A stretch of DNA of 64,000 nucleotides from Rheinheimera texasensis DSM 17496 (GTDB lineage: Bacteria > Pseudomonadota > Gammaproteobacteria > Enterobacterales > Alteromonadaceae), in contig NZ_KL544005.1 of assembly GCF_000711985.1 (NCBI RefSeq), positions 757,970 to 821,969 on the forward strand, in the 5' to 3' direction. Below are positions 1-64,000 of the stretch, piece after piece (within the stretch, counting starts at the first letter, position 1; every line of letters starts with the position of its first letter). The notes under the pieces are model-generated. The model ran no database searches. It was not told the origin of the DNA and was given only the letters and a program-made list of their open reading frames with translations. Both the position numbers and the translations under genes were made by a program.

Positions 1-294
1 GGCTCGTTTTTACGCGTCAAACTGCATTATGGCGATTTAACACCAGTGCTGAATCAGGCACAGCAAGCGGTGTACGGTGCCTTTTTAGACGGCGATTCGG
101 TGCATCAGCTGGCTTTAGCCAAACCCGGTGGTTTTATCGTGCTTGGCAATGAAGCCAACGGCATCAGTGACGCCATCGCAGCATGCGTGAACCGTCGTAT
201 AACCATTCCGGCTTTTGGCCAGGCTGAGAGTTTAAATGTCGGCATCGCCAGTGCGGTGATTGTGGATAATCTGCTGCGGCTGTCAGGGAAGTAG
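1..294 (+). CDS. SpoU/TrmH-family RNA 2'-O-methyltransferase, C-terminal part (5' end outside window)
   Basis: The reading frame is open from base 1, so the start lies upstream of the window. The visible ~97 residues hold the last two SAM-binding motifs of the SpoU/TrmH (SPOUT) fold: VLGNEANGIS (motif 2) and ESLNVGIASAVI (motif 3, part of the trefoil knot). Enzymes of this family transfer a methyl group from SAM to a ribose 2'-OH of tRNA or rRNA in the cytoplasm. The target RNA cannot be decided from this tail. The gene ends in TAG and is followed by a bidirectional hairpin terminator facing the convergent subtilase gene. Confidence 0.85.
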   Translation, partial: GSFLRVKLHYGDLTPVLNQAQQAVYGAFLDGDSVHQLALAKPGGFIVLGNEANGISDAIAACVNRRITIPAFGQAESLNVGIASAVIVDNLLRLSGK

Positions 295-332
295 CTGGCT
301 GATAAAGCAGTTATGGCTTAGTTTTTACCCAC

Positions 333-361
333 AAAAAAGCGCCAAAATCAGGCGCTTTTTT
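333..361. terminator. Bidirectional rho-independent terminator between convergent genes
   Basis: A perfect 11-bp inverted repeat, AAAAAAGCGCC and GGCGCTTTTTT, encloses a 7-nt loop. The arms supply a T-run on either strand, so it can stop both the methyltransferase gene (plus) and the subtilase array (minus). Confidence 0.85.
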
Positions 362-390
362 ATTGTCTCAAGATTGATATAAACCCGACA

Positions 391-3300
391 TCAGGCTGCT
401 TTGTTGGTGATCTGGCTGCGCTGCCGACGCCAGGCCAGCAGCGGTAAACCAAGCAGCAATACGCCTAAACCAGCACCACCGCCGCCCGAACCTGAACTGC
501 CGGCATTCGGCGTCACCGGGTCACTGCTGCGCGTCGCATCCAGCGGATATTTATCGCTGCTGTCGGCCACACCATCGTTGTCATCGTCAGGATCGGCGTT
601 ATTGCCGGTGCCGTCTTTGTCGGTATCCAGCGTTTCTTTGGGATCCAGTGGGAAAGCATCGGCTGTGTCGGCCACACCGTCGTTGTCGTCATCCGGGTCA
701 GCGTTATTACCAATGCCGTCTTTGTCGGTATCCAGCGTTTCTTTGGGATCCAACGGGAAGGCGTCTGCAGTATCTGCCACGCCGTCGTTGTCATCGTCCG
801 GGTCGGCGTTATTACCGATGCCGTCTTTGTCAGTGTCGACTGATTCTTTTGGATCTAACGGGAAGACGTCGGCGGTATCTGCCACGCCATCGTTGTCATC
901 ATCCGGGTCGGCGTTATTACCGATGCCGTCTTTGTCGGTATCCAACGTTTCCGCCGGATCTAACGGGAAGGCATCGTTCACATCCGGCGTGCCGTCGTTG
1001 TCATCATCCGGGTCGGCGTTATTGCCGAGGCCATCCTGGTCAGAATCAGTTGTTTCTGTTGGGTTGTATGGCATGGTGTCGCTGCTATCAGGCACCGAAT
1101 CATTGTCGTTGTCGGTGTCGGCACTATTGAGGATGCCGTCACTATCGACATCATTATCACCACCGACACTGGCACCAATACGCAGCGCTTCCGGCATCGT
1201 ATTCAACAATTGATTGCCCGATTGCGTCAAAACCTGCAGTCGCAGATCCAGCCAATGCTCACCGGCACGCAGCGGTAACGGGAACTGATGCACGCCGGCG
1301 TTATAACCGTGGTAAGCCAGCTTCCAGTCGCCATCTTTGGTTCTTAACAAGACTTTGAATTCCTTTACCGGATCTTGTTTCGAGGCAACTTCGACACTGA
1401 ACTTGTTATCAATCCGGCTGATAGTGTCGCCACGTTTTGCTCGATTAAAAGTGGCTAAATCGACAAAATAAGGCGACTCCAAACCGGCCTTGATCTGATC
1501 AAAGCGGACTTCACCAAGCAGGCCCTGCGTGTCCCTTCCATCAAGCGGATAATTCAGAAAAATAAAGTTCTCTTTACAATCAAAAGGCTGGATAAGATCG
1601 GTGCGGAAATGTGGTGGAACATCGCCGCTAAACCAGAGGTTTGACCTGAATTCGTTTAACAGATTTGCTTCGGGGCCACATTGATGGCGCGCTTTTACCT
1701 GGGCGTACGACGGAATGTCGTTTTGCCATAAATCATTGAAGATATTGTTGCCTCTGTATAAATCAACAGATTGGTAACGCGGCTTAATCAGCAGTCCATC
1801 GGCACTGGCCTGTAGCGGCGATGTCAGATAACGTAAGTTGTTATCAAAAGATAATTCCCGCACATCTGAGCTGTAGATAAGCTCCAGATCGGATAACTTT
1901 TTGATATCGCATATATCTGATTTACAGCGGAATTTCAGTATTTTGCCATCATCTGTCAATCGCCATTGCTGCGTCGTCACTGATGCGGCACTTTTTGACC
2001 AATCCTCAAATCGAAACCTGTTATCCGGTAGCTCGTCTGCTCTCAGTCCAACTGATTTTTGCCAGATATAGAGATCAAGTTGCCCACTAAGATCGGCAAA
2101 GCCCAACCCGTCCATCGCAAATAAATGATTTGGTTTTTCAGCTGGTTTGCGCAGCCTCACCTGATGTTGTTCAGTAAAATCAAGCTCTAAGTCTTGGGTC
2201 GGGCTCAGGGAGTTAAAGCGGAAAGACGCCATAATCAGATGTTGTGGCATCGAATCTGAGAGCAACAGCTGCTGCTGACTATATAAACTGAAACTAGCCG
2301 GCACGTCACTCAGATAAAACTCTGAGGGCGGTATGGCTGCGCACAGCGGCCTGCATTCAGTCCAAAAGGTAAAACCGGTTAGATAGCGGTCACCATCCTT
2401 AAGCGCCACACTACCAAAGGTTTTCTTAAAATCGCCGGCCCAAAACGGCGCGCCATTTTTGGTCGGCGACTTGAGCCGCAAACGATGCTTGATATCAGCA
2501 TTTGAGACTGTGATTTCCGGTGTGGCTGACAAATCGACATCAGTACGGAAAATCCAATTATCACGTTTGATCGACATATTTTTTGTTTCTTCCGGCAGCA
2601 GTGAGGCTGGTGGCGAAGACGCTTCAGCGAATATGTGAATCGTTTTATCCGTTAACCGCAGATTGACACTGGATTGCCCCCACAGGTTGTAGCGGGATGC
2701 GACTCTCGCCCACTTCGGCGTGTAGATACCGACCGAATTCATCGGGCTGGCCAGATTTACTTTGAGGATAAAATAATGATCTAATATCACCGGTAACCTT
2801 TGAACCTGGTTACCGCCTGACAACTCAATATCAAATTGATAGACCGCATTTCCGGGTGGATTTTCCGGGATTTTAGATGCATCAACCAGATAACTGAGAT
2901 CGACATCTTTCGTCTCGCCTGGCGCTAATTTTACGGATGCACTACTTAAAGTTACAGTCAAGAATGCCGGTGTGCCAGAGGTTTTTAATGTTAATTCAAC
3001 TGCTTGGGCCGAATTATTCTGGACGCTGAAGCGGCGAGTTCCCTGCTTGGCGAAATCTGCACTATTGAGCAGCCCCAGATACAAAGCATTCTGATCCAGA
3101 GCGACTTGCCCCCGCACTGCTTTAAGTACATTCAGCCGGCCAGTACCGTGGTCCCAAAATGATTCCTTCAGCGGGTCTGTATTCTGCACCAATCGCTGTT
3201 TGAGCTGAAACGCGGTCAACTGCGGCTCCGCTTGTAGCAATAAAGCAGCAGCACCGGCTACATGCGGTGCGGCCATACTGGTACCGCTTTTATACTCATA

Positions 3301-4524
3301 CTTATTGCCAGGGATCGCAGCATAAATGCTGCTACCCGGTGCGGCCATCTCAGGTTTAAACAGCGCGCCCGCGACGCCGGGCCCACGGCTACTGTCGAAA
3401 GACACCGCGTCGGTTTTCGAGGTATTAGCGACCGTTAAGGCCTCCGCGGCAATACCAGGCGAACCTAAAGACTCTAAATTGGGACCCGAGTTTCCAGCTG
3501 CGACGACCACCAATGCACCGGCTTTGGCGGCATTATTCACAGCGACCACCAAGGGATCATTGGCGTCCCGGCTATCGTTGCCAAGACTCATATTGATAAT
3601 CTGAGCACCGTCGCGGGTCTGTGGGTCGCCGTCTGGATCTACGGCTTTTTCTAAAGCGGCAATAATATCGAAAGTGCTACCAAAGCCATTATCTGCCAGT
3701 ACTTTATAAGCAATGATGCTGGCCTCTGGCGCTACACCTGTGATAGTTGCCGACTGACCGGCGATAATAGATGCCACATGAGTGCCGTGGCCGTGCACAT
3801 CCATCGGGTCATCATCTTTGGCGACAAAATCGTAACCGCCGGCCACTTTACAACCGGCCCCGAAACAACCACCCAGGGATTCGTGGGTATAATCCACGCC
3901 GGTATCTAACACCGCCACGCGAATGTTCTTGCCTTTGATGGGCAGGCCGTCGCGTTGCATCTCCCATACCCTAGGCACTTCGATTTTCGGCACGCTTTGC
4001 GATAAAAAAGCCCGGACCAACTGCTCTGGATAAACCGCTTTCACCCCGGGCAGTTGCGCTATTTGTTGTGCAAGCTGTTGTTTGTCGGGCGCTTTCAGCG
4101 TCACGGTTAAGGCATTTTCTAACTGACTGAATTGGCCCGTCACCCGCGCCTGTGGAAAACGACTCTGGATTTGGATTTTAGCCAGCTGCTGCTCGTTCTG
4201 AATACGCGCCTGGGCAGCACTGATTTGACTGAAACTAAGCTGTTGCCAGCTGTCGCTGCTGAGCGCCTGTTCCGGCGCGAGCTGTATCTGTTGTTGCGCC
4301 CGCAATTCCTGTTCTAATTGCGGATATAAACCAGCGGTTTCTAGTTGCACCAGAAAACGCTCTGGCTCTGTCAGCCGTAACTGCCCATCCGGCAGATCCT
4401 GACGATAACCACCCGGAGGTAAATCTCCGGTCGCCGCAATTGTGGCAATATCAGGTTCAGCCGCCTGAATCTGATGAGCAACCACCGCACTGACAATGAC
4501 TGCCAGCAATGTCTTCCGTGTCAT
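391..4524 (-). CDS. S8 subtilase with TSP3 repeats and GlyGly-CTERM tail (copy 1 of 3)
   Basis: Predicted exported serine protease of 1377 residues. An N-terminal signal peptide (about 1-22) precedes an I9-like propeptide region (about 55-175). The catalytic triad is visible as D207 (VAVLDTGVD), H246 (HGHGTHVA) and S416 (GTSMAAPHVAGAA), with oxyanion N345 (VAAGNSG). Residues about 480-1120 are a long region I cannot assign. Residues 1123-1334 hold six TSP3-type calcium-binding units. The tail has a Ser/Gly-rich stretch, a hydrophobic segment and the basic end WRRQRSQ, the GlyGly-CTERM architecture recognised by rhombosortase after type II secretion in other bacteria (established knowledge). 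A strong RBS (GCGGAGAG) lies 7 nt before ATG. It is the last gene of the minus-strand array. Its final ~10 residues differ from those of copies 2 and 3. Confidence 0.93.
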   Translation of the reverse strand: MTRKTLLAVIVSAVVAHQIQAAEPDIATIAATGDLPPGGYRQDLPDGQLRLTEPERFLVQLETAGLYPQLEQELRAQQQIQLAPEQALSSDSWQQLSFSQISAAQARIQNEQQLAKIQIQSRFPQARVTGQFSQLENALTVTLKAPDKQQLAQQIAQLPGVKAVYPEQLVRAFLSQSVPKIEVPRVWEMQRDGLPIKGKNIRVAVLDTGVDYTHESLGGCFGAGCKVAGGYDFVAKDDDPMDVHGHGTHVASIIAGQSATITGVAPEASIIAYKVLADNGFGSTFDIIAALEKAVDPDGDPQTRDGAQIINMSLGNDSRDANDPLVVAVNNAAKAGALVVVAAGNSGPNLESLGSPGIAAEALTVANTSKTDAVSFDSSRGPGVAGALFKPEMAAPGSSIYAAIPGNKYEYKSGTSMAAPHVAGAAALLLQAEPQLTAFQLKQRLVQNTDPLKESFWDHGTGRLNVLKAVRGQVALDQNALYLGLLNSADFAKQGTRRFSVQNNSAQAVELTLKTSGTPAFLTVTLSSASVKLAPGETKDVDLSYLVDASKIPENPPGNAVYQFDIELSGGNQVQRLPVILDHYFILKVNLASPMNSVGIYTPKWARVASRYNLWGQSSVNLRLTDKTIHIFAEASSPPASLLPEETKNMSIKRDNWIFRTDVDLSATPEITVSNADIKHRLRLKSPTKNGAPFWAGDFKKTFGSVALKDGDRYLTGFTFWTECRPLCAAIPPSEFYLSDVPASFSLYSQQQLLLSDSMPQHLIMASFRFNSLSPTQDLELDFTEQHQVRLRKPAEKPNHLFAMDGLGFADLSGQLDLYIWQKSVGLRADELPDNRFRFEDWSKSAASVTTQQWRLTDDGKILKFRCKSDICDIKKLSDLELIYSSDVRELSFDNNLRYLTSPLQASADGLLIKPRYQSVDLYRGNNIFNDLWQNDIPSYAQVKARHQCGPEANLLNEFRSNLWFSGDVPPHFRTDLIQPFDCKENFIFLNYPLDGRDTQGLLGEVRFDQIKAGLESPYFVDLATFNRAKRGDTISRIDNKFSVEVASKQDPVKEFKVLLRTKDGDWKLAYHGYNAGVHQFPLPLRAGEHWLDLRLQVLTQSGNQLLNTMPEALRIGASVGGDNDVDSDGILNSADTDNDNDSVPDSSDTMPYNPTETTDSDQDGLGNNADPDDDNDGTPDVNDAFPLDPAETLDTDKDGIGNNADPDDDNDGVADTADVFPLDPKESVDTDKDGIGNNADPDDDNDGVADTADAFPLDPKETLDTDKDGIGNNADPDDDNDGVADTADAFPLDPKETLDTDKDGTGNNADPDDDNDGVADSSDKYPLDATRSSDPVTPNAGSSGSGGGGAGLGVLLLGLPLLAWRRQRSQITNKAA
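523..1158 (-). repeat. TSP3 repeat array, 6 units (five of 105 bp)
   Basis: Near-identical 35-codon units with the core DxDxDGxGNNADPDDDNDG encode acidic calcium-binding loops. There are five 35-residue units plus one divergent 37-residue unit at the N-terminal end. The last unit ends DKYPLDATRSS. Sister genes hold 7 and 10 units. Confidence 0.9.
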
Positions 4525-4600
4525 CGAACAACTCTCCGCATCTTATTTATTTGTGTAAAAAACAAAATCTTCACAATGGTTCCTGATGATGACCATCAAT
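4525..4600 (-). repeat. Duplicated intergenic leader upstream of subtilase copy 1
   Basis: This 76-bp spacer is almost identical to the 77-bp spacer at 8822-8898; I count four differences across the aligned stretch. It carries the RBS GCGGAGAG and an AT-rich stretch that could hold a promoter, although I see no convincing -35/-10 pair. The duplication continues into the 3' coding ends of copies 2 and 3, which share the tail WRRRNWYWADK. Confidence 0.8.
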
Positions 4601-7600
4601 TTATTTGTCAGCCCAATACCAATTTCGGCGTCGCCAGACCAGCAGCGGTAAAACTAGCAACAGCTCACCTAAACCAGCACCACCGCCGCCACCAGAACCT
4701 GAGCTGCCGGCATTCGGTGTAACGGGATCGCTGCTGCGCGTCGCATCCAGCGGATATTTATCGCTGCTGTCGGCCACACCATCGTTGTCATCGTCAGGAT
4801 CGGCGTTATTACCGATGCCGTCTTTGTCTGTGTCCGTGGTTTCTTTTGGATCCAGCGGGAAGGCATCGGCTGTGTCGGCCACACCATCGTTGTCGTCATC
4901 CGCATCGGCATTATTACCAATGCCGTCTTTATCAGTATCCAGCGTTTCTTTTGGGTCCAGCGGGAAGGCGTCTGCAGTATCTGCCACGCCGTCGTTGTCA
5001 TCGTCCGGATCAGCGTTATTACCGATGCCGTCTTTGTCAGTGTCGACTGATTCTTTTGGATCTAACGGGAAGACGTCGGCGGTATCTGCCACACCGTCAT
5101 TGTCATCGTCCGGATCGGCGTTGTTACCAATACCGTCTTTGTCAGAATCCAACGTTTCTTTGGGATCCAGTGGGAAAGCATCGGCGGTGTCTGCCACACC
5201 GTCGTTGTCATCGTCCGGGTCAGCGTTATTGCCGATGCCGTCTTTGTCAGTATCCAACGTCTCCGCCGGATCTAACGGGAAGGCGTCGCTGACATCCGGG
5301 GTGCCGTCGTTGTCATCATCCGGGTCGGCGTTATTGCCAAGGCCATCCTGGTCAGAATCAGTTGTTTCTGTAGGGTTGTATGGCATGGTGTCGCTGCTAT
5401 CAGGCACCGAATCATTGTCGTTATCGGTGTCGGCATCATTCAGAATACCATCGCTATCAACATCGTTATCGCCACCGGCACTGGCACCTAAACGCAGCGC
5501 CTCAGGCATGGTATTTAGCAACTGATTGCCAGACTGCGTAATAACCTGCAGTCGCAGATCCAGCCATTGCTCACCGGCACGCAGCGGCAACGGGAACTGA
5601 TGCACGCCGGCGTTATAACCGTGATAAGCCAGCTTCCAGTCGCCATCTGTGGTCTTCAGAAAGACTTTAAACTCTTTAATCGGATCTACTGTAGATACGA
5701 CTTCAACACTGAATTTGTTATCAATCCTGCTAATAGTGTCCCCTCGTGTTGCCCGGTTAAAGGTCGCCATATTGACAAAGTACGGTGAGTCTAAGCCAGC
5801 TTTCACCTGTGCAAACCTGACTTCGCCCAGCAAGCCTTTATCGTCTCGCCCGTCCAACGGGTAATTCAGTAGAATTTCAGCCCCTTTACAGTCAGCAGGT
5901 TTCTGCAGACTTGTTGCGAAATTACTGCCAGCCTTTTCGTACCAGAAACTCGCTTTTAACGGCTCCAGTGACACTTGCTCAGTATCACAGATCTGACTCA
6001 CCGAAATCTGTGTGAATGCAGGCGCATCGTTTTGCCATAAATCATTGAAAATATTATTGGAAAAATACAAATCGATCGCTTTACTACGTGGAATGATCTG
6101 TAACTGAGTACTATCTGTCCGCAGCGGTGAGGTCAGGTAACGCAGGTTGTTATCAAAGGACAGTTCGCGTACGTCGGAGCTATAAATCAGTTGATGATCG
6201 GCAATTTGGGTTGGATTACAAGAATCTGTTTTACAACGATATTTCTCAATTTTTCCGTCTTCAGTCAGCCGCCATTGCTGGGTGCCTATTTTGTCTCCCC
6301 AGTCGTCGCCTTTTCCAAAAGTTATCCGGCTATTTGGCATTTCATCAGCCGTTAGTCCTGTTGTTTTCGACCAGATACTCAAACTGACGTTTTTGGAAAA
6401 TGCAGAGGACCCCACAGAAGACTGGCCAAAACTAAAAAAGCTATTTTTGTGTTTTCTTAGTTGAATCAGATCTTTATCACTATAATCCACTGATAAATCC
6501 TGTGTCTGAAGCGGAGAACTGAAGCGGTAAGTATTCATGATAAGCTGCTGCCACGAAGGGCTTATGCTTTGTTGTTGAATTCTCAAAGATGCCGTCGCAG
6601 GCAAATCACTGAAATAGTTTTCGACTGGCGGCGTCCCTGAACAAATTGGGTCACAAAACGAAAAGCGAAGATAACTACCTAAGTTATATTTACCGTTATT
6701 AAGAGAAACAGACTCCCACGCCAGTCTGTTTTCAGCATCCCAAAATGGTTTACCGTCCCTGGTAGGCGAATTCATACGTAAGCGATGTTTTAACTCGCTA
6801 TCGGAGACTGATAATTCGGGAGTCAATGTAACGTCAACATCAGTCCGGAAAATCCAATTATTGCGGCTAACCCATCTACCCTTTGTTTCCTCGGGTAACA
6901 AATGCGCCGGTGTGGATAACGCCTCACTCCTGATATTGATGTGTTTTTGGAGCAATTTATAATCGACCACAGTCAAATTTGTTAAATTGTACTTTGTATT
7001 GATTGATTGCCATTTGGACGTGAAAAGATAAACGGATGAGATTGGACTCATCAGATTTAATCGAAACGGGAAATAGTACTCCAGTAAAATAGGCAGCGCT
7101 GCTGACTCGCTTGCAGTTCCATAAGTCACATAAAATTGATATGCACCAGATGGAGGCGGGTTTTCCGGCAGTTTGGTCAGGTCCACTCGGTAACTCACTT
7201 CAAACGTTTTTTTCTCTCCAGATCTCAGTTTCACATTGGGAGTATCAAAGGTCACATTGATAAAATCAGGTAACCACTGGGTATTCAGCGCGATGTCTGC
7301 AGCAACTGAGGATTTGTTTTGCAGACTAAAACTGCGGGTCCCCTGGATGGCAAAATCACTCGCATTGACCCGCCCTAAATAGAGCATGGACAGATCTGCA
7401 GACAACGTTTGCCGGACTGCTTTTAATACATTGAGCCGTCCGCTGCCATGGTCCCAGTATGTGTCCGTCAACTGGTCGGTCGATTGCACAAGTCGCCGTT
7501 TCAGATCTGCTGCGCTTAATCCCGGCTCCGCCTGCAGCAACAAAGCGGCAGCGCCGGCAACATGCGGCGCTGCCATACTGGTACCGCTTTTATACTCATA

Positions 7601-8821
7601 CTTATTCCCAGGGATCGCCGCATAAATGCTGCTACCAGGTGCGGCTATTTCAGGTTTAAACAGCTCGCCCGCGACGCCGGGTCCACGACTACTATCGAAA
7701 GACACCACGTCGGTTTTCGAGGTATTGGCGACCGTTAAGGCGTCAGATGCAATACCTGGCGAACCTAAGGACTCTAAATTGGGCCCCGAGTTTCCTGCTG
7801 CGACAACCACCAAAGCGCCGGCTTTCGCGGCATTGTTGACCGCCACCACCATGGGATCATTAGCATCCCGGCCATCGTGTCCCAGACTCATATTAATAAT
7901 CTGTGCACCATCGCGGGTCTGAGGGTCACCGTCTGGATCTACGGCTTTTTCCAAAGCCGAGATAATGTCAAAAGTGCTGCCATAACCATTGTCTGCTAAG
8001 ACTTTGTAGGCATAGATACTGGCCTCCGGAGCCACACCGGTAATGGTAGCCGACTGACCGGCGATAATAGATGCCACATGAGTACCGTGGCCGTGTACAT
8101 CCATCGGGTCATTATCTTTGGCGACAAAATCGTAACCGCCGGCGACTTTACAGCCGGTGCCTAAACAGCCACCCAGGGCTTCGTGGGTATAATCCACACC
8201 TGTGTCTAACACCGCCACCCGAATGTTCTTGCCTTTGATCGGCAAGTTGTCACGCTGCATCTCCCACACCTTGGGCGCCTCGATTTTCGGCACACTTTGT
8301 CCGAGAAAAGCTCTGACCAACTGCTCTGGATAAACCGCTTTCACCCCGGGGAGTTGCGCTATTTGTTGTGCAAGCTGTTGTTTGTCGGGCGCAGTGAGTG
8401 TCACGGTTAAGGCATTTTCTAACTGGCTGAATTGGCCCGTCACCCGCGCCTTTGGAAAACGACTCTGAATTTGGATTTTAGCCAGCTGCTGCTCGTTCTG
8501 AATACGCGCCTGAGCGGCACTGATTTGACTGAAACTAAGCTGCTGCCAGTTGTCGCTGCTGAGCGCCTGTTCCGGCGCGAGCTGTATCTGTTGTTGCGCG
8601 CGCAACTCCTGTTCTAATTGCGGATATAATGCCGGCGTTTCTAATTGCACCAGATAACGTTCTGGTTCTATTAGTCGAAGTACTCCATCAGATAGGTCCT
8701 GACGATAACTGCCAGGTGGTAAATCACCGGCCGCAATAGTGGCAATATCATGTTCAGCCGCCTGAATCTGATGAGCTACCACCGCACTGACAATGACTGC
8801 CCGCAATGTCTTCCGTGTCAT
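4601..8821 (-). CDS. S8 subtilase with TSP3 repeats and GlyGly-CTERM tail (copy 2 of 3)
   Basis: Close paralogue of the downstream copy, 1406 residues. It has the same signal peptide, propeptide and protease domain, with the triad at about D206, H245 and S415. The N-terminal ~480 residues are nearly identical to copy 1, whereas the middle region (about 480-1090) has diverged clearly. Seven TSP3 units occupy residues 1118-1364. The GlyGly-CTERM tail has GGGGGAGLGELLLVLPLLVWRRR, that is, a Glu inside the hydrophobic segment where copy 3 has Gly and copy 1 has Val. This could weaken membrane insertion or rhombosortase recognition (inference). RBS and leader match copy 1. It may be co-transcribed with copies 3 and 1. 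Confidence 0.93.
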   Translation of the reverse strand: MTRKTLRAVIVSAVVAHQIQAAEHDIATIAAGDLPPGSYRQDLSDGVLRLIEPERYLVQLETPALYPQLEQELRAQQQIQLAPEQALSSDNWQQLSFSQISAAQARIQNEQQLAKIQIQSRFPKARVTGQFSQLENALTVTLTAPDKQQLAQQIAQLPGVKAVYPEQLVRAFLGQSVPKIEAPKVWEMQRDNLPIKGKNIRVAVLDTGVDYTHEALGGCLGTGCKVAGGYDFVAKDNDPMDVHGHGTHVASIIAGQSATITGVAPEASIYAYKVLADNGYGSTFDIISALEKAVDPDGDPQTRDGAQIINMSLGHDGRDANDPMVVAVNNAAKAGALVVVAAGNSGPNLESLGSPGIASDALTVANTSKTDVVSFDSSRGPGVAGELFKPEIAAPGSSIYAAIPGNKYEYKSGTSMAAPHVAGAAALLLQAEPGLSAADLKRRLVQSTDQLTDTYWDHGSGRLNVLKAVRQTLSADLSMLYLGRVNASDFAIQGTRSFSLQNKSSVAADIALNTQWLPDFINVTFDTPNVKLRSGEKKTFEVSYRVDLTKLPENPPPSGAYQFYVTYGTASESAALPILLEYYFPFRLNLMSPISSVYLFTSKWQSINTKYNLTNLTVVDYKLLQKHINIRSEALSTPAHLLPEETKGRWVSRNNWIFRTDVDVTLTPELSVSDSELKHRLRMNSPTRDGKPFWDAENRLAWESVSLNNGKYNLGSYLRFSFCDPICSGTPPVENYFSDLPATASLRIQQQSISPSWQQLIMNTYRFSSPLQTQDLSVDYSDKDLIQLRKHKNSFFSFGQSSVGSSAFSKNVSLSIWSKTTGLTADEMPNSRITFGKGDDWGDKIGTQQWRLTEDGKIEKYRCKTDSCNPTQIADHQLIYSSDVRELSFDNNLRYLTSPLRTDSTQLQIIPRSKAIDLYFSNNIFNDLWQNDAPAFTQISVSQICDTEQVSLEPLKASFWYEKAGSNFATSLQKPADCKGAEILLNYPLDGRDDKGLLGEVRFAQVKAGLDSPYFVNMATFNRATRGDTISRIDNKFSVEVVSTVDPIKEFKVFLKTTDGDWKLAYHGYNAGVHQFPLPLRAGEQWLDLRLQVITQSGNQLLNTMPEALRLGASAGGDNDVDSDGILNDADTDNDNDSVPDSSDTMPYNPTETTDSDQDGLGNNADPDDDNDGTPDVSDAFPLDPAETLDTDKDGIGNNADPDDDNDGVADTADAFPLDPKETLDSDKDGIGNNADPDDDNDGVADTADVFPLDPKESVDTDKDGIGNNADPDDDNDGVADTADAFPLDPKETLDTDKDGIGNNADADDDNDGVADTADAFPLDPKETTDTDKDGIGNNADPDDDNDGVADSSDKYPLDATRSSDPVTPNAGSSGSGGGGGAGLGELLLVLPLLVWRRRNWYWADK
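4730..5470 (-). repeat. TSP3 repeat array, 7 units (six of 105 bp)
   Basis: Six 35-residue units plus the divergent 37-residue first unit. One unit reads NNADADDDNDG instead of NNADPDDDNDG, and one begins DSDKDG. The units are more alike between the genes than the flanking middle regions are, which points to unit exchange or expansion within the arrays. Confidence 0.9.
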
Positions 8822-8898
8822 CGAACAACTCTCCGCATCTTATTTATTTGTGTAAAAAAGCAAAATGTTCACAATGGTGCCTGATGATGACCATCACT
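8822..8898 (-). repeat. Duplicated intergenic leader upstream of subtilase copy 2
   Basis: Second copy of the spacer at 4525-4600, with one inserted G and three substitutions in the aligned part. It supplies the RBS for copy 2. Confidence 0.8.
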
Positions 8899-11800
8899 TT
8901 ATTTGTCAGCCCAATACCAATTTCGGCGTCGCCAGACCAGCAGCGGTAAACCTAGCAACAGCCCGCCTAAACCAGCACCACCGCCGCCACCAGAACCTGA
9001 GCTGCCGGTATCCGGTGTCACCGGATCGCTGCTGCGCGTCGCATCCAGCGGATATTTATCACTGCTGTCGGCCACACCATCGTTGTCATCATCCGGGTCG
9101 GCGTTATTGCCGATGCCGTCTTTGTCGGTATCCAGCGTTTCTTTGGGATCCAGTGGGAAGGCGTCGGCGGTGTCTGCCACACCGTCGTTGTCATCATCAG
9201 AGTCAGCATTGTTGCCGATGCCGTCTTTATCAGTGTCCAGCGTTTCTTTGGGATCCAGTGGGAAAGCATCGGCTGTGTCAGCCACGCCGTCATTGTCATC
9301 GTCCGGATCAGCGTTATTGCCGATGCCGTCTTTGTCTGTGTCGGTGGTTTCTTTTGGATCTAACGGGAAGGCGTCTGCGCTGTCAGCCACACCGTCGTTG
9401 TCGTCATCCGGATCGGCGTTATTACCGATGCCGTCTTTGTCAGTGTCGACTGACTCTTTTGGATCTAACGGGAAGGCGTCGGCCGTGTCTGCCACACCGT
9501 CATTGTCATCATCCGGATCGGCATTGTTACCGATGCCGTCTTTGTCGGTATCCAACGTTTCCGCCGGATCTAACGGAAAGGCATCGTTCACATCCGGCGT
9601 GCCGTCGTTGTCGTCATCCGGATCGGCGTTATTGCCAATGCCGTCTTTGTCAGTATCTATGGTTTCAAGGGGATCTAACGGGAAAGCATCGCTGACATCC
9701 GACGTGCCATCGTTGTCGTCATCCGGGTCTGCGTTATTACCAATGCCGTCTTTATCGGTGTCGGTAGTTTCTAGCGGATCTAACGGGAAGGCATCGCTGA
9801 GATCAGGTGTGCCGTCGTTGTCATCGTCCGGATCGGCGTTATTACCGATGCCGTCTTTGTCGGTGTCGACTGATTCTTTTGGGTCCAGCGGGAAAGCATC
9901 GGCTGTGTCGGCCACACCGTCGTTGTCGTCATCCGGGTCAGCGTTATTACCAACGCCGTCTTTGTCGGTATCAGTGGTCTCAGTCGGGTCGAAGGGTAAC
10001 GCATCATCAGTGTCGACCACGCCATCATTGTCGTTATCCGCATCCACAGCATTGAGGATACCGTCACTATCGACATCGTTATCACCACCAGCGCTGGCAC
10101 CGATGGTCAGTACCTCCGGTAATATCTGTTCAAACTGATTGCCATTCGCTTGCTGAACACGAATACGCAAGTCGGCGACTTCAGTTTGTGCGGAGATTGG
10201 TAAACGAGCGCTATGAGGTCCGTTGACGGTTGCCTTATACACATTGCGCCATAGCGAATTACCGACCCTAAAATCCACCTCAATGGCTTTAACCGATGAC
10301 TCACCGGCAATTTCAGTCAAATCGAAATTCAGCCGGTGGTCGATACGGCTGACAACATCAGACAACTGCTGCCGGTTGAATAACACTAAATGGCTGAGTC
10401 GCGGGAAAGCCCCGTCTGATTTTATCTGGTAGGTCACTGTTGGTAATGTGTGCAATTGTTTTGCAGTGATACCCTCCGCTTGCAAGACAAACTCTTTACA
10501 GTTACGGCCATAATGAAACCAATTGCCATAACTTAAATCGCCCCAACGCCCCACGGATGTCTGATCACAACGCATTTCCAACTGAGTCGCATCGGTAAAG
10601 TACCCGACATTCATATATTGATCGTGCCAAAGTACCGGGAAATGCCAGTTCTCGCTGTCATTCCGCGGCGCCTGCGTCATCGTTAACAAACCGGCTTTTT
10701 CTCCTACCGAGACAGCGCCGGTAAAAACTTTCAGACTGGAACTCAGTGGAAGCTGGTTAGTATTAAAGTCTACTGCTACGACTAACTGACGTGGCCCGGT
10801 TTCTGACATCCGCCATTTACGGATCGAGCCCTCTGGCGAGGCCGAGAAATATCCGGAGTGAGCGTCTTTGTTAAATCCGGAAGAAAAAGACTGAATTTGC
10901 GGCGCAGTGTCCGGCAACAGCAATGGCCCGGCCTGATAGACGCGCAGCACATCACCTTCTTTTGCCTCAAATGGCCAACCGTAACTCAATCCGCCGCCTG
11001 TCACCGGAACTTTACCAGCCAGTAGTCCAAACTGGATCAAACTGTTTTGATCAAATTTGATTTCTCCGTTACTCGGGCCATTGCCAACCGCACCCTGCCA
11101 ACTGAAAAATCGGGTCTCAGGCCGGCTGATATCCGGTTGAGGGTATTCATGTGTCTGCTCAAAGCTCCAGTCTGCTCCACTAAAACCACCAAACATCATT
11201 GCTTTGGGTTTTAACATGCATGGCGTTTCACACCACCGCGACGAATACAATACAGGCACAGCCAGTTTTAAATTCTGCAGTATGGCAAAACTACTATTAC
11301 TGATATTGCCTGAAGCAAAATCGTAAGGCTGACTGAGAAATTCCACATTGTTGATTCTGTGATATTCGGTCAGCAAGTCACTGCTCATATTAACTAATGT
11401 GTCAGTGCCAGTCAGGACCGGGAAATCAATTCTCAAAGCAGCCATCATACCTAAAGCATGAGGATCTTTCGGGTCAGACAGTTCAAGTCTGCCAAAAATA
11501 TGTTTGAAGCCGCTAACATTAGTCATCCTGACTTGTTTTGTACCGGCACTGCCGAAACTGAATCCGGAGGCATAAAAACGCTCCGTCAGACTTTCGTCCA
11601 GGATGCGTAACTCGACTAAAGAACCGTCATGTTGCACCTGCAATGCCTGATATTTTTCATACCAGACCGGTACAGTCAGACGTTGTGCACCTGCATCAAA
11701 CGCCAGCTGAAATCCGGCAACGCCACCATCATTATCAGGGAAATTTATATCTTCACTTTGCGCGTTGAACTGGATGTCAAAAGTGGCGCTGCTGTTTGGT

Positions 11801-13407
11801 GCAACCTGATGTTCAGATTGGACAACAGTTACTTTTAATCCTGCTTGTGCCTGGCCGAGTACACTGGCTTTAACAAGCACAGTTTGTGCTGTCGGATTGA
11901 TAAAAGTAACCTGACGACTGCCGCTGAACACCGTTGGTTCATTTGGCACCCGGCCAAGGGCGACTGCGGTTTCCTGCAAGAAGAAAGACTGGTTAACCGC
12001 GTTCAGCACATTCAGACGCCCGCCACCGGCTTCGGCCGGATTGGCGTTAATCAAATCTGCTGATTGCACTAACCGCTGTTTTACCTGCAACGGGGTTAAT
12101 TGTGGCTGCGCCTGCAGTAACAAAGCCGCAGCTCCGGCGACATGTGGCGCCGCCATGCTGGTGCCGGTCAGACGTTTTAAACCACCACCCGATTTTGCCG
12201 CTTCAATATCAGTACCGGGGGCGGCGATTTCAGGTTTCAGATAGTCTGCCCCCTCAAGCGGCCCGCGACTGCTACTAAAATTAACCCGATCCTCGAGATC
12301 GGTATTGGCCACAGTGATCGCAGACCGCGCCGCGGCCGGGCTGCCGATGGTCAGATAGTCGTAACTATTGCCGGCAGCAACTACAACAGTCACGCCAGCC
12401 TGTACGGCTCTCTCCGCCGCCTGACTAATGGGCGATTGTGCATCACCAGGCCCGCCCAAACTCATATTGATAATGTCAGCGCCATCGTCAGTCGCCGGGT
12501 TCCCGTCCGGGTCAACCGCGTATTCAATACCGGCGATGATGCTGCTGTCATAACCATAGCCCTGGTCATTTAACACTTTCACTCCGATCAGCTGCGCATC
12601 AGGCGCAACGCCATTGCCTGTGTCCGCCTTACCCGCAGCGATAGCCGCTACATGGGTGCCATGGCCGTGCACATCTGTGACATCGTCGTTGTTGTCGACG
12701 GTATTGCGCGCAAGGATCACTTTGCAGCTGGCCCCCACACAACCACCCAAGGCAGGATGGCTGTAATCGACGCCGGTATCCAGCACCGCAATGCGGATAC
12801 CTTGGCCGGTAATTTGCTGATCTTTGGCATCTTTTTGTGCCCAAACCAGTGGCGCTTTAATCTTCGGTACGCTTTCGCTCAAACTGACCTGATAAGCCTG
12901 CTCTGGCCAGACACGCACCACGCCGGGCAGCGCCGTCAGCTGATCCTGAGTAACAGGACCTGAGACCAACAGCAAATTACTGAGCTGACTGAATTGCTGT
13001 TCGACCTGAGCACCGGCTAACTGCCGCACTGCGGCAATCACTTGCTGTTGTTCAATGTCGATCTGCTGGCGTAATGCGGTGATAAGCCCTGGATCTTTCG
13101 CCAGACTTTGTCTGGTCTGGCGTAGCTGTTGTGCTGAAACTGCAACATCTGCTACCGGTTGATGTTTTAGCTGTTGCAGGGCCTGTTGATGAAGGGCCGG
13201 ATACAATCCAGGTTTATTTAATTCAAGCAGGTATTTAGGTTTAGATTGCCGGTACCAACGTATGGTCTGGCCGCCGGGGCCTGTGGTTTGCAACAAATAA
13301 CCATCGCCGTGGACCGGCTGTCGAAAAGAGGAAACCGCTGACGTATTCTGAGCTGCTGCGGTCACAGCTACTAACAGCCCAATGCTAAAAATAAGTAATT
13401 TTTTCAT
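8899..13407 (-). CDS. S8 subtilase with TSP3 repeats and GlyGly-CTERM tail (copy 3 of 3)
   Basis: First gene of the array in transcription order. I choose the ATG at 13407 over the one at 13413 because the RBS AAAGG sits 7 nt before the former but abuts the latter; this gives 1502 residues. It has a signal peptide (about 1-20) and a propeptide-like region. The triad is D210 (AVLDTGVD), H249 (HGHGTHVA) and S417 (GTSMAAPH). The N-terminal and middle parts are much more diverged from copies 1 and 2 than those are from each other, but the C-terminal array and tail (GGGGGAGLGGLLLGLPLLVWRRR) are almost the same as in copy 2. Ten TSP3 units make it the longest of the three. Predicted type II secretion substrate anchored or processed through GlyGly-CTERM (family knowledge). 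Confidence 0.92.
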   Translation of the reverse strand: MKKLLIFSIGLLVAVTAAAQNTSAVSSFRQPVHGDGYLLQTTGPGGQTIRWYRQSKPKYLLELNKPGLYPALHQQALQQLKHQPVADVAVSAQQLRQTRQSLAKDPGLITALRQQIDIEQQQVIAAVRQLAGAQVEQQFSQLSNLLLVSGPVTQDQLTALPGVVRVWPEQAYQVSLSESVPKIKAPLVWAQKDAKDQQITGQGIRIAVLDTGVDYSHPALGGCVGASCKVILARNTVDNNDDVTDVHGHGTHVAAIAAGKADTGNGVAPDAQLIGVKVLNDQGYGYDSSIIAGIEYAVDPDGNPATDDGADIINMSLGGPGDAQSPISQAAERAVQAGVTVVVAAGNSYDYLTIGSPAAARSAITVANTDLEDRVNFSSSRGPLEGADYLKPEIAAPGTDIEAAKSGGGLKRLTGTSMAAPHVAGAAALLLQAQPQLTPLQVKQRLVQSADLINANPAEAGGGRLNVLNAVNQSFFLQETAVALGRVPNEPTVFSGSRQVTFINPTAQTVLVKASVLGQAQAGLKVTVVQSEHQVAPNSSATFDIQFNAQSEDINFPDNDGGVAGFQLAFDAGAQRLTVPVWYEKYQALQVQHDGSLVELRILDESLTERFYASGFSFGSAGTKQVRMTNVSGFKHIFGRLELSDPKDPHALGMMAALRIDFPVLTGTDTLVNMSSDLLTEYHRINNVEFLSQPYDFASGNISNSSFAILQNLKLAVPVLYSSRWCETPCMLKPKAMMFGGFSGADWSFEQTHEYPQPDISRPETRFFSWQGAVGNGPSNGEIKFDQNSLIQFGLLAGKVPVTGGGLSYGWPFEAKEGDVLRVYQAGPLLLPDTAPQIQSFSSGFNKDAHSGYFSASPEGSIRKWRMSETGPRQLVVAVDFNTNQLPLSSSLKVFTGAVSVGEKAGLLTMTQAPRNDSENWHFPVLWHDQYMNVGYFTDATQLEMRCDQTSVGRWGDLSYGNWFHYGRNCKEFVLQAEGITAKQLHTLPTVTYQIKSDGAFPRLSHLVLFNRQQLSDVVSRIDHRLNFDLTEIAGESSVKAIEVDFRVGNSLWRNVYKATVNGPHSARLPISAQTEVADLRIRVQQANGNQFEQILPEVLTIGASAGGDNDVDSDGILNAVDADNDNDGVVDTDDALPFDPTETTDTDKDGVGNNADPDDDNDGVADTADAFPLDPKESVDTDKDGIGNNADPDDDNDGTPDLSDAFPLDPLETTDTDKDGIGNNADPDDDNDGTSDVSDAFPLDPLETIDTDKDGIGNNADPDDDNDGTPDVNDAFPLDPAETLDTDKDGIGNNADPDDDNDGVADTADAFPLDPKESVDTDKDGIGNNADPDDDNDGVADSADAFPLDPKETTDTDKDGIGNNADPDDDNDGVADTADAFPLDPKETLDTDKDGIGNNADSDDDNDGVADTADAFPLDPKETLDTDKDGIGNNADPDDDNDGVADSSDKYPLDATRSSDPVTPDTGSSGSGGGGGAGLGGLLLGLPLLVWRRRNWYWADK
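9028..10083 (-). repeat. TSP3 repeat array, 10 units (nine of 105 bp)
   Basis: Nine 35-residue units and one divergent 37-residue unit. Sub-types are distinguishable by the linker (DTADAFPLDPKE, DVNDAFPLDPAE, DLSDAFPLDPLE) and recur in different orders in the three genes. Confidence 0.9.
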
Positions 13408-13509
13408 CAGCATTCCTTTGCATTTTCAACACAGTCTAACCTGCCACAGTGCGAAAAAACCAGCAGAATATCAGCAGCGGCAATCCTCCGTTTTTGGCCG
13501 CTTTTCCGC

Positions 13510-13515
13510 TACAAT
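13510..13515 (+). promoter_or_regulatory. Candidate -10 element for cysM
   Basis: TACAAT lies 30 bp before the cysM ATG. I see no convincing -35 at the usual distance, so only the -10 is offered. Confidence 0.35.
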
Positions 13516-13544
13516 AGCGCCTCTTCCCACCGCCGGAGCCCCAG

Positions 13545-14453
13545 ATGTCTGTTTCTGCTGAACCGAATTTCCCCACTATCGCCGACTATGTTGGCCAGAC
13601 ACCGCTGGTGCGGTTGCAGCGCATGGCGGCGCATACCCAAAGTACAGTGCTGTTAAAGCTGGAAGGCAATAATCCGGCGGGTTCGGTCAAAGACAGACCG
13701 GCCCTCAATATGCTTAACGCCGCCGAAGCACGCGGTGATATCAAGCCCGGCGACACCATTATCGAAGCGACCAGCGGCAATACCGGCATTGCGCTGGCCA
13801 TGGCCGCGGCGATCAAAGGTTACAAGATGGTGTTGATCATGCCGGACAACGCCACAGCCGAGCGCAAAGCCTCGATGCAGGCCTATGGCGCTGAACTGAT
13901 TCTGGTGACCAAAGCGCAGGGCATGGAAGGTGCGCGCGATTTAGCGCTGCAGATGCAAGCGGACGGCAAAGGCAAAGTGCTGGACCAGTTTAATAACCGC
14001 GACAATCCGGCAGCGCATGTTCAGGGCACTGGCCCGGAGATTTGGCAACAAAGTCAGGGGCTTATCACGCATTTCGTCTCCAGTATGGGCACTACCGGCA
14101 CTATCATGGGCGTTTCCACTTATCTGAAACAACAAAACCCGGCGATACAGATTGTCGGTTTACAACCAGCCGAAGGCAGTTCGATACCGGGGATCCGGCG
14201 TTGGCCTGAAGCTTATCTGCCGGGTTTTTATGAAAGAAGCCGCGTTGATCTGGTGCTGGATGTCAGCGAAGCCGATGCGGTTGCCACCACGCGGCGCTTA
14301 GCGCGGGAAGAAGGTATCTGTGCCGGCGTCAGCTCCGGCGGTGCTGTGTTTTCGGCCATCCGGCTGGCCGAACAAAATCCCGGCGCAGTGATAGTCGCCA
14401 TCATCTGCGACCGCGGCGATCGTTATTTGTCTTCCGGCCTATTTAATAATTAG
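13545..14453 (+). CDS. cysM: Cysteine synthase B (O-acetylserine sulfhydrylase)
   Basis: 302-residue PLP enzyme making L-cysteine from O-acetylserine and sulfide or thiosulfate. The PLP Schiff-base lysine is K49 in NPAGSVKDRPA. The substrate loop TSGNTG and the glycine-rich phosphate-binding stretch GTTGT are present. The short form, the start IADYVGQTPLVRLQR and the GVSSGGA end fit CysM better than CysK. RBS CGGAG is 7 nt upstream of ATG. An EamA-type exporter starts 8 nt after its stop, so the two are probably one operon. Confidence 0.93.
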   Translation: MSVSAEPNFPTIADYVGQTPLVRLQRMAAHTQSTVLLKLEGNNPAGSVKDRPALNMLNAAEARGDIKPGDTIIEATSGNTGIALAMAAAIKGYKMVLIMPDNATAERKASMQAYGAELILVTKAQGMEGARDLALQMQADGKGKVLDQFNNRDNPAAHVQGTGPEIWQQSQGLITHFVSSMGTTGTIMGVSTYLKQQNPAIQIVGLQPAEGSSIPGIRRWPEAYLPGFYERSRVDLVLDVSEADAVATTRRLAREEGICAGVSSGGAVFSAIRLAEQNPGAVIVAIICDRGDRYLSSGLFNN

Positions 14454-14461
14454 GAACAGTT

Positions 14462-15352
14462 GTGACTTTTGAATGGATGGCGCTGGCCGCTGCGCTCTGC
14501 TGGGCGGTTGGCAGTTTAATTTCCGCACCGGCGTCGGCGCATTTAGGCGCTTTTGCTTTTACCCGCTGGCGCATGACTTTTGCCAGCTTGTTGCTGTGGT
14601 CAGTCGCGCTCTATAGCGGCAGTTGGCAAACCTTGCCGGCAGATAAGCTCTGGTTGCTGGCCGCCTCTGGCTGTATTGGCATTTTAATTGGCGACACTGC
14701 GCTTTTTGCCTCAATGAACCGGCTTGGGCCACGCCGCGCCGGCGTGCTGTTTGCCACCCATGCGCTGTTTTCGGCGCTGCTGGCTTATCTGTTTTTGGGC
14801 GAAACTCTATGGGGCTGGACGCTGGTGGGCTCAGGACTGCTGGTTAGCGGCGTGATGTGCGCCATATTGTTTGGCAAAAGAGCCAGTGAACAACATCACT
14901 GGGAATCTTCCAGCCATCAGCTTGGTATTGGCATTGGCCTGGGCTTGTTGTCGGCCTTGTGTCAGGCCGTTTCCACGCTGATGCTCAAACCGCTGATGGA
15001 AACCGACATCGACGCCATCGCCGCTTCGGCGGTGCGGATGACCACGGCGCTACTGTGTCATTTGGTCTTGTTGTGGCTGGGTTTTAAAGTCGCCCGCACC
15101 TATCTGCCGATGACTAAAAAAGTGCTGGGCATGGTCGCCTTTAATGCGCTGTTATCGATGGTGATTGGCATGACGCTGATTTTGCAGGCATTAAAACTTG
15201 GCGACGCCAGTCTGGTCGCCATGCTCTCATCCGTCAGCCCGGTGCTGGTGTTACCGCTGTTATGGCTGGTGTATAAACGCCGCCCAGCCGCCGGCGCCTG
15301 GTTAGGTGCGGCTTTGACCGTTGGCGGTACTGTGTTGATTTTATTGCATTAA
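14462..15352 (+). CDS. EamA/DMT-family exporter
   Basis: 296-residue inner-membrane protein with about ten hydrophobic segments in two EamA repeats (halves about 1-140 and 150-296). It starts at GTG with an AGGAA RBS overlapping the end of cysM. EamA proteins export amino acids and other metabolites. The coupling to cysM makes a cysteine or O-acetylserine type substrate plausible, but that is inference only. No transport residue decides the substrate. Confidence 0.85.
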   Translation: MTFEWMALAAALCWAVGSLISAPASAHLGAFAFTRWRMTFASLLLWSVALYSGSWQTLPADKLWLLAASGCIGILIGDTALFASMNRLGPRRAGVLFATHALFSALLAYLFLGETLWGWTLVGSGLLVSGVMCAILFGKRASEQHHWESSSHQLGIGIGLGLLSALCQAVSTLMLKPLMETDIDAIAASAVRMTTALLCHLVLLWLGFKVARTYLPMTKKVLGMVAFNALLSMVIGMTLILQALKLGDASLVAMLSSVSPVLVLPLLWLVYKRRPAAGAWLGAALTVGGTVLILLH

Positions 15353-15379
15353 TTTATTCTAAAACCAAAACACCGTGGC

Positions 15380-15685
15380 TTATTCCACAGCCTGTTCAGA
15401 GACTTGTTGCCGACGCTGCCGGACTTCAGCCAGGCCGCTTTGGTCAAATCCGCCAAAAGCGGAATGGTGGATAGCCCAATATACCGCCGCAAAAAACGGC
15501 CCGAGAATTAACGTGCCTAACGCCCAATATCTGGGCGGTACCAGCCAGCAACGACTGCCATCTTGTTGGCCACGCCGGGCTGCCTGAAATACGCCGACAG
15601 CAAATACCAGATTTAATATCGCCATCGCCAGCACGAAAAAAAACATCAGCGAGGTTGGGAAAGTTTGAAAACCAAGAGAATTCAT
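15380..15685 (-). CDS. Small membrane protein, function unknown
   Basis: About 101 residues (MNSLGFQTFPTSL...). I choose the ATG at 15685 because AAGG lies 6 nt before it, whereas the in-frame ATG at 15691 directly abuts that RBS. It has two hydrophobic segments, about 11-33 and 52-72, with a polar Arg/Gln loop (ARRGQQDGSR) between. The C-terminus is hydrophilic and Gln/Arg-rich. I do not recognise the family. It converges with the EamA gene and lies just downstream of the alpha/beta hydrolase on the same strand. Confidence 0.6.
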   Translation of the reverse strand: MNSLGFQTFPTSLMFFFVLAMAILNLVFAVGVFQAARRGQQDGSRCWLVPPRYWALGTLILGPFFAAVYWAIHHSAFGGFDQSGLAEVRQRRQQVSEQAVE

Positions 15686-15777
15686 CAGCATCCTTGTTGT
15701 TATGTTGTTGCCAAAATCACTGTAAGAGGTTAACGAAAATGAGCAACACATTCAATCTGTGAAAGCAACCAGCGCAA

Positions 15778-16986
15778 TTAAGGAGCCGCCTCTGTCAACA
15801 GAGCTTCTGCTTGCTGTTCAGCCTGTTCCAGCTGGCGCTGCACCACTGGCAACTGGTTGCGGTGTAAATCGATTTTCGCCATGATTTCGGACAGCGCCAC
15901 AGCGTGGTCAGGCGTCAGAATGCCGTTGTGGCCGCTGATGATGTCGTCGGAAACCGCCAGCACCCAGACCGCCTGCATATTGGCGTCACCGCAGCTTTGG
16001 ACAGTGCGCCGGGCTTGCAGCCGGGCGCGGATTTTCCAGCCGGATTTATCCAGGGTCATCATACAGCCCGGTGTTGCGTCATGTTCAGCCAGCGCTTTCG
16101 GAATATTCAGCGGTATTGAACAATCGCCGCGCACGCAGCGATCAATATCGTGAGTAATAGCCCAGGAATTCCCCATTACCCGTTCGCCGTCCCGCAGCCA
16201 ACTCCAGGCTTCTTTTAACGCGTAGTCGCCTTTGGATTGCAGTACCACCATCGCCGGTTTTTGCCGGTCGACACTGAGCAGCTCGTCCATTGGCCGGTAT
16301 TCGCTGGCGCGCACGGCCGGGTTTAACAGAATAAATAAATTCGGATTATCTTCTCCGGCTTTAATTGCTTTGCTGATGCGGTCTTTGCTGCCATGCAGCG
16401 CGACAGCCCCGCCCAAGCTGTGACCGAGCACAGTGTAACGCTGCAACTGGCCAGCGCTGACTAATCCGTCCAGCTCGTCCAATAATGCGGAAAAACCGGT
16501 TTTGCCGATGCGCCGCGCGACTGATTTACGCTGAAAAATTGTCGGGAAATCTAAGGCTTCAACCTGACTGCTGGCGTCGGTGGAACCATCCAGCCACAGC
16601 GGGTCGAATTTGTCACCGCGCCAGCCGATGTAAAGGCCGATCAGATTTCGCTGGGCGTCGGACTGGGCCATTTGCTGATAAAACTGCTGGAAAGCAATGA
16701 AGTTTTCGTCATCGGGTTTGGCGCTGTGATGCCAGCCGTGGATAAAAATCAGCAGTTCAGGTTTGCCACTGCTTTGGCTGATGCGCGCTTTTAAACCAGC
16801 CAGCTGCGCCGGATTATGTGGCTGTCCTTCGTCATTAAATTCAATGACATGGAAGTTTTGCTGCGCGATGTCCGCGCCGGGCACATGATAAGGCTGATCC
16901 GGTATATAACTAAGCGCCAGCGACAGCAATAACACCGCAACCAGCAGCAATTTAGAAATAGCGATACGGAACAGGACTTTTTTCAA
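15778..16986 (-). CDS. Membrane-anchored alpha/beta hydrolase
   Basis: 402 residues. An N-terminal hydrophobic anchor or uncleaved signal (about 8-26) is followed by an alpha/beta-hydrolase domain. LLIFIHGWHHS is the oxyanion region and VLGHSLGGAVAL carries the serine nucleophile. The start is an unusual TTG (MKKVLF...) without a clear RBS, chosen because it places Lys residues just before the hydrophobic segment and no upstream ATG fits. A cysteine-containing C-terminal region (about 290-360) is not assigned. The likely role is an envelope esterase or lipase; the substrate is unknown. Confidence 0.75.
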   Translation of the reverse strand: MKKVLFRIAISKLLLVAVLLLSLALSYIPDQPYHVPGADIAQQNFHVIEFNDEGQPHNPAQLAGLKARISQSSGKPELLIFIHGWHHSAKPDDENFIAFQQFYQQMAQSDAQRNLIGLYIGWRGDKFDPLWLDGSTDASSQVEALDFPTIFQRKSVARRIGKTGFSALLDELDGLVSAGQLQRYTVLGHSLGGAVALHGSKDRISKAIKAGEDNPNLFILLNPAVRASEYRPMDELLSVDRQKPAMVVLQSKGDYALKEAWSWLRDGERVMGNSWAITHDIDRCVRGDCSIPLNIPKALAEHDATPGCMMTLDKSGWKIRARLQARRTVQSCGDANMQAVWVLAVSDDIISGHNGILTPDHAVALSEIMAKIDLHRNQLPVVQRQLEQAEQQAEALLTEAAP

Positions 16987-17129
16987 TTAATCACAACACG
17001 CTCTGGCAGGACAAACACAACTGCGCGGGTGCGCAGAAAAAACCAGCAGATTATACGGCAAAACCAGGGCTGGCAGGTAGCACTGTTCAGCAGTTCCGCC
17101 AGGTTTTATTTGAGCCCTCAGACAGAAAA

Positions 17130-17153
17130 AACGGCTGCTTTTCAGCAGCCGTT
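17130..17153 (-). terminator. Rho-independent terminator of phoX
   Basis: Perfect 10-bp stem AACGGCTGCT/AGCAGCCGTT with a 4-nt loop, followed on the minus strand by a run of T residues. It lies about 30 bp past the phoX stop. Confidence 0.88.
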
Positions 17154-17181
17154 CATAGTTCTCGCAGTAGTGCAGTCTGAC

Positions 17182-19197
17182 TTAAGAACCAATCACGCCG
17201 CCGTCGTCTTTGGTGACAATCACAGTACCTGAACGTGGCCGGCTGGTAGCGTCGTTGGCTGGCCAGGTTGAGGTCAGTTTGGTCACCGTCGAGCGGTCGC
17301 CCGGATGCTGAATATTGACAAACATCGTCTTCATATCCGGTGTAAAGCTGATACCGGTGACTTCACAGTCAACAGGGCCAACCAGGAAACGTTTGATCTG
17401 GCGGGTTTTGCTGTCTGCCACCACCATTTGGTTGTTACCATATGGGCCTGAAGCTTGCTGCGAACCGCTCATATCGGTCTGGATCCAGAGTAAACCGTTC
17501 TGATCAAAGGCCAGGCCGTCCGGGCTCGCCAAATGATTGTCAGCACTCAGTTTCAGGCTGGTGCCCGGTGTTTCCGTGCCGACGTCACCCGCCAGCAAGA
17601 AGATATCCCAATCAAATGCCAGCGCTTGTGGCTGCTGCCGCTCACGCCAGCGGATGATATGGCCGGTGGCGTTATTGGCACGCGGATTGGCGTTATCCAC
17701 TTGTGCCGCAGTACGCGCCGTGTTGTTGGTCAGGGTGAAATACACTTCACCGGTCGTTGGGTGCACAGCGCCCCACTCCGGTCTGTCCATCTTGGTGGCG
17801 CCAACCACGTCCGCCGCTAAACGGGTATTGATCAGCACGTCCGCCTGGCTGACAAACTCGACATTTTTCGCCAGTGCAGCAGCGCGGAATTTCTCCGAGT
17901 TAAAGTCCAGCGCCAGCCATTCACCGCTGCCGTCGGCATTAAATTTAGCGACATACAGCGTGCCTTCGTTCAGCAGGTGGCCGCCGGCGGTGGCTTTGTA
18001 ATAAGGCGCTTTGGAGACATATTTGTAGATATATTCAAAAGTCGAATCGTCACCGGAGTAAAACACCACCGGCTGGCCTTCGACCACAGGCGCAAACACC
18101 ACGCCTTCGTGACCAAAGCGGCCCAGCGCTGTGCGTTTTTGTGGCACGCTGTCGGGGTTAAACGGGTCGATTTCGACAATCCAGCCGAAGGTGTTTGGTT
18201 CGTTGCGGTAGTCGCGGTTGGCGTCTGTCGCGATGGTGGAGGCATTAAAACGCAGATACTGATCAGCACCTGAATCAGCAGTTTCCCAGCTGTAACGGCC
18301 GTTTTTAGTACCAACACCATAACGTTTATGTTCACGTGGCTGTGCCGCATCAGCATTCATAAAATAACCGGCCCAGTTCTCTTCGGCGGTTAAATAAGTG
18401 CCCCATGGCGTGTAGCCATTGCCGCAGTTATTTAAAGTACCGCGGGTGCGGGTGCCGTCCGGGCTGTATTTCGTGATCATTTTCAAATCACCACGTGCTG
18501 GGCCTGAAATTTCCATCGGCGTCGCGCCGGTGATACGGCGGTTCAGCGGGCTGCCCTGTACCAGCTGGAACTGGCCGCTGGCGTCTTTTTTGATATGCGC
18601 CACAGTGACACCGTGCGCAGCCACTTCTTTGCGCACTTCATCGGCCGGGCGCGGAGCGCCGGTTGGACCGTTTTGATGCAGCGTGGCCGGTTCACAGTAC
18701 TCGTGGTTAAACACCAACACACCTTCGTTGCTGTTTTTGCCTTCAGTGCGGGCATCCAACGGGAAGAAATGCATACCGTCATGGTGTGCGCCGACTTGTT
18801 GTTCCATCTCTGCGCCGGTATTCAGGCCGCCTTCTTTGTAAGCCGGATAGCTGCCGGTCAGTGGCGTGCCCATCGGTAAAAAGGCGCGGGCGGTATAGCC
18901 TTGCGGCACTGTCACTTTGTCGAAGCGATTGGTCGGAATGGCGGTAAAATTCAGCAGCACCGGTGCTGGTTCTGGTTTCACCGCTTCCGGTAACACCAGC
19001 GGTGCTTTGGTGTCACTGTTGCAGCCGGCCAGAGTGCCGCCAAATACTGTGGCCACAGCTGCGGCAATGCCACCTTTTAAAAAGCCACGACGGGTCGCGA
19101 CGATGTCGCTGAACGTCGGGTTGTCCGAGAAATTGGTCTGCGGATCGATGCCGCTGTTATCGAAATCTAACTTATTGTTTTGCTGCTTGTTATACAT
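17182..19197 (-). CDS. phoX: PhoX-family alkaline phosphatase, Tat-exported lipoprotein
   Basis: 671 residues of the PhoX (DUF839) family: calcium/iron-dependent phosphatases that release phosphate from organic esters outside the inner membrane. The twin-arginine signal ATRRGFLKGG (R36-R37) is followed by a hydrophobic stretch and a lipobox TLAGC (C59), so it is probably both Tat-exported and lipid-anchored. Family-typical stretches include GRFGHEGVVFAPV, YSGDD and SPDGLAFDQNGLLWIQTD. RBS CGGAG lies 6 nt upstream of ATG. The upstream region carries four or five 11-bp-periodic PhoB-like repeats, which fits phosphate-starvation control. Divergent from elaA. Confidence 0.92.
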   Translation of the reverse strand: MYNKQQNNKLDFDNSGIDPQTNFSDNPTFSDIVATRRGFLKGGIAAAVATVFGGTLAGCNSDTKAPLVLPEAVKPEPAPVLLNFTAIPTNRFDKVTVPQGYTARAFLPMGTPLTGSYPAYKEGGLNTGAEMEQQVGAHHDGMHFFPLDARTEGKNSNEGVLVFNHEYCEPATLHQNGPTGAPRPADEVRKEVAAHGVTVAHIKKDASGQFQLVQGSPLNRRITGATPMEISGPARGDLKMITKYSPDGTRTRGTLNNCGNGYTPWGTYLTAEENWAGYFMNADAAQPREHKRYGVGTKNGRYSWETADSGADQYLRFNASTIATDANRDYRNEPNTFGWIVEIDPFNPDSVPQKRTALGRFGHEGVVFAPVVEGQPVVFYSGDDSTFEYIYKYVSKAPYYKATAGGHLLNEGTLYVAKFNADGSGEWLALDFNSEKFRAAALAKNVEFVSQADVLINTRLAADVVGATKMDRPEWGAVHPTTGEVYFTLTNNTARTAAQVDNANPRANNATGHIIRWRERQQPQALAFDWDIFLLAGDVGTETPGTSLKLSADNHLASPDGLAFDQNGLLWIQTDMSGSQQASGPYGNNQMVVADSKTRQIKRFLVGPVDCEVTGISFTPDMKTMFVNIQHPGDRSTVTKLTSTWPANDATSRPRSGTVIVTKDDGGVIGS

Positions 19198-19270
19198 GAG
19201 CGCTCCGGCAGTGAAGGTTCAAAAAGTTCCGCCGGTATTAGAGCTTTCACAGATGTCAGCGCCGTGACGT

Positions 19271-19314
19271 TTCATCGACAGTTTTGCGACATCCCGTCGA
19301 CATTTGTATGACAA
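19271..19314 (-). promoter_or_regulatory. Tandem Pho boxes (PhoB sites) upstream of phoX
   Basis: Read on the minus strand, four consecutive 11-mers are in exact register: TTGTCATACAA, ATGTCGACGGG, ATGTCGCAAAA, CTGTCGATGAA. A weaker fifth, ACGTCACGGCG, follows. A Pho box is two 7-bp direct repeats (CTGTCAT-like) with a 4-bp spacer, so this amounts to two adjacent boxes, about 75 bp before the phoX start. The pattern is seen directly; PhoB binding is inferred. Confidence 0.75.
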
Positions 19315-19361
19315 CCCCATTTATGTGCCGGATGCATCAGACAAAAGTTGCGTATTGAGAG

Positions 19362-19393
19362 GCTGACACAGTGCTGCATTGCTCTGGTATAGT
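19362..19393 (+). promoter_or_regulatory. Candidate extended -10 promoter for elaA
   Basis: TGGTATAGT (19385-19393) matches an extended -10 (TGnTATAAT). CTGACA at 19362 is a possible -35, but the 20-bp spacer is long, so recognition would rest on the extended -10. Confidence 0.45.
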
Positions 19394-19432
19394 GCAGCCA
19401 TCTTTGCGCACAAACTGAGGTCCGTAACACCG

Positions 19433-19891
19433 ATGATGGAATGGCAAATTGTACCTTTTGAACAGTTAGACAGCCTGACGCTGTACAACATGTTACAGCT
19501 GCGGGTTGATGTTTTTGTCGTCGAGCAAAACTGCCCGTACCCTGAACTGGATGGCAAAGATTTACAACCGGGCGTGCTACATATTCTGTTGAAAAAACAG
19601 GATAAAATTCTGGGCTACACCCGTGTATTACCACCGGGCGTCAGTTATCCGGACCACCCGGCAGTGGGTCGGGTTTGTGTCGCGCAAACAGCCCGGCGTT
19701 TAGGCCTCGGTGAGCTGCTGGTAGCAAAAGCAATTGCGGTCGCCAGTGAACAATGGCCGCAGTTGGACTTGTATATTTCCGCGCAATGTTACCTGCAGCG
19801 GTTTTATGAAAGCATGGGGTTCGCAGCAGCCAGCGAACCTTACCTGGAAGACGATATTCCGCACCTGAAGATGATCCGGCCGGCGGGTTAA
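19433..19891 (+). CDS. elaA: ElaA-type GNAT N-acetyltransferase
   Basis: About 152 residues. The ATG at 19433 gives MMEWQIVPFEQL, which aligns with the N-terminus of ElaA proteins; an upstream in-frame ATG at 19379 lies inside the promoter. Family hallmarks are LRVDVFVVEQNCPYPELDGKD and the acetyl-CoA loop QTARRLGLGELL, then FYESMGF near the end. ElaA is a cytoplasmic GNAT of poorly known substrate. Divergent from phoX and convergent with the 2OG oxygenase. Confidence 0.88.
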   Translation: MMEWQIVPFEQLDSLTLYNMLQLRVDVFVVEQNCPYPELDGKDLQPGVLHILLKKQDKILGYTRVLPPGVSYPDHPAVGRVCVAQTARRLGLGELLVAKAIAVASEQWPQLDLYISAQCYLQRFYESMGFAAASEPYLEDDIPHLKMIRPAG

Positions 19892-19919
19892 CCGCCTGCC
19901 GCTCGTCAATATCTCCTGC

Positions 19920-20615
19920 TTACTGCGCGTACAAATGCTCGGCGCGCTGCAGCAAAATCCAGCTGGTCAGGATGTATTTGTCATTCGACACCGGCACACA
20001 ACCACGATGGGTATGAGTGAAGTAAGCCGGCGCTATGACCATCCGGCCGGCTTTAGGCTGAATCGATTTTTGCTGATAATAAAAATCAGTCTGGCCGCCT
20101 TCTGCGACATCGTTGAGATAAAACATAAACAGCAGCGTGCGGTGCAGTGGTTCGTTCAGTGGCGCCTGCGGATAGACCTCACAGTGCCAATAGTTGTAGT
20201 TGCCTTTACCGGCGTCATATTTCTGTGCCTGGATCGGCCCCAGCCGGTATAGCAGGCGCATATAGTCGCCGGCGCGCGCTTCACCGAGCTCAGCATAGTT
20301 TTCATGGGTCAGATTGACTGGTTCGCCGGTCACAGGGTGCTGAATGGTTAAAGCCACAGGCGCAATCAGCGCAAAATGATATTTGCGGAAATACTGTTCA
20401 GCATAATGGCCGGTGACTGCAATGATTTGCTGCAACAACGCCTGATACTCAGCGTGGTCGTTCAGGTACAAGTCGGTACTGATTTTTTTGCTGGGGTCAA
20501 CGCCACCACCGGTGCGGCCCGGCGTGCGGTGCGGGCTTTGCTCAAAAGTGTTGATAATGGCCTGACAGAGTTCAGGGCTTAACGCGTCGTCGTAGATCTC
20601 TATAAAATCAGTCAT
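19920..20615 (-). CDS. 2-oxoglutarate/Fe(II)-dependent oxygenase, prolyl-hydroxylase-like
   Basis: 231 residues from the ATG at 20615 (MTDFIEIYDD); a longer TTG-started frame has no RBS support. The fold is suggested by H144-x-E146 in YWHCEVYP as the proximal iron ligands (HxE rather than the commoner HxD), distal H203 in HTHRG, and a basic K213 (SNDKYILTSW) placed to bind 2-oxoglutarate. The N-terminal GRTGGGVDPSKKISTDLYL stretch is typical of this bacterial subgroup. The product would hydroxylate a protein or small molecule in the cytoplasm; the substrate is unknown. Confidence 0.8.
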   Translation of the reverse strand: MTDFIEIYDDALSPELCQAIINTFEQSPHRTPGRTGGGVDPSKKISTDLYLNDHAEYQALLQQIIAVTGHYAEQYFRKYHFALIAPVALTIQHPVTGEPVNLTHENYAELGEARAGDYMRLLYRLGPIQAQKYDAGKGNYNYWHCEVYPQAPLNEPLHRTLLFMFYLNDVAEGGQTDFYYQQKSIQPKAGRMVIAPAYFTHTHRGCVPVSNDKYILTSWILLQRAEHLYAQ

Positions 20616-20723
20616 CGGAGTCAGTTCAGCTGGCAAGGTCTGTCTGCAAGATAAAGCATCTGACCTGCTGCTGAGAAGCGCTGCGTGCGGAAAATTTGCA
20701 ATTCATTTACAGCAGGCAAAACT

Positions 20724-20744
20724 ACGGCGGTATCAAACCGCCGT
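20724..20744 (-). terminator. Rho-independent terminator of the OYE gene
   Basis: Perfect 8-bp stem ACGGCGGT/ACCGCCGT with a 5-nt loop, followed on the minus strand by AGTTTT. It lies 28 bp past the stop of the Old Yellow Enzyme gene. Confidence 0.75.
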
Positions 20745-20771
20745 TGCTGTTGCAAAGCGCTAAAAACGAAT

Positions 20772-21839
20772 TCAGCCCTGATAAGCCGGATAATCGCTGT
20801 AGCCCTTGGCATCCTGAGTATAGAAAGTACTTTGATCCGGCGCCGTTAATGGCCAGTCGTTTTGCCAGCGCTCAACCAAATCCGGATTGGCAATAAAGGC
20901 CGCGCCGACTGCCACCGCTTGCAGCTGACCAGTCTGCAGCGCTTGCCCGGCTTCGGCTTTCTGGTAACCCATATTGCCGATCAAATTGCCCTGATAAGCC
21001 TCGCGCGCAGCCGTCACCACATCACCTTGCTGCACACCGAAGAAATCGGCCCGCATCAGGTGCAAATAGGCCAGATTCAACGGGCTTAACGCCGCAGCGA
21101 CATGGCGGGTTAACGCCACAGGATCTGAATCGATCATGCTGTTGTAGCTGTTTAATGGCGAAATGCGCACACCAACGCGGTCTGAGCCCCAGACTTCTAC
21201 GACGGCCTGTACCACTTCGAGCAGCAGACGGCTGCGGTTTTCCAGCGAGCCACCATAACGGCCACTGCGGGTATTGACGCCATCGCGCAGGAACTGGTCC
21301 AGCAGATAACCGTTCGCACCATGCACTTCGACGCCATCAAAACCGGCTTCTTTTGCATTAATCGCCGCCTGACGGAACTGGGCAATAATGCCGGGGATTT
21401 CCTCGTCTGCCAGCACCCTTGGCACTGTGTATGGCAACTTGCCCTCTGGCGTATGTACTGTATCGTCGATGGCAACAGCAGCAGAGGATACCGGCGTATT
21501 ACCGTTATTCAGCGCCGGATGACAAGCACGTCCACCATGCCAAATTTGCAGCACAATTTTGCCGCCTTTGGCGTGTACCGCATCTGTGACCTGCTTCCAG
21601 GCCTGGATCTGCGCCGCTGAATAAATACCAGGTTCACGCCAAAACGCAGAATTGCCCTCAGCCACCATGGTCGCTTCGGCGATGATCAAACCGGCGCTGG
21701 CGCGCTGGGCATAATAATCCGCCATGATCGGCGTTGGCACGTGGTCAGCATCGGCGCGGCAACGGGTCAGCGGTGCCATAAGAATGCGGTTTTGCAGTTC
21801 TAACGCGCCCAGTTTCACCGGGCTGAATAAATCACTCAT
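20772..21839 (-). CDS. Old Yellow Enzyme family NAD(P)H:flavin oxidoreductase (NemA-like)
   Basis: 355-residue FMN enzyme reducing activated C=C bonds or nitro compounds with NAD(P)H. Seen motifs: RILMAPLTRCRA near the N-terminus, VLQIWHGGRACHP, the active-site run EVHGANGYLLDQFLRDG (His/Asn and the proton-donor Tyr), and RYGGSLENRSR in the phosphate-binding part. Length and motif order match NemA/xenobiotic reductases. The gene is monocistronic with its own terminator. A divergent intergenic region separates it from the ABC exporter operon. Confidence 0.92.
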   Translation of the reverse strand: MSDLFSPVKLGALELQNRILMAPLTRCRADADHVPTPIMADYYAQRASAGLIIAEATMVAEGNSAFWREPGIYSAAQIQAWKQVTDAVHAKGGKIVLQIWHGGRACHPALNNGNTPVSSAAVAIDDTVHTPEGKLPYTVPRVLADEEIPGIIAQFRQAAINAKEAGFDGVEVHGANGYLLDQFLRDGVNTRSGRYGGSLENRSRLLLEVVQAVVEVWGSDRVGVRISPLNSYNSMIDSDPVALTRHVAAALSPLNLAYLHLMRADFFGVQQGDVVTAAREAYQGNLIGNMGYQKAEAGQALQTGQLQAVAVGAAFIANPDLVERWQNDWPLTAPDQSTFYTQDAKGYSDYPAYQG

Positions 21840-21975
21840 GTTGTTTCCTTAGTTCAGATGCGTGGTGGCAATCGATGCTGCGTGGTTGCAGGCGGCCTCA
21901 TTAACTTACCGAATGGTACATAAAGGCGCAAGTGTGCTTTTTCAAGTACGTCGCTGCTGACTTTTTTGATCAGTA

Positions 21976-21989
21976 GTGACAAATGTCAC
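21976..21989. promoter_or_regulatory. Palindromic candidate operator (GTGACA-AA-TGTCAC)
   Basis: A perfect 6-2-6 inverted repeat sits in the divergent region between the OYE gene (minus) and the ABC operon (plus), 83 bp upstream of the ABC ATG. It could serve either side. I cannot name the regulator. Confidence 0.45.
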
Positions 21990-22071
21990 GCCAGGCTGAT
22001 GACGCTCCGCCCTGTCTCAGTGTTTGCTGCATCCGCACAATAACCGCATCTACCAGACAGGAGTTATCCAG

Positions 22072-22986
22072 ATGAGCGAACCCCTTATCCGCATCCATAA
22101 GCTTTGCCACAGCTATGGCAACACGCCGGTGTTGCGCCAACTCAGTGCCGACATGTCCGGCGGTGAAATTATTGCGGTACTGGGTGCAAACGGTGCCGGC
22201 AAAACCACGTTGATCCAGCTAATGCTGGGATTACTCAGCCAGCAACAAGGCGAGATTAAAATCCTCGGTCAGGCACCGGCACAAATCCGGCGCGATCCAC
22301 AGCTAAGCGGTCAGCTCGGCGTGATGCTGCAACAAGCCAGCCTGCCGGGTCAGCTCACAGTGCTCGAGCAGTTGCGCCTGTTTAGCGCTTATTATCCGGC
22401 ACCGCTCGATCTGCAGACCCTGATAGAACGTTTTGGCCTGCAGGGCTTTTTACAACAGCGCTGCAGCAGTTTATCCGGCGGTCAGCGGCAGTCCCTGCTG
22501 TTGGCACTGGCGTTGTTGGGCCAGCCAAAAATTCTGTTCCTTGATGAACCCACTGTCGGCATGGATGTACAGGCGCGCCAGCGCTTCTGGCAGTTAATCC
22601 GCGCAGCCCGGGCTGAAGGACTCTGTATCTTGTTGACCACCCATTACCTCGAAGAAGCCGATGCGCTGGCCGACCGCATTCTGCTGCTCAAAGACGGCCA
22701 GTTTATAGCCGACACCAGCCCGAGCGCCCTGAAAGCCGGTTTGAATCAGCGCCAGATCCGCTGTCACAGCAGCCTGCCGCTGGCCGCTCTGCAACAGTTA
22801 CCCGGCGTCAGCAACGTCGTGGCTTTGGCCGGACAACAAGTGCAGATCAGCAGCAGTCAGGTAGAAAACTGTTTACGGCAATTGCTGCAACAAGACCCGC
22901 AGCTTTGTGATTTAACGGTCAGCGCCGCCAGTTTGGAACAAGCCTTTTTACAACTCACTCAAACCACAGCGGAGACACAACAATGA
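22072..22986 (+). CDS. ABC-2 type exporter, ATP-binding subunit
   Basis: About 304 residues from ATG 22072, preceded by CAGGAG 7 nt upstream. Walker A is GANGAGKTT, the signature LSGGQRQS, Walker B ILFLDEPTVGMD and the switch His is in TTHYLEEAD. A C-terminal extension of about 90 residues follows the ATPase core, as in drug- or lipid-type ABC-2 exporters. The stop overlaps the permease start (ATGA), so the two are co-translated. Confidence 0.92.
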   Translation: MSEPLIRIHKLCHSYGNTPVLRQLSADMSGGEIIAVLGANGAGKTTLIQLMLGLLSQQQGEIKILGQAPAQIRRDPQLSGQLGVMLQQASLPGQLTVLEQLRLFSAYYPAPLDLQTLIERFGLQGFLQQRCSSLSGGQRQSLLLALALLGQPKILFLDEPTVGMDVQARQRFWQLIRAARAEGLCILLTTHYLEEADALADRILLLKDGQFIADTSPSALKAGLNQRQIRCHSSLPLAALQQLPGVSNVVALAGQQVQISSSQVENCLRQLLQQDPQLCDLTVSAASLEQAFLQLTQTTAETQQ

Positions 22987-23750
22987 ACAGTCCCTGGTTA
23001 AGTTTGTCGCAGCGCGTGGCGCTGTATAAAACCGAAGCGGAAATGGATTTAAAAACCTTATGGCGGACCCCGGGTTTTATCCTGCCATGCCTGGCCTTTC
23101 CGGTGCTGTTTTACCTGCTGTTTGGCGTGGTGTTATCCAAAGGTCAGCATGCGGAATATCTGCTGGTGTCTTATGCCGCGTTTGGCGTGATGGGGCCGGC
23201 ACTGTTTAACTTTGGCGCCAATGTGGCAACAGAACGGGCACAAGGCTGGCTGACGCTGAAACAAATCTCGCCGGCGCCGATTGGCAGCTGGTTATTTGGC
23301 AAAACCCTGTCCTGCCTGCTGCTGGCACTGCTGATTATTTTGTTGTTGTTTGTCTGCGCGGGAGCAATTGCCGGGGTACGGCTTTACACCAGCCAATGGC
23401 TATCTCTGGCGCTGGTTTTATTGCTGGGCACTATCCCGTTTTGCCTGCTGGGCCTCACGCTTGGCTTAACCCTGTCAGCCAAATCAGCGCCAGCGACTAT
23501 CAACCTGATTTATCTGCCGTTAGCGTTTTTGGGCGGCCTCTGGTTACCGCTGCAACTGTTGCCAACAGCCCTGCAACAGCTGGCGCTGGTGTTGCCGAGC
23601 TATCATCTGGGGCAACTCGGGTATGCGGTGATTGGCAAAGATCGCGGCGAACCCTGGTGGGTCAATGTGGCGGTTTTAGCCTTGTACAGCCTGGTGCTGC
23701 TGTGGCTGGCTGCCCGCCGGTTTCAGGCCCAAAGCCATGAACGACGCTAA
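22983..23750 (+). CDS. ABC-2 type exporter, permease subunit
   Basis: 255-residue integral membrane protein with about six hydrophobic segments. GFILPCLAFPVLFYLLFGVVL is the first, and the last ends just before a basic RRFQAQSHERR tail. It overlaps the ATPase gene by 4 nt and partners with it. The substrate is unknown. Confidence 0.9.
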   Translation: MNSPWLSLSQRVALYKTEAEMDLKTLWRTPGFILPCLAFPVLFYLLFGVVLSKGQHAEYLLVSYAAFGVMGPALFNFGANVATERAQGWLTLKQISPAPIGSWLFGKTLSCLLLALLIILLLFVCAGAIAGVRLYTSQWLSLALVLLLGTIPFCLLGLTLGLTLSAKSAPATINLIYLPLAFLGGLWLPLQLLPTALQQLALVLPSYHLGQLGYAVIGKDRGEPWWVNVAVLALYSLVLLWLAARRFQAQSHERR

Positions 23751-23764
23751 GCGGAGCATTGCAG

Positions 23765-25567
23765 ATGAAACTCAGTAAAAACAGCTGGCTGGGCTTGGCC
23801 GGCATCGCAATCCTTAGCACCTTTTTCCTGCTGTTGCCTGAGCCGCAACCGGTGCAGAACAGCTTTGTGCTGGGACCTGTCCGGGTGTTTGATGGCAAGC
23901 AACAGCTGCCCGAGCCGCAATACATCGAAGTGAGGCATGGGTTGATCCACAGCATCAGTGCACAGCGACCAGATCCGGACGCAGTTGTGATCGACAGCAG
24001 AAACCCTGACGGCAGCCCGCAGTGGCTGATGCCGGGGCTTATTGATGCCCATGTGCACAGCTGGGGTAACGCCCAGCAGCAACAACTGAGCTTTGGCGTG
24101 ACCAGTGCTATTGATTTATTCAGTGCCGCCGCGCAGTTACCGCAATTGAAATCCAGTCGCGACAATATTCATCAGGCACAGCAGTCTGACCTGTGGAGCG
24201 CCGGCACGCTGGTCACAGCCCCCAAAGGCCATGGCACTGAATATGGCATGCAGATCCCAGTACTGCATTCGCCCGAAGAAGCCGAAGCTTTTGTCGCTGC
24301 CAGAAAAGCAGAAGGCTCTGATGTTATTAAAATTGTTTATCAGTCCGAGCGGGCGATTTATAAAAGTATGCCGTCGATTAGCCGCGAGAGCTTGCAGGCA
24401 GTGATATCTGCCGCGCACCGGCAACAACTCAAAGCCGTAGTGCATATTGCTGAACAGGCTTCTGCTTTAGACGCAGTGGAGGCCGGCGCTGATGGTCTGG
24501 TCCATAGCTTTTTTGATTCACGTATCAGCGACGCTTTATTGCAGGCACTGAAAAGCCGCGATGTGTTTGTGATCCCGACCATGACGGTCTACGAGGCGGC
24601 AGTGCGTGGCATGACAGCACGGCAGGTGCTGCTTGATAACACCGCGCTGGATTTGCCAATGGCCGCCCGTGCCGCCCTCGGTACCAGCCGCAACCCGCGT
24701 ATTCCGGCCGCTTTATATCAGAACCTGATTGAGAATACCCGCGCCATGCATCAGGCCGGCGTCCGGCTACTGGCCGGCACTGACGCGCCCAATGCCGGGA
24801 CTTATCATGGCCTCAGCATGCTGTTGGAACTGACACTGTTGCAGGAAGCCGGCTTGAGTTTCTTCGAGGCACTTTCCTGCGCCACAGCAATACCGGCCCA
24901 AGCCTTTGCTTTGCCGCAGCGCGGCCAGATTGCGGTCGGCTATCGGGCTGACTTTCTGCTGCTGCCTGCACTGAATCAACCCGCTGATTTGTTGTCTGCC
25001 CGCATCTATAAAAATGGCCAGCTGGTGACACTCAGCCGCAATCCGCCACAGCGCCCAGCCGTTAAAGCCGGTGCTTTGGCTGATTTCAGCCGCAGTGACA
25101 AGCCTTTGCAAGGCGCGGCTTTTGCCGCCAGCAGTGACCAGATGATGCAAGGCAAATCCAGCGCCAGCCTGACCCTGCAGCCGCAACAATCACCAGCCAG
25201 TTTGCGGGTCGACGGCAAGTTGGTGCCGGGCTTAGCCTATCCATGGGCCGGTGTGGCCTGGAGTGCAGCAGCCGATTATCAGCAAGGCCTTGATTTCAGT
25301 GCCATCAGCACTTTGCAGTTTCAGGTTCGTGGCAGCATCGGTACTTATCGTTTGCTCGCCTTCAGTGAGGGCAATCAACGTCCGGCCGAACTGACCTTCG
25401 ATGTCACCGCAGACTGGCGAGCTGTACAGATCCCGCTGTCGCAACTGACCGGCATAGACGCAAGCCGGCTCAGTATGCTGGTCTGGAGCGCCAGCCCTAC
25501 CCCGCAAGCGCAGGACTTTGTGCTGGAACTGGCGGAAGTCAGTTTGCTGAGCAACAGCGAGCAGTAA
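23765..25567 (+). CDS. Amidohydrolase with C-terminal CIA30-like domain, membrane-anchored or exported
   Basis: About 600 residues from ATG 23765 (RBS GCGGAG 8 nt upstream). A signal or anchor segment spans about 8-25. The metallo-amidohydrolase core shows all metal ligands: H96 and H98 (DAHVHSW), candidate carboxylated K189 (VIKIVYQS), H227 (VVHIAEQ), H247 (GLVHSFF) and D340 (LAGTDAPN). From about 430 a beta-rich, ligand-binding-like region (ADFSRSDKPL...; WAGVAWSAA) resembles CIA30/galactose-binding-type domains. It follows the permease by 14 nt in what looks like one operon. Substrate unknown; an imidazolonepropionase- or prolidase-like activity is typical of the fold. Confidence 0.85.
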   Translation: MKLSKNSWLGLAGIAILSTFFLLLPEPQPVQNSFVLGPVRVFDGKQQLPEPQYIEVRHGLIHSISAQRPDPDAVVIDSRNPDGSPQWLMPGLIDAHVHSWGNAQQQQLSFGVTSAIDLFSAAAQLPQLKSSRDNIHQAQQSDLWSAGTLVTAPKGHGTEYGMQIPVLHSPEEAEAFVAARKAEGSDVIKIVYQSERAIYKSMPSISRESLQAVISAAHRQQLKAVVHIAEQASALDAVEAGADGLVHSFFDSRISDALLQALKSRDVFVIPTMTVYEAAVRGMTARQVLLDNTALDLPMAARAALGTSRNPRIPAALYQNLIENTRAMHQAGVRLLAGTDAPNAGTYHGLSMLLELTLLQEAGLSFFEALSCATAIPAQAFALPQRGQIAVGYRADFLLLPALNQPADLLSARIYKNGQLVTLSRNPPQRPAVKAGALADFSRSDKPLQGAAFAASSDQMMQGKSSASLTLQPQQSPASLRVDGKLVPGLAYPWAGVAWSAAADYQQGLDFSAISTLQFQVRGSIGTYRLLAFSEGNQRPAELTFDVTADWRAVQIPLSQLTGIDASRLSMLVWSASPTPQAQDFVLELAEVSLLSNSEQ

Positions 25568-25665
25568 AACCCTCACCAGCCCGGCCGATGTCAGTGAAGC
25601 TGTCAGCCGGGGCCGGAAAAGTTTATGCTCCGCGCTTGGCGACCCCCTCGCCGGGCGCCGAATTC

Positions 25666-25674
25666 TGCTATCAT
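25666..25674 (+). promoter_or_regulatory. Candidate extended -10 promoter of the J-domain operon
   Basis: TGCTATCAT matches TGnTATAAT in all but one -10 position and lies 43 bp before the first ATG. No good -35 is visible. Confidence 0.45.
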
Positions 25675-25716
25675 AGCCGGCCATGCCTGATGTTCAGCGC
25701 TCGAGTAAGGCGAATT

Positions 25717-25998
25717 ATGATCAACCATTTCCGTGTGTTAGGCGTCAAAGCCAGCGCCAGCGAAGATGAAATTAAAAAAGCCTATAAACGGCTGTCGAAT
25801 AAATACCATCCGGACAAGCTACTAGGCTTGTCGGAAGACGAAAAAGCAGCGGCCGCGCAGACGCTGCATCAGGTCAAACAGTCGTATGAAGTACTGTCTG
25901 ACCCTAAAGCCAAAGCGGCTTTTATCAAAGATTTTAACAATGTCATTGTCACAGACCCCGCCGCAGCGATGAAAGAGCTGTGGGACCAGTTCTATTGA
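25717..25998 (+). CDS. Short J-domain (DnaJ-like) co-chaperone
   Basis: 93 residues from ATG 25717 with AAGG 6 nt upstream; longer in-frame starts lack RBS support. Almost the whole protein is a J domain: [25 protein letters not shown], then the HPD motif in NKYHPDKL, then helix 4 with [11 protein letters not shown] stimulates the ATPase of Hsp70 (DnaK). There is no zinc-finger or C-terminal client domain, so any specificity must come from the short tail or a partner. It is the first gene of a four-gene operon whose other members I do not recognise. Confidence 0.92.
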
Positions 25999-26005
25999 GG
26001 ACGTT

Positions 26006-26584
26006 ATGACGAAGAAACTGAATATTCAAAAAATCAATCAGTTAAAAACTGATGCTTATGAGAACATCGATTCTTATAACGACCCGGACACCCCCAAAGC
26101 GCTGGAACAGTTCTGCGGCAAAATCAAAGCGATTTTACAGGCCGACCCGGAAATGCTCGAATCGGTGCCGGAATATCTGCCGGTTGCACTCTATGGCCGG
26201 GTCAAATTCAGCAAAGAAGCCAAATTAAAATGGGCCAAGTGGATCCAGACCGCGACGCTGCCGGCCTGGGACGAATTTAAGGTCACAGTGGCTTTTAATA
26301 ACGCCGACCTGCCGCTGGTAAAAACCGTGCGTGATTATTCCGAAACGCTGCTGATTGAGTCCTGCGCGGTGTTGTATCTGCTGGAACAACAAGGCAAAGC
26401 GCCGGCACGCAGCCGAAGCGCCAGCAGCGAAGATCACGACGACGAACCATCTTACGACGAAGATGACGACGAGATGCGTGACGAAGCCGAAGACGATTAC
26501 AACGGCAGAGACGACGATGATGAAGACGAAGAAGGCTACGATGATGCCTTTGACGATATCCGCTTTAAAGGAGAAGGCCGCTGA
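26006..26584 (+). CDS. Unknown protein with acidic C-terminal tail (J-domain operon, gene 2)
   Basis: 192 residues, ATG 26006 with TGAGG 5 nt upstream, overlapping the end of the J-domain gene. The first ~135 residues are probably alpha-helical ([35 protein letters not shown]). Residues about 140-185 are extremely rich in Asp and Glu ([29 protein letters not shown]) and must be disordered and strongly negative. No signal peptide or membrane segment. I do not recognise the family. Such tails can bind basic proteins or metal ions (inference). The stop overlaps the next ATG (TGATG). Confidence 0.75.
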
Positions 26585-27345
26585 TGAATCAACTGATTGA
26601 AATTACTGTGGCCGAGATCAAAGAGCTGGCCATTGTCGAACCGAAACAGGCCAGCAAAAAATTTGAGCTGATTGCCAATGAAATGTCTGACGAGCAGCTG
26701 GTCGAAGTCATTGAACAGATTGATATTGTTACGCTGACACAAATCAACAGCCAGCACGATATCTCCTTCCCTTCGATTATTTCTGAGCTGATGACACCGG
26801 AAAAAATCCGCGACATCGTTTGCCAACAGCCGCTGTACTGGGAAGAGAAAATCAAAAACAACGCCGAAGAGCTGAAACAGCACACTTTTGATTTCCTGAC
26901 CTACCTCATTCGTACGCAGGACACCGAAGAAAAACAAGCCGAGATCCTCGAATGTATCGCCGAAGATCCGGCCGGCCTGTTTTATCTGTCGATTCCGTTT
27001 ATTGAACTATATCGCGGCGAAGTGGTTGAAGATGAAGACTTTTATCAGGATATCCTGCATGAAGAAGAGCAGGACCTGGAAGAAGCTGTCAGCTACACCG
27101 AACGTCATCTGAACGAAGAAGTGCACGGCCTGGGTTTTGACGACCCACGCAGTTTGCTGGCGTTGATCCGACAGCTGACACCACAAGTCGAACAGTCGAT
27201 TAAAGCCTTAGTGCGGAACGAAAATTCCGGTTGGGAAGGCATTATCAGCAAGTTTGCCACTGAACTGGTGATGCAGGCCAAAGAGAAGAACCAGGGCAGC
27301 GACGAATACGCTGAAGTAGACGAAATGTTCAGTTTCCTCGATTAA
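26584..27345 (+). CDS. Unknown acidic helical protein (J-domain operon, gene 3)
   Basis: 253 residues, translationally coupled to gene 2 through TGATG. Predicted soluble, helical and acidic (EVVEDEDFYQDILHEEEQDLEEA). The first half has regularly spaced helices ending LLTYLIR-type (FDFLTYLIRTQDTEEKQAEILECIAEDPAGLF) that recall HEAT-like packing, but I cannot assign a family. No signal peptide. It lies 10 nt before gene 4. Confidence 0.75.
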   Translation: MNQLIEITVAEIKELAIVEPKQASKKFELIANEMSDEQLVEVIEQIDIVTLTQINSQHDISFPSIISELMTPEKIRDIVCQQPLYWEEKIKNNAEELKQHTFDFLTYLIRTQDTEEKQAEILECIAEDPAGLFYLSIPFIELYRGEVVEDEDFYQDILHEEEQDLEEAVSYTERHLNEEVHGLGFDDPRSLLALIRQLTPQVEQSIKALVRNENSGWEGIISKFATELVMQAKEKNQGSDEYAEVDEMFSFLD

Positions 27346-27355
27346 GGACTGCCGG

Positions 27356-28252
27356 ATGCAATTAGTCGTACGTGATCAGGCACAAGGCCCGTTTCTGAGC
27401 AAAGTGCTGAACTTTGGCAAGGAGCAACAGTTATTATCTGCTGCCGATATGGCTGCGCTGAAAAGCAAAGCGGTGTTGATGAGCCTGAAGTTCGCTGACA
27501 AGTTTTACAACAAATACAAAATGCATTTGCTGGAGCAAGCGGCGCACGATGTGGTCGGTGTAGTGAGCCTTGGCCTTGCCGAATTATCCGGCCATGATCT
27601 GCAACGCGCACTGGGGTTATTGCAAGGTGCGGACGGTGTGATGAAACCGTTCCAGAAAGGCTGGAGCATGCTGGTGACAGTGAGCCCGAAACAGCAAAAC
27701 CGTAAATCGCTGTATGGCGATGTTGATGAGCAACTGCTCAGTGATATCTCCAGCCCGCCGGACGCCGAAGAATGGCACGGCTGGCAGCTGTATCAGCAGG
27801 CGCTGCTCGAATCAAACCGCCGCAATGCCATTCACCTGCTGAAACAACAGTTTTTTCAGCAAACACAAGTAGACCCTTTTGAGCATTTTAATCTCGAAGG
27901 CATGCTGGCCGAAGTGGTGATTTACCGCGTCATTTGCGGCCATGGCAAAGTCAAACAAGACCTGAAACAACGCATCCGCCAGACCGAGATGCAAGAGCGC
28001 TGGTTCAGCACCGATTATCTGCAACTGCAGACCGAAGCGGCGCTGGCCGAATTACCTGCCGGTATTGCCGACGCTATCCGCGCCGATATTGGGCAGAACT
28101 TTGCACCCGCCATGTTGAAAACGCTGCAGTTTGCAGTGAAATACCGCGAAAAAGCGCTGGCACAGGCCTCGCCGGAACAGCTGGATGCCTTTGAACATAA
28201 ACAAGGCATGCAAAACCCGCTGTTAGGCTGGCCGCAATATATTGAGATGTAA
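27356..28252 (+). CDS. Unknown cytoplasmic protein (J-domain operon, gene 4)
   Basis: 298 residues, ATG 27356, RBS AAGGA about 10 nt upstream. Helix-rich and without signal or TM segments. Notable pieces are LLEQAAHDVVGVVSLGLAEL and FEHFNLEGMLAEVVIYRVICG. I do not recognise the family. Its position as last gene in a run with 1-nt overlaps and 7-10-nt gaps argues that all four products act together, perhaps on one client handled by Hsp70. Confidence 0.75.
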   Translation: MQLVVRDQAQGPFLSKVLNFGKEQQLLSAADMAALKSKAVLMSLKFADKFYNKYKMHLLEQAAHDVVGVVSLGLAELSGHDLQRALGLLQGADGVMKPFQKGWSMLVTVSPKQQNRKSLYGDVDEQLLSDISSPPDAEEWHGWQLYQQALLESNRRNAIHLLKQQFFQQTQVDPFEHFNLEGMLAEVVIYRVICGHGKVKQDLKQRIRQTEMQERWFSTDYLQLQTEAALAELPAGIADAIRADIGQNFAPAMLKTLQFAVKYREKALAQASPEQLDAFEHKQGMQNPLLGWPQYIEM

Positions 28253-28262
28253 AACCGACGCT

Positions 28263-28285
28263 CTGAGTGCACAAACCGCACTCAG
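28263..28285. terminator. Hairpin between convergent genes
   Basis: Perfect 8-bp arms CTGAGTGC/GCACTCAG with a 7-nt loop lie between the J-domain operon and the GGDEF gene and overlap the latter's stop codon. T-runs on either side are weak, so efficiency is uncertain. Confidence 0.5.
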
Positions 28286-29961
28286 GGCTTCGGCGCCAGC
28301 AACACCTGATTACGGCCGGTTGTTTTGGCCAGATATAAGGTTTTATCTGCCGCATCCAGTGCCGCCTGCGCAGAACTGAAATCATTGCTGCCGGCCACAC
28401 CGGCACTAAAAGTGACCGAAAACATCTGCTTATCTTCGCTAAAAGCAATCTGGCCAAACTGCGTCAGGATCTGCTGCATCACCTGCAACGCGGCCGTTGG
28501 CTCAGTATCTGGCATCAGCACTAAAAACTCTTCGCCGCCATAACGGCCGATAGCGTCACTTTTGCGCAGCCGCTGCTGTAACAGTTGTGACAACGACACA
28601 ATCACCCGGTCGCCCACCGCATGGCCGAAACGGTCATTCACCGACTTAAATTCGTCGATATCCAGCATAATCAAACTGCAATGTTGTTGTTTACGGCCGG
28701 CCAGCACAAACAACTGCTGAGCCAGTTCCTGAATATAACCATGGTTATGCAGACGGGTCAGACTGTCCTGCTTCATCAGCTGGCGCAGCTGGCGACCACG
28801 CCGGACCCGGGCATTGAGTTGTGCCAGTAACGAGTCGCTGCTGATATTTTTTGGGATCACATCGTCAGAGCCAAGCTCGACCAAATCATCTTTGATCAGG
28901 CTGCTTTGCTCGGCTGTCATAAACAGAATAGGCACAGCTTCATATTGCGGGATCTGGCGCAGCATGCGCCCGAGTTCAGCGCCGTTATAATCCGGCAGGT
29001 GGTAATCAAGGATAAACAAATCCGGATTAAAAGCATCCAGCGCCTGAAGCAAATCGGCCGGGTGCATTACGCCACGAAATTCAAAACCGTCGTGTTCCAG
29101 CAGCACTTTGTAATAATTCAGCACCGGCTCCTGATCGTCGACCATCAGGATGCGATAGGGTCTTTCGTTTTCCAGGTCGAGCAAATAGCGGATTTTTGCT
29201 ACCAACTCATTGATTTTTGGTGGTTTATTAAAAAACGCCGCCGCCTGATGCCTCACCGCCAGCATCCGCACTGCAAAGTTGTTTTCGCTGGTCATGATAA
29301 TGGCTTTGCTGCCGAGCCGGTGCAAGACACTGACCAGCTCAAACACCTGCTGACGCGTGCTATCCGGCAAATTTAAATCGATGATGGCAATCACCGGGGT
29401 TTGCGCCAGCAGATATTGTTCGGCTTCGCTGAAGGTTTTCACCCAATCCACAGCGAAACCGAACTCGGACAAATTGGTTTTCAATACATAACCATGACTT
29501 TCGCTATCTTCTAACAGCAGCACACGGTCGACCAGTGCGCGTTGCGGGGGCATGCTCACGGTAATATGTGGTGTCGAAATGGGGGTAGTCGTCGCAGGCG
29601 TTGCGGCGCTGACTGCTCCGCCGGCAGTTAACGGTTCCAGACTCAATGCAATGGCCTGCTCCAGTTGCAGTATCGCCAGCTGCAGTTTGACCTGAGCAGC
29701 GGCAAAACGCGGGGCATCGGCTGCCTCCTGCTGCAAAATATTCAGAAAATCAGCTGCTGCATCAGAGACTTGTGGCAAACCAAAAGTCCCGCCTGAACCT
29801 TTCATCACATGCAGCCGATTGACCAGCTCATGGTTGCCGTAACTGCTCCAGCGTAGCTGCAGCTTCCGAAAAATATCCATAATCTGGCTGAATTGCTGCG
29901 GCAACCGCACACGATATTGCTGTGACAGCTGCGCAATTTTGGCCTTTAACTCATCTGACAT
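28282..29961 (-). CDS. Hpt-REC-REC-GGDEF response regulator, diguanylate cyclase
   Basis: 559 residues, cytoplasmic. Hpt domain (about 1-110) with phospho-accepting H51 in RLHVMKGSGGTFG. A linker of Ala/Thr/Pro (112-138) follows. REC1 (145-262) has acidic E151/D152 and phospho-site D195 (IIDLNLPD). REC2 (269-388) has D275/D276 and D319 (FILDYHLPD). The GGDEF domain (about 398-557) carries GGEEF at 475-479 and the inhibitory I-site R466-K-S-D469, so it should make c-di-GMP with product feedback. No sensor domain or TM segment: phosphate must come from a separate kinase through Hpt or REC. Divergent from the flagellin-like gene. Confidence 0.93.
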   Translation of the reverse strand: MSDELKAKIAQLSQQYRVRLPQQFSQIMDIFRKLQLRWSSYGNHELVNRLHVMKGSGGTFGLPQVSDAAADFLNILQQEAADAPRFAAAQVKLQLAILQLEQAIALSLEPLTAGGAVSAATPATTTPISTPHITVSMPPQRALVDRVLLLEDSESHGYVLKTNLSEFGFAVDWVKTFSEAEQYLLAQTPVIAIIDLNLPDSTRQQVFELVSVLHRLGSKAIIMTSENNFAVRMLAVRHQAAAFFNKPPKINELVAKIRYLLDLENERPYRILMVDDQEPVLNYYKVLLEHDGFEFRGVMHPADLLQALDAFNPDLFILDYHLPDYNGAELGRMLRQIPQYEAVPILFMTAEQSSLIKDDLVELGSDDVIPKNISSDSLLAQLNARVRRGRQLRQLMKQDSLTRLHNHGYIQELAQQLFVLAGRKQQHCSLIMLDIDEFKSVNDRFGHAVGDRVIVSLSQLLQQRLRKSDAIGRYGGEEFLVLMPDTEPTAALQVMQQILTQFGQIAFSEDKQMFSVTFSAGVAGSNDFSSAQAALDAADKTLYLAKTTGRNQVLLAPKP

Positions 29962-30136
29962 AAAACTTTATCCGGCCGGCATTCTGATTGACGCAGCCTG
30001 ATGCAATGCTGCGCCTCACTTTTTAGCTTATCAGTCAGTGTGAAAGACTTAAGCGACAGCGTCAACCATAGCGATATCAGCAGCATGCTGTGCAGAACCC
30101 ATAGTCGCGAGCGGACTCACGGCGGTGACGCCATTA

Positions 30137-30152
30137 CGGCAACTTTTTGCCG
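30137..30152. promoter_or_regulatory. Inverted repeat in the 260-bp divergent region before the flagellin-like gene
   Basis: CGGCAA-CTTT-TTGCCG is a perfect 6-4-6 palindrome, 70 bp before the next RBS. Regulator unknown. The remaining intergenic sequence (29962-30221) shows no gene I can support; TACACT at about 30183 is a possible -10. Confidence 0.35.
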
Positions 30153-30221
30153 CCACTGGCTGAAAAACCAACAAAGCTTTGATACACTCAAAAGGTTTTT
30201 CGCCATCAGCAGGAGACCAGC

Positions 30222-31085
30222 ATGGTCAGCGCAATTTCCGGCAGTTCTCAGGCCATCAGCCAGACGCAACAAAGCACGAATACCTCCGCGACATCAGCCA
30301 CGCAGGCGACTCAGGCGAAGACCAGCCCCACGGAAAACAGTGGTACCAAAACCACCCGCAGCACTGACGCCGAACGCTACACCGCAGTGCAACAAAGCCT
30401 GGCCAACAGCAAAACTGCCATTGGCGCCGCCAGCACCGCCAATAAAGAAATTGATGGCCAGCTCAAACAAGTCCGCGAAATCGCCACCAAATTAGCTGAC
30501 GACAAAATCACCGGCAAAGATCGGGAAAAACTGCAGGCAGACTACACCAAAGCCCGCGACAGCATCATCGCCAGCCAGGACAAAGCCACAGTCAAATCCG
30601 GTTCAGGCAATAATACCAGCAAAACCAATTTGTTAACCGACAGCAAAAACCAGACGGTTTCGACCAATACCCGCGGTGGCGAACTGGAAGTTGCCAGCAG
30701 CAAATCCGCCAAAGCACTGGGCCTGCCTGAAAAAATTGGTTCAGCAGCCGAAGCCAAAGCACTGCTCAGCGGCGATGATAAAAAAGCAGGTTCACTGGCC
30801 AATGCCGAAAAGGCTACCCAGGACACCACAGCACGGCTGAAAAAAGCCGACGCCGACGTCAGCAAACGCCTGGAAACCGCCAGTCTGGCCGCCAAAGCAG
30901 CGCAGCGGCTGGAAAGCGCAAAAAGTGGCAACAGCCGGACTTTGTCGGCGGATGAAGAAGAAAAACGCAGCCAGGCGCTGGAACAGGCCAAACAGGCGCG
31001 TGAGCAAATCAAATCACAGTTTGGCGGCTTGTCACAAAACAGCGGCAATAAAAACGTCAATTCACTGTCGGCGTTATTCAGCTAA
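30222..31085 (+). CDS. Flagellin-like low-complexity protein
   Basis: 287 residues, RBS AGGAG 6 nt before ATG. The first ~45 residues are Ser/Thr/Gln-rich without a flagellin N-terminus. Residues about 50-135 resemble the flagellin D1/D0 helical region: TAVQQSLANSKTAIGAAST, QVREIATKLADDKITGKD, REKLQADYTKARDSI, ending with KTNLLTD where flagellins have FNGTNLL. Then comes KALGLPEKIGSAAEAKALL and a Lys/Ala-rich coiled coil (about 190-270). It ends NSLSALFS. No cysteine. Compared with true flagellin both conserved ends are missing, so it may be a secreted flagellin relative or a decayed one. A FlaF-like gene follows 99 bp downstream, which supports the flagellin relation (inference). Confidence 0.6.
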   Translation: MVSAISGSSQAISQTQQSTNTSATSATQATQAKTSPTENSGTKTTRSTDAERYTAVQQSLANSKTAIGAASTANKEIDGQLKQVREIATKLADDKITGKDREKLQADYTKARDSIIASQDKATVKSGSGNNTSKTNLLTDSKNQTVSTNTRGGELEVASSKSAKALGLPEKIGSAAEAKALLSGDDKKAGSLANAEKATQDTTARLKKADADVSKRLETASLAAKAAQRLESAKSGNSRTLSADEEEKRSQALEQAKQAREQIKSQFGGLSQNSGNKNVNSLSALFS

Positions 31086-31105
31086 ACACAATCAGCCCAC
31101 CTGAG

Positions 31106-31132
31106 GTGCAGCGGTCGGGTGGCCTGCTGCAC
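31106..31132 (+). other. Inverted repeat between flagellin-like and FlaF-like genes
   Basis: GTGCAGC and GCTGCAC form 7-bp arms around a 13-nt loop, 53 bp before the FlaF-like ATG. There is no T-run, so it is not a classical terminator; it could modulate the downstream message. Confidence 0.35.
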
Positions 31133-31184
31133 TGGTTGACCGGTCCCCATTCCCGTCCGGTACAAACGCATAAGAAGTGTTCCC

Positions 31185-31529
31185 ATGAACAAAGCCATAC
31201 AACTCTATCAACAAACCCGTCAACTAACGCCCCAGAGTAAACAGCTCGATGCACAGGTGCTGGCGCAAATCTGTTTTGCGCTGGAACGCGCGATGGACAG
31301 CCACGACGCCTTTGCCCTCAATCAGGTCTGTGGTGACTGCCGACTGGTTTGGGTGACGATCCGCGGCCTGATGCTGGATGAACAGCATCCCTATCCGCAA
31401 GCGTTAAAACAAAGCCTGCTGCAACTGGCCGAAACCGTGCTGAACGAACTACAACAAGACCCGGCTGAGGCCGATTTACCGCTGGTGTTACAAATCAGCC
31501 AGGAGCTGGTGACAGGCCTGACGAGCTGA
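31185..31529 (+). CDS. FlaF-like protein (flagellin chaperone/regulator type)
   Basis: 114 residues, predicted all-helical. The pattern of the sequence follows FlaF: Tyr-rich start AIQLYQQTRQLTPQSKQLDAQ, a central LERAMDSHDAFALNQ, then LVWVTIRGLMLDEQHPYPQALKQSLLQLAETV (FlaF: LW...L...NPLP..LR..LL.L) and a hydrophobic end ISQELVTGL. FlaF is established as a flagellin secretion factor, mainly in alphaproteobacteria. Here it follows a flagellin-like gene, so the pair may be functional. The assignment is by eye and remote. Confidence 0.55.
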   Translation: MNKAIQLYQQTRQLTPQSKQLDAQVLAQICFALERAMDSHDAFALNQVCGDCRLVWVTIRGLMLDEQHPYPQALKQSLLQLAETVLNELQQDPAEADLPLVLQISQELVTGLTS

Positions 31530-31695
31530 TCTCACTGCATAGCGCGTCGCTGAACCGCCCACAGAGTCACCCCATCGATTTGCCACTTGGCCCGGCACGC
31601 CAGACCCGGTAAATTGAACCCAAAGGGTCAGCCGGGGGTCAGAAGCCCTAATCCCCCAACCGCGATGTTATGGTTTTTTCTGAGGCTTCCTGCAA

Positions 31696-33216
31696 TTGTT
31701 ACGACGTCAATTTTTAGGCTTATGCAGTGCCGTGCCGGCACTATCCGCACTCAGCGGCTGTAGTCAGCCGCTGCCACAAATCCAGTCTGTCGCACCGCAG
31801 CCCTCTGCCGAAGACTGGCTGACGCTGCAGCAACAGTTACAAGGTGAATTACTATTTTCGCAGCACGCTGAATTCCAATGGCGCGGTCGCGCCGCCAACA
31901 GCCGTTATGACCATAAAATCCCGGCACTGATAGCCCGGCCGGCCAGCAGCCTGGATGTGCAGCAACTGGTGCGTTTTATCGCCCGCTTTGCGCTGCCATT
32001 TACCATCCGCAGCGGAGGCCATAGTTATACCGGTTTATCGTCCACCTCCGGCGTGTTAATTGATCTCGGCGCCATGAACCAAATCAGCCTGAGCCAGGAC
32101 ATCGCCAGCATCGGCGCCGGCGCGACACTGGGCAATGTTTATGCTGCCCTTGGCCAATGGCAACGCTCCATTCCCGCCGGCAGCTGCGCTGGTGTTGGTA
32201 TTGCCGGACTGGTACAAGGCGGTGGTCTTGGCATTGCCGACAGGCTATACGGCCTGACCTGCGACGCTTTGTTGGAAGCTGAAATCGTCACCGCTGACGG
32301 TGAGATCCGCCGCTGTAACAATAGCGAAAACAGCGATTTGTTCTGGGCGATACGCGGCGGTGGTGGTGGCCAGTTTGGTATTTTAACCCAACTGAAAATG
32401 CAGACTTTTGCCAGCGCGCCGGTACGCAACTACATCGGCCGTTACCCACTGAAAGATGGCGAGCTGGTACTGCAGGAATGGCAACGCTGGGCGGCCCAAC
32501 TGCCGGATACGGTCTGGACCCAGCTGGCGATTTGGGTCAACGGCAACAGCAAAAAAGCGCCGGAAATTCAAATCCGTTGCTGTGGTATTGGCCATCAGGC
32601 TGATGTCACAACCGCCTGGCAACAGCTGGAAAACCGCCTCAGCAGTTTGTGGGGTGAAGTCGATATGCAAGACCACCAGTATCTGGATTTTATGCTGAGC
32701 GACTGCAGAGGCCTCGACACCAACCAATGTAAGTTACCGACCCAACATGAAGCCGGCCAGCTCAAACGAGTGGCAATGGCCGGCAGTTCTGACATGTTTT
32801 ACAAAGCGATGGATCAGGCCGGTTGCCGTACTTTGTTGACCGCGCTGCGCCGTCGCGCCAGTCAGAATCAGACCGGCGCTGTACTGCTGACACTAATGGG
32901 CGGCGCTATCGCTGACAAACCGGGTGATTTCAACGCCTTTGCCCACCGTCAGGCGCTGTTCAGTGCACAGTATCTGACCATTCATCCCGAACACAGCCCG
33001 GAATCACTGCTAGCGCAAAGTGCCGACTGGTGCCATCAGATGCGGTATCAGATGCGACGCTGGAGTAGTGGCGGCGCTTATCTGAACTATACCGATGCGC
33101 TGATGAAACACCCGGCCAAGGCCTATTACGCCAGCCATTATGCCCGGCTGCAGCAGATTAAACGACGCTACGACCCACAAAGCTTGTTCCGCCAGCCGCA
33201 AGGGATTAAAGTCTGA
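31696..33216 (+). CDS. Tat-exported FAD-dependent oxidase of the berberine-bridge-enzyme type
   Basis: 506 residues. It starts at TTG 31696: an in-frame stop lies 15 nt upstream, GAGG sits 10 nt before it, and it opens directly into a Tat-type signal LRRQFLGL followed by a lipobox-like LSGC (C22). The FAD-binding PCMH fold shows RSGGHSYTG with H109 and AGSCAGVGIAG with C164, the positions that carry bicovalent FAD in BBE/oligosaccharide oxidases. The C-terminal BBE motif is YLNYTDALMK...YDPQSLFRQPQGI. Members oxidise alcohols, often sugars to lactones, with O2. Followed by an SMP-30-type lipoprotein that could hydrolyse such lactones. Confidence 0.85.
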   Translation: MLRRQFLGLCSAVPALSALSGCSQPLPQIQSVAPQPSAEDWLTLQQQLQGELLFSQHAEFQWRGRAANSRYDHKIPALIARPASSLDVQQLVRFIARFALPFTIRSGGHSYTGLSSTSGVLIDLGAMNQISLSQDIASIGAGATLGNVYAALGQWQRSIPAGSCAGVGIAGLVQGGGLGIADRLYGLTCDALLEAEIVTADGEIRRCNNSENSDLFWAIRGGGGGQFGILTQLKMQTFASAPVRNYIGRYPLKDGELVLQEWQRWAAQLPDTVWTQLAIWVNGNSKKAPEIQIRCCGIGHQADVTTAWQQLENRLSSLWGEVDMQDHQYLDFMLSDCRGLDTNQCKLPTQHEAGQLKRVAMAGSSDMFYKAMDQAGCRTLLTALRRRASQNQTGAVLLTLMGGAIADKPGDFNAFAHRQALFSAQYLTIHPEHSPESLLAQSADWCHQMRYQMRRWSSGGAYLNYTDALMKHPAKAYYASHYARLQQIKRRYDPQSLFRQPQGIKV

Positions 33217-33251
33217 TTTGTGATTTTTTAACACTTTTATGGGGTTAATCT

Positions 33252-34160
33252 GTGCAAAACAAACTGAACACCGCGTTACTTGTCCTGCTGTTGAGCGCCT
33301 GCAGCAACCCCCCCGCTCCACTGGCTACAGCCGCCAACAGCATCAGTAACAGCGAAGCCAGTGCCACCGACAGCCAGATCTTTGTGCCGGCCGGCACTTT
33401 TCACGCTGAAGTGGAAGGCCCGGACACCGACAGCGCCGGCAATCTGTATGCAGTGAATTTTGGCGGCCCCGGCGATGAGCACAAAGGCAGCATCGGCAAA
33501 GTTACGCCGGACGGCAAAGCCAGTCTGTACTTACGTTTACCAACCGGCAGCACGGGCAATGGCATTCAAATCGACGCAAACGGCGTGATGTGGATTGCCG
33601 ACTATACCGGCCATCAGATCTGGCGCTACGCCGGCGGCACCTTAACTTCCTTTGTGTTTGAACCGCGGATGCATCAGCCCAATGATTTAGCCCTAACCGA
33701 AGCGGGTGTGATTTTCGCCAGCGATCCGGACTGGAAAAACCGCACAGGCCAGCTGTGGCGCATCAGTGCCGACGGCAAAGCGCGGTTGATTGACCAGACC
33801 GGCACCAGCAATGGCGTGGAAGTCAGCCCGGACCAGCGCTGGCTTTATGTCAATGAAAGCGCGCAGCGTCAAGTCTGGGCCTACCCGCTCAATGACCAGC
33901 TGGAACCTGGCGCGAAAAAGCTGCTGATCGAATTTGCCGATTTTGGCCTCGACGGCATGCGCTGTGATAGTCAGGGCAATCTGTATATCGCCCGTTATGG
34001 CAAAGGCACTGTGCTGAAACTAAACCCGCAAGGCGTTGTATTAAAAGAATTTACACTCAGCGGCAAGTTCCCAACCAATGTCGCACTGTCACCGGACGAA
34101 CACTGGTTGTATGTCACTATGCAACGGGATGGCAGCATCGAAAAGATTGCGTTGCGCTGA
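33252..34160 (+). CDS. SMP-30/gluconolactonase-like beta-propeller lipoprotein
   Basis: 302 residues, GTG start with GGGG 7 nt upstream. Signal peptide with lipobox LLLSAC (C17). The rest is a six-bladed propeller of the SMP-30/LRE type: EGPDTDSAGNLYAVNFGG (metal-binding Glu), HQPNDLALTEAGVIFASDP, GTSNGVEVSPDQRWLYVNES, DGMRCDSQGNLYIARYG (the conserved D...G.NLYIA blade). The probable role is hydrolysis of sugar lactones in the envelope. It lies 35 bp after the FAD oxidase and is probably co-transcribed. Confidence 0.82.
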   Translation: MQNKLNTALLVLLLSACSNPPAPLATAANSISNSEASATDSQIFVPAGTFHAEVEGPDTDSAGNLYAVNFGGPGDEHKGSIGKVTPDGKASLYLRLPTGSTGNGIQIDANGVMWIADYTGHQIWRYAGGTLTSFVFEPRMHQPNDLALTEAGVIFASDPDWKNRTGQLWRISADGKARLIDQTGTSNGVEVSPDQRWLYVNESAQRQVWAYPLNDQLEPGAKKLLIEFADFGLDGMRCDSQGNLYIARYGKGTVLKLNPQGVVLKEFTLSGKFPTNVALSPDEHWLYVTMQRDGSIEKIALR

Positions 34161-34192
34161 TTTGCCACAATAAATCTCAACAGCCTTTTATC

Positions 34193-34226
34193 CGGCATTG
34201 TTGCCTTTTGTCACGCTGCAATGCCG
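34193..34226. other. Long-loop inverted repeat upstream of the six-gene exporter operon
   Basis: CGGCATTG and CAATGCCG are perfect 8-bp arms around 18 nt that include TTGTCAC. No T-run follows. It could act as an operator or weak terminator. Confidence 0.35.
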
Positions 34227-34315
34227 AACTTCACATCTTTATCACCTGTTGCTTCCGCTCATTTTACTCTGCACTCAGTAACTCCACTTTGTGAACCATA
34301 ACAAGGAAGACTGAG

Positions 34316-35062
34316 ATGACAGACCCGGTAATCAGCACGCCAACCGCAGCAACTACATCGGCAAATATCGCAACACCCGGCTTTTTCAGCCAAATCCTGA
34401 ATACTTTATTAAACCCATCCGCAGCGATGGCGACAGTGCCGCAGCAATCCGGCCGCCATCTGTGGCTGCTGGCTATTCAGGTGTTGCTGACGACAGCCAT
34501 CATCTATTGGTTTTATGCCGGCATGAGCCCGGCCTGGCTGGTCGAGCAACAAATCTTACATGCCGGTGAATTGACCCCGGCCGAAACCGAACAAATCCGC
34601 GCGGCGATGGCCGGTATGGCCGGTGCGACGCCGATCATCGGTGCAGTGTCTGTGGCGGTGGGCAGTGTGGCCTTTGTCGCGATTTGTGCCGGTTATCTGC
34701 TGCTGACCGGCACCCTGCAAAAAGCGCTGAATTATGGCCAGTGGTTTGCGTTAGTGGTCTGGAGCCAGTTGCCGGCGCTGCTCAATATCCTTGGCCTTGC
34801 CGTGCTGGTGCTGCTCTCTGACAGCCCGGACCAGCCACTGATGCTGGTGAACTACGCCTCCCTCAATCAACTGGTGCTGGATTTACCGGTCGGCCATGCG
34901 CTGTATACCTGGGCCGAAAGCATCAACGTGTTTTTAGTCTGGCAACTGTGGATTTTATTCGCCGGCCTGCAAAGCGCAGCAGCATTCAGTGCAAAGCGTG
35001 CAGCTATCGTGGTGGGTACGCCAGTGCTGCTGATTTTTGGTCTGTGGGCTCTGGTGGCCTGA
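34316..35062 (+). CDS. Yip1-family membrane protein
   Basis: 248 residues. An N-terminal Thr/Ala-rich cytoplasmic segment leads to FFSQILNTLLNPSAAM, the typical opening of bacterial Yip1 domains. Five hydrophobic segments follow (about 44-65, 100-130, 142-165, 180-210, 222-247). RBS AAGGAAG lies upstream. It is the first gene of a six-gene run with an efflux system and a two-component pair. Its stop lies 10 nt before the adaptor gene. Role unknown; probably accessory to the transporter. Confidence 0.8.
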   Translation: MTDPVISTPTAATTSANIATPGFFSQILNTLLNPSAAMATVPQQSGRHLWLLAIQVLLTTAIIYWFYAGMSPAWLVEQQILHAGELTPAETEQIRAAMAGMAGATPIIGAVSVAVGSVAFVAICAGYLLLTGTLQKALNYGQWFALVVWSQLPALLNILGLAVLVLLSDSPDQPLMLVNYASLNQLVLDLPVGHALYTWAESINVFLVWQLWILFAGLQSAAAFSAKRAAIVVGTPVLLIFGLWALVA

Positions 35063-35072
35063 GGACATTTAT

Positions 35073-36305
35073 ATGAATGAACCGACTGTTTCTGCGACAG
35101 CAGCAACCACGCCCTGGCGCCGGCTGCTGATCGCTGCGGTGATTCTGGCAACAATTGCCGGTGTCACAACGTACCGTAAACAAACCCAGGCGCTGGATGT
35201 ACAGGTCAGCGCCGTGACCAAAGGTGATTTGACTGACAGCATTCTGGCGTCCGGCAATCTGGTGTACCGCACCCAGGTCGCCCTGCGCTCAGAACTGATG
35301 GCCAGAGTCGATGCGGTGTTTGTGCAGGAAGGCGACAAAGTCGAGGCCGGTCAACTGCTGCTACAGCTCGACCCGCAAAGCTACAGTGCCAGTCTGGAGC
35401 AGGCCCGCGCCCAGACCGCACGGGCCCGCACCGACATTCAGATGGCGAACACCAGATTGAAAAACGTCGAACGGCAGTTAAAACGCCAGCAGCAGCTGGC
35501 GAGCAAAGGCCTGATCCAGCAGGAGTTGCTGGATAATTTGCAAAGCGAAAAGCAGCTGGCGTTATTGCAGCAACAAGCCGCAGAGCAACAACTGGCACAA
35601 AGCCTCGCCGCGGAAAAACAAGCGGCGGATTTACTGGCAAAAACCGAACTGCGCTCGCCCATCGGCGGCGTAATCGTCGCGGTGGATGTCAAAGCCGGCG
35701 AAACCGTGATCCCGGGCAGCGCGCAGATGATGGGCAGCGACCTGATGACCATCGCTGACACCAGCGCATTACTGGCCGAATTGCGGCTGGATGAAGCCGA
35801 TGTGCACAGCGTGTTTGTCGGTCAGCAGGTGAAAGTATTTGCCGCAGCAGCACCAGATCAGGCGCTTGATGGCAAAGTGCAAAGCATCAGCAGCAGCGCC
35901 CGTCAGCTTGGTCAGAGTCAGGCTCTGGCTTTTAAGGTCAAAGTGTTGCTGGAAAATGCTGAAGAAGCGCTTTATCCGGGCATGAGCTGTCGCGCTGAAC
36001 TGCAAACCGCAGCGCTGTCGCAGGTCTGGTCGGTGCCAGTGTCGGCGCTGCAAGCTACGCCAGCAACTTCGGCAGAAAAAAGTGTGACTGCCAGCAACAA
36101 CAGCCGGCAGGTCTGGCTGGTTCGGGACGGCCGGGCTTATCCGCAAACAGTGGAAGTGGGCCTTGCCACCGACACGGCGCAGCAAATCAGCCAGGGGCTG
36201 ACTGGCACTGAACAGGTGATCACCGGGCCGGCACGGATTTTTGCCAGTCTGAAGGAAGGTGCCAAAGTACGGTTTGACCCGCCAACTACGGGAGCCAAAC
36301 CATGA
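35073..36305 (+). CDS. MacA-like periplasmic adaptor (HlyD family)
   Basis: About 410 residues from ATG 35073 (RBS GAGG 8 nt upstream). One N-terminal TM segment (about 18-33), then the first lipoyl half (ASGNLVYRTQVALRSELMARVDAV...GDKVEAGQLLLQLD), a Gln-rich coiled-coil hairpin (about 105-190), the second lipoyl half (LRSPIGGVIVAVDVKAGETV) and a beta-barrel domain. It links the MacB-like ABC transporter to an outer-membrane channel such as TolC, which is not in this window. The stop overlaps the ATPase start (ATGA). Confidence 0.9.
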   Translation: MNEPTVSATAATTPWRRLLIAAVILATIAGVTTYRKQTQALDVQVSAVTKGDLTDSILASGNLVYRTQVALRSELMARVDAVFVQEGDKVEAGQLLLQLDPQSYSASLEQARAQTARARTDIQMANTRLKNVERQLKRQQQLASKGLIQQELLDNLQSEKQLALLQQQAAEQQLAQSLAAEKQAADLLAKTELRSPIGGVIVAVDVKAGETVIPGSAQMMGSDLMTIADTSALLAELRLDEADVHSVFVGQQVKVFAAAAPDQALDGKVQSISSSARQLGQSQALAFKVKVLLENAEEALYPGMSCRAELQTAALSQVWSVPVSALQATPATSAEKSVTASNNSRQVWLVRDGRAYPQTVEVGLATDTAQQISQGLTGTEQVITGPARIFASLKEGAKVRFDPPTTGAKP

Positions 36306-37042
36306 TGACGGCCGCAATTCCGCCTGTAACTGAACCGCCAGTCATTGAACTGCGCGGCATCAGTAAACACTATGAAATGGCCGGCGAAACCTTCACAGCG
36401 CTGGCTGATATTCAGCTCAAAGTCGAGCGCAATGATTATGTCGCACTGATTGGCCCCAGCGGCTCTGGCAAATCGACGCTGCTGAATATGCTGGGTTGTC
36501 TCGACACGCCGGATCAAGGCGATTATCTGCTCTGTGGTCAGCCGGTGGCGAGCCTGGATGAAACTGCGTTAGCACAGGTCAGAAATCAGCAGATTGGTTT
36601 TATTTTTCAAAGCTTTAACTTATTACCGCGCCTAACCGCGCTGCAAAATGTGATGCAGCCACTTTTGTACCGGGTGATGAGCAAAACTGAGCGACTCAGC
36701 CGCGCCATAGCAGTGCTGGAGCGGGTTGGCCTTGCCGACAAAGCGCAGCATCTGCCGAGTCAGCTCTCCGGCGGGCAGCGCCAGCGCGTGGCCATAGCAC
36801 GGGCTTTGGTGACAGAGCCGGCCGTGCTGCTTGGTGACGAGCCGACCGGCAACCTCGACAGCAAAACCACCGCCAGCATTATGGCGCTGTTTGATGAATT
36901 ACACGCGCAGGGTCAGACCATTATTCTGGTGACCCATGAACAGGATATCGCCGACCATTGCCGCCGCGTGGTGCGGTTAGTGGATGGCCGGATTGTGGCG
37001 GACCGGCAACAGCTGCAAGGCCACAGCGCACTCGCGGTTTAA
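36302..37042 (+). CDS. MacB-type ABC exporter ATPase
   Basis: 246 residues. Walker [17 protein letters not shown]-loop [14 protein letters not shown], signature [15 protein letters not shown], Walker [14 protein letters not shown] and switch His VTHEQD match the LolD/MacB/FtsE class. Overlaps the adaptor gene by 4 nt and is followed after 35 bp by the permease. Confidence 0.93.
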
Positions 37043-37077
37043 ACACTCAGCGCTAAAGAACGGACAAGGAGTTGAAA

Positions 37078-38313
37078 ATGTTAGCTTTCTGGCAAATGTT
37101 CAGTCAGTGCGCGCAAAGTGCGGTGTTATCGATCCGGCTGCATTTACTGCGCAGCGGCCTGACCACGCTCGGTATTATTATCGGTGTGGCGGCTGTCATT
37201 AGCGTGGTCGCCATTATGCAGGGCTTAAGCGCCGGTATTCGCGGCCAGCTCGATGATTTAGGTTCTGATATGACCACCCTGCGCGCATTTACCACGCCGG
37301 ACCAGGAACTGCTGGGTTTTCGCAATAAACTCACCGACAGTGATTACGACGCCTTATTGAATAAAATCAGCGACTTTGAGCAAATCACTGTAGCGATGCC
37401 GGCTTTTAGTATGGGGCTCAGTGTCAGTTATGGCCGCAGCAGCAGCCAAAGCCAGCTGATTGGCGCGGCGCCGAATTACCAGCATGTGATTCGGATTTAC
37501 CCGCAGCTCGGCCGCTTTATCCTGCCGCAGGATGACGAACGCCGCCGCCGGGTGGCGTTTATCGGCCCATCACTGATTAACAAACTGCAGCTGCCGGCCA
37601 ATCCGGTCGGCGAATTTGTGCTGATCTCCGGCGACTGGTTCCGCATTATCGGTGTCGGCGAAAAACGCGGCAGCCTGTTTGGGTTTGACCAGGACAACTA
37701 CATCATCACGCCATTTCAGACCGCTAAAGCGCTGAATGGCCCGGACCAGTTGCAGGTTGAAATCAGCTATCGCGCCAAAGCCGGCGTCGATGAACAGCTG
37801 CTGCAGCAGCAAATCCGCAACGTGCTTCGCACCAAACGCGGCCTCGCCAGCGATGCGGCCGACCCTTTTGAATTTATCACCGCCGAGAAAATGAAAAGCC
37901 AGTTTAACCAAGTACTGAATTCCGTCACGCTGGTGGCAGCTGGTGTGGTTGGCATCAGTTTGCTGGTCGGTGGCATTGGCGTGATGAATATCATGCTGGT
38001 GTCGGTGACAGAACGCACCCGCGAAATCGGCATCGTCAAAGCGCTGGGCGCGACACCGCAGGTGATTTTGCTGCAGTTTTTACTCGAAGCCGTGCTGCTG
38101 AGTTTATTTGGTGGTTTGCTTGGTTTGTTGCTCGGTTATGGCGTCGCAGCTTTGCTTGGTGCGTTAATTCCGGGCCTCGCAGATGCCATGGTACCGCTGT
38201 GGGCGGTGTTGTTATCGCTGGGCTTTACCACTTTTATCGGCGTGGTATTTGGCCTGATGCCGGCGGTGAAGGCTGCCAGACTTGCACCTATTGATGCGCT
38301 GCGGTATGAATAA
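37078..38313 (+). CDS. MacB/FtsX-type ABC exporter permease
   Basis: About 411 residues from ATG 37078 (AAGGA 7 nt upstream; an in-frame TTG at 37072 is too close to it). TM1 (about 22-45: LTTLGIIIGVAAVISVVAI) leads into a periplasmic MacB_PCD domain (about 50-280). Three C-terminal TM segments (about 285-310, 335-365, 370-395) with TERTREIGIVKALGATP and the end AARLAPIDALRYE are classic MacB/FtsX signatures. Confidence 0.92.
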   Translation: MLAFWQMFSQCAQSAVLSIRLHLLRSGLTTLGIIIGVAAVISVVAIMQGLSAGIRGQLDDLGSDMTTLRAFTTPDQELLGFRNKLTDSDYDALLNKISDFEQITVAMPAFSMGLSVSYGRSSSQSQLIGAAPNYQHVIRIYPQLGRFILPQDDERRRRVAFIGPSLINKLQLPANPVGEFVLISGDWFRIIGVGEKRGSLFGFDQDNYIITPFQTAKALNGPDQLQVEISYRAKAGVDEQLLQQQIRNVLRTKRGLASDAADPFEFITAEKMKSQFNQVLNSVTLVAAGVVGISLLVGGIGVMNIMLVSVTERTREIGIVKALGATPQVILLQFLLEAVLLSLFGGLLGLLLGYGVAALLGALIPGLADAMVPLWAVLLSLGFTTFIGVVFGLMPAVKAARLAPIDALRYE

Positions 38314-38344
38314 GCCGTTGAAATTTATCAGAACAGGAACCCAG

Positions 38345-39559
38345 ATGTCCGAATTAGCAACTCGTGGCTGGCAAGCTCGCCTGCAGCGCTGGTGGCGCAT
38401 CAGTTTTCACTGCTCACCGGCTTATATCTGGGCCAGTCTCGCCTGTTATCTGGTATATCTGGTGTTTTATATGCTGTCGATCAGCGTGATGTTTAAATCA
38501 CCAAACTTCGACACCTATTTGTTAGCAACGCTGCGCGGTGCAATTGACACCAGCCTGATGGCGCTATTTTGCCATTTCCTCATTCGGCCATATCTGAAAC
38601 TCGAACTACTTCCACAAGGCCGGTATGGCAGTAATTTATTCGGCTTTTTGTTGTACACCCTGCTGCTGGGGCAGTTGTTGATGTTTATATCGTTGAATCT
38701 GGCTGATTTAACGCCGCTGAAAGAGCTGGATTTTCGCAACATGTCGGTGCAAAAAGCTAATGGCGAAGAAATGCAGCTGCAAATCGGGCTGCCGATCCTG
38801 CAATTGATTGGCGGTTTTAATCAGGCCGTGCTGTTTTGGCTCTGGGCGTTGGCTTATGTGTTCTGGGGCACTTTGGTCAGTAAACGTCAGATGCAAAAAC
38901 AAATGCATCAGGCACAGCTACAGCAACTGACCAATCAGCTCAATCCGCACTTTTTATTTAATGCGCTGAACAGCATCCGCGCCCTGATTTATGAAGATCA
39001 GGACAAAGCCGCCGCCACTGTGACGCAGTTGTCGGAACTGTTCCGCTTCCATTTGCAGGCGCATTTGAAACCGTTATCCACGCTCGCCGACGAATGGCAA
39101 ATCACTTCGCAGTACCTGCAGATTGAGCAAGTGCGGCTGGAGCGACGCCTGCAACTGGACCTGCAGTTTGATGAGCAGCTGTGGCAGCAAAAACTCCCCA
39201 CATTAAGCCTGCTGACGCTGGTGGAAAACGCGATTAAACATGGCATTGCGCCGCTGCCGCAAGGCGGTCGGCTCTGGATTAAAAGCCGCCCGGTCGCCGC
39301 TGGCTGGCAGCTGATTGTTGGTAACACCAGCGCGGGTCTGAGCAGTACGCACGGTACCCGCACTGGCCTGAAAAACCTGCGCCAGCGTCTGGCATTATTA
39401 CCAGGCCGGCATCATTTGCATATCGAACCACAGCTGGAGCAGTATCAGGTCACTATCGAGCTGGAAGCTGGCCCGCTGGAACAACCTGCAGATTCAACTT
39501 CCCACACCACCGCCACTGAAATGGAGCTTCATCATGTGGAAAACCCTGATCGTCGATGA
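38345..39559 (+). CDS. LytS/YehU-type sensor histidine kinase
   Basis: About 404 residues from ATG 38345 (AGGAA 7 nt upstream; another possible start at 38306 overlaps the permease stop but lacks an RBS). Four TM segments form the N-terminal half (about 25-50, 58-80, 95-118, 155-185). The phospho-acceptor is in QLNPHFLFNALNSIRALI, the His_kinase motif of the LytS class. The ATPase part shows LTLVENAIKHGIAPL (N-box) and GTRTGLKNLRQRLALL. No extracellular sensor domain is apparent, so it may sense the membrane or the adjacent transporter. Partner of the next gene. Confidence 0.92.
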   Translation: MSELATRGWQARLQRWWRISFHCSPAYIWASLACYLVYLVFYMLSISVMFKSPNFDTYLLATLRGAIDTSLMALFCHFLIRPYLKLELLPQGRYGSNLFGFLLYTLLLGQLLMFISLNLADLTPLKELDFRNMSVQKANGEEMQLQIGLPILQLIGGFNQAVLFWLWALAYVFWGTLVSKRQMQKQMHQAQLQQLTNQLNPHFLFNALNSIRALIYEDQDKAAATVTQLSELFRFHLQAHLKPLSTLADEWQITSQYLQIEQVRLERRLQLDLQFDEQLWQQKLPTLSLLTLVENAIKHGIAPLPQGGRLWIKSRPVAAGWQLIVGNTSAGLSSTHGTRTGLKNLRQRLALLPGRHHLHIEPQLEQYQVTIELEAGPLEQPADSTSHTTATEMELHHVENPDRR

Positions 39560-40271
39560 CGAGCGCCTGGCGCGCAGCGAACTCAAACGTTTGCTGCAAG
39601 CCCATCCCGACATCGAGATTGTCGCCGAGGCAGACAGCGCCGACAGCGCGCGCGACATTCTGGCCACGCAGCCCGACATCGCTTTAGTGTTTCTGGATAT
39701 TCAAATGCCGGGCAGCAGCGGGCTGGAACTGGCGGCAGAGCTCAGGCCCAACCTGTTTTTTGTGTTCTGCACCGCTTTTGACAGCTATGCGCTGGACGCC
39801 TTTGCGCTCAATGCGCTGGATTATCTGGTCAAGCCCATAGTGCCGCAACGACTGGCGCAAAGCTTAAGCCGCTTGCCGGCTGCTGCAGCTGGCAACGCGG
39901 TCGTTTCGGAACAGCAAAGCCAGAACTATCTGCCAGACAGCCACGGTTTATTGCTGAAATTCGGCGAAAACAGCCGCATTGTGCGGTTAAGTGATATTTG
40001 CCGCTTTGAATCGGTTGGCAATCACAGCGCGGTCTACACGCCATACGGCAAAAGTTTTGTATTAAGTTCGCTGTCGCGCATCGAACAACGGCTCGACCCG
40101 CAGCAGTTTTTTAAAGCCAGCCGCGCCGACATTATCCGTATCAGCGCCATCACCGCATTAGAACCCGGTGTCGCCGCCGGCAGCATGCTGGCGATTTTAC
40201 AAGACGGCCAACAAATCGACGTCAGCCGCCGCCAGGTGCAACAGCTTAAAACCTTGTTTGGCGGGTTTTAG
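39534..40271 (+). CDS. LytTR-family response regulator
   Basis: 245 residues. REC domain (about 1-120) with D8/D9 and phospho-acceptor D55 in VFLDIQMPGSSG. A C-terminal LytTR DNA-binding domain (about 138-245) contains FGENSRIVRLSDICRFESVGNHSAVYT, FKASRADIIRISAI and the end VSRRQVQQLKTL. It overlaps the kinase gene by 26 nt, so the two are co-expressed, and it probably autoregulates the whole operon; I could not find a confident LytTR direct-repeat site. Confidence 0.93.
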   Translation: MWKTLIVDDERLARSELKRLLQAHPDIEIVAEADSADSARDILATQPDIALVFLDIQMPGSSGLELAAELRPNLFFVFCTAFDSYALDAFALNALDYLVKPIVPQRLAQSLSRLPAAAAGNAVVSEQQSQNYLPDSHGLLLKFGENSRIVRLSDICRFESVGNHSAVYTPYGKSFVLSSLSRIEQRLDPQQFFKASRADIIRISAITALEPGVAAGSMLAILQDGQQIDVSRRQVQQLKTLFGGF

Positions 40272-40305
40272 GCGGGGTGTTTGACATCAGCGATGTTGTA
40301 AAAAT

Positions 40306-41685
40306 TTAGCCGCCAACAATGCCCAGCGGCTTGGTTTTTTGCCACAGGCCGCGGGTGAAATCCGGGAAATCGCGGCTGTTACCACGGTCAGCCACGGATG
40401 CGACCGACAGCGGTAACACTGCCGACCAGGCGGCGCCGTCGTAGACGTCCTGATCCAATGGCTCGGCATTACGCAGGCAATAAATCAGCCGCCAGCACAT
40501 CAGGAAATCCATGCCACCATGGCCGCCGTTGCGTTCGGCTTCACGGCCCATGCGTTGCCACAGCGGGTGGTCGTACTGCTGATACCAGGGCGTCATATCC
40601 ATATCCCACTCATGATAACTGCCGCCACGGCCGCCGGTTTCCAGCGCGATACGATTGGGGAAACCGGCAAAGACGCCATTGGTACCCTGAATGAGGTTAT
40701 GCCGGCTATATGGCCGCGGTGTAGTGGTGTCATGCTGCAGCATGATAGTCCGGCCCTGCACCGTTTTGATGATGCTGGTATTGATGTCACCACAAGTGTA
40801 TTTGATTTGGTTGCGCGGATGGTCAGCCGGGAATTCGCGTTTGGCATATTCAGCGCGGCCAATCGCCGGTGAGCTGACCGAGTTCAGGAAATCAAAGCGG
40901 TCGCCGCGGTTAATGCCCATATATTGCGCCACCGGGCCTAAGCCATGGGTTGGATACAAGTTGCCGTTTTGCCGCGCTTCTTCAAAAGTGCGCCATGAGC
41001 CGGTTTTGCGCTCGATCTCTTTGATTTGCCAGCGTAATTCGTGGATATACGCCGCTTCGCCATGCAGCAGTTCGCCAAACAGGCCTTGGCGCACCATATT
41101 CAGCACCATTAACTCGTCGCGGCCATAACAGACATTTTCCAGCATCATGCAGTTGCGTTGCGTCGCTTCAGCCGTGTCGACCAAATCCCACATCTGCTCC
41201 AGCTCCAGCGCCATCGGCACTTCGACAAAGGCATGTTTGCCGGCAAGCATGGCAGCTTTGGCCATCGGATGGTGCAGTGCCCATGGCGTCGCAATCACGA
41301 CGATATCGACATCTTGCCGCGCTAATAGCTGGTGATAGCTATCCGGGCTGTCACCAAAATACGCCGGCTGTGGTTTGGCCATTTTGTCGAACAAACCGCG
41401 CGCGCGTTGCAGCGTTTGTGGATCCGTGTCACAAATTGCCGTGATGCGGGCGCCTTCGATTTGGCTGAAATGGCTGATATAACCAACACCGCGCTCGCCG
41501 ACGCCAATTAAACCCACCCGCACTTCTGCCATCGCCGGCACCACCAGCCCCATCACCGATTTGCCTTTGGCTGCCGGTGCTGCACCGGTGGGTTTAACGC
41601 CCTGTTGGCTGCAGGCCGCTGCTACACCCAGTGCCGCAGTGGCCATCGAAGCTTTCATAAAACTGCGCCGGTTAAAATTCGCCAT
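40306..41685 (-). CDS. GH109-type Gfo/Idh/MocA oxidoreductase, Tat-exported
   Basis: 459 residues. Twin-arginine signal NRRSFMKAS followed by a hydrophobic stretch and AAACS. Rossmann NAD site [13 protein letters not shown], then [27 protein letters not shown], the Gfo/Idh/MocA core with the catalytic region. [16 protein letters not shown] and [14 protein letters not shown] are characteristic of family GH109 enzymes, which use NAD in an elimination-type mechanism to cleave alpha-N-acetylgalactosamine (established for family members). Export suggests action on glycans outside the cytoplasm. RBS CAGGAG. Convergent with the LytTR operon. Confidence 0.87.
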
Positions 41686-42022
41686 AACTCTCTCCTGTGA
41701 TGGTTTCCGCCAGTGTTGCTGCGCGCCGGAGCGCCGTCAGACCTGACTGTTTTTATCAGTTGATGGCTTTGGTATAACACAAATAAAAATACATTGAAAC
41801 ACTTTCGATTTGTTACGAACAAAATTTGCGACCAGCAGCTGCAGCAACATAAACAGCAGGCGCCCACGGGTCGCGGCTTTGCGGCCTTGTCACGAGTGAC
41901 AATAATTAATTCATTTAAATTCATATAGATAAAAATTATTTAAAAATAATTGTCACAATTACCGCAGGAGCCGGCACTAGGAGATATCAGCAAGACATAT
42001 CACCAACACAAAGGAATTTCAT
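41686..42022. promoter_or_regulatory. 337-bp divergent intergenic region with three palindromes
   Basis: No gene is visible. The region between the GH109 gene (minus) and the hydrolase-sigma operon (plus) holds TTTGTT-ACG-AACAAA at 41809-41823, TTGTCAC-GA-GTGACAA at 41887-41902 and AATTGT-C-ACAATT at 41948-41960, with a strongly AT-rich block between the last two. On the minus strand TTTCAA and TATACC with 17 bp between could be a GH109 promoter. Each palindrome is a perfect inverted repeat seen directly; the binding proteins are unknown. Confidence 0.5.
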
Positions 42023-43006
42023 ATGTTTAAATGTGCCAATCCCACCACTGCCGTTCGTTTATCGATGATCCCAACTATTTTTGTTGCGGTTTTTGCGGCG
42101 AACCAGTCTGGTCATAGTCATGCGGCCCCGGCACCAAAAGCAGTCACAGCGCCGGTTGCAGTCAGTGCAGTTGTGAGCGCAGCGACAGCACCAAGCTTTA
42201 GTGTCGAAGTGATTGGTAAAGGCCGGCCGGTCATTTTAATTCCGGGGCTAATGTCATCCCCGACCGTCTGGCAAAGCACTGTCGATGCATTAAAAGCCGA
42301 CCATCAGCTGCATCTTGTTCATCTGGCTGGTTTTGCCGGCAAAGCGGCCCGCACGGGTATGCAGCCGGATAGCTCATTGCTCGGTGTGGTACAGCAGGAA
42401 TTATTGGCTTATATCGCAGCCAAACAGTTGCAGCAGCCAGTGGTGATTGGTCATAGCCTCGGTGGTTTTCTGGCGTTTGCGCTGGCAAGCAGCGCACCGG
42501 ATACCATAGGCCCGATTGTCTCAGTGGACGGTCTGCCGTATTTAGCCCCGGTCTTTACCCGCAATCCGGCGACCACGGCGGCACAGATGCAAACGCAGGC
42601 TACACAAATCAGCGTGCAATATGGCGGTATGACCAAAGCCCAGCTCAGCCAGGCCACGGCACAAGGTTTATTTATTCAGGCGACCAGCCCGGCAGCACAG
42701 CAACAGGTGTTGGCGATGGCGGAGCAGTCAGATCCAACCACTGTCGGCCGGGTGATGGCAGAACTGCTGACCACCGATTTACGGCCGCAAGTGGCCAACA
42801 TCAAACATCCGGTGTTGTTATTAGGCGCCAGCGGGGCTTTACCACCACAGGCACAGGCGGGCGTCAAAGCTCTATATCAGCAGCAACTGGAAAAATTACC
42901 GGCAGCACAACTCGACATCAATACCAACGCAAGGCACTTTATTATGCTGGACGACCCGGCCTGGCTGAATCGAAAAATCCGCAGCTTTCTGCAAGAGGCA
43001 AAATAA
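42023..43006 (+). CDS. Exported alpha/beta hydrolase
   Basis: 327 residues, RBS AAAGGA 7 nt before ATG. A signal peptide (about 1-35, ending HSHAAPAP) precedes an Ala/Pro/Val-rich linker. Core: VILIPGLMSSPTVW (oxyanion), VVIGHSLGGFLAF (nucleophile Ser), VLLLGASGALP, and NARHFIMLDDP with the probable catalytic His. Substrate unknown. The next gene, an ECF sigma factor, starts 1 nt after its stop, so the two are one translational unit. Confidence 0.85.
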   Translation: MFKCANPTTAVRLSMIPTIFVAVFAANQSGHSHAAPAPKAVTAPVAVSAVVSAATAPSFSVEVIGKGRPVILIPGLMSSPTVWQSTVDALKADHQLHLVHLAGFAGKAARTGMQPDSSLLGVVQQELLAYIAAKQLQQPVVIGHSLGGFLAFALASSAPDTIGPIVSVDGLPYLAPVFTRNPATTAAQMQTQATQISVQYGGMTKAQLSQATAQGLFIQATSPAAQQQVLAMAEQSDPTTVGRVMAELLTTDLRPQVANIKHPVLLLGASGALPPQAQAGVKALYQQQLEKLPAAQLDINTNARHFIMLDDPAWLNRKIRSFLQEAK

Positions 43007-43007
43007 C

Positions 43008-44150
43008 ATGGACCACAGCATCGAATTACAACTAATGCCTGACGTGTTAGCGGCACAACAAGGCGACATGGCGGCCTATCAGCGTCTGATCAACCGCTGT
43101 CGCCAGATGGTCAGCAGTATTGCGCTCGCCATCGTCAAAGATTTAGACCGTAGCGAAGATATCGCCCAGCAGGTATTTATCCACGTCTGGCAACAATTGC
43201 CGCAACTGCGTGAAACCAGCAGCTTTTTACCCTGGGTGCGGCAAATCACCCGTTATCAGGCTTTTCATGGCCTGCGCGACCAAAAAGCCCGGCGGGAACT
43301 GGATGGCGACGACGCAGAATCTGTATTAGCCGAATTCATCGATCCGGACGCCTGCCCGGAGCTGTGGCATGGCCGCGCTGAACAGAGCCAACTGTTGCAA
43401 CAATTTCTCGACGCGCTGCCGGCTGAAAGCCGTGAAATGTTGCTGCTGTATTATCGGGAAGACCAATCCAGCAGCCAGGTGGCGGCCTTGCTCGGCATCA
43501 GCGAAGCCAATGTCCGCAAAAAGCTACAGCGGGTGCGTGAATCGTTAAAAGAACAATGGCTGAGCCGTTACGGCCAGCTGATTTTGTCGACCGCGCCCGG
43601 GCTTGGGTTTTCCGCAGCGCTCACTGCCGCACTGGCCACCGCCAGTCCGCCAGCGGCGGCTATGGCAGCCGATCAGTTGGTGCAGACTGTCGCGCCGGGC
43701 GCAGCCTCAGGCCCGCTGAAGTTGTTGGCCCTGTTGGGTGGAGCCGCTATCGGTGCCTTACTGGCAGTGGCAGCCGTGTTTTACGGCATGAAACCGGCGA
43801 TAGACCGTGCCGACAGCGCCGAACTTGCGGCACAATTACGCCAGCTCAGACGCCGCACTATGGCCTGGATGGCGTTGTTTGGCTTGTGTTGGGTAGCGGC
43901 CTATGAGCTGACGCAAAGCGCCTGGGGACCCATCGCGTGCATGACGATGCTGACCGTGTTACTGCTCAGCACTCAAGTCCAGCTCAGTCGCCTGCTGGCA
44001 CCACAACAGGCGCGGGAAAGAGCGGCAGAGCCAAAAGCTGCGGCTAAACAACGCCGGCAATGGCTGGGGTGTGCAATAGGAACTGTTGTCGGCATCGGCT
44101 CCGGCTGGGCCGGCATGATTGCCGGATTAATCGCGTCGGGCCGGCTTTAA
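43008..44150 (+). CDS. ECF sigma factor with membrane-embedded C-terminal domain
   Basis: 380 residues, about twice the usual ECF length. Sigma2 region (about 13-90): AYQRLINRCRQMV, DLDRSEDIAQQVFIHVWQQL, FLPWVRQITRYQAF. Sigma4 (about 125-180): LDALPAESREMLLLYYREDQSSSQVAALLGISEANVRKKLQRVRESL. From about 195 the chain is hydrophobic: segments near 237-258, 283-300, 305-322 and 350-375, with a basic loop (QARERAAEPKAAAKQRRQ). No separate anti-sigma gene follows. The tail may tether and hold the sigma factor at the membrane until a signal releases it (inference). The partner hydrolase gene is directly upstream. Confidence 0.88.
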   Translation: MDHSIELQLMPDVLAAQQGDMAAYQRLINRCRQMVSSIALAIVKDLDRSEDIAQQVFIHVWQQLPQLRETSSFLPWVRQITRYQAFHGLRDQKARRELDGDDAESVLAEFIDPDACPELWHGRAEQSQLLQQFLDALPAESREMLLLYYREDQSSSQVAALLGISEANVRKKLQRVRESLKEQWLSRYGQLILSTAPGLGFSAALTAALATASPPAAAMAADQLVQTVAPGAASGPLKLLALLGGAAIGALLAVAAVFYGMKPAIDRADSAELAAQLRQLRRRTMAWMALFGLCWVAAYELTQSAWGPIACMTMLTVLLLSTQVQLSRLLAPQQARERAAEPKAAAKQRRQWLGCAIGTVVGIGSGWAGMIAGLIASGRL

Positions 44151-44183
44151 CAGCGAACCGGCGGTTGCCACGAACCCAAAACA

Positions 44184-44210
44184 ACAAAGCCGGCGTGATG
44201 CCGGCTTTGT
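44184..44210. terminator. Strong bidirectional hairpin terminator
   Basis: Perfect 11-bp arms ACAAAGCCGGC/GCCGGCTTTGT around a 5-nt loop lie between the convergent sigma-factor and metalloprotease genes. Confidence 0.8.
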
Positions 44211-44225
44211 GTTCACTGCAACTGT

Positions 44226-47200
44226 TTACCGAGGTTGACGGAATTCCCGCACCGACAGTTGCTGGCGCCAAATCAGCCGCCAGTCACCCCCCGGTGGCAA
44301 TGCGCTGCTATCACGGCAGAATTGGCCTGCTGTTTCGTTTAGCGCCAATACGGTATCTTCGCCGTTTTGCTGATGTATCACACTCAGCGTGGCGTCTTTG
44401 CCGGCCGGCCAGCTCACACAGAGCTGATTGGCGCTCTCGTCCAGTTGGAACTGGCTCTGGCTCAGTTGCTGCTGTTGCTGCTGTTGCTGTTGACCAGCGC
44501 TGCCGGCCAGCGCAGCTGAATGATCCTGCGTCGCAACTAACACGCCGTTTTGCCAGATCTCAAAACGCTGAATATTCATCTGCGGCAGTTCCACGCTGAA
44601 ATGTTGCTCAGCCCGGTCGGTCGGATGATCAAGCTTTAGCAGCTGCAGGTTAAATTCAAACCAGCTGCCCTGCTCGTTTAACACTCTGATACTGTAACCG
44701 CCCGGTGCTTCGCTGCGCGGGGCACGCGATAACGGCATTAATGTCCTTACCTGCACATTGCTGCCCTGCAAAGTGCCGGCGAGGTATAAGGCGCTACCGC
44801 CCGATTGGGCCTGAGCGGCGGCCTGTGTCGGCGTCGGGAATGCTGCCGGCGGGTTCTTTTTCACAAACTCCTGCACTGCCGCCACACTGTAATCCGACAC
44901 ATGTTTAGGGCCGCAATATGACATCAAGTCTTTATGATCATCCGGCGACATCCAGCCAGTCAGCGCTAAATCCAACCCGACTGAGCCCATGCTGGAAGTT
45001 GGATATGGATAAGCCGGATCCGGGCCGGCCGGGTTGCCACAACCGACATGTTGCCGGCCAAAGTTGTGCCCCAGCTCATGCGCCAGAATTTCACCACTAT
45101 CATTGTCAACACCGACGGCAATGGGTGCCCCGATGTAACCTAAACCACCACAGCAATTATCCCCCATCTCCGGTTTAAAATAACCGTAGTAATACACCCC
45201 TTCACCTTCAATGCGGCGCAAATCTGCCAGCTCCGGCAACATCACATAAGCGGAGGATTTCGTACCGCCGGCTTTGAGCTGATAAGGCGCGCGGGCCCGT
45301 ACATCAATCTGACTAAAAGGCCAGTAGGTGCGAACAGCATTCTTCACTGCATTGACATCAGGGAGTGTCGCGACCTGGTCTCCAAGCTGAAATGGCACAA
45401 TCCGGATCGCCAGCGGCCGTGCCGGCGCAAATGGTGGTGTATAGGTCCGGACCAGTTGGCCGTCCTGTAACACTTTGATTTGCAAACCAGGTTGCATCCA
45501 ACTGGCCGGAATGATCGCCTGATAAGCATCGGTCAGGCTGCGATGCACTTTGCTAACCGGGAGTTTTTTCGGTGCTACGGCGTCCAGCAGTTGGGTCTTG
45601 CCATTCAACTGCAAATCAAGTTGAAATTTCGGCAGGACTGCCGGGCTTTGAGCTGATGTCACGTGCAATCGCAACAAACCATCGCGTTCAGCCACCAATA
45701 ACGGCTTCGCAGAAATAGTAATTTGACTTAAATCCAAACTTTGCAGTGCCGGTTGTGTCGGAGCAGCCCCAACTTCGTCCAGTTTCACCAGTTTTTCGCC
45801 ACCAATCCCGTTATCAAACCAGATAGCCGGGCGGAATTGGTCGGCCTGATGGCCGCTGTAAGTTGCAGTGCCGGTTGCAGCACAAGCCTGTAAGGTTGAG
45901 GCACTTGAACCTGGTAATTGATCGTCCTGCTCCAGATATAAAGCACAATGCACCGGTCCAGTATTGCCACTGATCTGCCAGCTGTACTGCAAGCTGCGGT
46001 TCAACACCTGCGCCTGCACAGCGAATTGAGCGTCTTTGAAGGTGTCAGCACAATCACTACGTTTTTCTGCACCCAAGTACAGATACAAGTTCAGTTTGGC
46101 TTTTAAGGCTTCTAATTGCTCCAGGTGACGGGAGTAACCGTTCTGGTCAATGCAGCCAGAAATTTCTAATGACGCATTTTGAGTCAAAGGCAACTCGTTG
46201 AAAATATCTAGATTTTGTATCTTACTACTGTACATTGACAGCGACATTAGACGATTGACCTGACGCAGTGGGCTCAAGTCTGTCACCTCAGTACCCGAGA
46301 TACTCAGTCCCCATAAATTGGCAAGATTCGACAACACAGATAAATTCTGGACCTTGCTGTATTGCACGTCCAGATAACGTAATGGCGCCGCTGCCAACGG
46401 ACTTAAGTCAGTCGTATCACTAAACCACAAATAAAAGTTCTCTAAAGGCATGCCTTGTAACGGGCTTAAATCAAGCACAGCCTTGTTGCTGAGCCCCAGC
46501 TCTTTAAGCTGCAAACCACGCAATGGCGACAAATCCGTCGCAGGTGCATCAAATAACCACAACAATCGCAAGTTTTTTAATGAACTAAGCGGTTGAAAAC
46601 TGCTGATTGGGTTATAACCCAAATAGAGTTCCTGCAATTTAGTCAAATACTGCAAAGGCCAGATATCAACCACTTTGTTATTCTGAATCCGCAGATTTGT
46701 GAGACCCGCTGCGTACTGTAAGCCTTGCAAATCAACAACTTGCCCAGCATTCACCACCAAAGAAGTCAGCTGCGATAACTGCAATTTTGTGATATTGGCA
46801 CTGCCATCTACCCCCAAAACAGTTCGAACAACTTTGTCCAACCCTGCATCCGGGAAAACCACAATCGTATTGACGTTAAACTTTGCCTCAACAGTACAGG
46901 CTGCTGTGACAGGCGCTGTGGTAAACACCGCGCCTTGTAATTTGCCACCACAACCGGACGCCGTCGTGATATCAAAACCGGTATCCGGCAGCAGTGTCAG
47001 CTGCAGGCTTTCGCCGTATTTCACCTGTGGGTTTGCCAGATTCAGCTTGCCACCGCTGCTGCTTGTGGTCGTGACCTGGATCATGGCCGGTCCAAACACG
47101 GCATCCACTTTACAATCTGCAGTAATAGCGCCGGTGCGGTACACCTCGCCCTGCAACTGGCCATTACAGCCGCTGGCTGAATTGATCGCAAAACCACTGT

Positions 47201-47834
47201 CAGCTTTCAGCGTGACCGTGGTGGTATTGCCATGCTCCACTTTTTGCGTGACAGGTGTCACAGTGCCACCGGCATTGGCGGCGGCGCTCACGGTATAACT
47301 AAGCTTTTTGAAACTGGCGTTGACTTCACAAGCGGCAGTCACTGCGGCAACACTATAAATGTCACCACTGAGGCTACCATTGCAGCCGGTGACCTGATCA
47401 ATCTGATAACCGGATCCGGCTTTGACTGTCCATTCGGCTTTATCACCATAAAACAAGCGCTGTTCGGCCGGGGTGATAGTGCCGCCGGTGCCGGCTTTGG
47501 CGGTGAGCAGGAAGTTCTGTTTTTTGAAACTGGCGGTAACAGTACAGGCAGCGTTGACTGCCCCTGTAGTGTATTGACTCCCGGTCAGACTACCGGCACA
47601 ACCACTGACACTGTCAATGTCATAGCCAGTCGCCGGGCTCACCGTGAAAGTTGCTGTCGAACCCTGTCGCACCTGAGTGCTGGCCGGGCTCAGGCTGCCA
47701 CCGGCACCGGCTTGGGTGGACACAAGATATTGTTGCACTTCTGGTGTGACTGGTGCAGGGCTGTTCCCGCCTCCGCCGCCACAACCACTGAGACCCGCAC
47801 ATAAACTGAGGGTAAAAATTGTTTGATACCGCAT
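44226..47834 (-). CDS. Large lipoprotein: InlB-like repeats, leucine-rich repeats and zinc metalloprotease
   Basis: 1202 residues. Signal peptide with lipobox LSGC (C18) and a Gly5 stretch. Residues about 36-325 are four ~72-residue InlB B-type repeats, each with the pattern AGxGGxxxP...GYxI...GCxGxLxG...AxC.V and two cysteines probably paired. Residues about 340-570 are internalin-like LRRs (LTNLRIQNNKVVDIWPL, LQELYLGYNPISSFQPL, TDLSPLRGL). A metalloprotease domain near residue 920 has HELGHNFGRQH, a complete HExxHxxGxxH zinc site. A run of nine Gln (about 1110-1120) lies in the C-terminal part. It is probably a surface or secreted protease directed by its binding repeats; the target is unknown. 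Confidence 0.9.
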   Translation of the reverse strand: MRYQTIFTLSLCAGLSGCGGGGGNSPAPVTPEVQQYLVSTQAGAGGSLSPASTQVRQGSTATFTVSPATGYDIDSVSGCAGSLTGSQYTTGAVNAACTVTASFKKQNFLLTAKAGTGGTITPAEQRLFYGDKAEWTVKAGSGYQIDQVTGCNGSLSGDIYSVAAVTAACEVNASFKKLSYTVSAAANAGGTVTPVTQKVEHGNTTTVTLKADSGFAINSASGCNGQLQGEVYRTGAITADCKVDAVFGPAMIQVTTTSSSGGKLNLANPQVKYGESLQLTLLPDTGFDITTASGCGGKLQGAVFTTAPVTAACTVEAKFNVNTIVVFPDAGLDKVVRTVLGVDGSANITKLQLSQLTSLVVNAGQVVDLQGLQYAAGLTNLRIQNNKVVDIWPLQYLTKLQELYLGYNPISSFQPLSSLKNLRLLWLFDAPATDLSPLRGLQLKELGLSNKAVLDLSPLQGMPLENFYLWFSDTTDLSPLAAAPLRYLDVQYSKVQNLSVLSNLANLWGLSISGTEVTDLSPLRQVNRLMSLSMYSSKIQNLDIFNELPLTQNASLEISGCIDQNGYSRHLEQLEALKAKLNLYLYLGAEKRSDCADTFKDAQFAVQAQVLNRSLQYSWQISGNTGPVHCALYLEQDDQLPGSSASTLQACAATGTATYSGHQADQFRPAIWFDNGIGGEKLVKLDEVGAAPTQPALQSLDLSQITISAKPLLVAERDGLLRLHVTSAQSPAVLPKFQLDLQLNGKTQLLDAVAPKKLPVSKVHRSLTDAYQAIIPASWMQPGLQIKVLQDGQLVRTYTPPFAPARPLAIRIVPFQLGDQVATLPDVNAVKNAVRTYWPFSQIDVRARAPYQLKAGGTKSSAYVMLPELADLRRIEGEGVYYYGYFKPEMGDNCCGGLGYIGAPIAVGVDNDSGEILAHELGHNFGRQHVGCGNPAGPDPAYPYPTSSMGSVGLDLALTGWMSPDDHKDLMSYCGPKHVSDYSVAAVQEFVKKNPPAAFPTPTQAAAQAQSGGSALYLAGTLQGSNVQVRTLMPLSRAPRSEAPGGYSIRVLNEQGSWFEFNLQLLKLDHPTDRAEQHFSVELPQMNIQRFEIWQNGVLVATQDHSAALAGSAGQQQQQQQQQLSQSQFQLDESANQLCVSWPAGKDATLSVIHQQNGEDTVLALNETAGQFCRDSSALPPGGDWRLIWRQQLSVREFRQPR

Positions 47835-47890
47835 AAGATGCTCCCTGCCCGCCCTCGCTAATTGTGGCTCAATTACCTGTCTATCAGCGG

Positions 47891-47928
47891 CTGTAGTGAA
47901 AAAGGCTACAGGTTACTTGAATGTAGCC
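47891..47928 (-). promoter_or_regulatory. Possible transcription attenuator in the metalloprotease leader
   Basis: On the minus strand GGCTACA and TGTAGCC form a 7-bp stem (11-nt loop) followed immediately by TTTTTC, a terminator-like element about 65 nt before the start codon. The 3' arm can pair instead with a downstream CTACAG, giving a mutually exclusive hairpin. No minus-strand gene ends upstream (the neighbour is divergent), so a plain gene terminator is not expected here. Confidence 0.5.
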
Positions 47929-48054
47929 AAATTGCAAACCATCTCAGCAATGCCAGAAACATATAAAGTGCAACCAGACGCGACTTCCCAATATTTGTTC
48001 CTCCTTCTGCTACACTGAACCACAATATTGATAGCGATGGCCAGGGAGGCGCGG

Positions 48055-48819
48055 ATGCAACATCGGATGTGGCTGCTGGCTTTGTTCTTTTGCGCCATGA
48101 CGCATGCAGCAACACCGCTGCGGGTTGGGCTTGGCGTGTCTGATCAGGTGTTTAAAAATCCAACTGCGCAAAGCGGTTATGAACAGCTGCTGGTTAACGA
48201 GCTGCTGCAAACGCTGCAGCTGCCTCACCAAATCATTAAAGTCCCGCACGCCAGGCTGCGGCAGATGCTGATGGCCGGCGAGCTGGATCTGGCGGTACGC
48301 CAACAGCAGCCGAGCTTTGGCGGCGTTTATCTGACTTCGCCCTATAGCCGGGTGCACAATAAAGCTTTTGCGCTGGCTGATTTTCGTGGTCAGCTGCAAT
48401 CTGTTGCAGATCTCGCAAACTATCGACTGACTGCCTTCCAAAATGCCACTGCGGTGCTTGGTCCCCTCTATGCCGCAGTCACAGCGCATGCGCCGGAGTA
48501 CCGCGAACTGAGCGACCATACGCAGGCCGTGCTGATGCTACTCAAAGGCCGCACTCAACTGCTGGTGATGAATGAAAAGACGCTGGAAAACGTACTGACT
48601 GGCCTTGGCAGGACGCGTAACGAACTGCGTGAATATGACCTGTTTAAAGTCACAGAATTTCGGCTGGGCAGCCGCGACGCTGCGCTAATCAAGGAATTGG
48701 ATAAGCTGCTGGCGCTGTGGCAGGGAAATGGCCGGCTGCAATTATTAGCACAACGCGGTCAGGAGCTGCGCCACGCAGACAGCGGCCAACCCCAGCCGGC
48801 GACCGTGCGCAACGAATAA
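48055..48819 (+). CDS. Periplasmic solute-binding-like protein (SBP family 3 fold)
   Basis: About 254 residues from ATG 48055 with GGGAGG 6 nt upstream (an earlier in-frame ATG lacks an RBS). Signal peptide LLALFFCAMTHAA. The mature part, LRVGLGVSDQVFKNPTAQSGYEQLLVNELLQTL and MLMAGELDLAVRQQQPSFGGVYLTSPYSRV, follows the two-lobed PBPb pattern of amino-acid-binding proteins, but no transporter genes are adjacent. Such orphan proteins often act in sensing or as unlinked binding partners. Ligand unknown. Confidence 0.75.
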   Translation: MQHRMWLLALFFCAMTHAATPLRVGLGVSDQVFKNPTAQSGYEQLLVNELLQTLQLPHQIIKVPHARLRQMLMAGELDLAVRQQQPSFGGVYLTSPYSRVHNKAFALADFRGQLQSVADLANYRLTAFQNATAVLGPLYAAVTAHAPEYRELSDHTQAVLMLLKGRTQLLVMNEKTLENVLTGLGRTRNELREYDLFKVTEFRLGSRDAALIKELDKLLALWQGNGRLQLLAQRGQELRHADSGQPQPATVRNE

Positions 48820-48842
48820 CACCGGCTGTTGGTCGCAGCAGC

Positions 48843-49262
48843 TTAATCCAGACCCGGCTTTTTCTGCCGCAGGCTTTTGGTACCACTGCGCTGTTTTTTG
48901 CTGTCGAGCCGGCGTTGTTGGCTGCCATAAGTGGGCTTCGTCGCATGGCGTTTTTTCGCCACAACACCGGCGGATTTGATCAGTTCGATCAGTTGTTGCA
49001 ATGCCGTTTCCCGGTTCATTTCCTGACTGCGGCTTTGCTGGCTTTTGATAATAATTTTGCCGGATGCCGTGATGCGATGATCGGATTTTTGCAGCAATGC
49101 GGTTTTGTAATGCTCAGGCAACGACGACTGCTGAATATCAAACATCAGCTGCATCGCAGTCGAGGTTTTATTGACATGCTGCCCGCCCGGGCCACTGGCG
49201 CGAATGGCTTGCCAGTCTATTTCGGTTTCATCAATAGTGATGGTGGCAGTGATTTGCAGCAT
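48843..49262 (-). CDS. arfB: ArfB-type alternative ribosome rescue factor (peptidyl-tRNA hydrolase)
   Basis: 139 residues. RF-1-type domain with the catalytic GGQ in ASGPGGQHVNKTSTAMQL. A long basic C-terminal tail (KKRHATKPTYGSQQRRLDSKKQRSGTKSLRQKK) is the part that enters the empty mRNA channel in ArfB. It releases peptides from ribosomes stalled at mRNA ends. Length matches the family. Confidence 0.93.
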   Translation of the reverse strand: MLQITATITIDETEIDWQAIRASGPGGQHVNKTSTAMQLMFDIQQSSLPEHYKTALLQKSDHRITASGKIIIKSQQSRSQEMNRETALQQLIELIKSAGVVAKKRHATKPTYGSQQRRLDSKKQRSGTKSLRQKKPGLD

Positions 49263-49359
49263 GCAGAGCAGTCCTTAAACGAAGTGGCGCCAGTGTAGCA
49301 GGAGTCCGCTTTGGAAAGCGCCGGCCAACCTCACTTTCTGAGTCAGCAGATGCTGCCGA

Positions 49360-49405
49360 TTGACAGTTTATGGCCAACACTGCAGGATAAATGAAAGCGC
49401 TTTCT
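49360..49405 (+). promoter_or_regulatory. Promoter with LacI-type operator before the ADP-ribosylglycohydrolase-like gene
   Basis: A consensus -35 TTGACA (49360-49365) is followed 17 bp later by CAGGAT, a weak -10. Immediately after lies GAAAGCGCTTTC (49393-49404), a perfect 12-bp palindrome with the central CG typical of LacI-family operators. It ends 14 bp before the ATG, where a bound repressor would block transcription start. No LacI gene is in the window. Confidence 0.6.
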
Positions 49406-49418
49406 AAATGGATTTTTC

Positions 49419-50837
49419 ATGTCAGTTCTATTGTCGAGCCTGCTCCGCCACACGTCCTACCTCGGCCTTTTGGCTTGCTTATTGGCAACTCCTCAGGCTA
49501 GCGCAGCAGCAGTGCCAACCAGCTGCACAGCTTCAACCGCCGGCGAAATTGCCTTGTCACGAACCGCCTATCAGGAAAAACTGGCCGGCTTCTGGCTCGG
49601 GCTCAGCATTGCCAACTGGACCGGACTGGTGACCGAGATGGATAAAATCGGCGGTGCCGGCCCGGCCGGTCGTTTTTATACCCGCGCCGACTGGGGCAAA
49701 GCCGATGAACCCAGTATCTGGGGCCAGGGTGTGCCGAGTGATTTGTCGCCAACCATCAACTGGGTGCTGCGTAGCCCCTCGCAAGTCTGGGGCTCGGACG
49801 ATGACAGCGACATTGAATATATTTACCTGCAACTGATGCTGCAAAGCCCAAATCCGCTGCTGACCGGCACACAAATTCGCGCCGGCTGGCTGGCTTACAT
49901 CTATCGCGATGACAACACACCGCATCGCACCAAAGACGGCAAACCAGAGAATTTCCTTTGGGTGTCCAACCAGCAAGCCTTTGATTTAATGCAGCAGGGA
50001 ATGCTCCCGCCCTTTACCGGCATGCCACCACAAAACCCGCATTACGATATGATTGACGCCCAGCTCACTACTGAACTTTTTGGCGCATTGGCACCGGGCC
50101 GGCCCGATATCGCCCAGCAGCTGGCGTATTTACCCATTCGTACTACAGCATCCGGCGAAGCGGCTGATATCGCGCAGTTTTATGTCGAGTTACATGCTCG
50201 CGCCGCATTGTTCACGGAAGATGTGGTACAGGACAAAACCAGACTACACCAGGCACTGCTGAATATCGCCGCACAGGCACGTAAGACGCTGCCCGCCAAT
50301 CAATATCCGGCCAAGATGTATGACTTTGTGCTGGCGCAGTTTCAGGCCGGCGTACCCTGGGAAACCGCGCGCGACGCGTTGTACCGGCGTTACCAGCTGG
50401 AGCAGCAGGACGGCTATGAGCTCAGCGCTAAGCAGCTGTATTGCAACGGCTGTTTTGCCGCCGGGATTAACTTCGCCGCTAGTTTGCTCAGTTATTTTTA
50501 TGGCGCCGGCGACATGCAGGATACATTAAAAATCGCTGTGCTGGCCGGCTGGGATTCCGACAATCCGGCGGCGACCTGGGGCGGGTTGTATGGCCTGATG
50601 CTGGGCGCTGATCAGGTTGAGCAGCTATTTGGTCAGAAGCTATCGCGCCGTTTTGACATTCACCGTACCCGCAAAGGTTTTGCCAATAACGGCCTGACTG
50701 ATTTCGGAACTATGGCGACACAAGGTATAGCCGTCACCGACAAAGTGGTCAGCCAGCTGATGCGGGGTAAACGCAGCGCGGACGGTCAGTGTTGGCTGAT
50801 CCCATCATCAGTGCCACTTGACGGAATTCGGCTATAA
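49419..50837 (+). CDS. Exported ADP-ribosylglycohydrolase-like protein
   Basis: 472 residues with a signal peptide (LLACLLATPQASA, about 1-30). ADP-ribosylglycohydrolase-type features: AGFWLGLSIANWTGL (opening helix), the acidic metal site SDDDSDIEYIYL, GWLAYI, and near the C-terminus AGWDSDNPAATWGGLYGLMLG, the second metal-binding D-x-D-N motif. Classical members remove ADP-ribose in the cytoplasm. Export and a LacI-type operator suggest that here the substrate is an extracellular glycoside or nucleoside-like compound (inference). No ORF with an obvious partner follows. Confidence 0.8.
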   Translation: MSVLLSSLLRHTSYLGLLACLLATPQASAAAVPTSCTASTAGEIALSRTAYQEKLAGFWLGLSIANWTGLVTEMDKIGGAGPAGRFYTRADWGKADEPSIWGQGVPSDLSPTINWVLRSPSQVWGSDDDSDIEYIYLQLMLQSPNPLLTGTQIRAGWLAYIYRDDNTPHRTKDGKPENFLWVSNQQAFDLMQQGMLPPFTGMPPQNPHYDMIDAQLTTELFGALAPGRPDIAQQLAYLPIRTTASGEAADIAQFYVELHARAALFTEDVVQDKTRLHQALLNIAAQARKTLPANQYPAKMYDFVLAQFQAGVPWETARDALYRRYQLEQQDGYELSAKQLYCNGCFAAGINFAASLLSYFYGAGDMQDTLKIAVLAGWDSDNPAATWGGLYGLMLGADQVEQLFGQKLSRRFDIHRTRKGFANNGLTDFGTMATQGIAVTDKVVSQLMRGKRSADGQCWLIPSSVPLDGIRL

Positions 50838-51026
50838 CAGCAAAAAAGCTGCAAACTCTGTCAGTGGCGGGCCCCAAAACTAAATCGTTTTAGCCACCGC
50901 AGTACAAACGCTTCGCAATTCTGGTAAGACCAGCGAATATTCCATTGCGATCAAAGCAAAACGCACAGAAACTGCACAAATAATGCTGTATTTTGGTGCA
51001 GGTCGCCGCTCGGAGTTTTGCTTATA

Positions 51027-52925
51027 ATGCCAAATCAGGATCTCACGTTGCAGGGTACGCTCGACGTCCTCTACAACAACCTGAAAACCGGGCTGATTGG
51101 CACAGGTGTCGCAGCCACAGCATCTTGTTTATTGCTGTTTCAGTACAGTCAAAATACCGCAATCGGCATCTGGTGGTTGTTGATGATCGGGGTGCTGAGC
51201 TGGCGCGGCTATGACTTACGCTGCTGGAACAGCTTAAAAACCAAAAGAGAAAAATATCAGCCACAAATTTTCCGCCGTTTTGCCACCCTGGCCATCGCCA
51301 CCGCCATGTTATGGAGTTTGTTTAGCCTGTGGTTTGGCATCGGCAGTGACTCCGAACAACTGATCATCATTCTCGCCACACTGGCTGCGATAGCCGCCGG
51401 TGTCACCAATGCGCTGTCGTCTAATAAAACCCTGATTATCAGTTACATCACGTTGTGTTTGTTGCCTTTTGGCCTGTGGTTTTTGTGGCAAGGTGGTGAT
51501 CAGATCATTTTTGGTTATCTTGGCATCATTTTCACAGGCTTACTGAGCTTCTCCGCCCGTAATAGTTATCTGTTTACACTGGAATCCATCCGCTTGCGCC
51601 GTGAACACGAGCATCTGCTGGCGAATCTGGAAACTGAAGTACTGATGCGCACCAAAGAACTGTCGTATCTGTCAGATATTGAAAGTTTGACCGGGCTTTA
51701 CAACCGCCGGCGTTTTATTGAAATTGCAGTGGAACTCACCGAAGTCAGCCGGCGCAATCAGTTAAAACTGGCACTGGTGATGATTGATTTAGTCGGCTTA
51801 AAAAGCATCAACGATGGCTTGGGCCATGAAATCGGCGACGAGTTTTTGCGTGAAATCGCCGAGCGGTTGCGGCTGCTCACACATGAGCCGGCGATCTGTT
51901 GCCGCTGGGGCGGCGACGAGTTTTTAATTGCGATTCCGATCACAGACGAGGCGCTGTATCACTTCGTCGAGCAGGTACAGCAAAGTATCTCCCAGCCCTT
52001 CCGGCTTCAGGAAAACGCACTGCGACTGTCAGCCAATATCGGCGTGTCGCTTTACCCGGACCACGGGCAGGACATCTCCCAGCTGATTAACCTCGCCGAC
52101 CTCGCGTTGTACGGCAATATCGAAAAAGCCGGCAAGCAGGGTTTTACTGTCTATGACAGCCAGATTGCCGGTAAATACCGGCGCAAATCAATGCTGCGCA
52201 CCCGGCTGGAACAGGCCATCAGCCAGCAGGAGTTGCGGCTGGTGTATCAGCCGATTATTCAGCTGAACGCAACACAGCAAAATTATTACGAAGTGCTGTT
52301 ACGCTGGACCCTCGACGGTACGCCAGTGGCACCGGACGAATTTATTCCGCTGGCCGAACAAAGTGGCCTGATCAATCCGATTGGTTATTGGGTGCTGGAG
52401 CAAGCGTGTTTGACCATCAGCCACAGCATAAAGCTTGGCAAGCCATTACAACTGGCGGTGAACGTGTCAGCACTGCAATTTCAGCAAAATGAATTTGTGC
52501 CCGACCTGTTGGCGCTGCTGGACAAACATCAAATCCCTGCCAACTTGCTGCAGATTGAGATCACCGAATCTGTGTTTACCGTCGATAAAAAAATCCTCAT
52601 CGACAAAACCAACCAGCTGCGGGATGCCGGTATCGCCATTGCGATAGATGACTTCGGCACAGGTTACTCATCTTTGTCGGTGATCAATGAACTGCAGGTC
52701 AATAAGGTTAAAATTGACAAAGCATTTATCGACAAAATCGACGATGGCGGTATGCCGGTACTGCGGGCTATTGCCTCGATGTCGCAATCGATGGGCTGGG
52801 AAATCGTGGCTGAAGGCGTGGAGACCGCAGCCCAGGTGGAGGTGCTCAGCAAACTGAATATTCACTATATGCAGGGTTATTATTTCAGCAAACCCGTTGA
52901 ATATTCGTCTCTTTTTCAAAATTAG
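51027..52925 (+). CDS. Membrane GGDEF-EAL protein (c-di-GMP turnover)
   Basis: About 632 residues from ATG 51027 (a TTG 9 nt earlier is too close to the CGGAG). Five or six TM segments occupy residues 21-185 (MASE-like). GGDEF domain: DIESLTGLYNRRRF, then WGGDEF at about 294-299; no RxxD I-site is present before it. EAL domain: the signature reads EVLLRW with the catalytic Glu kept. NVSALQF, EITES, IDDFGTGYSSL, KIDKAFI and EGVET are intact, so phosphodiesterase activity is likely. The MCP gene follows after 20 bp. A TATAAT overlaps the ATG, but a promoter there would be too late. Confidence 0.92.
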   Translation: MPNQDLTLQGTLDVLYNNLKTGLIGTGVAATASCLLLFQYSQNTAIGIWWLLMIGVLSWRGYDLRCWNSLKTKREKYQPQIFRRFATLAIATAMLWSLFSLWFGIGSDSEQLIIILATLAAIAAGVTNALSSNKTLIISYITLCLLPFGLWFLWQGGDQIIFGYLGIIFTGLLSFSARNSYLFTLESIRLRREHEHLLANLETEVLMRTKELSYLSDIESLTGLYNRRRFIEIAVELTEVSRRNQLKLALVMIDLVGLKSINDGLGHEIGDEFLREIAERLRLLTHEPAICCRWGGDEFLIAIPITDEALYHFVEQVQQSISQPFRLQENALRLSANIGVSLYPDHGQDISQLINLADLALYGNIEKAGKQGFTVYDSQIAGKYRRKSMLRTRLEQAISQQELRLVYQPIIQLNATQQNYYEVLLRWTLDGTPVAPDEFIPLAEQSGLINPIGYWVLEQACLTISHSIKLGKPLQLAVNVSALQFQQNEFVPDLLALLDKHQIPANLLQIEITESVFTVDKKILIDKTNQLRDAGIAIAIDDFGTGYSSLSVINELQVNKVKIDKAFIDKIDDGGMPVLRAIASMSQSMGWEIVAEGVETAAQVEVLSKLNIHYMQGYYFSKPVEYSSLFQN

Positions 52926-52945
52926 TGAAGTGATAGAGGTTGTTC

Positions 52946-54547
52946 ATGAATTACCACGGTCTGCGTTTTAAAGCAAGTGTCCCGACCGCGCTGATGTTTA
53001 TCACCTTAGTGTTTGTCCTGAGTTTATCCTCGGTGATAGTGTCAAAGCTGCAACAAATCGTGCACGAAGAATCTGATGTTTTTCAGCAAGCGATTTCAAT
53101 TGTACTGAACGCGGACCGCGATTTGTATCAGGCAAAACTGGCTATTTCTGAGCACAAAGCGGCGGCAAATCCACAGTTCAGCGCCGATTATCAGGAAAAT
53201 GTCAGCCAGGCCAAAGATCGCTTTATCCAATATAAACAGTTGATGAGCACTTATCCGGAATTTCGCGGCCAGTTTGCTGATTTTGAACAGAAATTGAATG
53301 ACTGGACGCAAAGTGCCGACCAGTATTTTGCCGCAGGTGCCAGCAAAGATGCTGCTTTTGTCCAGCTGGAAGACCAGCAGTTTGCTGCACTGCGTAAAAT
53401 CTACAACGACGCCGGCGAGTTTGCGCTGAACTTGTCCAAACAGCATATCGAACAAGCCAACAGTGAAGTGGGAAGCATTGAAACCACAGCCCTGCTCATC
53501 AGCTTGCTAGTGTTTGCCGTGGCAGCCTGGTACAGCGTGAAAATGCCAACCGCTATCAAAGCCAATGTCGAAACCATTATCCACCGTTTGAATGAAATCA
53601 CGCAGGGTGAAGGCGATTTAACCCAGCGCATCAGTGTGCAGACCAAAGACGAGCTACGCGACCTGGCCGATGCCTTTAACCGCTTTCTCGATGCGCAAAC
53701 CGCGATGATTGCGGATATTTTGCGCAGCAGCCAACAGCTCAGCACAGTCACAGAAAATATGCTGAGTTCGGTGCACGAAACCAAAAGCATCACCCAGAGC
53801 CTGAATAGCGCCACAGATTCGATTGTCAGCGCCGTGCATGAAATGTCGGTTGCCAACCGCGAAGTGGCGGTCGTGGCGGCGGATACAGCGCGTGAATCCG
53901 ACGATTCCCGTGGTTATGCCGAAAAAGGCATCAGCTCGATTCAGGCGGTGTCCGGCAGTATCAACGGCGTATTAACCGACGTCGATACCGCAATGAATTT
54001 ATCCGAAGCGCTGAACAACAGCTCTATCGCCATTTCCGGTGTCATTGAGGTGATCAGCAACATCGCCGGGCAGACCAATTTGCTGGCGCTGAACGCCGCC
54101 ATTGAAGCCGCGCGTGCCGGCGAGCAGGGTCGCGGTTTTGCCGTGGTGGCCGACGAAGTGCGCAAACTTGCCTCGAAAACCCAGGAAAGCACCGAAGAAA
54201 TCAAAGCCACAGTGCATCAGTTACAGCAGTTGGTGACGGAATCAACCCAGGCCATTCGCCGTGGCCGCCAGTCCGCCGACAGCTCAGTGCAACAAACTGA
54301 AGTGGCGGAATCTGTATTCAGCCATCTGATGAAATCGTCGTCTGAGGTCAGCGGCATGTCACTGCGCACCGCGGCGGCGACGGAACAGCAGTCGCAGGTG
54401 TCGGAAGAAATTAACCGCAACCTGCATCAACTACACGACCAATCCGTGGTTGCGGAGCAAATCGCTGATCAGAATTATGTGCTGATCAATGAGTTAAAAA
54501 GTGTCGCGGAACATTTAACCGATTTGGTCGGCCGCTTTAAGGTGTAA
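52946..54547 (+). CDS. Methyl-accepting chemotaxis protein
   Basis: 533 residues from ATG 52946 with TAGAGG 6 nt upstream. TM1 (about 14-35), a helical periplasmic sensor region (about 36-185, 4-helix-bundle-like), TM2 (about 187-206), HAMP, then the coiled-coil signalling domain with the conserved hairpin tip [41 protein letters not shown]. There is no C-terminal CheR-binding pentapeptide; it ends LVGRFKV. Probably co-transcribed with the GGDEF-EAL gene. Ligand unknown. Converges with, and overlaps by 11 bp, the end of the TetR gene. Confidence 0.95.
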
Positions 54548-55220
54548 CTGCAGCCGGCACCTGACATTGATGCAGCTGTAAAAACAGCGTCACCACAGCA
54601 TGGACATGACCGGGGACATCGGCCGGTTGACGTTTCGGAGTCTGCTGAAACATGGTGCGCAGCATATCCATACCGACCAGCATGCCGTATAACAGTTCTG
54701 CACTGAAATCCGGCTGCGGACAATGAATGAGACCGAGCTGGTGCACCTGCGCCAGCCAGGCTTCGACCCGCACACAAGTGTCGACCGGGCCCAATTCATA
54801 CATGCGCTCACGCAGGTCGGCCGGAATATCCTGATGCCCCTGCAGGGTTTTCATCAGACACAGATGATCTTCGCTGAATAAATACTGCAACAGCCGCAAG
54901 CTAAAAGCTTCCAGCGCTGCAAAAGCCTGAGCGGCGTTTTGCACAGCCGGGCTTAAAGTTTCGACAAAAAAATCGGACTGAGCACGCAACACGGCTTCAA
55001 TCAGCGCATTGCGGTTACCAAACCGCGAGTACAAAGTCGCTTTAGACACCCCGGCTTTACTGGCCACCGCTTCCATCGTCAGCACACTGGCACCTTCAAA
55101 CAACAGGATTTGCCGCGCCGCCTGCAAAATGGCTATATCCTTATTGCGATCAACAGGCCGGCCGCTGGATGCAGCGCCTGGAAACGAAGATGTGGCTGGG
55201 CCGGAGTTGCTGGTCATCAT
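54537..55220 (-). CDS. TetR-family repressor of the divergent RND efflux genes
   Basis: About 227 residues from ATG 55220. The ATG at 55244 lies within a perfect palindromic operator and is less likely. [35 protein letters not shown]. The C-terminal ligand-binding part is helical ([35 protein letters not shown]). Divergent from the RND adaptor with two matching palindromes between, the classical TetR-efflux arrangement. Confidence 0.92.
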
Positions 55221-55231
55221 TTTACTCTTGT

Positions 55232-55255
55232 TTATTGAACGCATCCGTTCAATAA
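55232..55255. promoter_or_regulatory. TetR operator 1 (perfect 10-4-10 palindrome)
   Basis: Arms TTATTGAACG and CGTTCAATAA around CATC match perfectly. It lies just upstream of the TetR coding start and in the divergent region, so it can govern both directions. Confidence 0.75.
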
Positions 55256-55259
55256 TGCA

Positions 55260-55283
55260 TTTCTGAACGAAGCCGTTTAATAA
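55260..55283. promoter_or_regulatory. TetR operator 2 (imperfect copy)
   Basis: Arms TTTCTGAACG and CGTTTAATAA around AAGC repeat operator 1 with a 28-bp centre-to-centre spacing. It is closer to the RND adaptor start at 55308. Confidence 0.65.
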
Positions 55284-55307
55284 TACCAGACTCTACCCGA
55301 GGTGGCC

Positions 55308-56357
55308 ATGTTACGTCCTTTTCCACTGCTTGCACTCGTCTCACTGCCCTTGTGGCTGGCCGCCTGTTCCGACCCTGCCGCACAAAATTCAGCCCCGGCA
55401 CCACGGGTGGTGATGACCGCCACACTCCAGCCGTTAAATCAATCAACCTTAACTCTGACCGGCGTAGTGCGCGCCCGCAACGAAGTGCCGGTGGCCTTTC
55501 AGGTTAGCGGCCGTATCGCCGAGCGGTTGGTTGAAGCCGGTCAGCCAGTAAAACAAGGTCAGCTGCTGTATCGGCTCGATCCAAAAGACTTAGCTGAATC
55601 CGTGCGGGTCGCCAAAGCGGCACAAGCCGCAGCCCGTGCCAGTCTGCAAACGGTACAGGCGGAAAAACACCGTACTGAGCAGCTGATCAAACAACGTTTT
55701 GTTAGTGAGCAGGCCAAAGATCAGGTTGAATTACGCTTTAATGAAGCCAAAGCCAATCTGGACCGCGCCAATGCACAGTTACAACAAGCCGAACATGGCC
55801 TGACTTACGCCAATCTTACCGCCGGCAGCGACGGCGTGATCACCGATGTCACGGGTGAACCGGGCCAGGTGGTGGCTGCAGGCCAGCGCCTCGGCGCTTT
55901 AGCGACCGCGCAGCAAAGTGAAATTGAAGTGCAGCTGCCAGAGCACATTCAGCCACCACAAAGCGGCACTGCCGATTTTGCCGGTCAGCCACTGCAATTA
56001 AAGCTGCGCAGTGCCGCTGGCAGCGCGGACAGCGCCAGCCTGACCCGGCAGGCCCGTTACAGTCTGGATGTACAACCAGCCGAACTGGCCTTAGGCCGGG
56101 TGTTGGCCGTGCAGTTACAATTGCCGGCACAAGAGCAGCGAGTGCTGGTGCCGTTAGCGGCGCTGGACGAACGCGGTCAGCAGCCGCAGCTGTGGACTGT
56201 CACAGACGGCAAAGCCCAGCCGCACGCAGTACAGGTAGTGTCGCTGAATGCGCAATCGGCCACATTGCGCACTGAGCTTGCCGCTGACAGCCGTATTATC
56301 ACACTCGGCACTCATTTGCTGGAACCAGGTATGGCAGTGCAGGAGCTGCAGCCATGA
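55308..56357 (+). CDS. RND efflux periplasmic adaptor lipoprotein
   Basis: About 349 residues from ATG 55308 with CGAGG 5 nt upstream. Signal with lipobox LWLAAC. Biotinyl-lipoyl-like half-motifs VRARNEVPVAFQVSGRIAERLVEAGQPVKQGQLLYRLD, an alpha-hairpin (about 95-165), and LTAGSDGVITDVTGEPGQVV. Fourth domain near the C-terminus. Stop overlaps the pump start (ATGA). It belongs to the HlyD/MexH-like adaptors. Confidence 0.92.
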   Translation: MLRPFPLLALVSLPLWLAACSDPAAQNSAPAPRVVMTATLQPLNQSTLTLTGVVRARNEVPVAFQVSGRIAERLVEAGQPVKQGQLLYRLDPKDLAESVRVAKAAQAAARASLQTVQAEKHRTEQLIKQRFVSEQAKDQVELRFNEAKANLDRANAQLQQAEHGLTYANLTAGSDGVITDVTGEPGQVVAAGQRLGALATAQQSEIEVQLPEHIQPPQSGTADFAGQPLQLKLRSAAGSADSASLTRQARYSLDVQPAELALGRVLAVQLQLPAQEQRVLVPLAALDERGQQPQLWTVTDGKAQPHAVQVVSLNAQSATLRTELAADSRIITLGTHLLEPGMAVQELQP

Positions 56358-59300
56358 GTTTTAACCTGTCGGTATTGGCGGTGCGCGAGCGCGCTATCAC
56401 CTTATTTTTTATTCTGCTGGCCTTTATCGGTGGCACCTGGGCGTTTTTGTCGCTGGGCCGCGCCGAAGACCCGTCTTTTACTATCCGTGCTTTAGTAGTA
56501 TCGGCTTACTGGCCCGGTGCCACCGCGGAAGAAGTGCAGTCGCAGCTGGCTGACCGCTTAGAAAAACGTATTCAGGAAGTGCGCAATATCCACAAAATTG
56601 ACAGCCAGGTGCGCCCGGGCGCGGTCAACTTAACCATTGAATTTAAAGACTATACGCCGTCGGCCATGGTGCCCGACCTGTTTTATCAAATCCGCAAACG
56701 CATGCAGGAAGAAGCGGCCAATATGCCGGCCGGCGCCGTAGGGCCGCTGGTCAACGACAACTTTTCTGACGTGTATTTCAGCTTGTTGTCGCTGACCGCG
56801 CCAGGCTTGCCATTTCGCGATTTAAGCCGTCAGGCTGAACAGCTGCGCGATGAACTCAGCATGGTACCGGGTGTATTGAAGGCAGTGATTGTTGCCGACC
56901 GGCCGGAGCGGGTTTTTATCGATTTTGACCAGAAAAAACTGGCTGCGCTGGGCATCAGCCTGCTCGATCTGCAACAGCAAATCACAGCCGCCAGCCGGAT
57001 GTTGCCGGCCGGCCAGCTGGAAACTCAGGGTCAGGCGCTGCAGTTTAGGCTCGACGCCCGCACTGACAGTTTCAGTGAACTGCAACAACTGCCGGTCCGG
57101 GTCAACGGTAAGCTTATCCGCCTGTCAGAAATTGCCACTATGCAACGTGGTTATGAAGAACCGGCGCGTTTATTGGCGCGCACCGGCGGCGATGATGCCA
57201 TTTTGGTTGGTGTGGTGATGCAACAAGGCGAAAACGGCCTGGTGCTTGGCAAAGCGCTGCAGCAAAAACTCGGCGAAATTCAGGCGCAGCTACCACTTGG
57301 CATGGAGCTACATCAGTTAACTAACCAGGCTGAAGCCATCTCTAAAGCGGTGAACCTATTCGAGATTAAGTTCTTAGTCGCGGTACTGGTGGTAATGGCC
57401 GTCAGCGTGCTGGCGATTGGCCTGCGTGCCGGTTTAGTGGTTGGTATCGCCATTCCGCTAACCCTTGGCATTACATTTTTGCTGATGAAAATGGCCGACA
57501 TTAACCTCGACCGTATCACACTCGGCGCGCTGATTATCTCGCTTGGTTTGTTAGTTGACGATGCCATTATCGCCATCGAAATGATGATGGTGAAAATGGA
57601 ACAAGGCGTGGAACGGGTGCGCGCCGCTGGCTACGCCTGGTCTGCTACCGCCGCACCGATGTTATTTGGCACGCTGGTCACTATCGCCGGTTTTGTGCCT
57701 ATTGGTTTTGCCAAATCCGGCGTCGGTGAATACACCGGTAATATTTTCTGGGTGGTGGGTTTTGCGCTGATTGTGTCCTGGGTGGTGGCGGTGACTTTTA
57801 CGCCCTACCTTGGCGTGAAATTGCTGCCGGATGTCAAAGCCCACGCGCATGACCCCTACCAAACCCCGTTTTACAGCAAACTGCGTGCGTTGGTGCTGTG
57901 GTGTATCGGCCACAAAAAAACCGTGATCAGCATCGTGCTGCTGGCCTTTGTACTAGCGCTGCTGGGCATGGCCAAAGGCGTGCAGAAGCAATTTTTCCCC
58001 AGTTCCGACCGGCCGGAAGTGCTCGTTAGCGTCTATATGCCGCATGGCAGCGCTATTGCCAATACCGACGCAGTGGCGCTTAAAATCGAGCAGTTGCTGA
58101 AAGATAATCAGGATGTACGCTCGTTGTCGTCTTTTGTCGGCGCCGGCGCACCACGCTTTTTTATCTCGGCCAACCCGGAACAGCCAGACCCGTCTTTTGC
58201 CAAAATTTTAATTGTCGCTAAAGACGCCGAAGGCCGTGACCGGCTGATCCAGCTGCTGAACGAACATATCGCCGCCGGTGAATTCAGTGCAGCGCGGGTG
58301 CGGGTGACCCGCTTGTTGTTTGGCCCACCTGTGCCATGGCCGGTCAGTTTCCGTGTGATGGGTAAAGATCCGCTGGAGCTGCGCCGTATCGCTTATCTGG
58401 TGCGCGATAAAATGGTTGCCAATCCCAATACCGTCGGCGCCCATCTGGAATGGGAAGAACGCATGCCGGTGCTGGCACTGAAACTCGATACCGCCCGCTT
58501 GCTGGCTTATGGCCTGACCGCTGCTGATGTCGCACAGCAACTGCAGTTCCAGTTCAGTGGTGCCAGCATCACGCAGCTGCGGGAAGATATCCGCACTGTG
58601 GATGTCACAGCGCGTTTAGACCGGGCACAGGTGCTGCAGCCTGATGCCATCGAATTAAAAACGCCGGGCGGCAAAGCTGTGTCTATCCGCCAACTTGGTG
58701 AGATCCGCGTGCAATATGAAGAGCCGCTGTTAAAACGTTATAACCGCCAGACTTATCTGGCCGTGGTGGCCGACGTGCAAGGTGCGCAGCCAAACGATGT
58801 GTCAAACCGCATCTGGGCTGAGCTGGCTGACATTCAGGCGCAGTTACCACCGGGTTATCGCATTATGCAGGCTGGTTCGGTCGAGGAATCCGGTAAAGCC
58901 AATGCATCTATCCAGAAACTGATGCCGCTGATGGTGGCGCTGATGCTGATTTTTATCATGCTGCAGATGCGCTCTTTCACCGGTATGTGGATGGTGCTGG
59001 CGACAGCGCCGCTGGGCCTGATTGGCGCCACGCTGGCGCTGCTGGTGTTCCGCCAGCCCTTTGGTTTTGTCGCGTTACTCGGACTGATTGGCCTGGCCGG
59101 CATTCTAATGCGCAACACGCTGATTTTAACCCAGCAGGTCAGTGACAACCTGAACGATGGCTGGGCCGCGCGCGATGCCGTGGTAGAAGCCACTATTCAC
59201 CGCGCCCGCCCGGTGCTGCTCACAGCGCTGGCCGCGATGCTGGCCTTTGTACCCCTGACGCTGGATACCTTCTGGGGACCGATGGCCTTTGTGCTGATTG

Positions 59301-59398
59301 GCGGCGTTGGTGTCGGCACAGCACTGACGCTGTTATTCGTGCCGGCGCTGTATATGGTGTTTTTCCGCAAACGCCTGGCCCAGGTGCCGGTGGTGTGA
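56354..59398 (+). CDS. RND-family efflux pump, inner-membrane permease (AcrB/TriC-like)
   Basis: 1014 residues with the RND layout: TM1 near residues 10-32, periplasmic loop, TM2-6 (about 335-490), a second loop and TM8-12 (about 850-1000). Motifs: GRAEDPSF and YWPGATAEEVQSQLADRLEK at the N-terminus; SLGLLVDDAIIAIEMM holds the TM4 DD proton-relay pair; LGLIGLAGILMRNTLI in the C-terminal half. It probably exports drugs or other toxic compounds by proton antiport. No outer-membrane factor gene is adjacent, so it would use a TolC homologue elsewhere. Confidence 0.95.
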   Translation: MSFNLSVLAVRERAITLFFILLAFIGGTWAFLSLGRAEDPSFTIRALVVSAYWPGATAEEVQSQLADRLEKRIQEVRNIHKIDSQVRPGAVNLTIEFKDYTPSAMVPDLFYQIRKRMQEEAANMPAGAVGPLVNDNFSDVYFSLLSLTAPGLPFRDLSRQAEQLRDELSMVPGVLKAVIVADRPERVFIDFDQKKLAALGISLLDLQQQITAASRMLPAGQLETQGQALQFRLDARTDSFSELQQLPVRVNGKLIRLSEIATMQRGYEEPARLLARTGGDDAILVGVVMQQGENGLVLGKALQQKLGEIQAQLPLGMELHQLTNQAEAISKAVNLFEIKFLVAVLVVMAVSVLAIGLRAGLVVGIAIPLTLGITFLLMKMADINLDRITLGALIISLGLLVDDAIIAIEMMMVKMEQGVERVRAAGYAWSATAAPMLFGTLVTIAGFVPIGFAKSGVGEYTGNIFWVVGFALIVSWVVAVTFTPYLGVKLLPDVKAHAHDPYQTPFYSKLRALVLWCIGHKKTVISIVLLAFVLALLGMAKGVQKQFFPSSDRPEVLVSVYMPHGSAIANTDAVALKIEQLLKDNQDVRSLSSFVGAGAPRFFISANPEQPDPSFAKILIVAKDAEGRDRLIQLLNEHIAAGEFSAARVRVTRLLFGPPVPWPVSFRVMGKDPLELRRIAYLVRDKMVANPNTVGAHLEWEERMPVLALKLDTARLLAYGLTAADVAQQLQFQFSGASITQLREDIRTVDVTARLDRAQVLQPDAIELKTPGGKAVSIRQLGEIRVQYEEPLLKRYNRQTYLAVVADVQGAQPNDVSNRIWAELADIQAQLPPGYRIMQAGSVEESGKANASIQKLMPLMVALMLIFIMLQMRSFTGMWMVLATAPLGLIGATLALLVFRQPFGFVALLGLIGLAGILMRNTLILTQQVSDNLNDGWAARDAVVEATIHRARPVLLTALAAMLAFVPLTLDTFWGPMAFVLIGGVGVGTALTLLFVPALYMVFFRKRLAQVPVV

Positions 59399-59527
59399 GG
59401 TTGCCAATCCGGTCGGTGGCGCTTTGCTGACCGACCCTACGGCTATCTGCATTTCCAGTGACCGCCGTACATTGACAACGGCCGGCAAAGCAAAGAGGAT
59501 GGTTTTTTTCGACACAGGATGTTCTCA

Positions 59528-59989
59528 ATGAAAAAAACCATCGCTTTGACCTTTGCGCTGCTAACCAGCTCCATCGCTTACGCCAGCCAGAGTTTTGGCC
59601 CGGCCTTTGATTTCAGCAAATCTGCTGCGGTGACAGTGGCCCAAGTGTTGGCCCAACCGGCAAACTACCTGGAGCAGCCTTTTACCGTACAAGGCAAAAT
59701 TGACGCAGTCTGTAAGAAAAAAGGCTGTTGGATGCAGTTTGCGACTGGTGCAGCTGAGCCGACTTTCCGCCTCAAGGTCAAAGACGGTGACATGGAGTTT
59801 CCGGTCAGCGCCAAAGGCAAAACCGCCTATGCCTATGGTTCGCTCAAAGCAAAAGCGATGACGCTGGAACAGAGCAAAACCTACCTGAAACATCGCGCCG
59901 AAGAACAAGGCGAAGCTTTTGACCCCGCCAAAGTCACCAGTGCTATCACCTTATTTCAGTTTGAGCCTGTGTCGGTATTAATTGAATAA
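59528..59989 (+). CDS. DUF4920-like periplasmic protein
   Basis: About 153 residues from ATG 59528, preceded by CAGGA 9 nt upstream; the ATG at 59519 overlaps that RBS. Signal peptide LTFALLTSSIAYA. The core pattern YLEQPFTVQGKIDAVCKKKGCWMQF...VKDGDMEFPVSAKGKTAYAYG fits DUF4920: two Cys in CKKKGCW. Function unknown; the paired cysteines could bind a metal or form a disulfide. A TTGACA at 59472 is a possible -35. Confidence 0.8.
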   Translation: MKKTIALTFALLTSSIAYASQSFGPAFDFSKSAAVTVAQVLAQPANYLEQPFTVQGKIDAVCKKKGCWMQFATGAAEPTFRLKVKDGDMEFPVSAKGKTAYAYGSLKAKAMTLEQSKTYLKHRAEEQGEAFDPAKVTSAITLFQFEPVSVLIE

Positions 59990-59998
59990 GCGGCTGAA

Positions 59999-60574
59999 AT
60001 GAATACATATATTCTGTTATTGCGCGGCATTAATGTCGGCAAAGCCAACCGGCTACCGATGGCGACGCTAAAAACAGTTCTGGAAAATCTGGGCGCGCAA
60101 CAGGTGCGGACGCTGCTTAACTCCGGCAACGCCATCTTCGCCCTGCCCGCTGATGTTGCCGGGACCACGGCTAGCGATGATGCCGCTTGCGACCTGATAG
60201 CCGATCAAATCGCAGCAGCTTTATTACGCGACACCGGCCTCGACTTACATTGCATCGTCAAAACCGCCGCTGGCATCAGGGCTGCGGCCGCTGAACTGGA
60301 TCCGGCCGTTTTCACAGGCCAGACTGAACCAGATCCGAGCCAGCTATTAATCGGTTTTAGCCGCAACAAGCAAACGCTGACCCAGTTCGAGGCTGCTGCC
60401 AGCGTTTTGCCGGCAACCACATCGAAGCTGCAAATCAGCACCACCGCGCTTCATTTGTATTGTACCGATGGCATCAATCAATGCCCGATGGCCGATTTGC
60501 TGGTCAGTAAAAAATGGCGCGCTATCACCTGTCGTAATCTCGCCACCTTACAGAAAATCATCGCGTTGCTGTAA
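59999..60574 (+). CDS. DUF1697 protein
   Basis: 191 residues, cytoplasmic, starting MNTYILLLRGINVGKANRLPM, the hallmark opening of DUF1697, followed by LENLGAQQVRTLLNSGNAIF. Near the C-terminus VSKKWRAITCRNLATLQKI. No proven function is known to me. It lies 9 bp after the DUF4920 gene. Confidence 0.85.
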   Translation: MNTYILLLRGINVGKANRLPMATLKTVLENLGAQQVRTLLNSGNAIFALPADVAGTTASDDAACDLIADQIAAALLRDTGLDLHCIVKTAAGIRAAAAELDPAVFTGQTEPDPSQLLIGFSRNKQTLTQFEAAASVLPATTSKLQISTTALHLYCTDGINQCPMADLLVSKKWRAITCRNLATLQKIIALL

Positions 60575-60590
60575 CAACTGAGACAGCAGC

Positions 60591-61037
60591 TTACTGCCCG
60601 CTGCTGCTTTGCGCTGCACCAAACTGATAACTGGCAGTGATATTCGGGTTGGCCGACCAAACCGGGTCAGCTTGCAGCACTGCGCCTCTGAATTTGCTAC
60701 TGACGTTCAGCTGCAGGCCTTTGGCGCCCGCAGCTTGCCACTGCACATCCACACCAAGCTGCTCAGGATGGCCTTCGCTGATAAACAAATTACCCGGGCC
60801 ATCTGCCAGAATACCATCTTTGACCAGCACAGAAATATTGCTGCTAAAACCCGGCACATGGTTACAACTGCGCACAAACACCACGGCAGTGTATTTGTCA
60901 TCCGGTGAGGCCAGCTGTTTGACGATGCCATTGCTGCACTCTGGTGTAGTGGCAGCAAACATCCAGGCCGTCAGGCCACCTAAAATGGCTAAAGGCGCAA
61001 CGACAAATAACCCAATATCTCTGACTACCTTTTGCAT
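60591..61037 (-). CDS. Membrane-anchored protein, function unknown
   Basis: About 148 residues from ATG 61037, chosen because GGAAGGAA lies 5 nt upstream; a longer frame starts outside a ribosome site. One N-terminal TM segment (about 8-28). The periplasmic part contains VKQLASPDDKYTAVVFVRSCNHVPGFSSNISVL and two Cys (TPECSNG, RSCNH) likely paired. Unassigned; the pattern of a short repeated beta domain after a TM anchor occurs in several DUF families. It converges with the DUF1697 gene; GC-rich arms CAGCAGC/GCTGCTG (60584-60606) overlap its stop. Confidence 0.7.
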   Translation of the reverse strand: MQKVVRDIGLFVVAPLAILGGLTAWMFAATTPECSNGIVKQLASPDDKYTAVVFVRSCNHVPGFSSNISVLVKDGILADGPGNLFISEGHPEQLGVDVQWQAAGAKGLQLNVSSKFRGAVLQADPVWSANPNITASYQFGAAQSSSGQ

Positions 61038-61178
61038 GCGTGTTCCTTCCGGTGAAAGCTTAAAAACGGCGCCATTACATGCCAGCACGCCGTGAAAAGC
61101 AAGGCCCGCAGTATCCTTGACGGCCGTCGGCTGATATCTGCCGCTTTCCCTGCCTACAAAGGCAGCTATCAGACGGGC

Positions 61179-61730
61179 CTAGTTAGCAAAATTCCATTCT
61201 GTGCGGTCCGGACACTGTGTGACGGGCTGATTTTGTTGCTCAATATCAGAGGTGATCCAACATTCGTCATACACAGAGCAATAGCAAATCTCGACTTTTA
61301 ATTTGTCGCTCGCGTCGTACATCTGGCGCGCCAGCTTTTTATCACTGACAGTCAGCGCGTCCAACATCTGATTCGTCGGTAATGTCACCCGACTGACAAA
61401 GGATGATCCCCAACTTCCGCGGAATTTCGGGTCAAACTGATTCAGCAATTGCTGCCAGTTGTGCATCGGTTTACCGTCATATTCAACCCTCATACTTTGG
61501 ATCATGGCAGGGCCTGTCCCGCGGTTCATCAATAAAAACCGAAAGCCGGTGTCGTTAAAGCTGACGCCGGCACCGAGGTTGGGCCATAACGACGCTCTGG
61601 CGTAAGCGCGGCTGGTGTAAGCCGAATGAATAGTGGCCACCGCAGTGACCAGCGACACCAACAGCGCGGAGACCGCCATGATCATTTCAGGCGTCATTTT
61701 TCTTTGATTTTCTGCCACTTCAGGCTCCAT
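61179..61730 (-). CDS. Small membrane protein, function unknown
   Basis: About 183 residues from ATG 61730 (RBS weak; another ATG at 61697 is possible). One TM segment (about 15-37: IMAVSALLVSLVTAVATI) follows a short N-terminus. The soluble part has FRFLLMNRGTGPAMIQSMRVEYDG, reminiscent of small beta-sandwich domains, and ends with Cys-containing YCSVYDECWITSD and VTQCPDRTEW. Not recognised. Monocistronic. Confidence 0.6.
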   Translation of the reverse strand: MEPEVAENQRKMTPEMIMAVSALLVSLVTAVATIHSAYTSRAYARASLWPNLGAGVSFNDTGFRFLLMNRGTGPAMIQSMRVEYDGKPMHNWQQLLNQFDPKFRGSWGSSFVSRVTLPTNQMLDALTVSDKKLARQMYDASDKLKVEICYCSVYDECWITSDIEQQNQPVTQCPDRTEWNFAN

Positions 61731-61875
61731 TACAGTCAGTTGAGATTGAGCTCTCAGGCTGCCAAAAGCGCCGCATAACACAAGTCTTCAGTTACAATTT
61801 GTTGCTTTAACAACGGTCTTGTTGCAAAGCAAACCGCCGGCGCTGCACTGAACTGATGGTTACTGAAAAAAGCTG

Positions 61876-62709
61876 TCAGGGATTTTTATATAACCATAAC
61901 ACCGCCTGGCGAAACTCTGCCGCCCAGGCGGCTTCATTGTGTTCTGCATCTGGCGACAGGCTGAACTGGCGTTGCCCTGAGCTGGCCGGCAGCTTGTCAA
62001 CCGCCTGGTAAACCTGCTGCGCCTGTGTTGCCATCTCACCGCCTTCACTGCCGCCGACATAAAAATACCAGCGGGCGTTAGCTGGCACCGGGCTTTGCTG
62101 ATAACGCTGCACCTGCTCAGCGGTGATCCAGTACGACGGCGAAAAAATACCGATTTTGCTGAAGGTGTCTGCCGCTTCCAGCGCAGCAAAATGACTGAAT
62201 AAACCGCCCATCGAACTGCCCATAATGCCGGTATTTGACGCATCCGGCAGCGTGCGGTATTGACTGTCGATATAAGGTTTTACCGCGTCGCGCAGCAAGG
62301 CCAGATAAGCTTTGGCGTCAGATTTGCCATATTCAGCGTGATCAAGCGGATTGAGCTCAGTCATGCGGTGCTCGCCGCCGTTGTCGATGCCCACGACAAT
62401 TAATTCGAGCTGTCCTTCCGCGGCCAGCTGGTTCAGGATCTCATCGATCTGCCATTCACCGGCATAAGCGGTGCTGCTGTCAAACAGATTCTGGCCATCA
62501 TGCATATAAAGCACGGGGTACCGCTTTGTGTTGTTGGCATAATCCGGTGGCAGATAAAGCCGTACAGTGCGTTGGCGGTTCACGCCGGGAATAGTGAAGA
62601 TCTGGGTCAGCACAGTGACATTGGCAGCTGCACTGGGCGAGCGGTCAGGTTCTGGTGTACAACTGGCGCAAGCCAGCAATAAAGTGATCAGATAAAACGG
62701 CTTTTTCAT
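61876..62709 (-). CDS. Esterase lipoprotein (alpha/beta hydrolase, esterase D type)
   Basis: 277 residues. Signal with lipobox ACASC (C17). Esterase-type motifs: RTVRLYLPPDY, YPVLYMHDGQNLFD, NTGIMGSSMGGLFSHFAAL with the nucleophile Ser, and DAEHNEAAWAAEF with the probable catalytic His. Similar to the putative esterase (IroE/YbbA-like) family acting on siderophore or other esters in the envelope; substrate unknown. Confidence 0.85.
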   Translation of the reverse strand: MKKPFYLITLLLACASCTPEPDRSPSAAANVTVLTQIFTIPGVNRQRTVRLYLPPDYANNTKRYPVLYMHDGQNLFDSSTAYAGEWQIDEILNQLAAEGQLELIVVGIDNGGEHRMTELNPLDHAEYGKSDAKAYLALLRDAVKPYIDSQYRTLPDASNTGIMGSSMGGLFSHFAALEAADTFSKIGIFSPSYWITAEQVQRYQQSPVPANARWYFYVGGSEGGEMATQAQQVYQAVDKLPASSGQRQFSLSPDAEHNEAAWAAEFRQAVLWLYKNP

Positions 62710-62775
62710 GGCGGCTTGCTTGCTGCGGAGGGGAAATACCAGCCTACCGCAGCAGTTTACAAATCACCAGTTTGA

Positions 62776-63303
62776 TTAAAAACGATAGCCCAGACTTAAA
62801 CGGAAGGTATCCGCCTGCAGGTCATCTTTTTTGAACAAATGCACCACTTCAGCCCGGCCAAACCAACGCTCGTTGAAGTTCTGCTCCAAGCCGAGGCCCA
62901 ATAAGGCGTGTAGTTGAGTGTCGTCTGACAGCACAGTGCTGTTATTGAGTGTCAGGCTGGCCTGATGATTCAGCTGGCTGACGCCGGCACGATAATACAG
63001 CAAAGTGCTGTCGCTCAAATTGGTTTTACCCACTGCTGCCAGGGTCAGGCCTGTGGTGTCGATACTGACGCGTCGGCCTGCTTCGCTCTCTTGTTTGTCA
63101 AACAGCTGTTCGGCCGTCAGTTCCGCCGACCATTGGCTGTTGATCACATAACCAACTCCGAGCTGATAACCTGCATCGTTCAGGTCAAAAGGCTCACCCG
63201 CGCGGCTAAACTGCAGACCCGCCGTGCTGTAAAAATCAGTTGCAGCCAGGGCCTGACCTGCACCTCCGGCCAACAACATTGCGGCAATTAACATCTTTTG
63301 CAT
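62776..63303 (-). CDS. Small outer-membrane beta-barrel protein
   Basis: 175 residues with signal peptide (AAMLLAGGAGQALA) and a mature chain of alternating strands (YQLGVGYVINSQWSAELTAEQL; LTLAAVGKTNLSDSTLLYYRAGVSQL), ending in the C-terminal Phe of an OMP (RLSLGYRF). RBS AAGGAAG 5 nt upstream. An OmpA-N/OmpW-sized 8-strand barrel is likely. Function unknown. Confidence 0.85.
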   Translation of the reverse strand: MQKMLIAAMLLAGGAGQALAATDFYSTAGLQFSRAGEPFDLNDAGYQLGVGYVINSQWSAELTAEQLFDKQESEAGRRVSIDTTGLTLAAVGKTNLSDSTLLYYRAGVSQLNHQASLTLNNSTVLSDDTQLHALLGLGLEQNFNERWFGRAEVVHLFKKDDLQADTFRLSLGYRF

Positions 63304-63503
63304 AAAAACTTCCTTTTACGGGACAAAAATCGGCCGCAACCTTAGCCTAAAAGCCATCTGGCAGGCAAGCCGCAACACCGCTGACTGCACCTTTCTGCCG
63401 AATATCCGCGTTTTTAGCCGAATGTCACATTTTTACGCTGTGTTGCAGGCAAAGTTGGCATGCTGTATTCAACAAATCCCCTGTAGATCCGAAGGAGTGA
63501 ATC

Positions 63504-63758
63504 ATGAACGAAGTGATGCAAGCTTTTCAAAATGCCAGCCCAATGTTTTGGGCCACGATAATTCCACTGGTATTGTTTATCTGGTTTTTGCCGGTGATCC
63601 TGGCGGCGTTTTTTAACCGGCCACATCTGAAATATATCGCCATCGCCGCAGTGCCGGCTGGCATGTCGTTTATTGCCTGGGGGGCTTTGCTGGTCTGGGC
63701 ATGCAGTGGCAAAGTCACAGGCCGCTTTGCCCAGAAGTTTGGCAATTTACCGAAATAA
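63504..63758 (+). CDS. Small membrane protein of the superinfection-immunity (Imm) type
   Basis: 84 residues, RBS AAGGAG 7 nt before ATG. Two TM segments: about 15-36 (FWATIIPLVLFIWFLPVILAAFF) and 43-67 (YIAIAAVPAGMSFIAWGALLVWACSG). The FLPVILAAF start and the second segment's GxxxxxWxALLVWA pattern resemble phage-T4-Imm-like superinfection immunity proteins that are common in bacterial genomes. No phage genes lie nearby, so a defence role is only inference. Divergent from the barrel gene, convergent with the MCP. Confidence 0.65.
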   Translation: MNEVMQAFQNASPMFWATIIPLVLFIWFLPVILAAFFNRPHLKYIAIAAVPAGMSFIAWGALLVWACSGKVTGRFAQKFGNLPK

Positions 63759-63771
63759 GCCGCAAACAAAA

Positions 63772-63791
63772 AGGGCGCTGAGAAGCGCCCT
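63772..63791. terminator. Bidirectional terminator between the Imm-like gene and MCP fragment
   Basis: 8-bp arms AGGGCGCT/AGCGCCCT with a 4-nt loop, flanked by T-runs in both directions (CTTTTT on plus, TTTTTG on minus). Confidence 0.85.
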
Positions 63792-63810
63792 CGCCCTTTT
63801 TGCTGGTGTA

Positions 63811-64000
63811 TCAGCTGACTTTAAATTTACCGACCAGCCCAAACAGCATCTGTGACAACTTGCTGATTTCATTTGATAACTGATCATTCTTTTTCGCCAC
63901 TTCGCCAGCCGCCAGAGCCTGATCATTCAGCGCATACAGATTTTTACTGATTTCGTCCGACACTGTGGTTTGTTCTTCGGTCGCAGCCGCTGTACGCACC
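63811..64000 (-). CDS. Methyl-accepting chemotaxis protein, C-terminal fragment (5' end outside window)
   Basis: The minus-strand frame is open to the right edge. It reads RTAAATEEQTTVSDEISKNL followed by a helical end finishing LVGKFKVS. RTAAATEEQ...VSEEI-type text also occurs near the C-terminus of the complete MCP at 52946-54547 ([20 protein letters not shown]), so it is the methylation-helix end of another receptor. Confidence 0.9.
   Translation of the reverse strand, partial: VRTAAATEEQTTVSDEISKNLYALNDQALAAGEVAKKNDQLSNEISKLSQMLFGLVGKFKVS

Follow-up and report, generated by a model that had tools for sequence, protein, structure and literature searches.

ECF41 sigma factors carry a C-terminal SnoaL-like extension and are encoded downstream of an enzyme gene; the resulting enzyme-sigma operon is their sole target and is read from a TGTCACA-n16-CGTC promoter (PMC3426412). 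IutY is an ECF sigma with a C-terminal membrane anti-sigma part, which is cut by Prc and RseP (PMC8999054). In ECF36 members, a fusion of 3-4 transmembrane (TM) helices (DUF2275) is located at the N-terminus (PMC8999054). Here, we describe a gene pair found in a window of 64,000 nucleotides, the whole stretch of DNA that was analysed, in which an exported alpha/beta hydrolase is followed by an ECF sigma with a fused membrane domain. Our preferred reading, which we hold to be reasonably probable, is that of an autoregulated ECF sigma held at the membrane, whose fused polytopic domain replaces a separate anti-sigma protein.

The hydrolase gene occupies positions 42023-43006 (+ strand, 327 aa) and the sigma gene positions 43008-44150 of the same strand. 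The sigma ORF begins 1 nt after the hydrolase ORF, as a preliminary description of this DNA had noted. The same description had remarked that no anti-sigma gene follows, and this holds. The next gene downstream (44226-47834) lies on the opposite strand and is convergent, which rules out an anti-sigma gene as neighbour of the sigma gene. The product of this convergent gene is a secreted protein of 1202 residues, in which leucine-rich-like repeats and a HELGHNFGRQH metalloprotease-type motif are present. Upstream of the pair, positions 40306-41685 (- strand) encode a Glycosyl hydrolase family 109-type oxidoreductase with a Tat signal, adjoining a LytTR response regulator and histidine kinase pair (38282-40271).

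The ECF domain of the sigma corresponds to residues 1-185 (43008-43562, + strand). Regions 2 and 4 are recognised above the Pfam cut-offs (Sigma70_r2, 41.4 bits for a cut-off of 24; Sigma70_r4_2, 47.5 bits for a cut-off of 25.7) and the models of region 1 or region 3 give no Pfam match in the protein. With regions 2 and 4 only, the protein belongs to the ECF sigma factors. The closest solved ECFs are SigW, SigH and RpoE.

The product of the upstream ORF is, as judged from its sequence, a member of the alpha/beta hydrolase superfamily. It matches Abhydrolase_6 (E=1.4e-15), and the nucleophile elbow G143-H-S145-x-G147 (GHSLG) and His305 are invariant. The catalytic acid is absent from its usual place after strand 264-269; the candidate is the invariant Asp169, located right after strand 165-168. 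Orthologues have clear signal peptides, such as MKKTIFSVALTAASVLLTSNSMAS-ET, and the window hydrolase has a weaker one at its N-terminus, with the end SHA-AP (both read by eye). The AlphaFold2 (AF2) model of the hydrolase has an alpha/beta fold (pTM 0.69). A fold search with this model against the PDB returned many alpha/beta hydrolases, with the plant D14 receptors first and RsbQ within the top 50, and RsbQ and KAI2 also match the hydrolase in a profile search. These matches are generic to the superfamily and leave the substrate unfixed.

That the sigma runs on into a hydrophobic domain had been noticed previously, and the comparison of loci confirms it. This C-terminal part, from about residue 190 to residue 380 (~190 residues), is polytopic. 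It is a real domain and not a read-through, because it is conserved in 26 loci and contains invariant residues. The residues after ~190 matched nothing in the PDB and no family consistently in Pfam, which rules out a known membrane domain family; Pfam also gave no anti-sigma or zinc-finger domain in this part. The hydropathy profile reveals a weak segment (~190-213), a strong helix (~239-261), a hairpin (285-328) and a last helix (354-376). The first hydrophobic segment, residues about 190-218 (43575-43661, + strand), is only weakly hydrophobic in the window sigma (KD mean 1.15) and hydrophobic in many orthologues. Its S-P-x-A-A-A end resembles a signal-peptidase site, with mostly A/V at -3. 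TM helix 1 (residues about 238-261; 43719-43790, + strand) contains the motif LLGGAxIGA, has a hydropathy of 1.93 and is helical, with low confidence, in the AF2 model. TM helices 2 and 3 (residues 285-328; 43860-43991, + strand) are connected by a short outer turn, Y-E-x-T-x-G/S-x-x-x-P. TM helix 4 and the C-terminus (residues 354-380; 44067-44147, + strand) contain GxxxGxxxG and a terminal S-G-R. Apart from P197, the residues that are invariant in the 26 loci form clusters: P214 and A217 where the first segment ends (followed by A218 in 25/26), Y299, T302 and P308 of the outer turn, and G362, G366, G378 and R379 of the last helix.

Loops 262-284 and 329-353 contain on average 6.1 and 5.6 Lys/Arg, respectively, and the TM2-TM3 turn and the 220-237 linker almost none. 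According to the positive-inside rule, the two Lys/Arg-rich loops should therefore be cytoplasmic. Because the sigma half and loop 262-284 would then both be in the cytoplasm, two crossings are expected before this loop; by this parity argument, the weak first segment would have to span the membrane. The predicted topology thus has five crossings, with the sigma half cytoplasmic and the C-terminus outside. It is drawn from hydropathy and charge since AF2 modelled the sigma poorly (mean pLDDT 49.6; long helices of low confidence at 237-266, 271-301, 306-340 and 342-377). The preliminary description had proposed that the fused domain holds the sigma at the membrane. The part of this proposal that concerns membrane attachment stands: the conserved hydrophobic helices and the charge pattern strongly indicate that the sigma is held there.

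Of the 22 genomes of the genus Rheinheimera, 18 encode the sigma together with its membrane domain, as do 10 of 296 genomes sampled from the order, with the genome of the window counted. The hydrolase gene is directly upstream of the sigma gene in 27 loci from Rheinheimera and other Gammaproteobacteria, with sigma identities down to 36-42%. Twenty-six of these loci are those with sequence on both sides; the 27th, from another family (G794), is an extra pair, 2 nt apart, identified by a class-wide search with the hydrolase. The intergenic distance is between -4 and +6 nt in 23 of the 26 loci and 55-62 nt in the other three. Within the genus, all hydrolase-bearing genomes (17/17) also have the sigma and 4 genomes have neither; in G017, the contig end falls inside the sigma gene. 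Because of this distribution, the adjacency of the two genes is not a chance neighbourhood, and the preliminary description, which had made its proposal depend on conservation of the pair, is upheld on this point. No other neighbouring gene is common to the loci across genera. A larger conserved operon is thus ruled out, only the hydrolase and the sigma being shared.

The hydrolase is not a universal partner, since a distant genome (G571) contains two such sigmas without it. In this more distant gammaproteobacterium, the two genes form a tandem pair of membrane-fused ECF sigmas of the same family (L061, 6233-9772). Both are apparently preceded by GGTCACA-N15-CGTC, near the ECF41 motif (read by eye). 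Two copies of the hydrolase are found without the sigma, one in G405 and the other being the second copy of G007. The latter (L062, 4444-5529) is located between a TonB-type receptor and a transporter.

All 27 loci have a promoter motif, TGTCACA-N19-CTWRG or a close variant, ahead of the hydrolase gene (in L027, the -10 core reads CCTGG). In the window, the predicted -35 element TGTCACA is at 41951-41957 and the predicted -10 core CTAGG (family consensus CTTRG), 19 nt further, at 41977-41981, both on the + strand. TGTCACA and the 19-nt spacing are kept in 26/26 aligned loci and in G794, the spacing being constant in all loci read, and the surrounding DNA diverges between genera. As the motif precedes the hydrolase in each locus, hydrolase and sigma very probably form one sigma-controlled operon with its promoter at 41951-41981, and autoregulation is strongly indicated. 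The hydrolase itself would thus very probably be a target of the sigma. Its first role would therefore be that of an output, and the production of a signal, which the preliminary description had suggested, becomes one possibility among several for a part in feedback.

One other gene, for a membrane protein of ~90-113 residues, stands behind this promoter in 12 of the 18 sigma-bearing Rheinheimera genomes, the window's own not being among them. Besides the operon, a genus-wide search with the promoter pattern gave three further strong matches (G007, G011 and G013), each before this small-protein gene. A protein homology search identified the gene in nine more genomes, with the promoter ~70-75 nt upstream in 9/9. 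The gene is absent from the genus genomes that have no sigma (0/4). It is monocistronic, in most cases followed by a convergent gene, and is found in at least four gene contexts (L104-L115, 12 Rheinheimera genomes). A role of the small membrane protein as second target of the sigma in part of the genus is strongly indicated. It would not be a required part of the system, since homology and six-frame searches detected no copy in the window's genome or in G004, G008, G010, G016 and G017.

The small protein has three TM helices and resembles TM2-TM4 of the sigma itself (hhalign E=8.4e-6 and 4.2e-5). Common features are a Y-x-x-G-W-x-x-P-like turn and a terminal S-G-R/K. As a control for composition, the small-protein profile was compared with six-frame translated genomes; the best match was the sigma C-terminal domain in G187, G082, G117 and G194 (E values of 3.2e-4, 5.4e-4, 0.027 and 0.061, respectively). 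The similarity can be partly compositional, both being membrane proteins.

When the genus was searched with the promoter pattern, the strong matches that fell outside long ORFs stood in front of either the operon or the small-protein gene. A wide regulon is ruled out, as other exact promoter matches are mostly inside long ORFs, as chance predicts; weaker promoters may have escaped. A TGTCACA-N19-CTAAG site is located 80 nt before a sensor/chemoreceptor-like gene (L102, L082 and L088) in the window's genome and two close relatives (G000, G010 and G017). This uncertain site was not accepted because its -10 context, CCTAAG, is different. A second strong promoter match (L187, G117:C433:9355-9385) precedes a short, apparently decayed hydrolase copy.

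The architecture of the sigma, the conservation of the pair and of its promoter, and the promoter of the small-protein gene are established at the level of sequence. From this starting point, we infer the repression by the membrane, the manner of release, the nature of the signal and the direction of the feedback as follows. In the resting state, the membrane domain would act as a brake and keep the sigma at the inner membrane. As a sensor, it would perceive a signal in or across the membrane, and the sigma would be freed or exposed, either through a change in conformation or because the protein is cleaved within the first helix or close to it. The sigma would then recognise TGTCACA-N19-CTTRG and transcribe its own operon, so that the amounts of periplasmic hydrolase and of sigma rise. 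The separate gene for the small membrane protein would also be transcribed by the sigma in many Rheinheimera. Hydrolase and small protein would be feedback parts. The former most likely closes the loop by making, destroying or binding the signal, a signal made by the hydrolase being one option, and the latter by competing at the conserved outer turn. More tentatively, one may imagine a one-protein transmembrane transcription system in which the polytopic domain of the sigma is both sensor and brake. This domain would be tuned by the periplasmic hydrolase and by the small TM2-TM4 relative, the latter being a decoy or relief subunit that is expressed from the same promoter and resets the switch.

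Other explanations differ on what the hydrolase does and on how the sigma is controlled. The hydrolase might be an effector only: the sigma would sense something else, and the hydrolase, together with the small protein, would act on the stress, as with ECF41 sigmas. In all paired loci, the promoter stands ahead of the hydrolase gene, which reproduces the ECF41 layout, enzyme then sigma (PMC3426412), and we regard this explanation as plausible, if not the one to be expected. The near-exclusive pairing in one operon is also expected of a sensor or feedback part, and RsbQ, D14 and similar alpha/beta hydrolases serve as receptors in signalling, although the fold match is generic. A membrane domain that merely localises an always-active sigma, with transcription alone setting the activity, would agree with the strong autoregulation signature and with a C-terminal part in which no anti-sigma domain is recognised. 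However, a sigma that is always active and autoregulated would become locked in the on state, and the invariant residues exceed the needs of a plain anchor. We consider such a passive role very improbable.

Proteolytic release of the sigma is possible. In a scheme of regulated intramembrane proteolysis, the first segment would be an internal signal-anchor, cut at the outer S-P-x-A-A-A by a signal-peptidase-like or other site-1 protease, and a second cut, by RseP, would then release the sigma, as happens with P. putida IutY. Conservation of P214, A217 and, in 25/26, A218, with mostly A/V at -3, argues for such a site. The N-inside orientation also suits RseP, being the one that this protease uses. 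IutY, cut by Prc and RseP, provides a precedent (PMC8999054). Yet no protease gene is linked to the pair, S-P-x-A-A-A may be only a helix end, and the remaining TM helices would stay in the membrane with their role unexplained. On balance, we view this scheme as rather unlikely.

If the reading of an autoregulated membrane-held sigma is true, membrane-to-gene signalling would be contained in one polypeptide, without an anti-sigma factor or a two-component partner. Because the promoter is defined and the predicted regulon consists of one or two transcripts, experiments in this cultivable genus could address the signal, the release and the feedback directly. The small protein would provide a natural handle on the function of the membrane domain.

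Literature searches, with the 2021 ECF classification outside their reach, gave no description of this hydrolase-sigma pair. The sigma may be a new variant among the ECFs with regulatory extensions and may already hold a group number in that classification. It is ECF41-like in its layout. Common to both are a fused regulatory C-terminal extension, the lack of an anti-sigma, an enzyme in the same operon, the -35 element TGTCACA (26/26 loci) and a very small predicted regulon. Two defining ECF41 features are absent. Instead of a SnoaL-like domain, the window sigma has a polytopic membrane domain, its hydrophobic C-terminal half giving no Pfam match, and instead of a CGTC -10 element after ~16 nt, it has a CTTRG core 19 nt after the -35 element. 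In addition, the ECF41 enzymes are carboxymuconolactone decarboxylases, oxidoreductases or epimerases, whereas an exported alpha/beta hydrolase is found here.

In IutY (ECF243) and in ECF48, ECF52 and ECF53, a C-terminal transmembrane extension replaces a separate membrane anti-sigma (PMC8999054). Such an extension is predicted here from hydropathy and conservation. However, those sigmas carry a recognisable anti-sigma or zinc-finger part, whereas none is recognised by Pfam in the window sigma. ECF48, ECF52 and ECF53 have one or two TM helices, compared with four to five here, and the window sigma has no TonB receptor link. A polytopic membrane fusion is shared with ECF36 members (PMC8999054), but at the opposite end of the protein, and DUF2275 was not found in the window sigma. 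As for the hydrolase, alpha/beta hydrolases also take part in the signalling paths of RsbQ (sigma-B pathway) and of the plant D14/KAI2 receptors, which it matches by profile (RsbQ, KAI2) and by fold (D14, RsbQ), the fold match being generic to the superfamily. RsbQ is cytoplasmic and works with RsbP. In contrast, the window hydrolase is exported, and its partner is an ECF sigma fused to a membrane domain.
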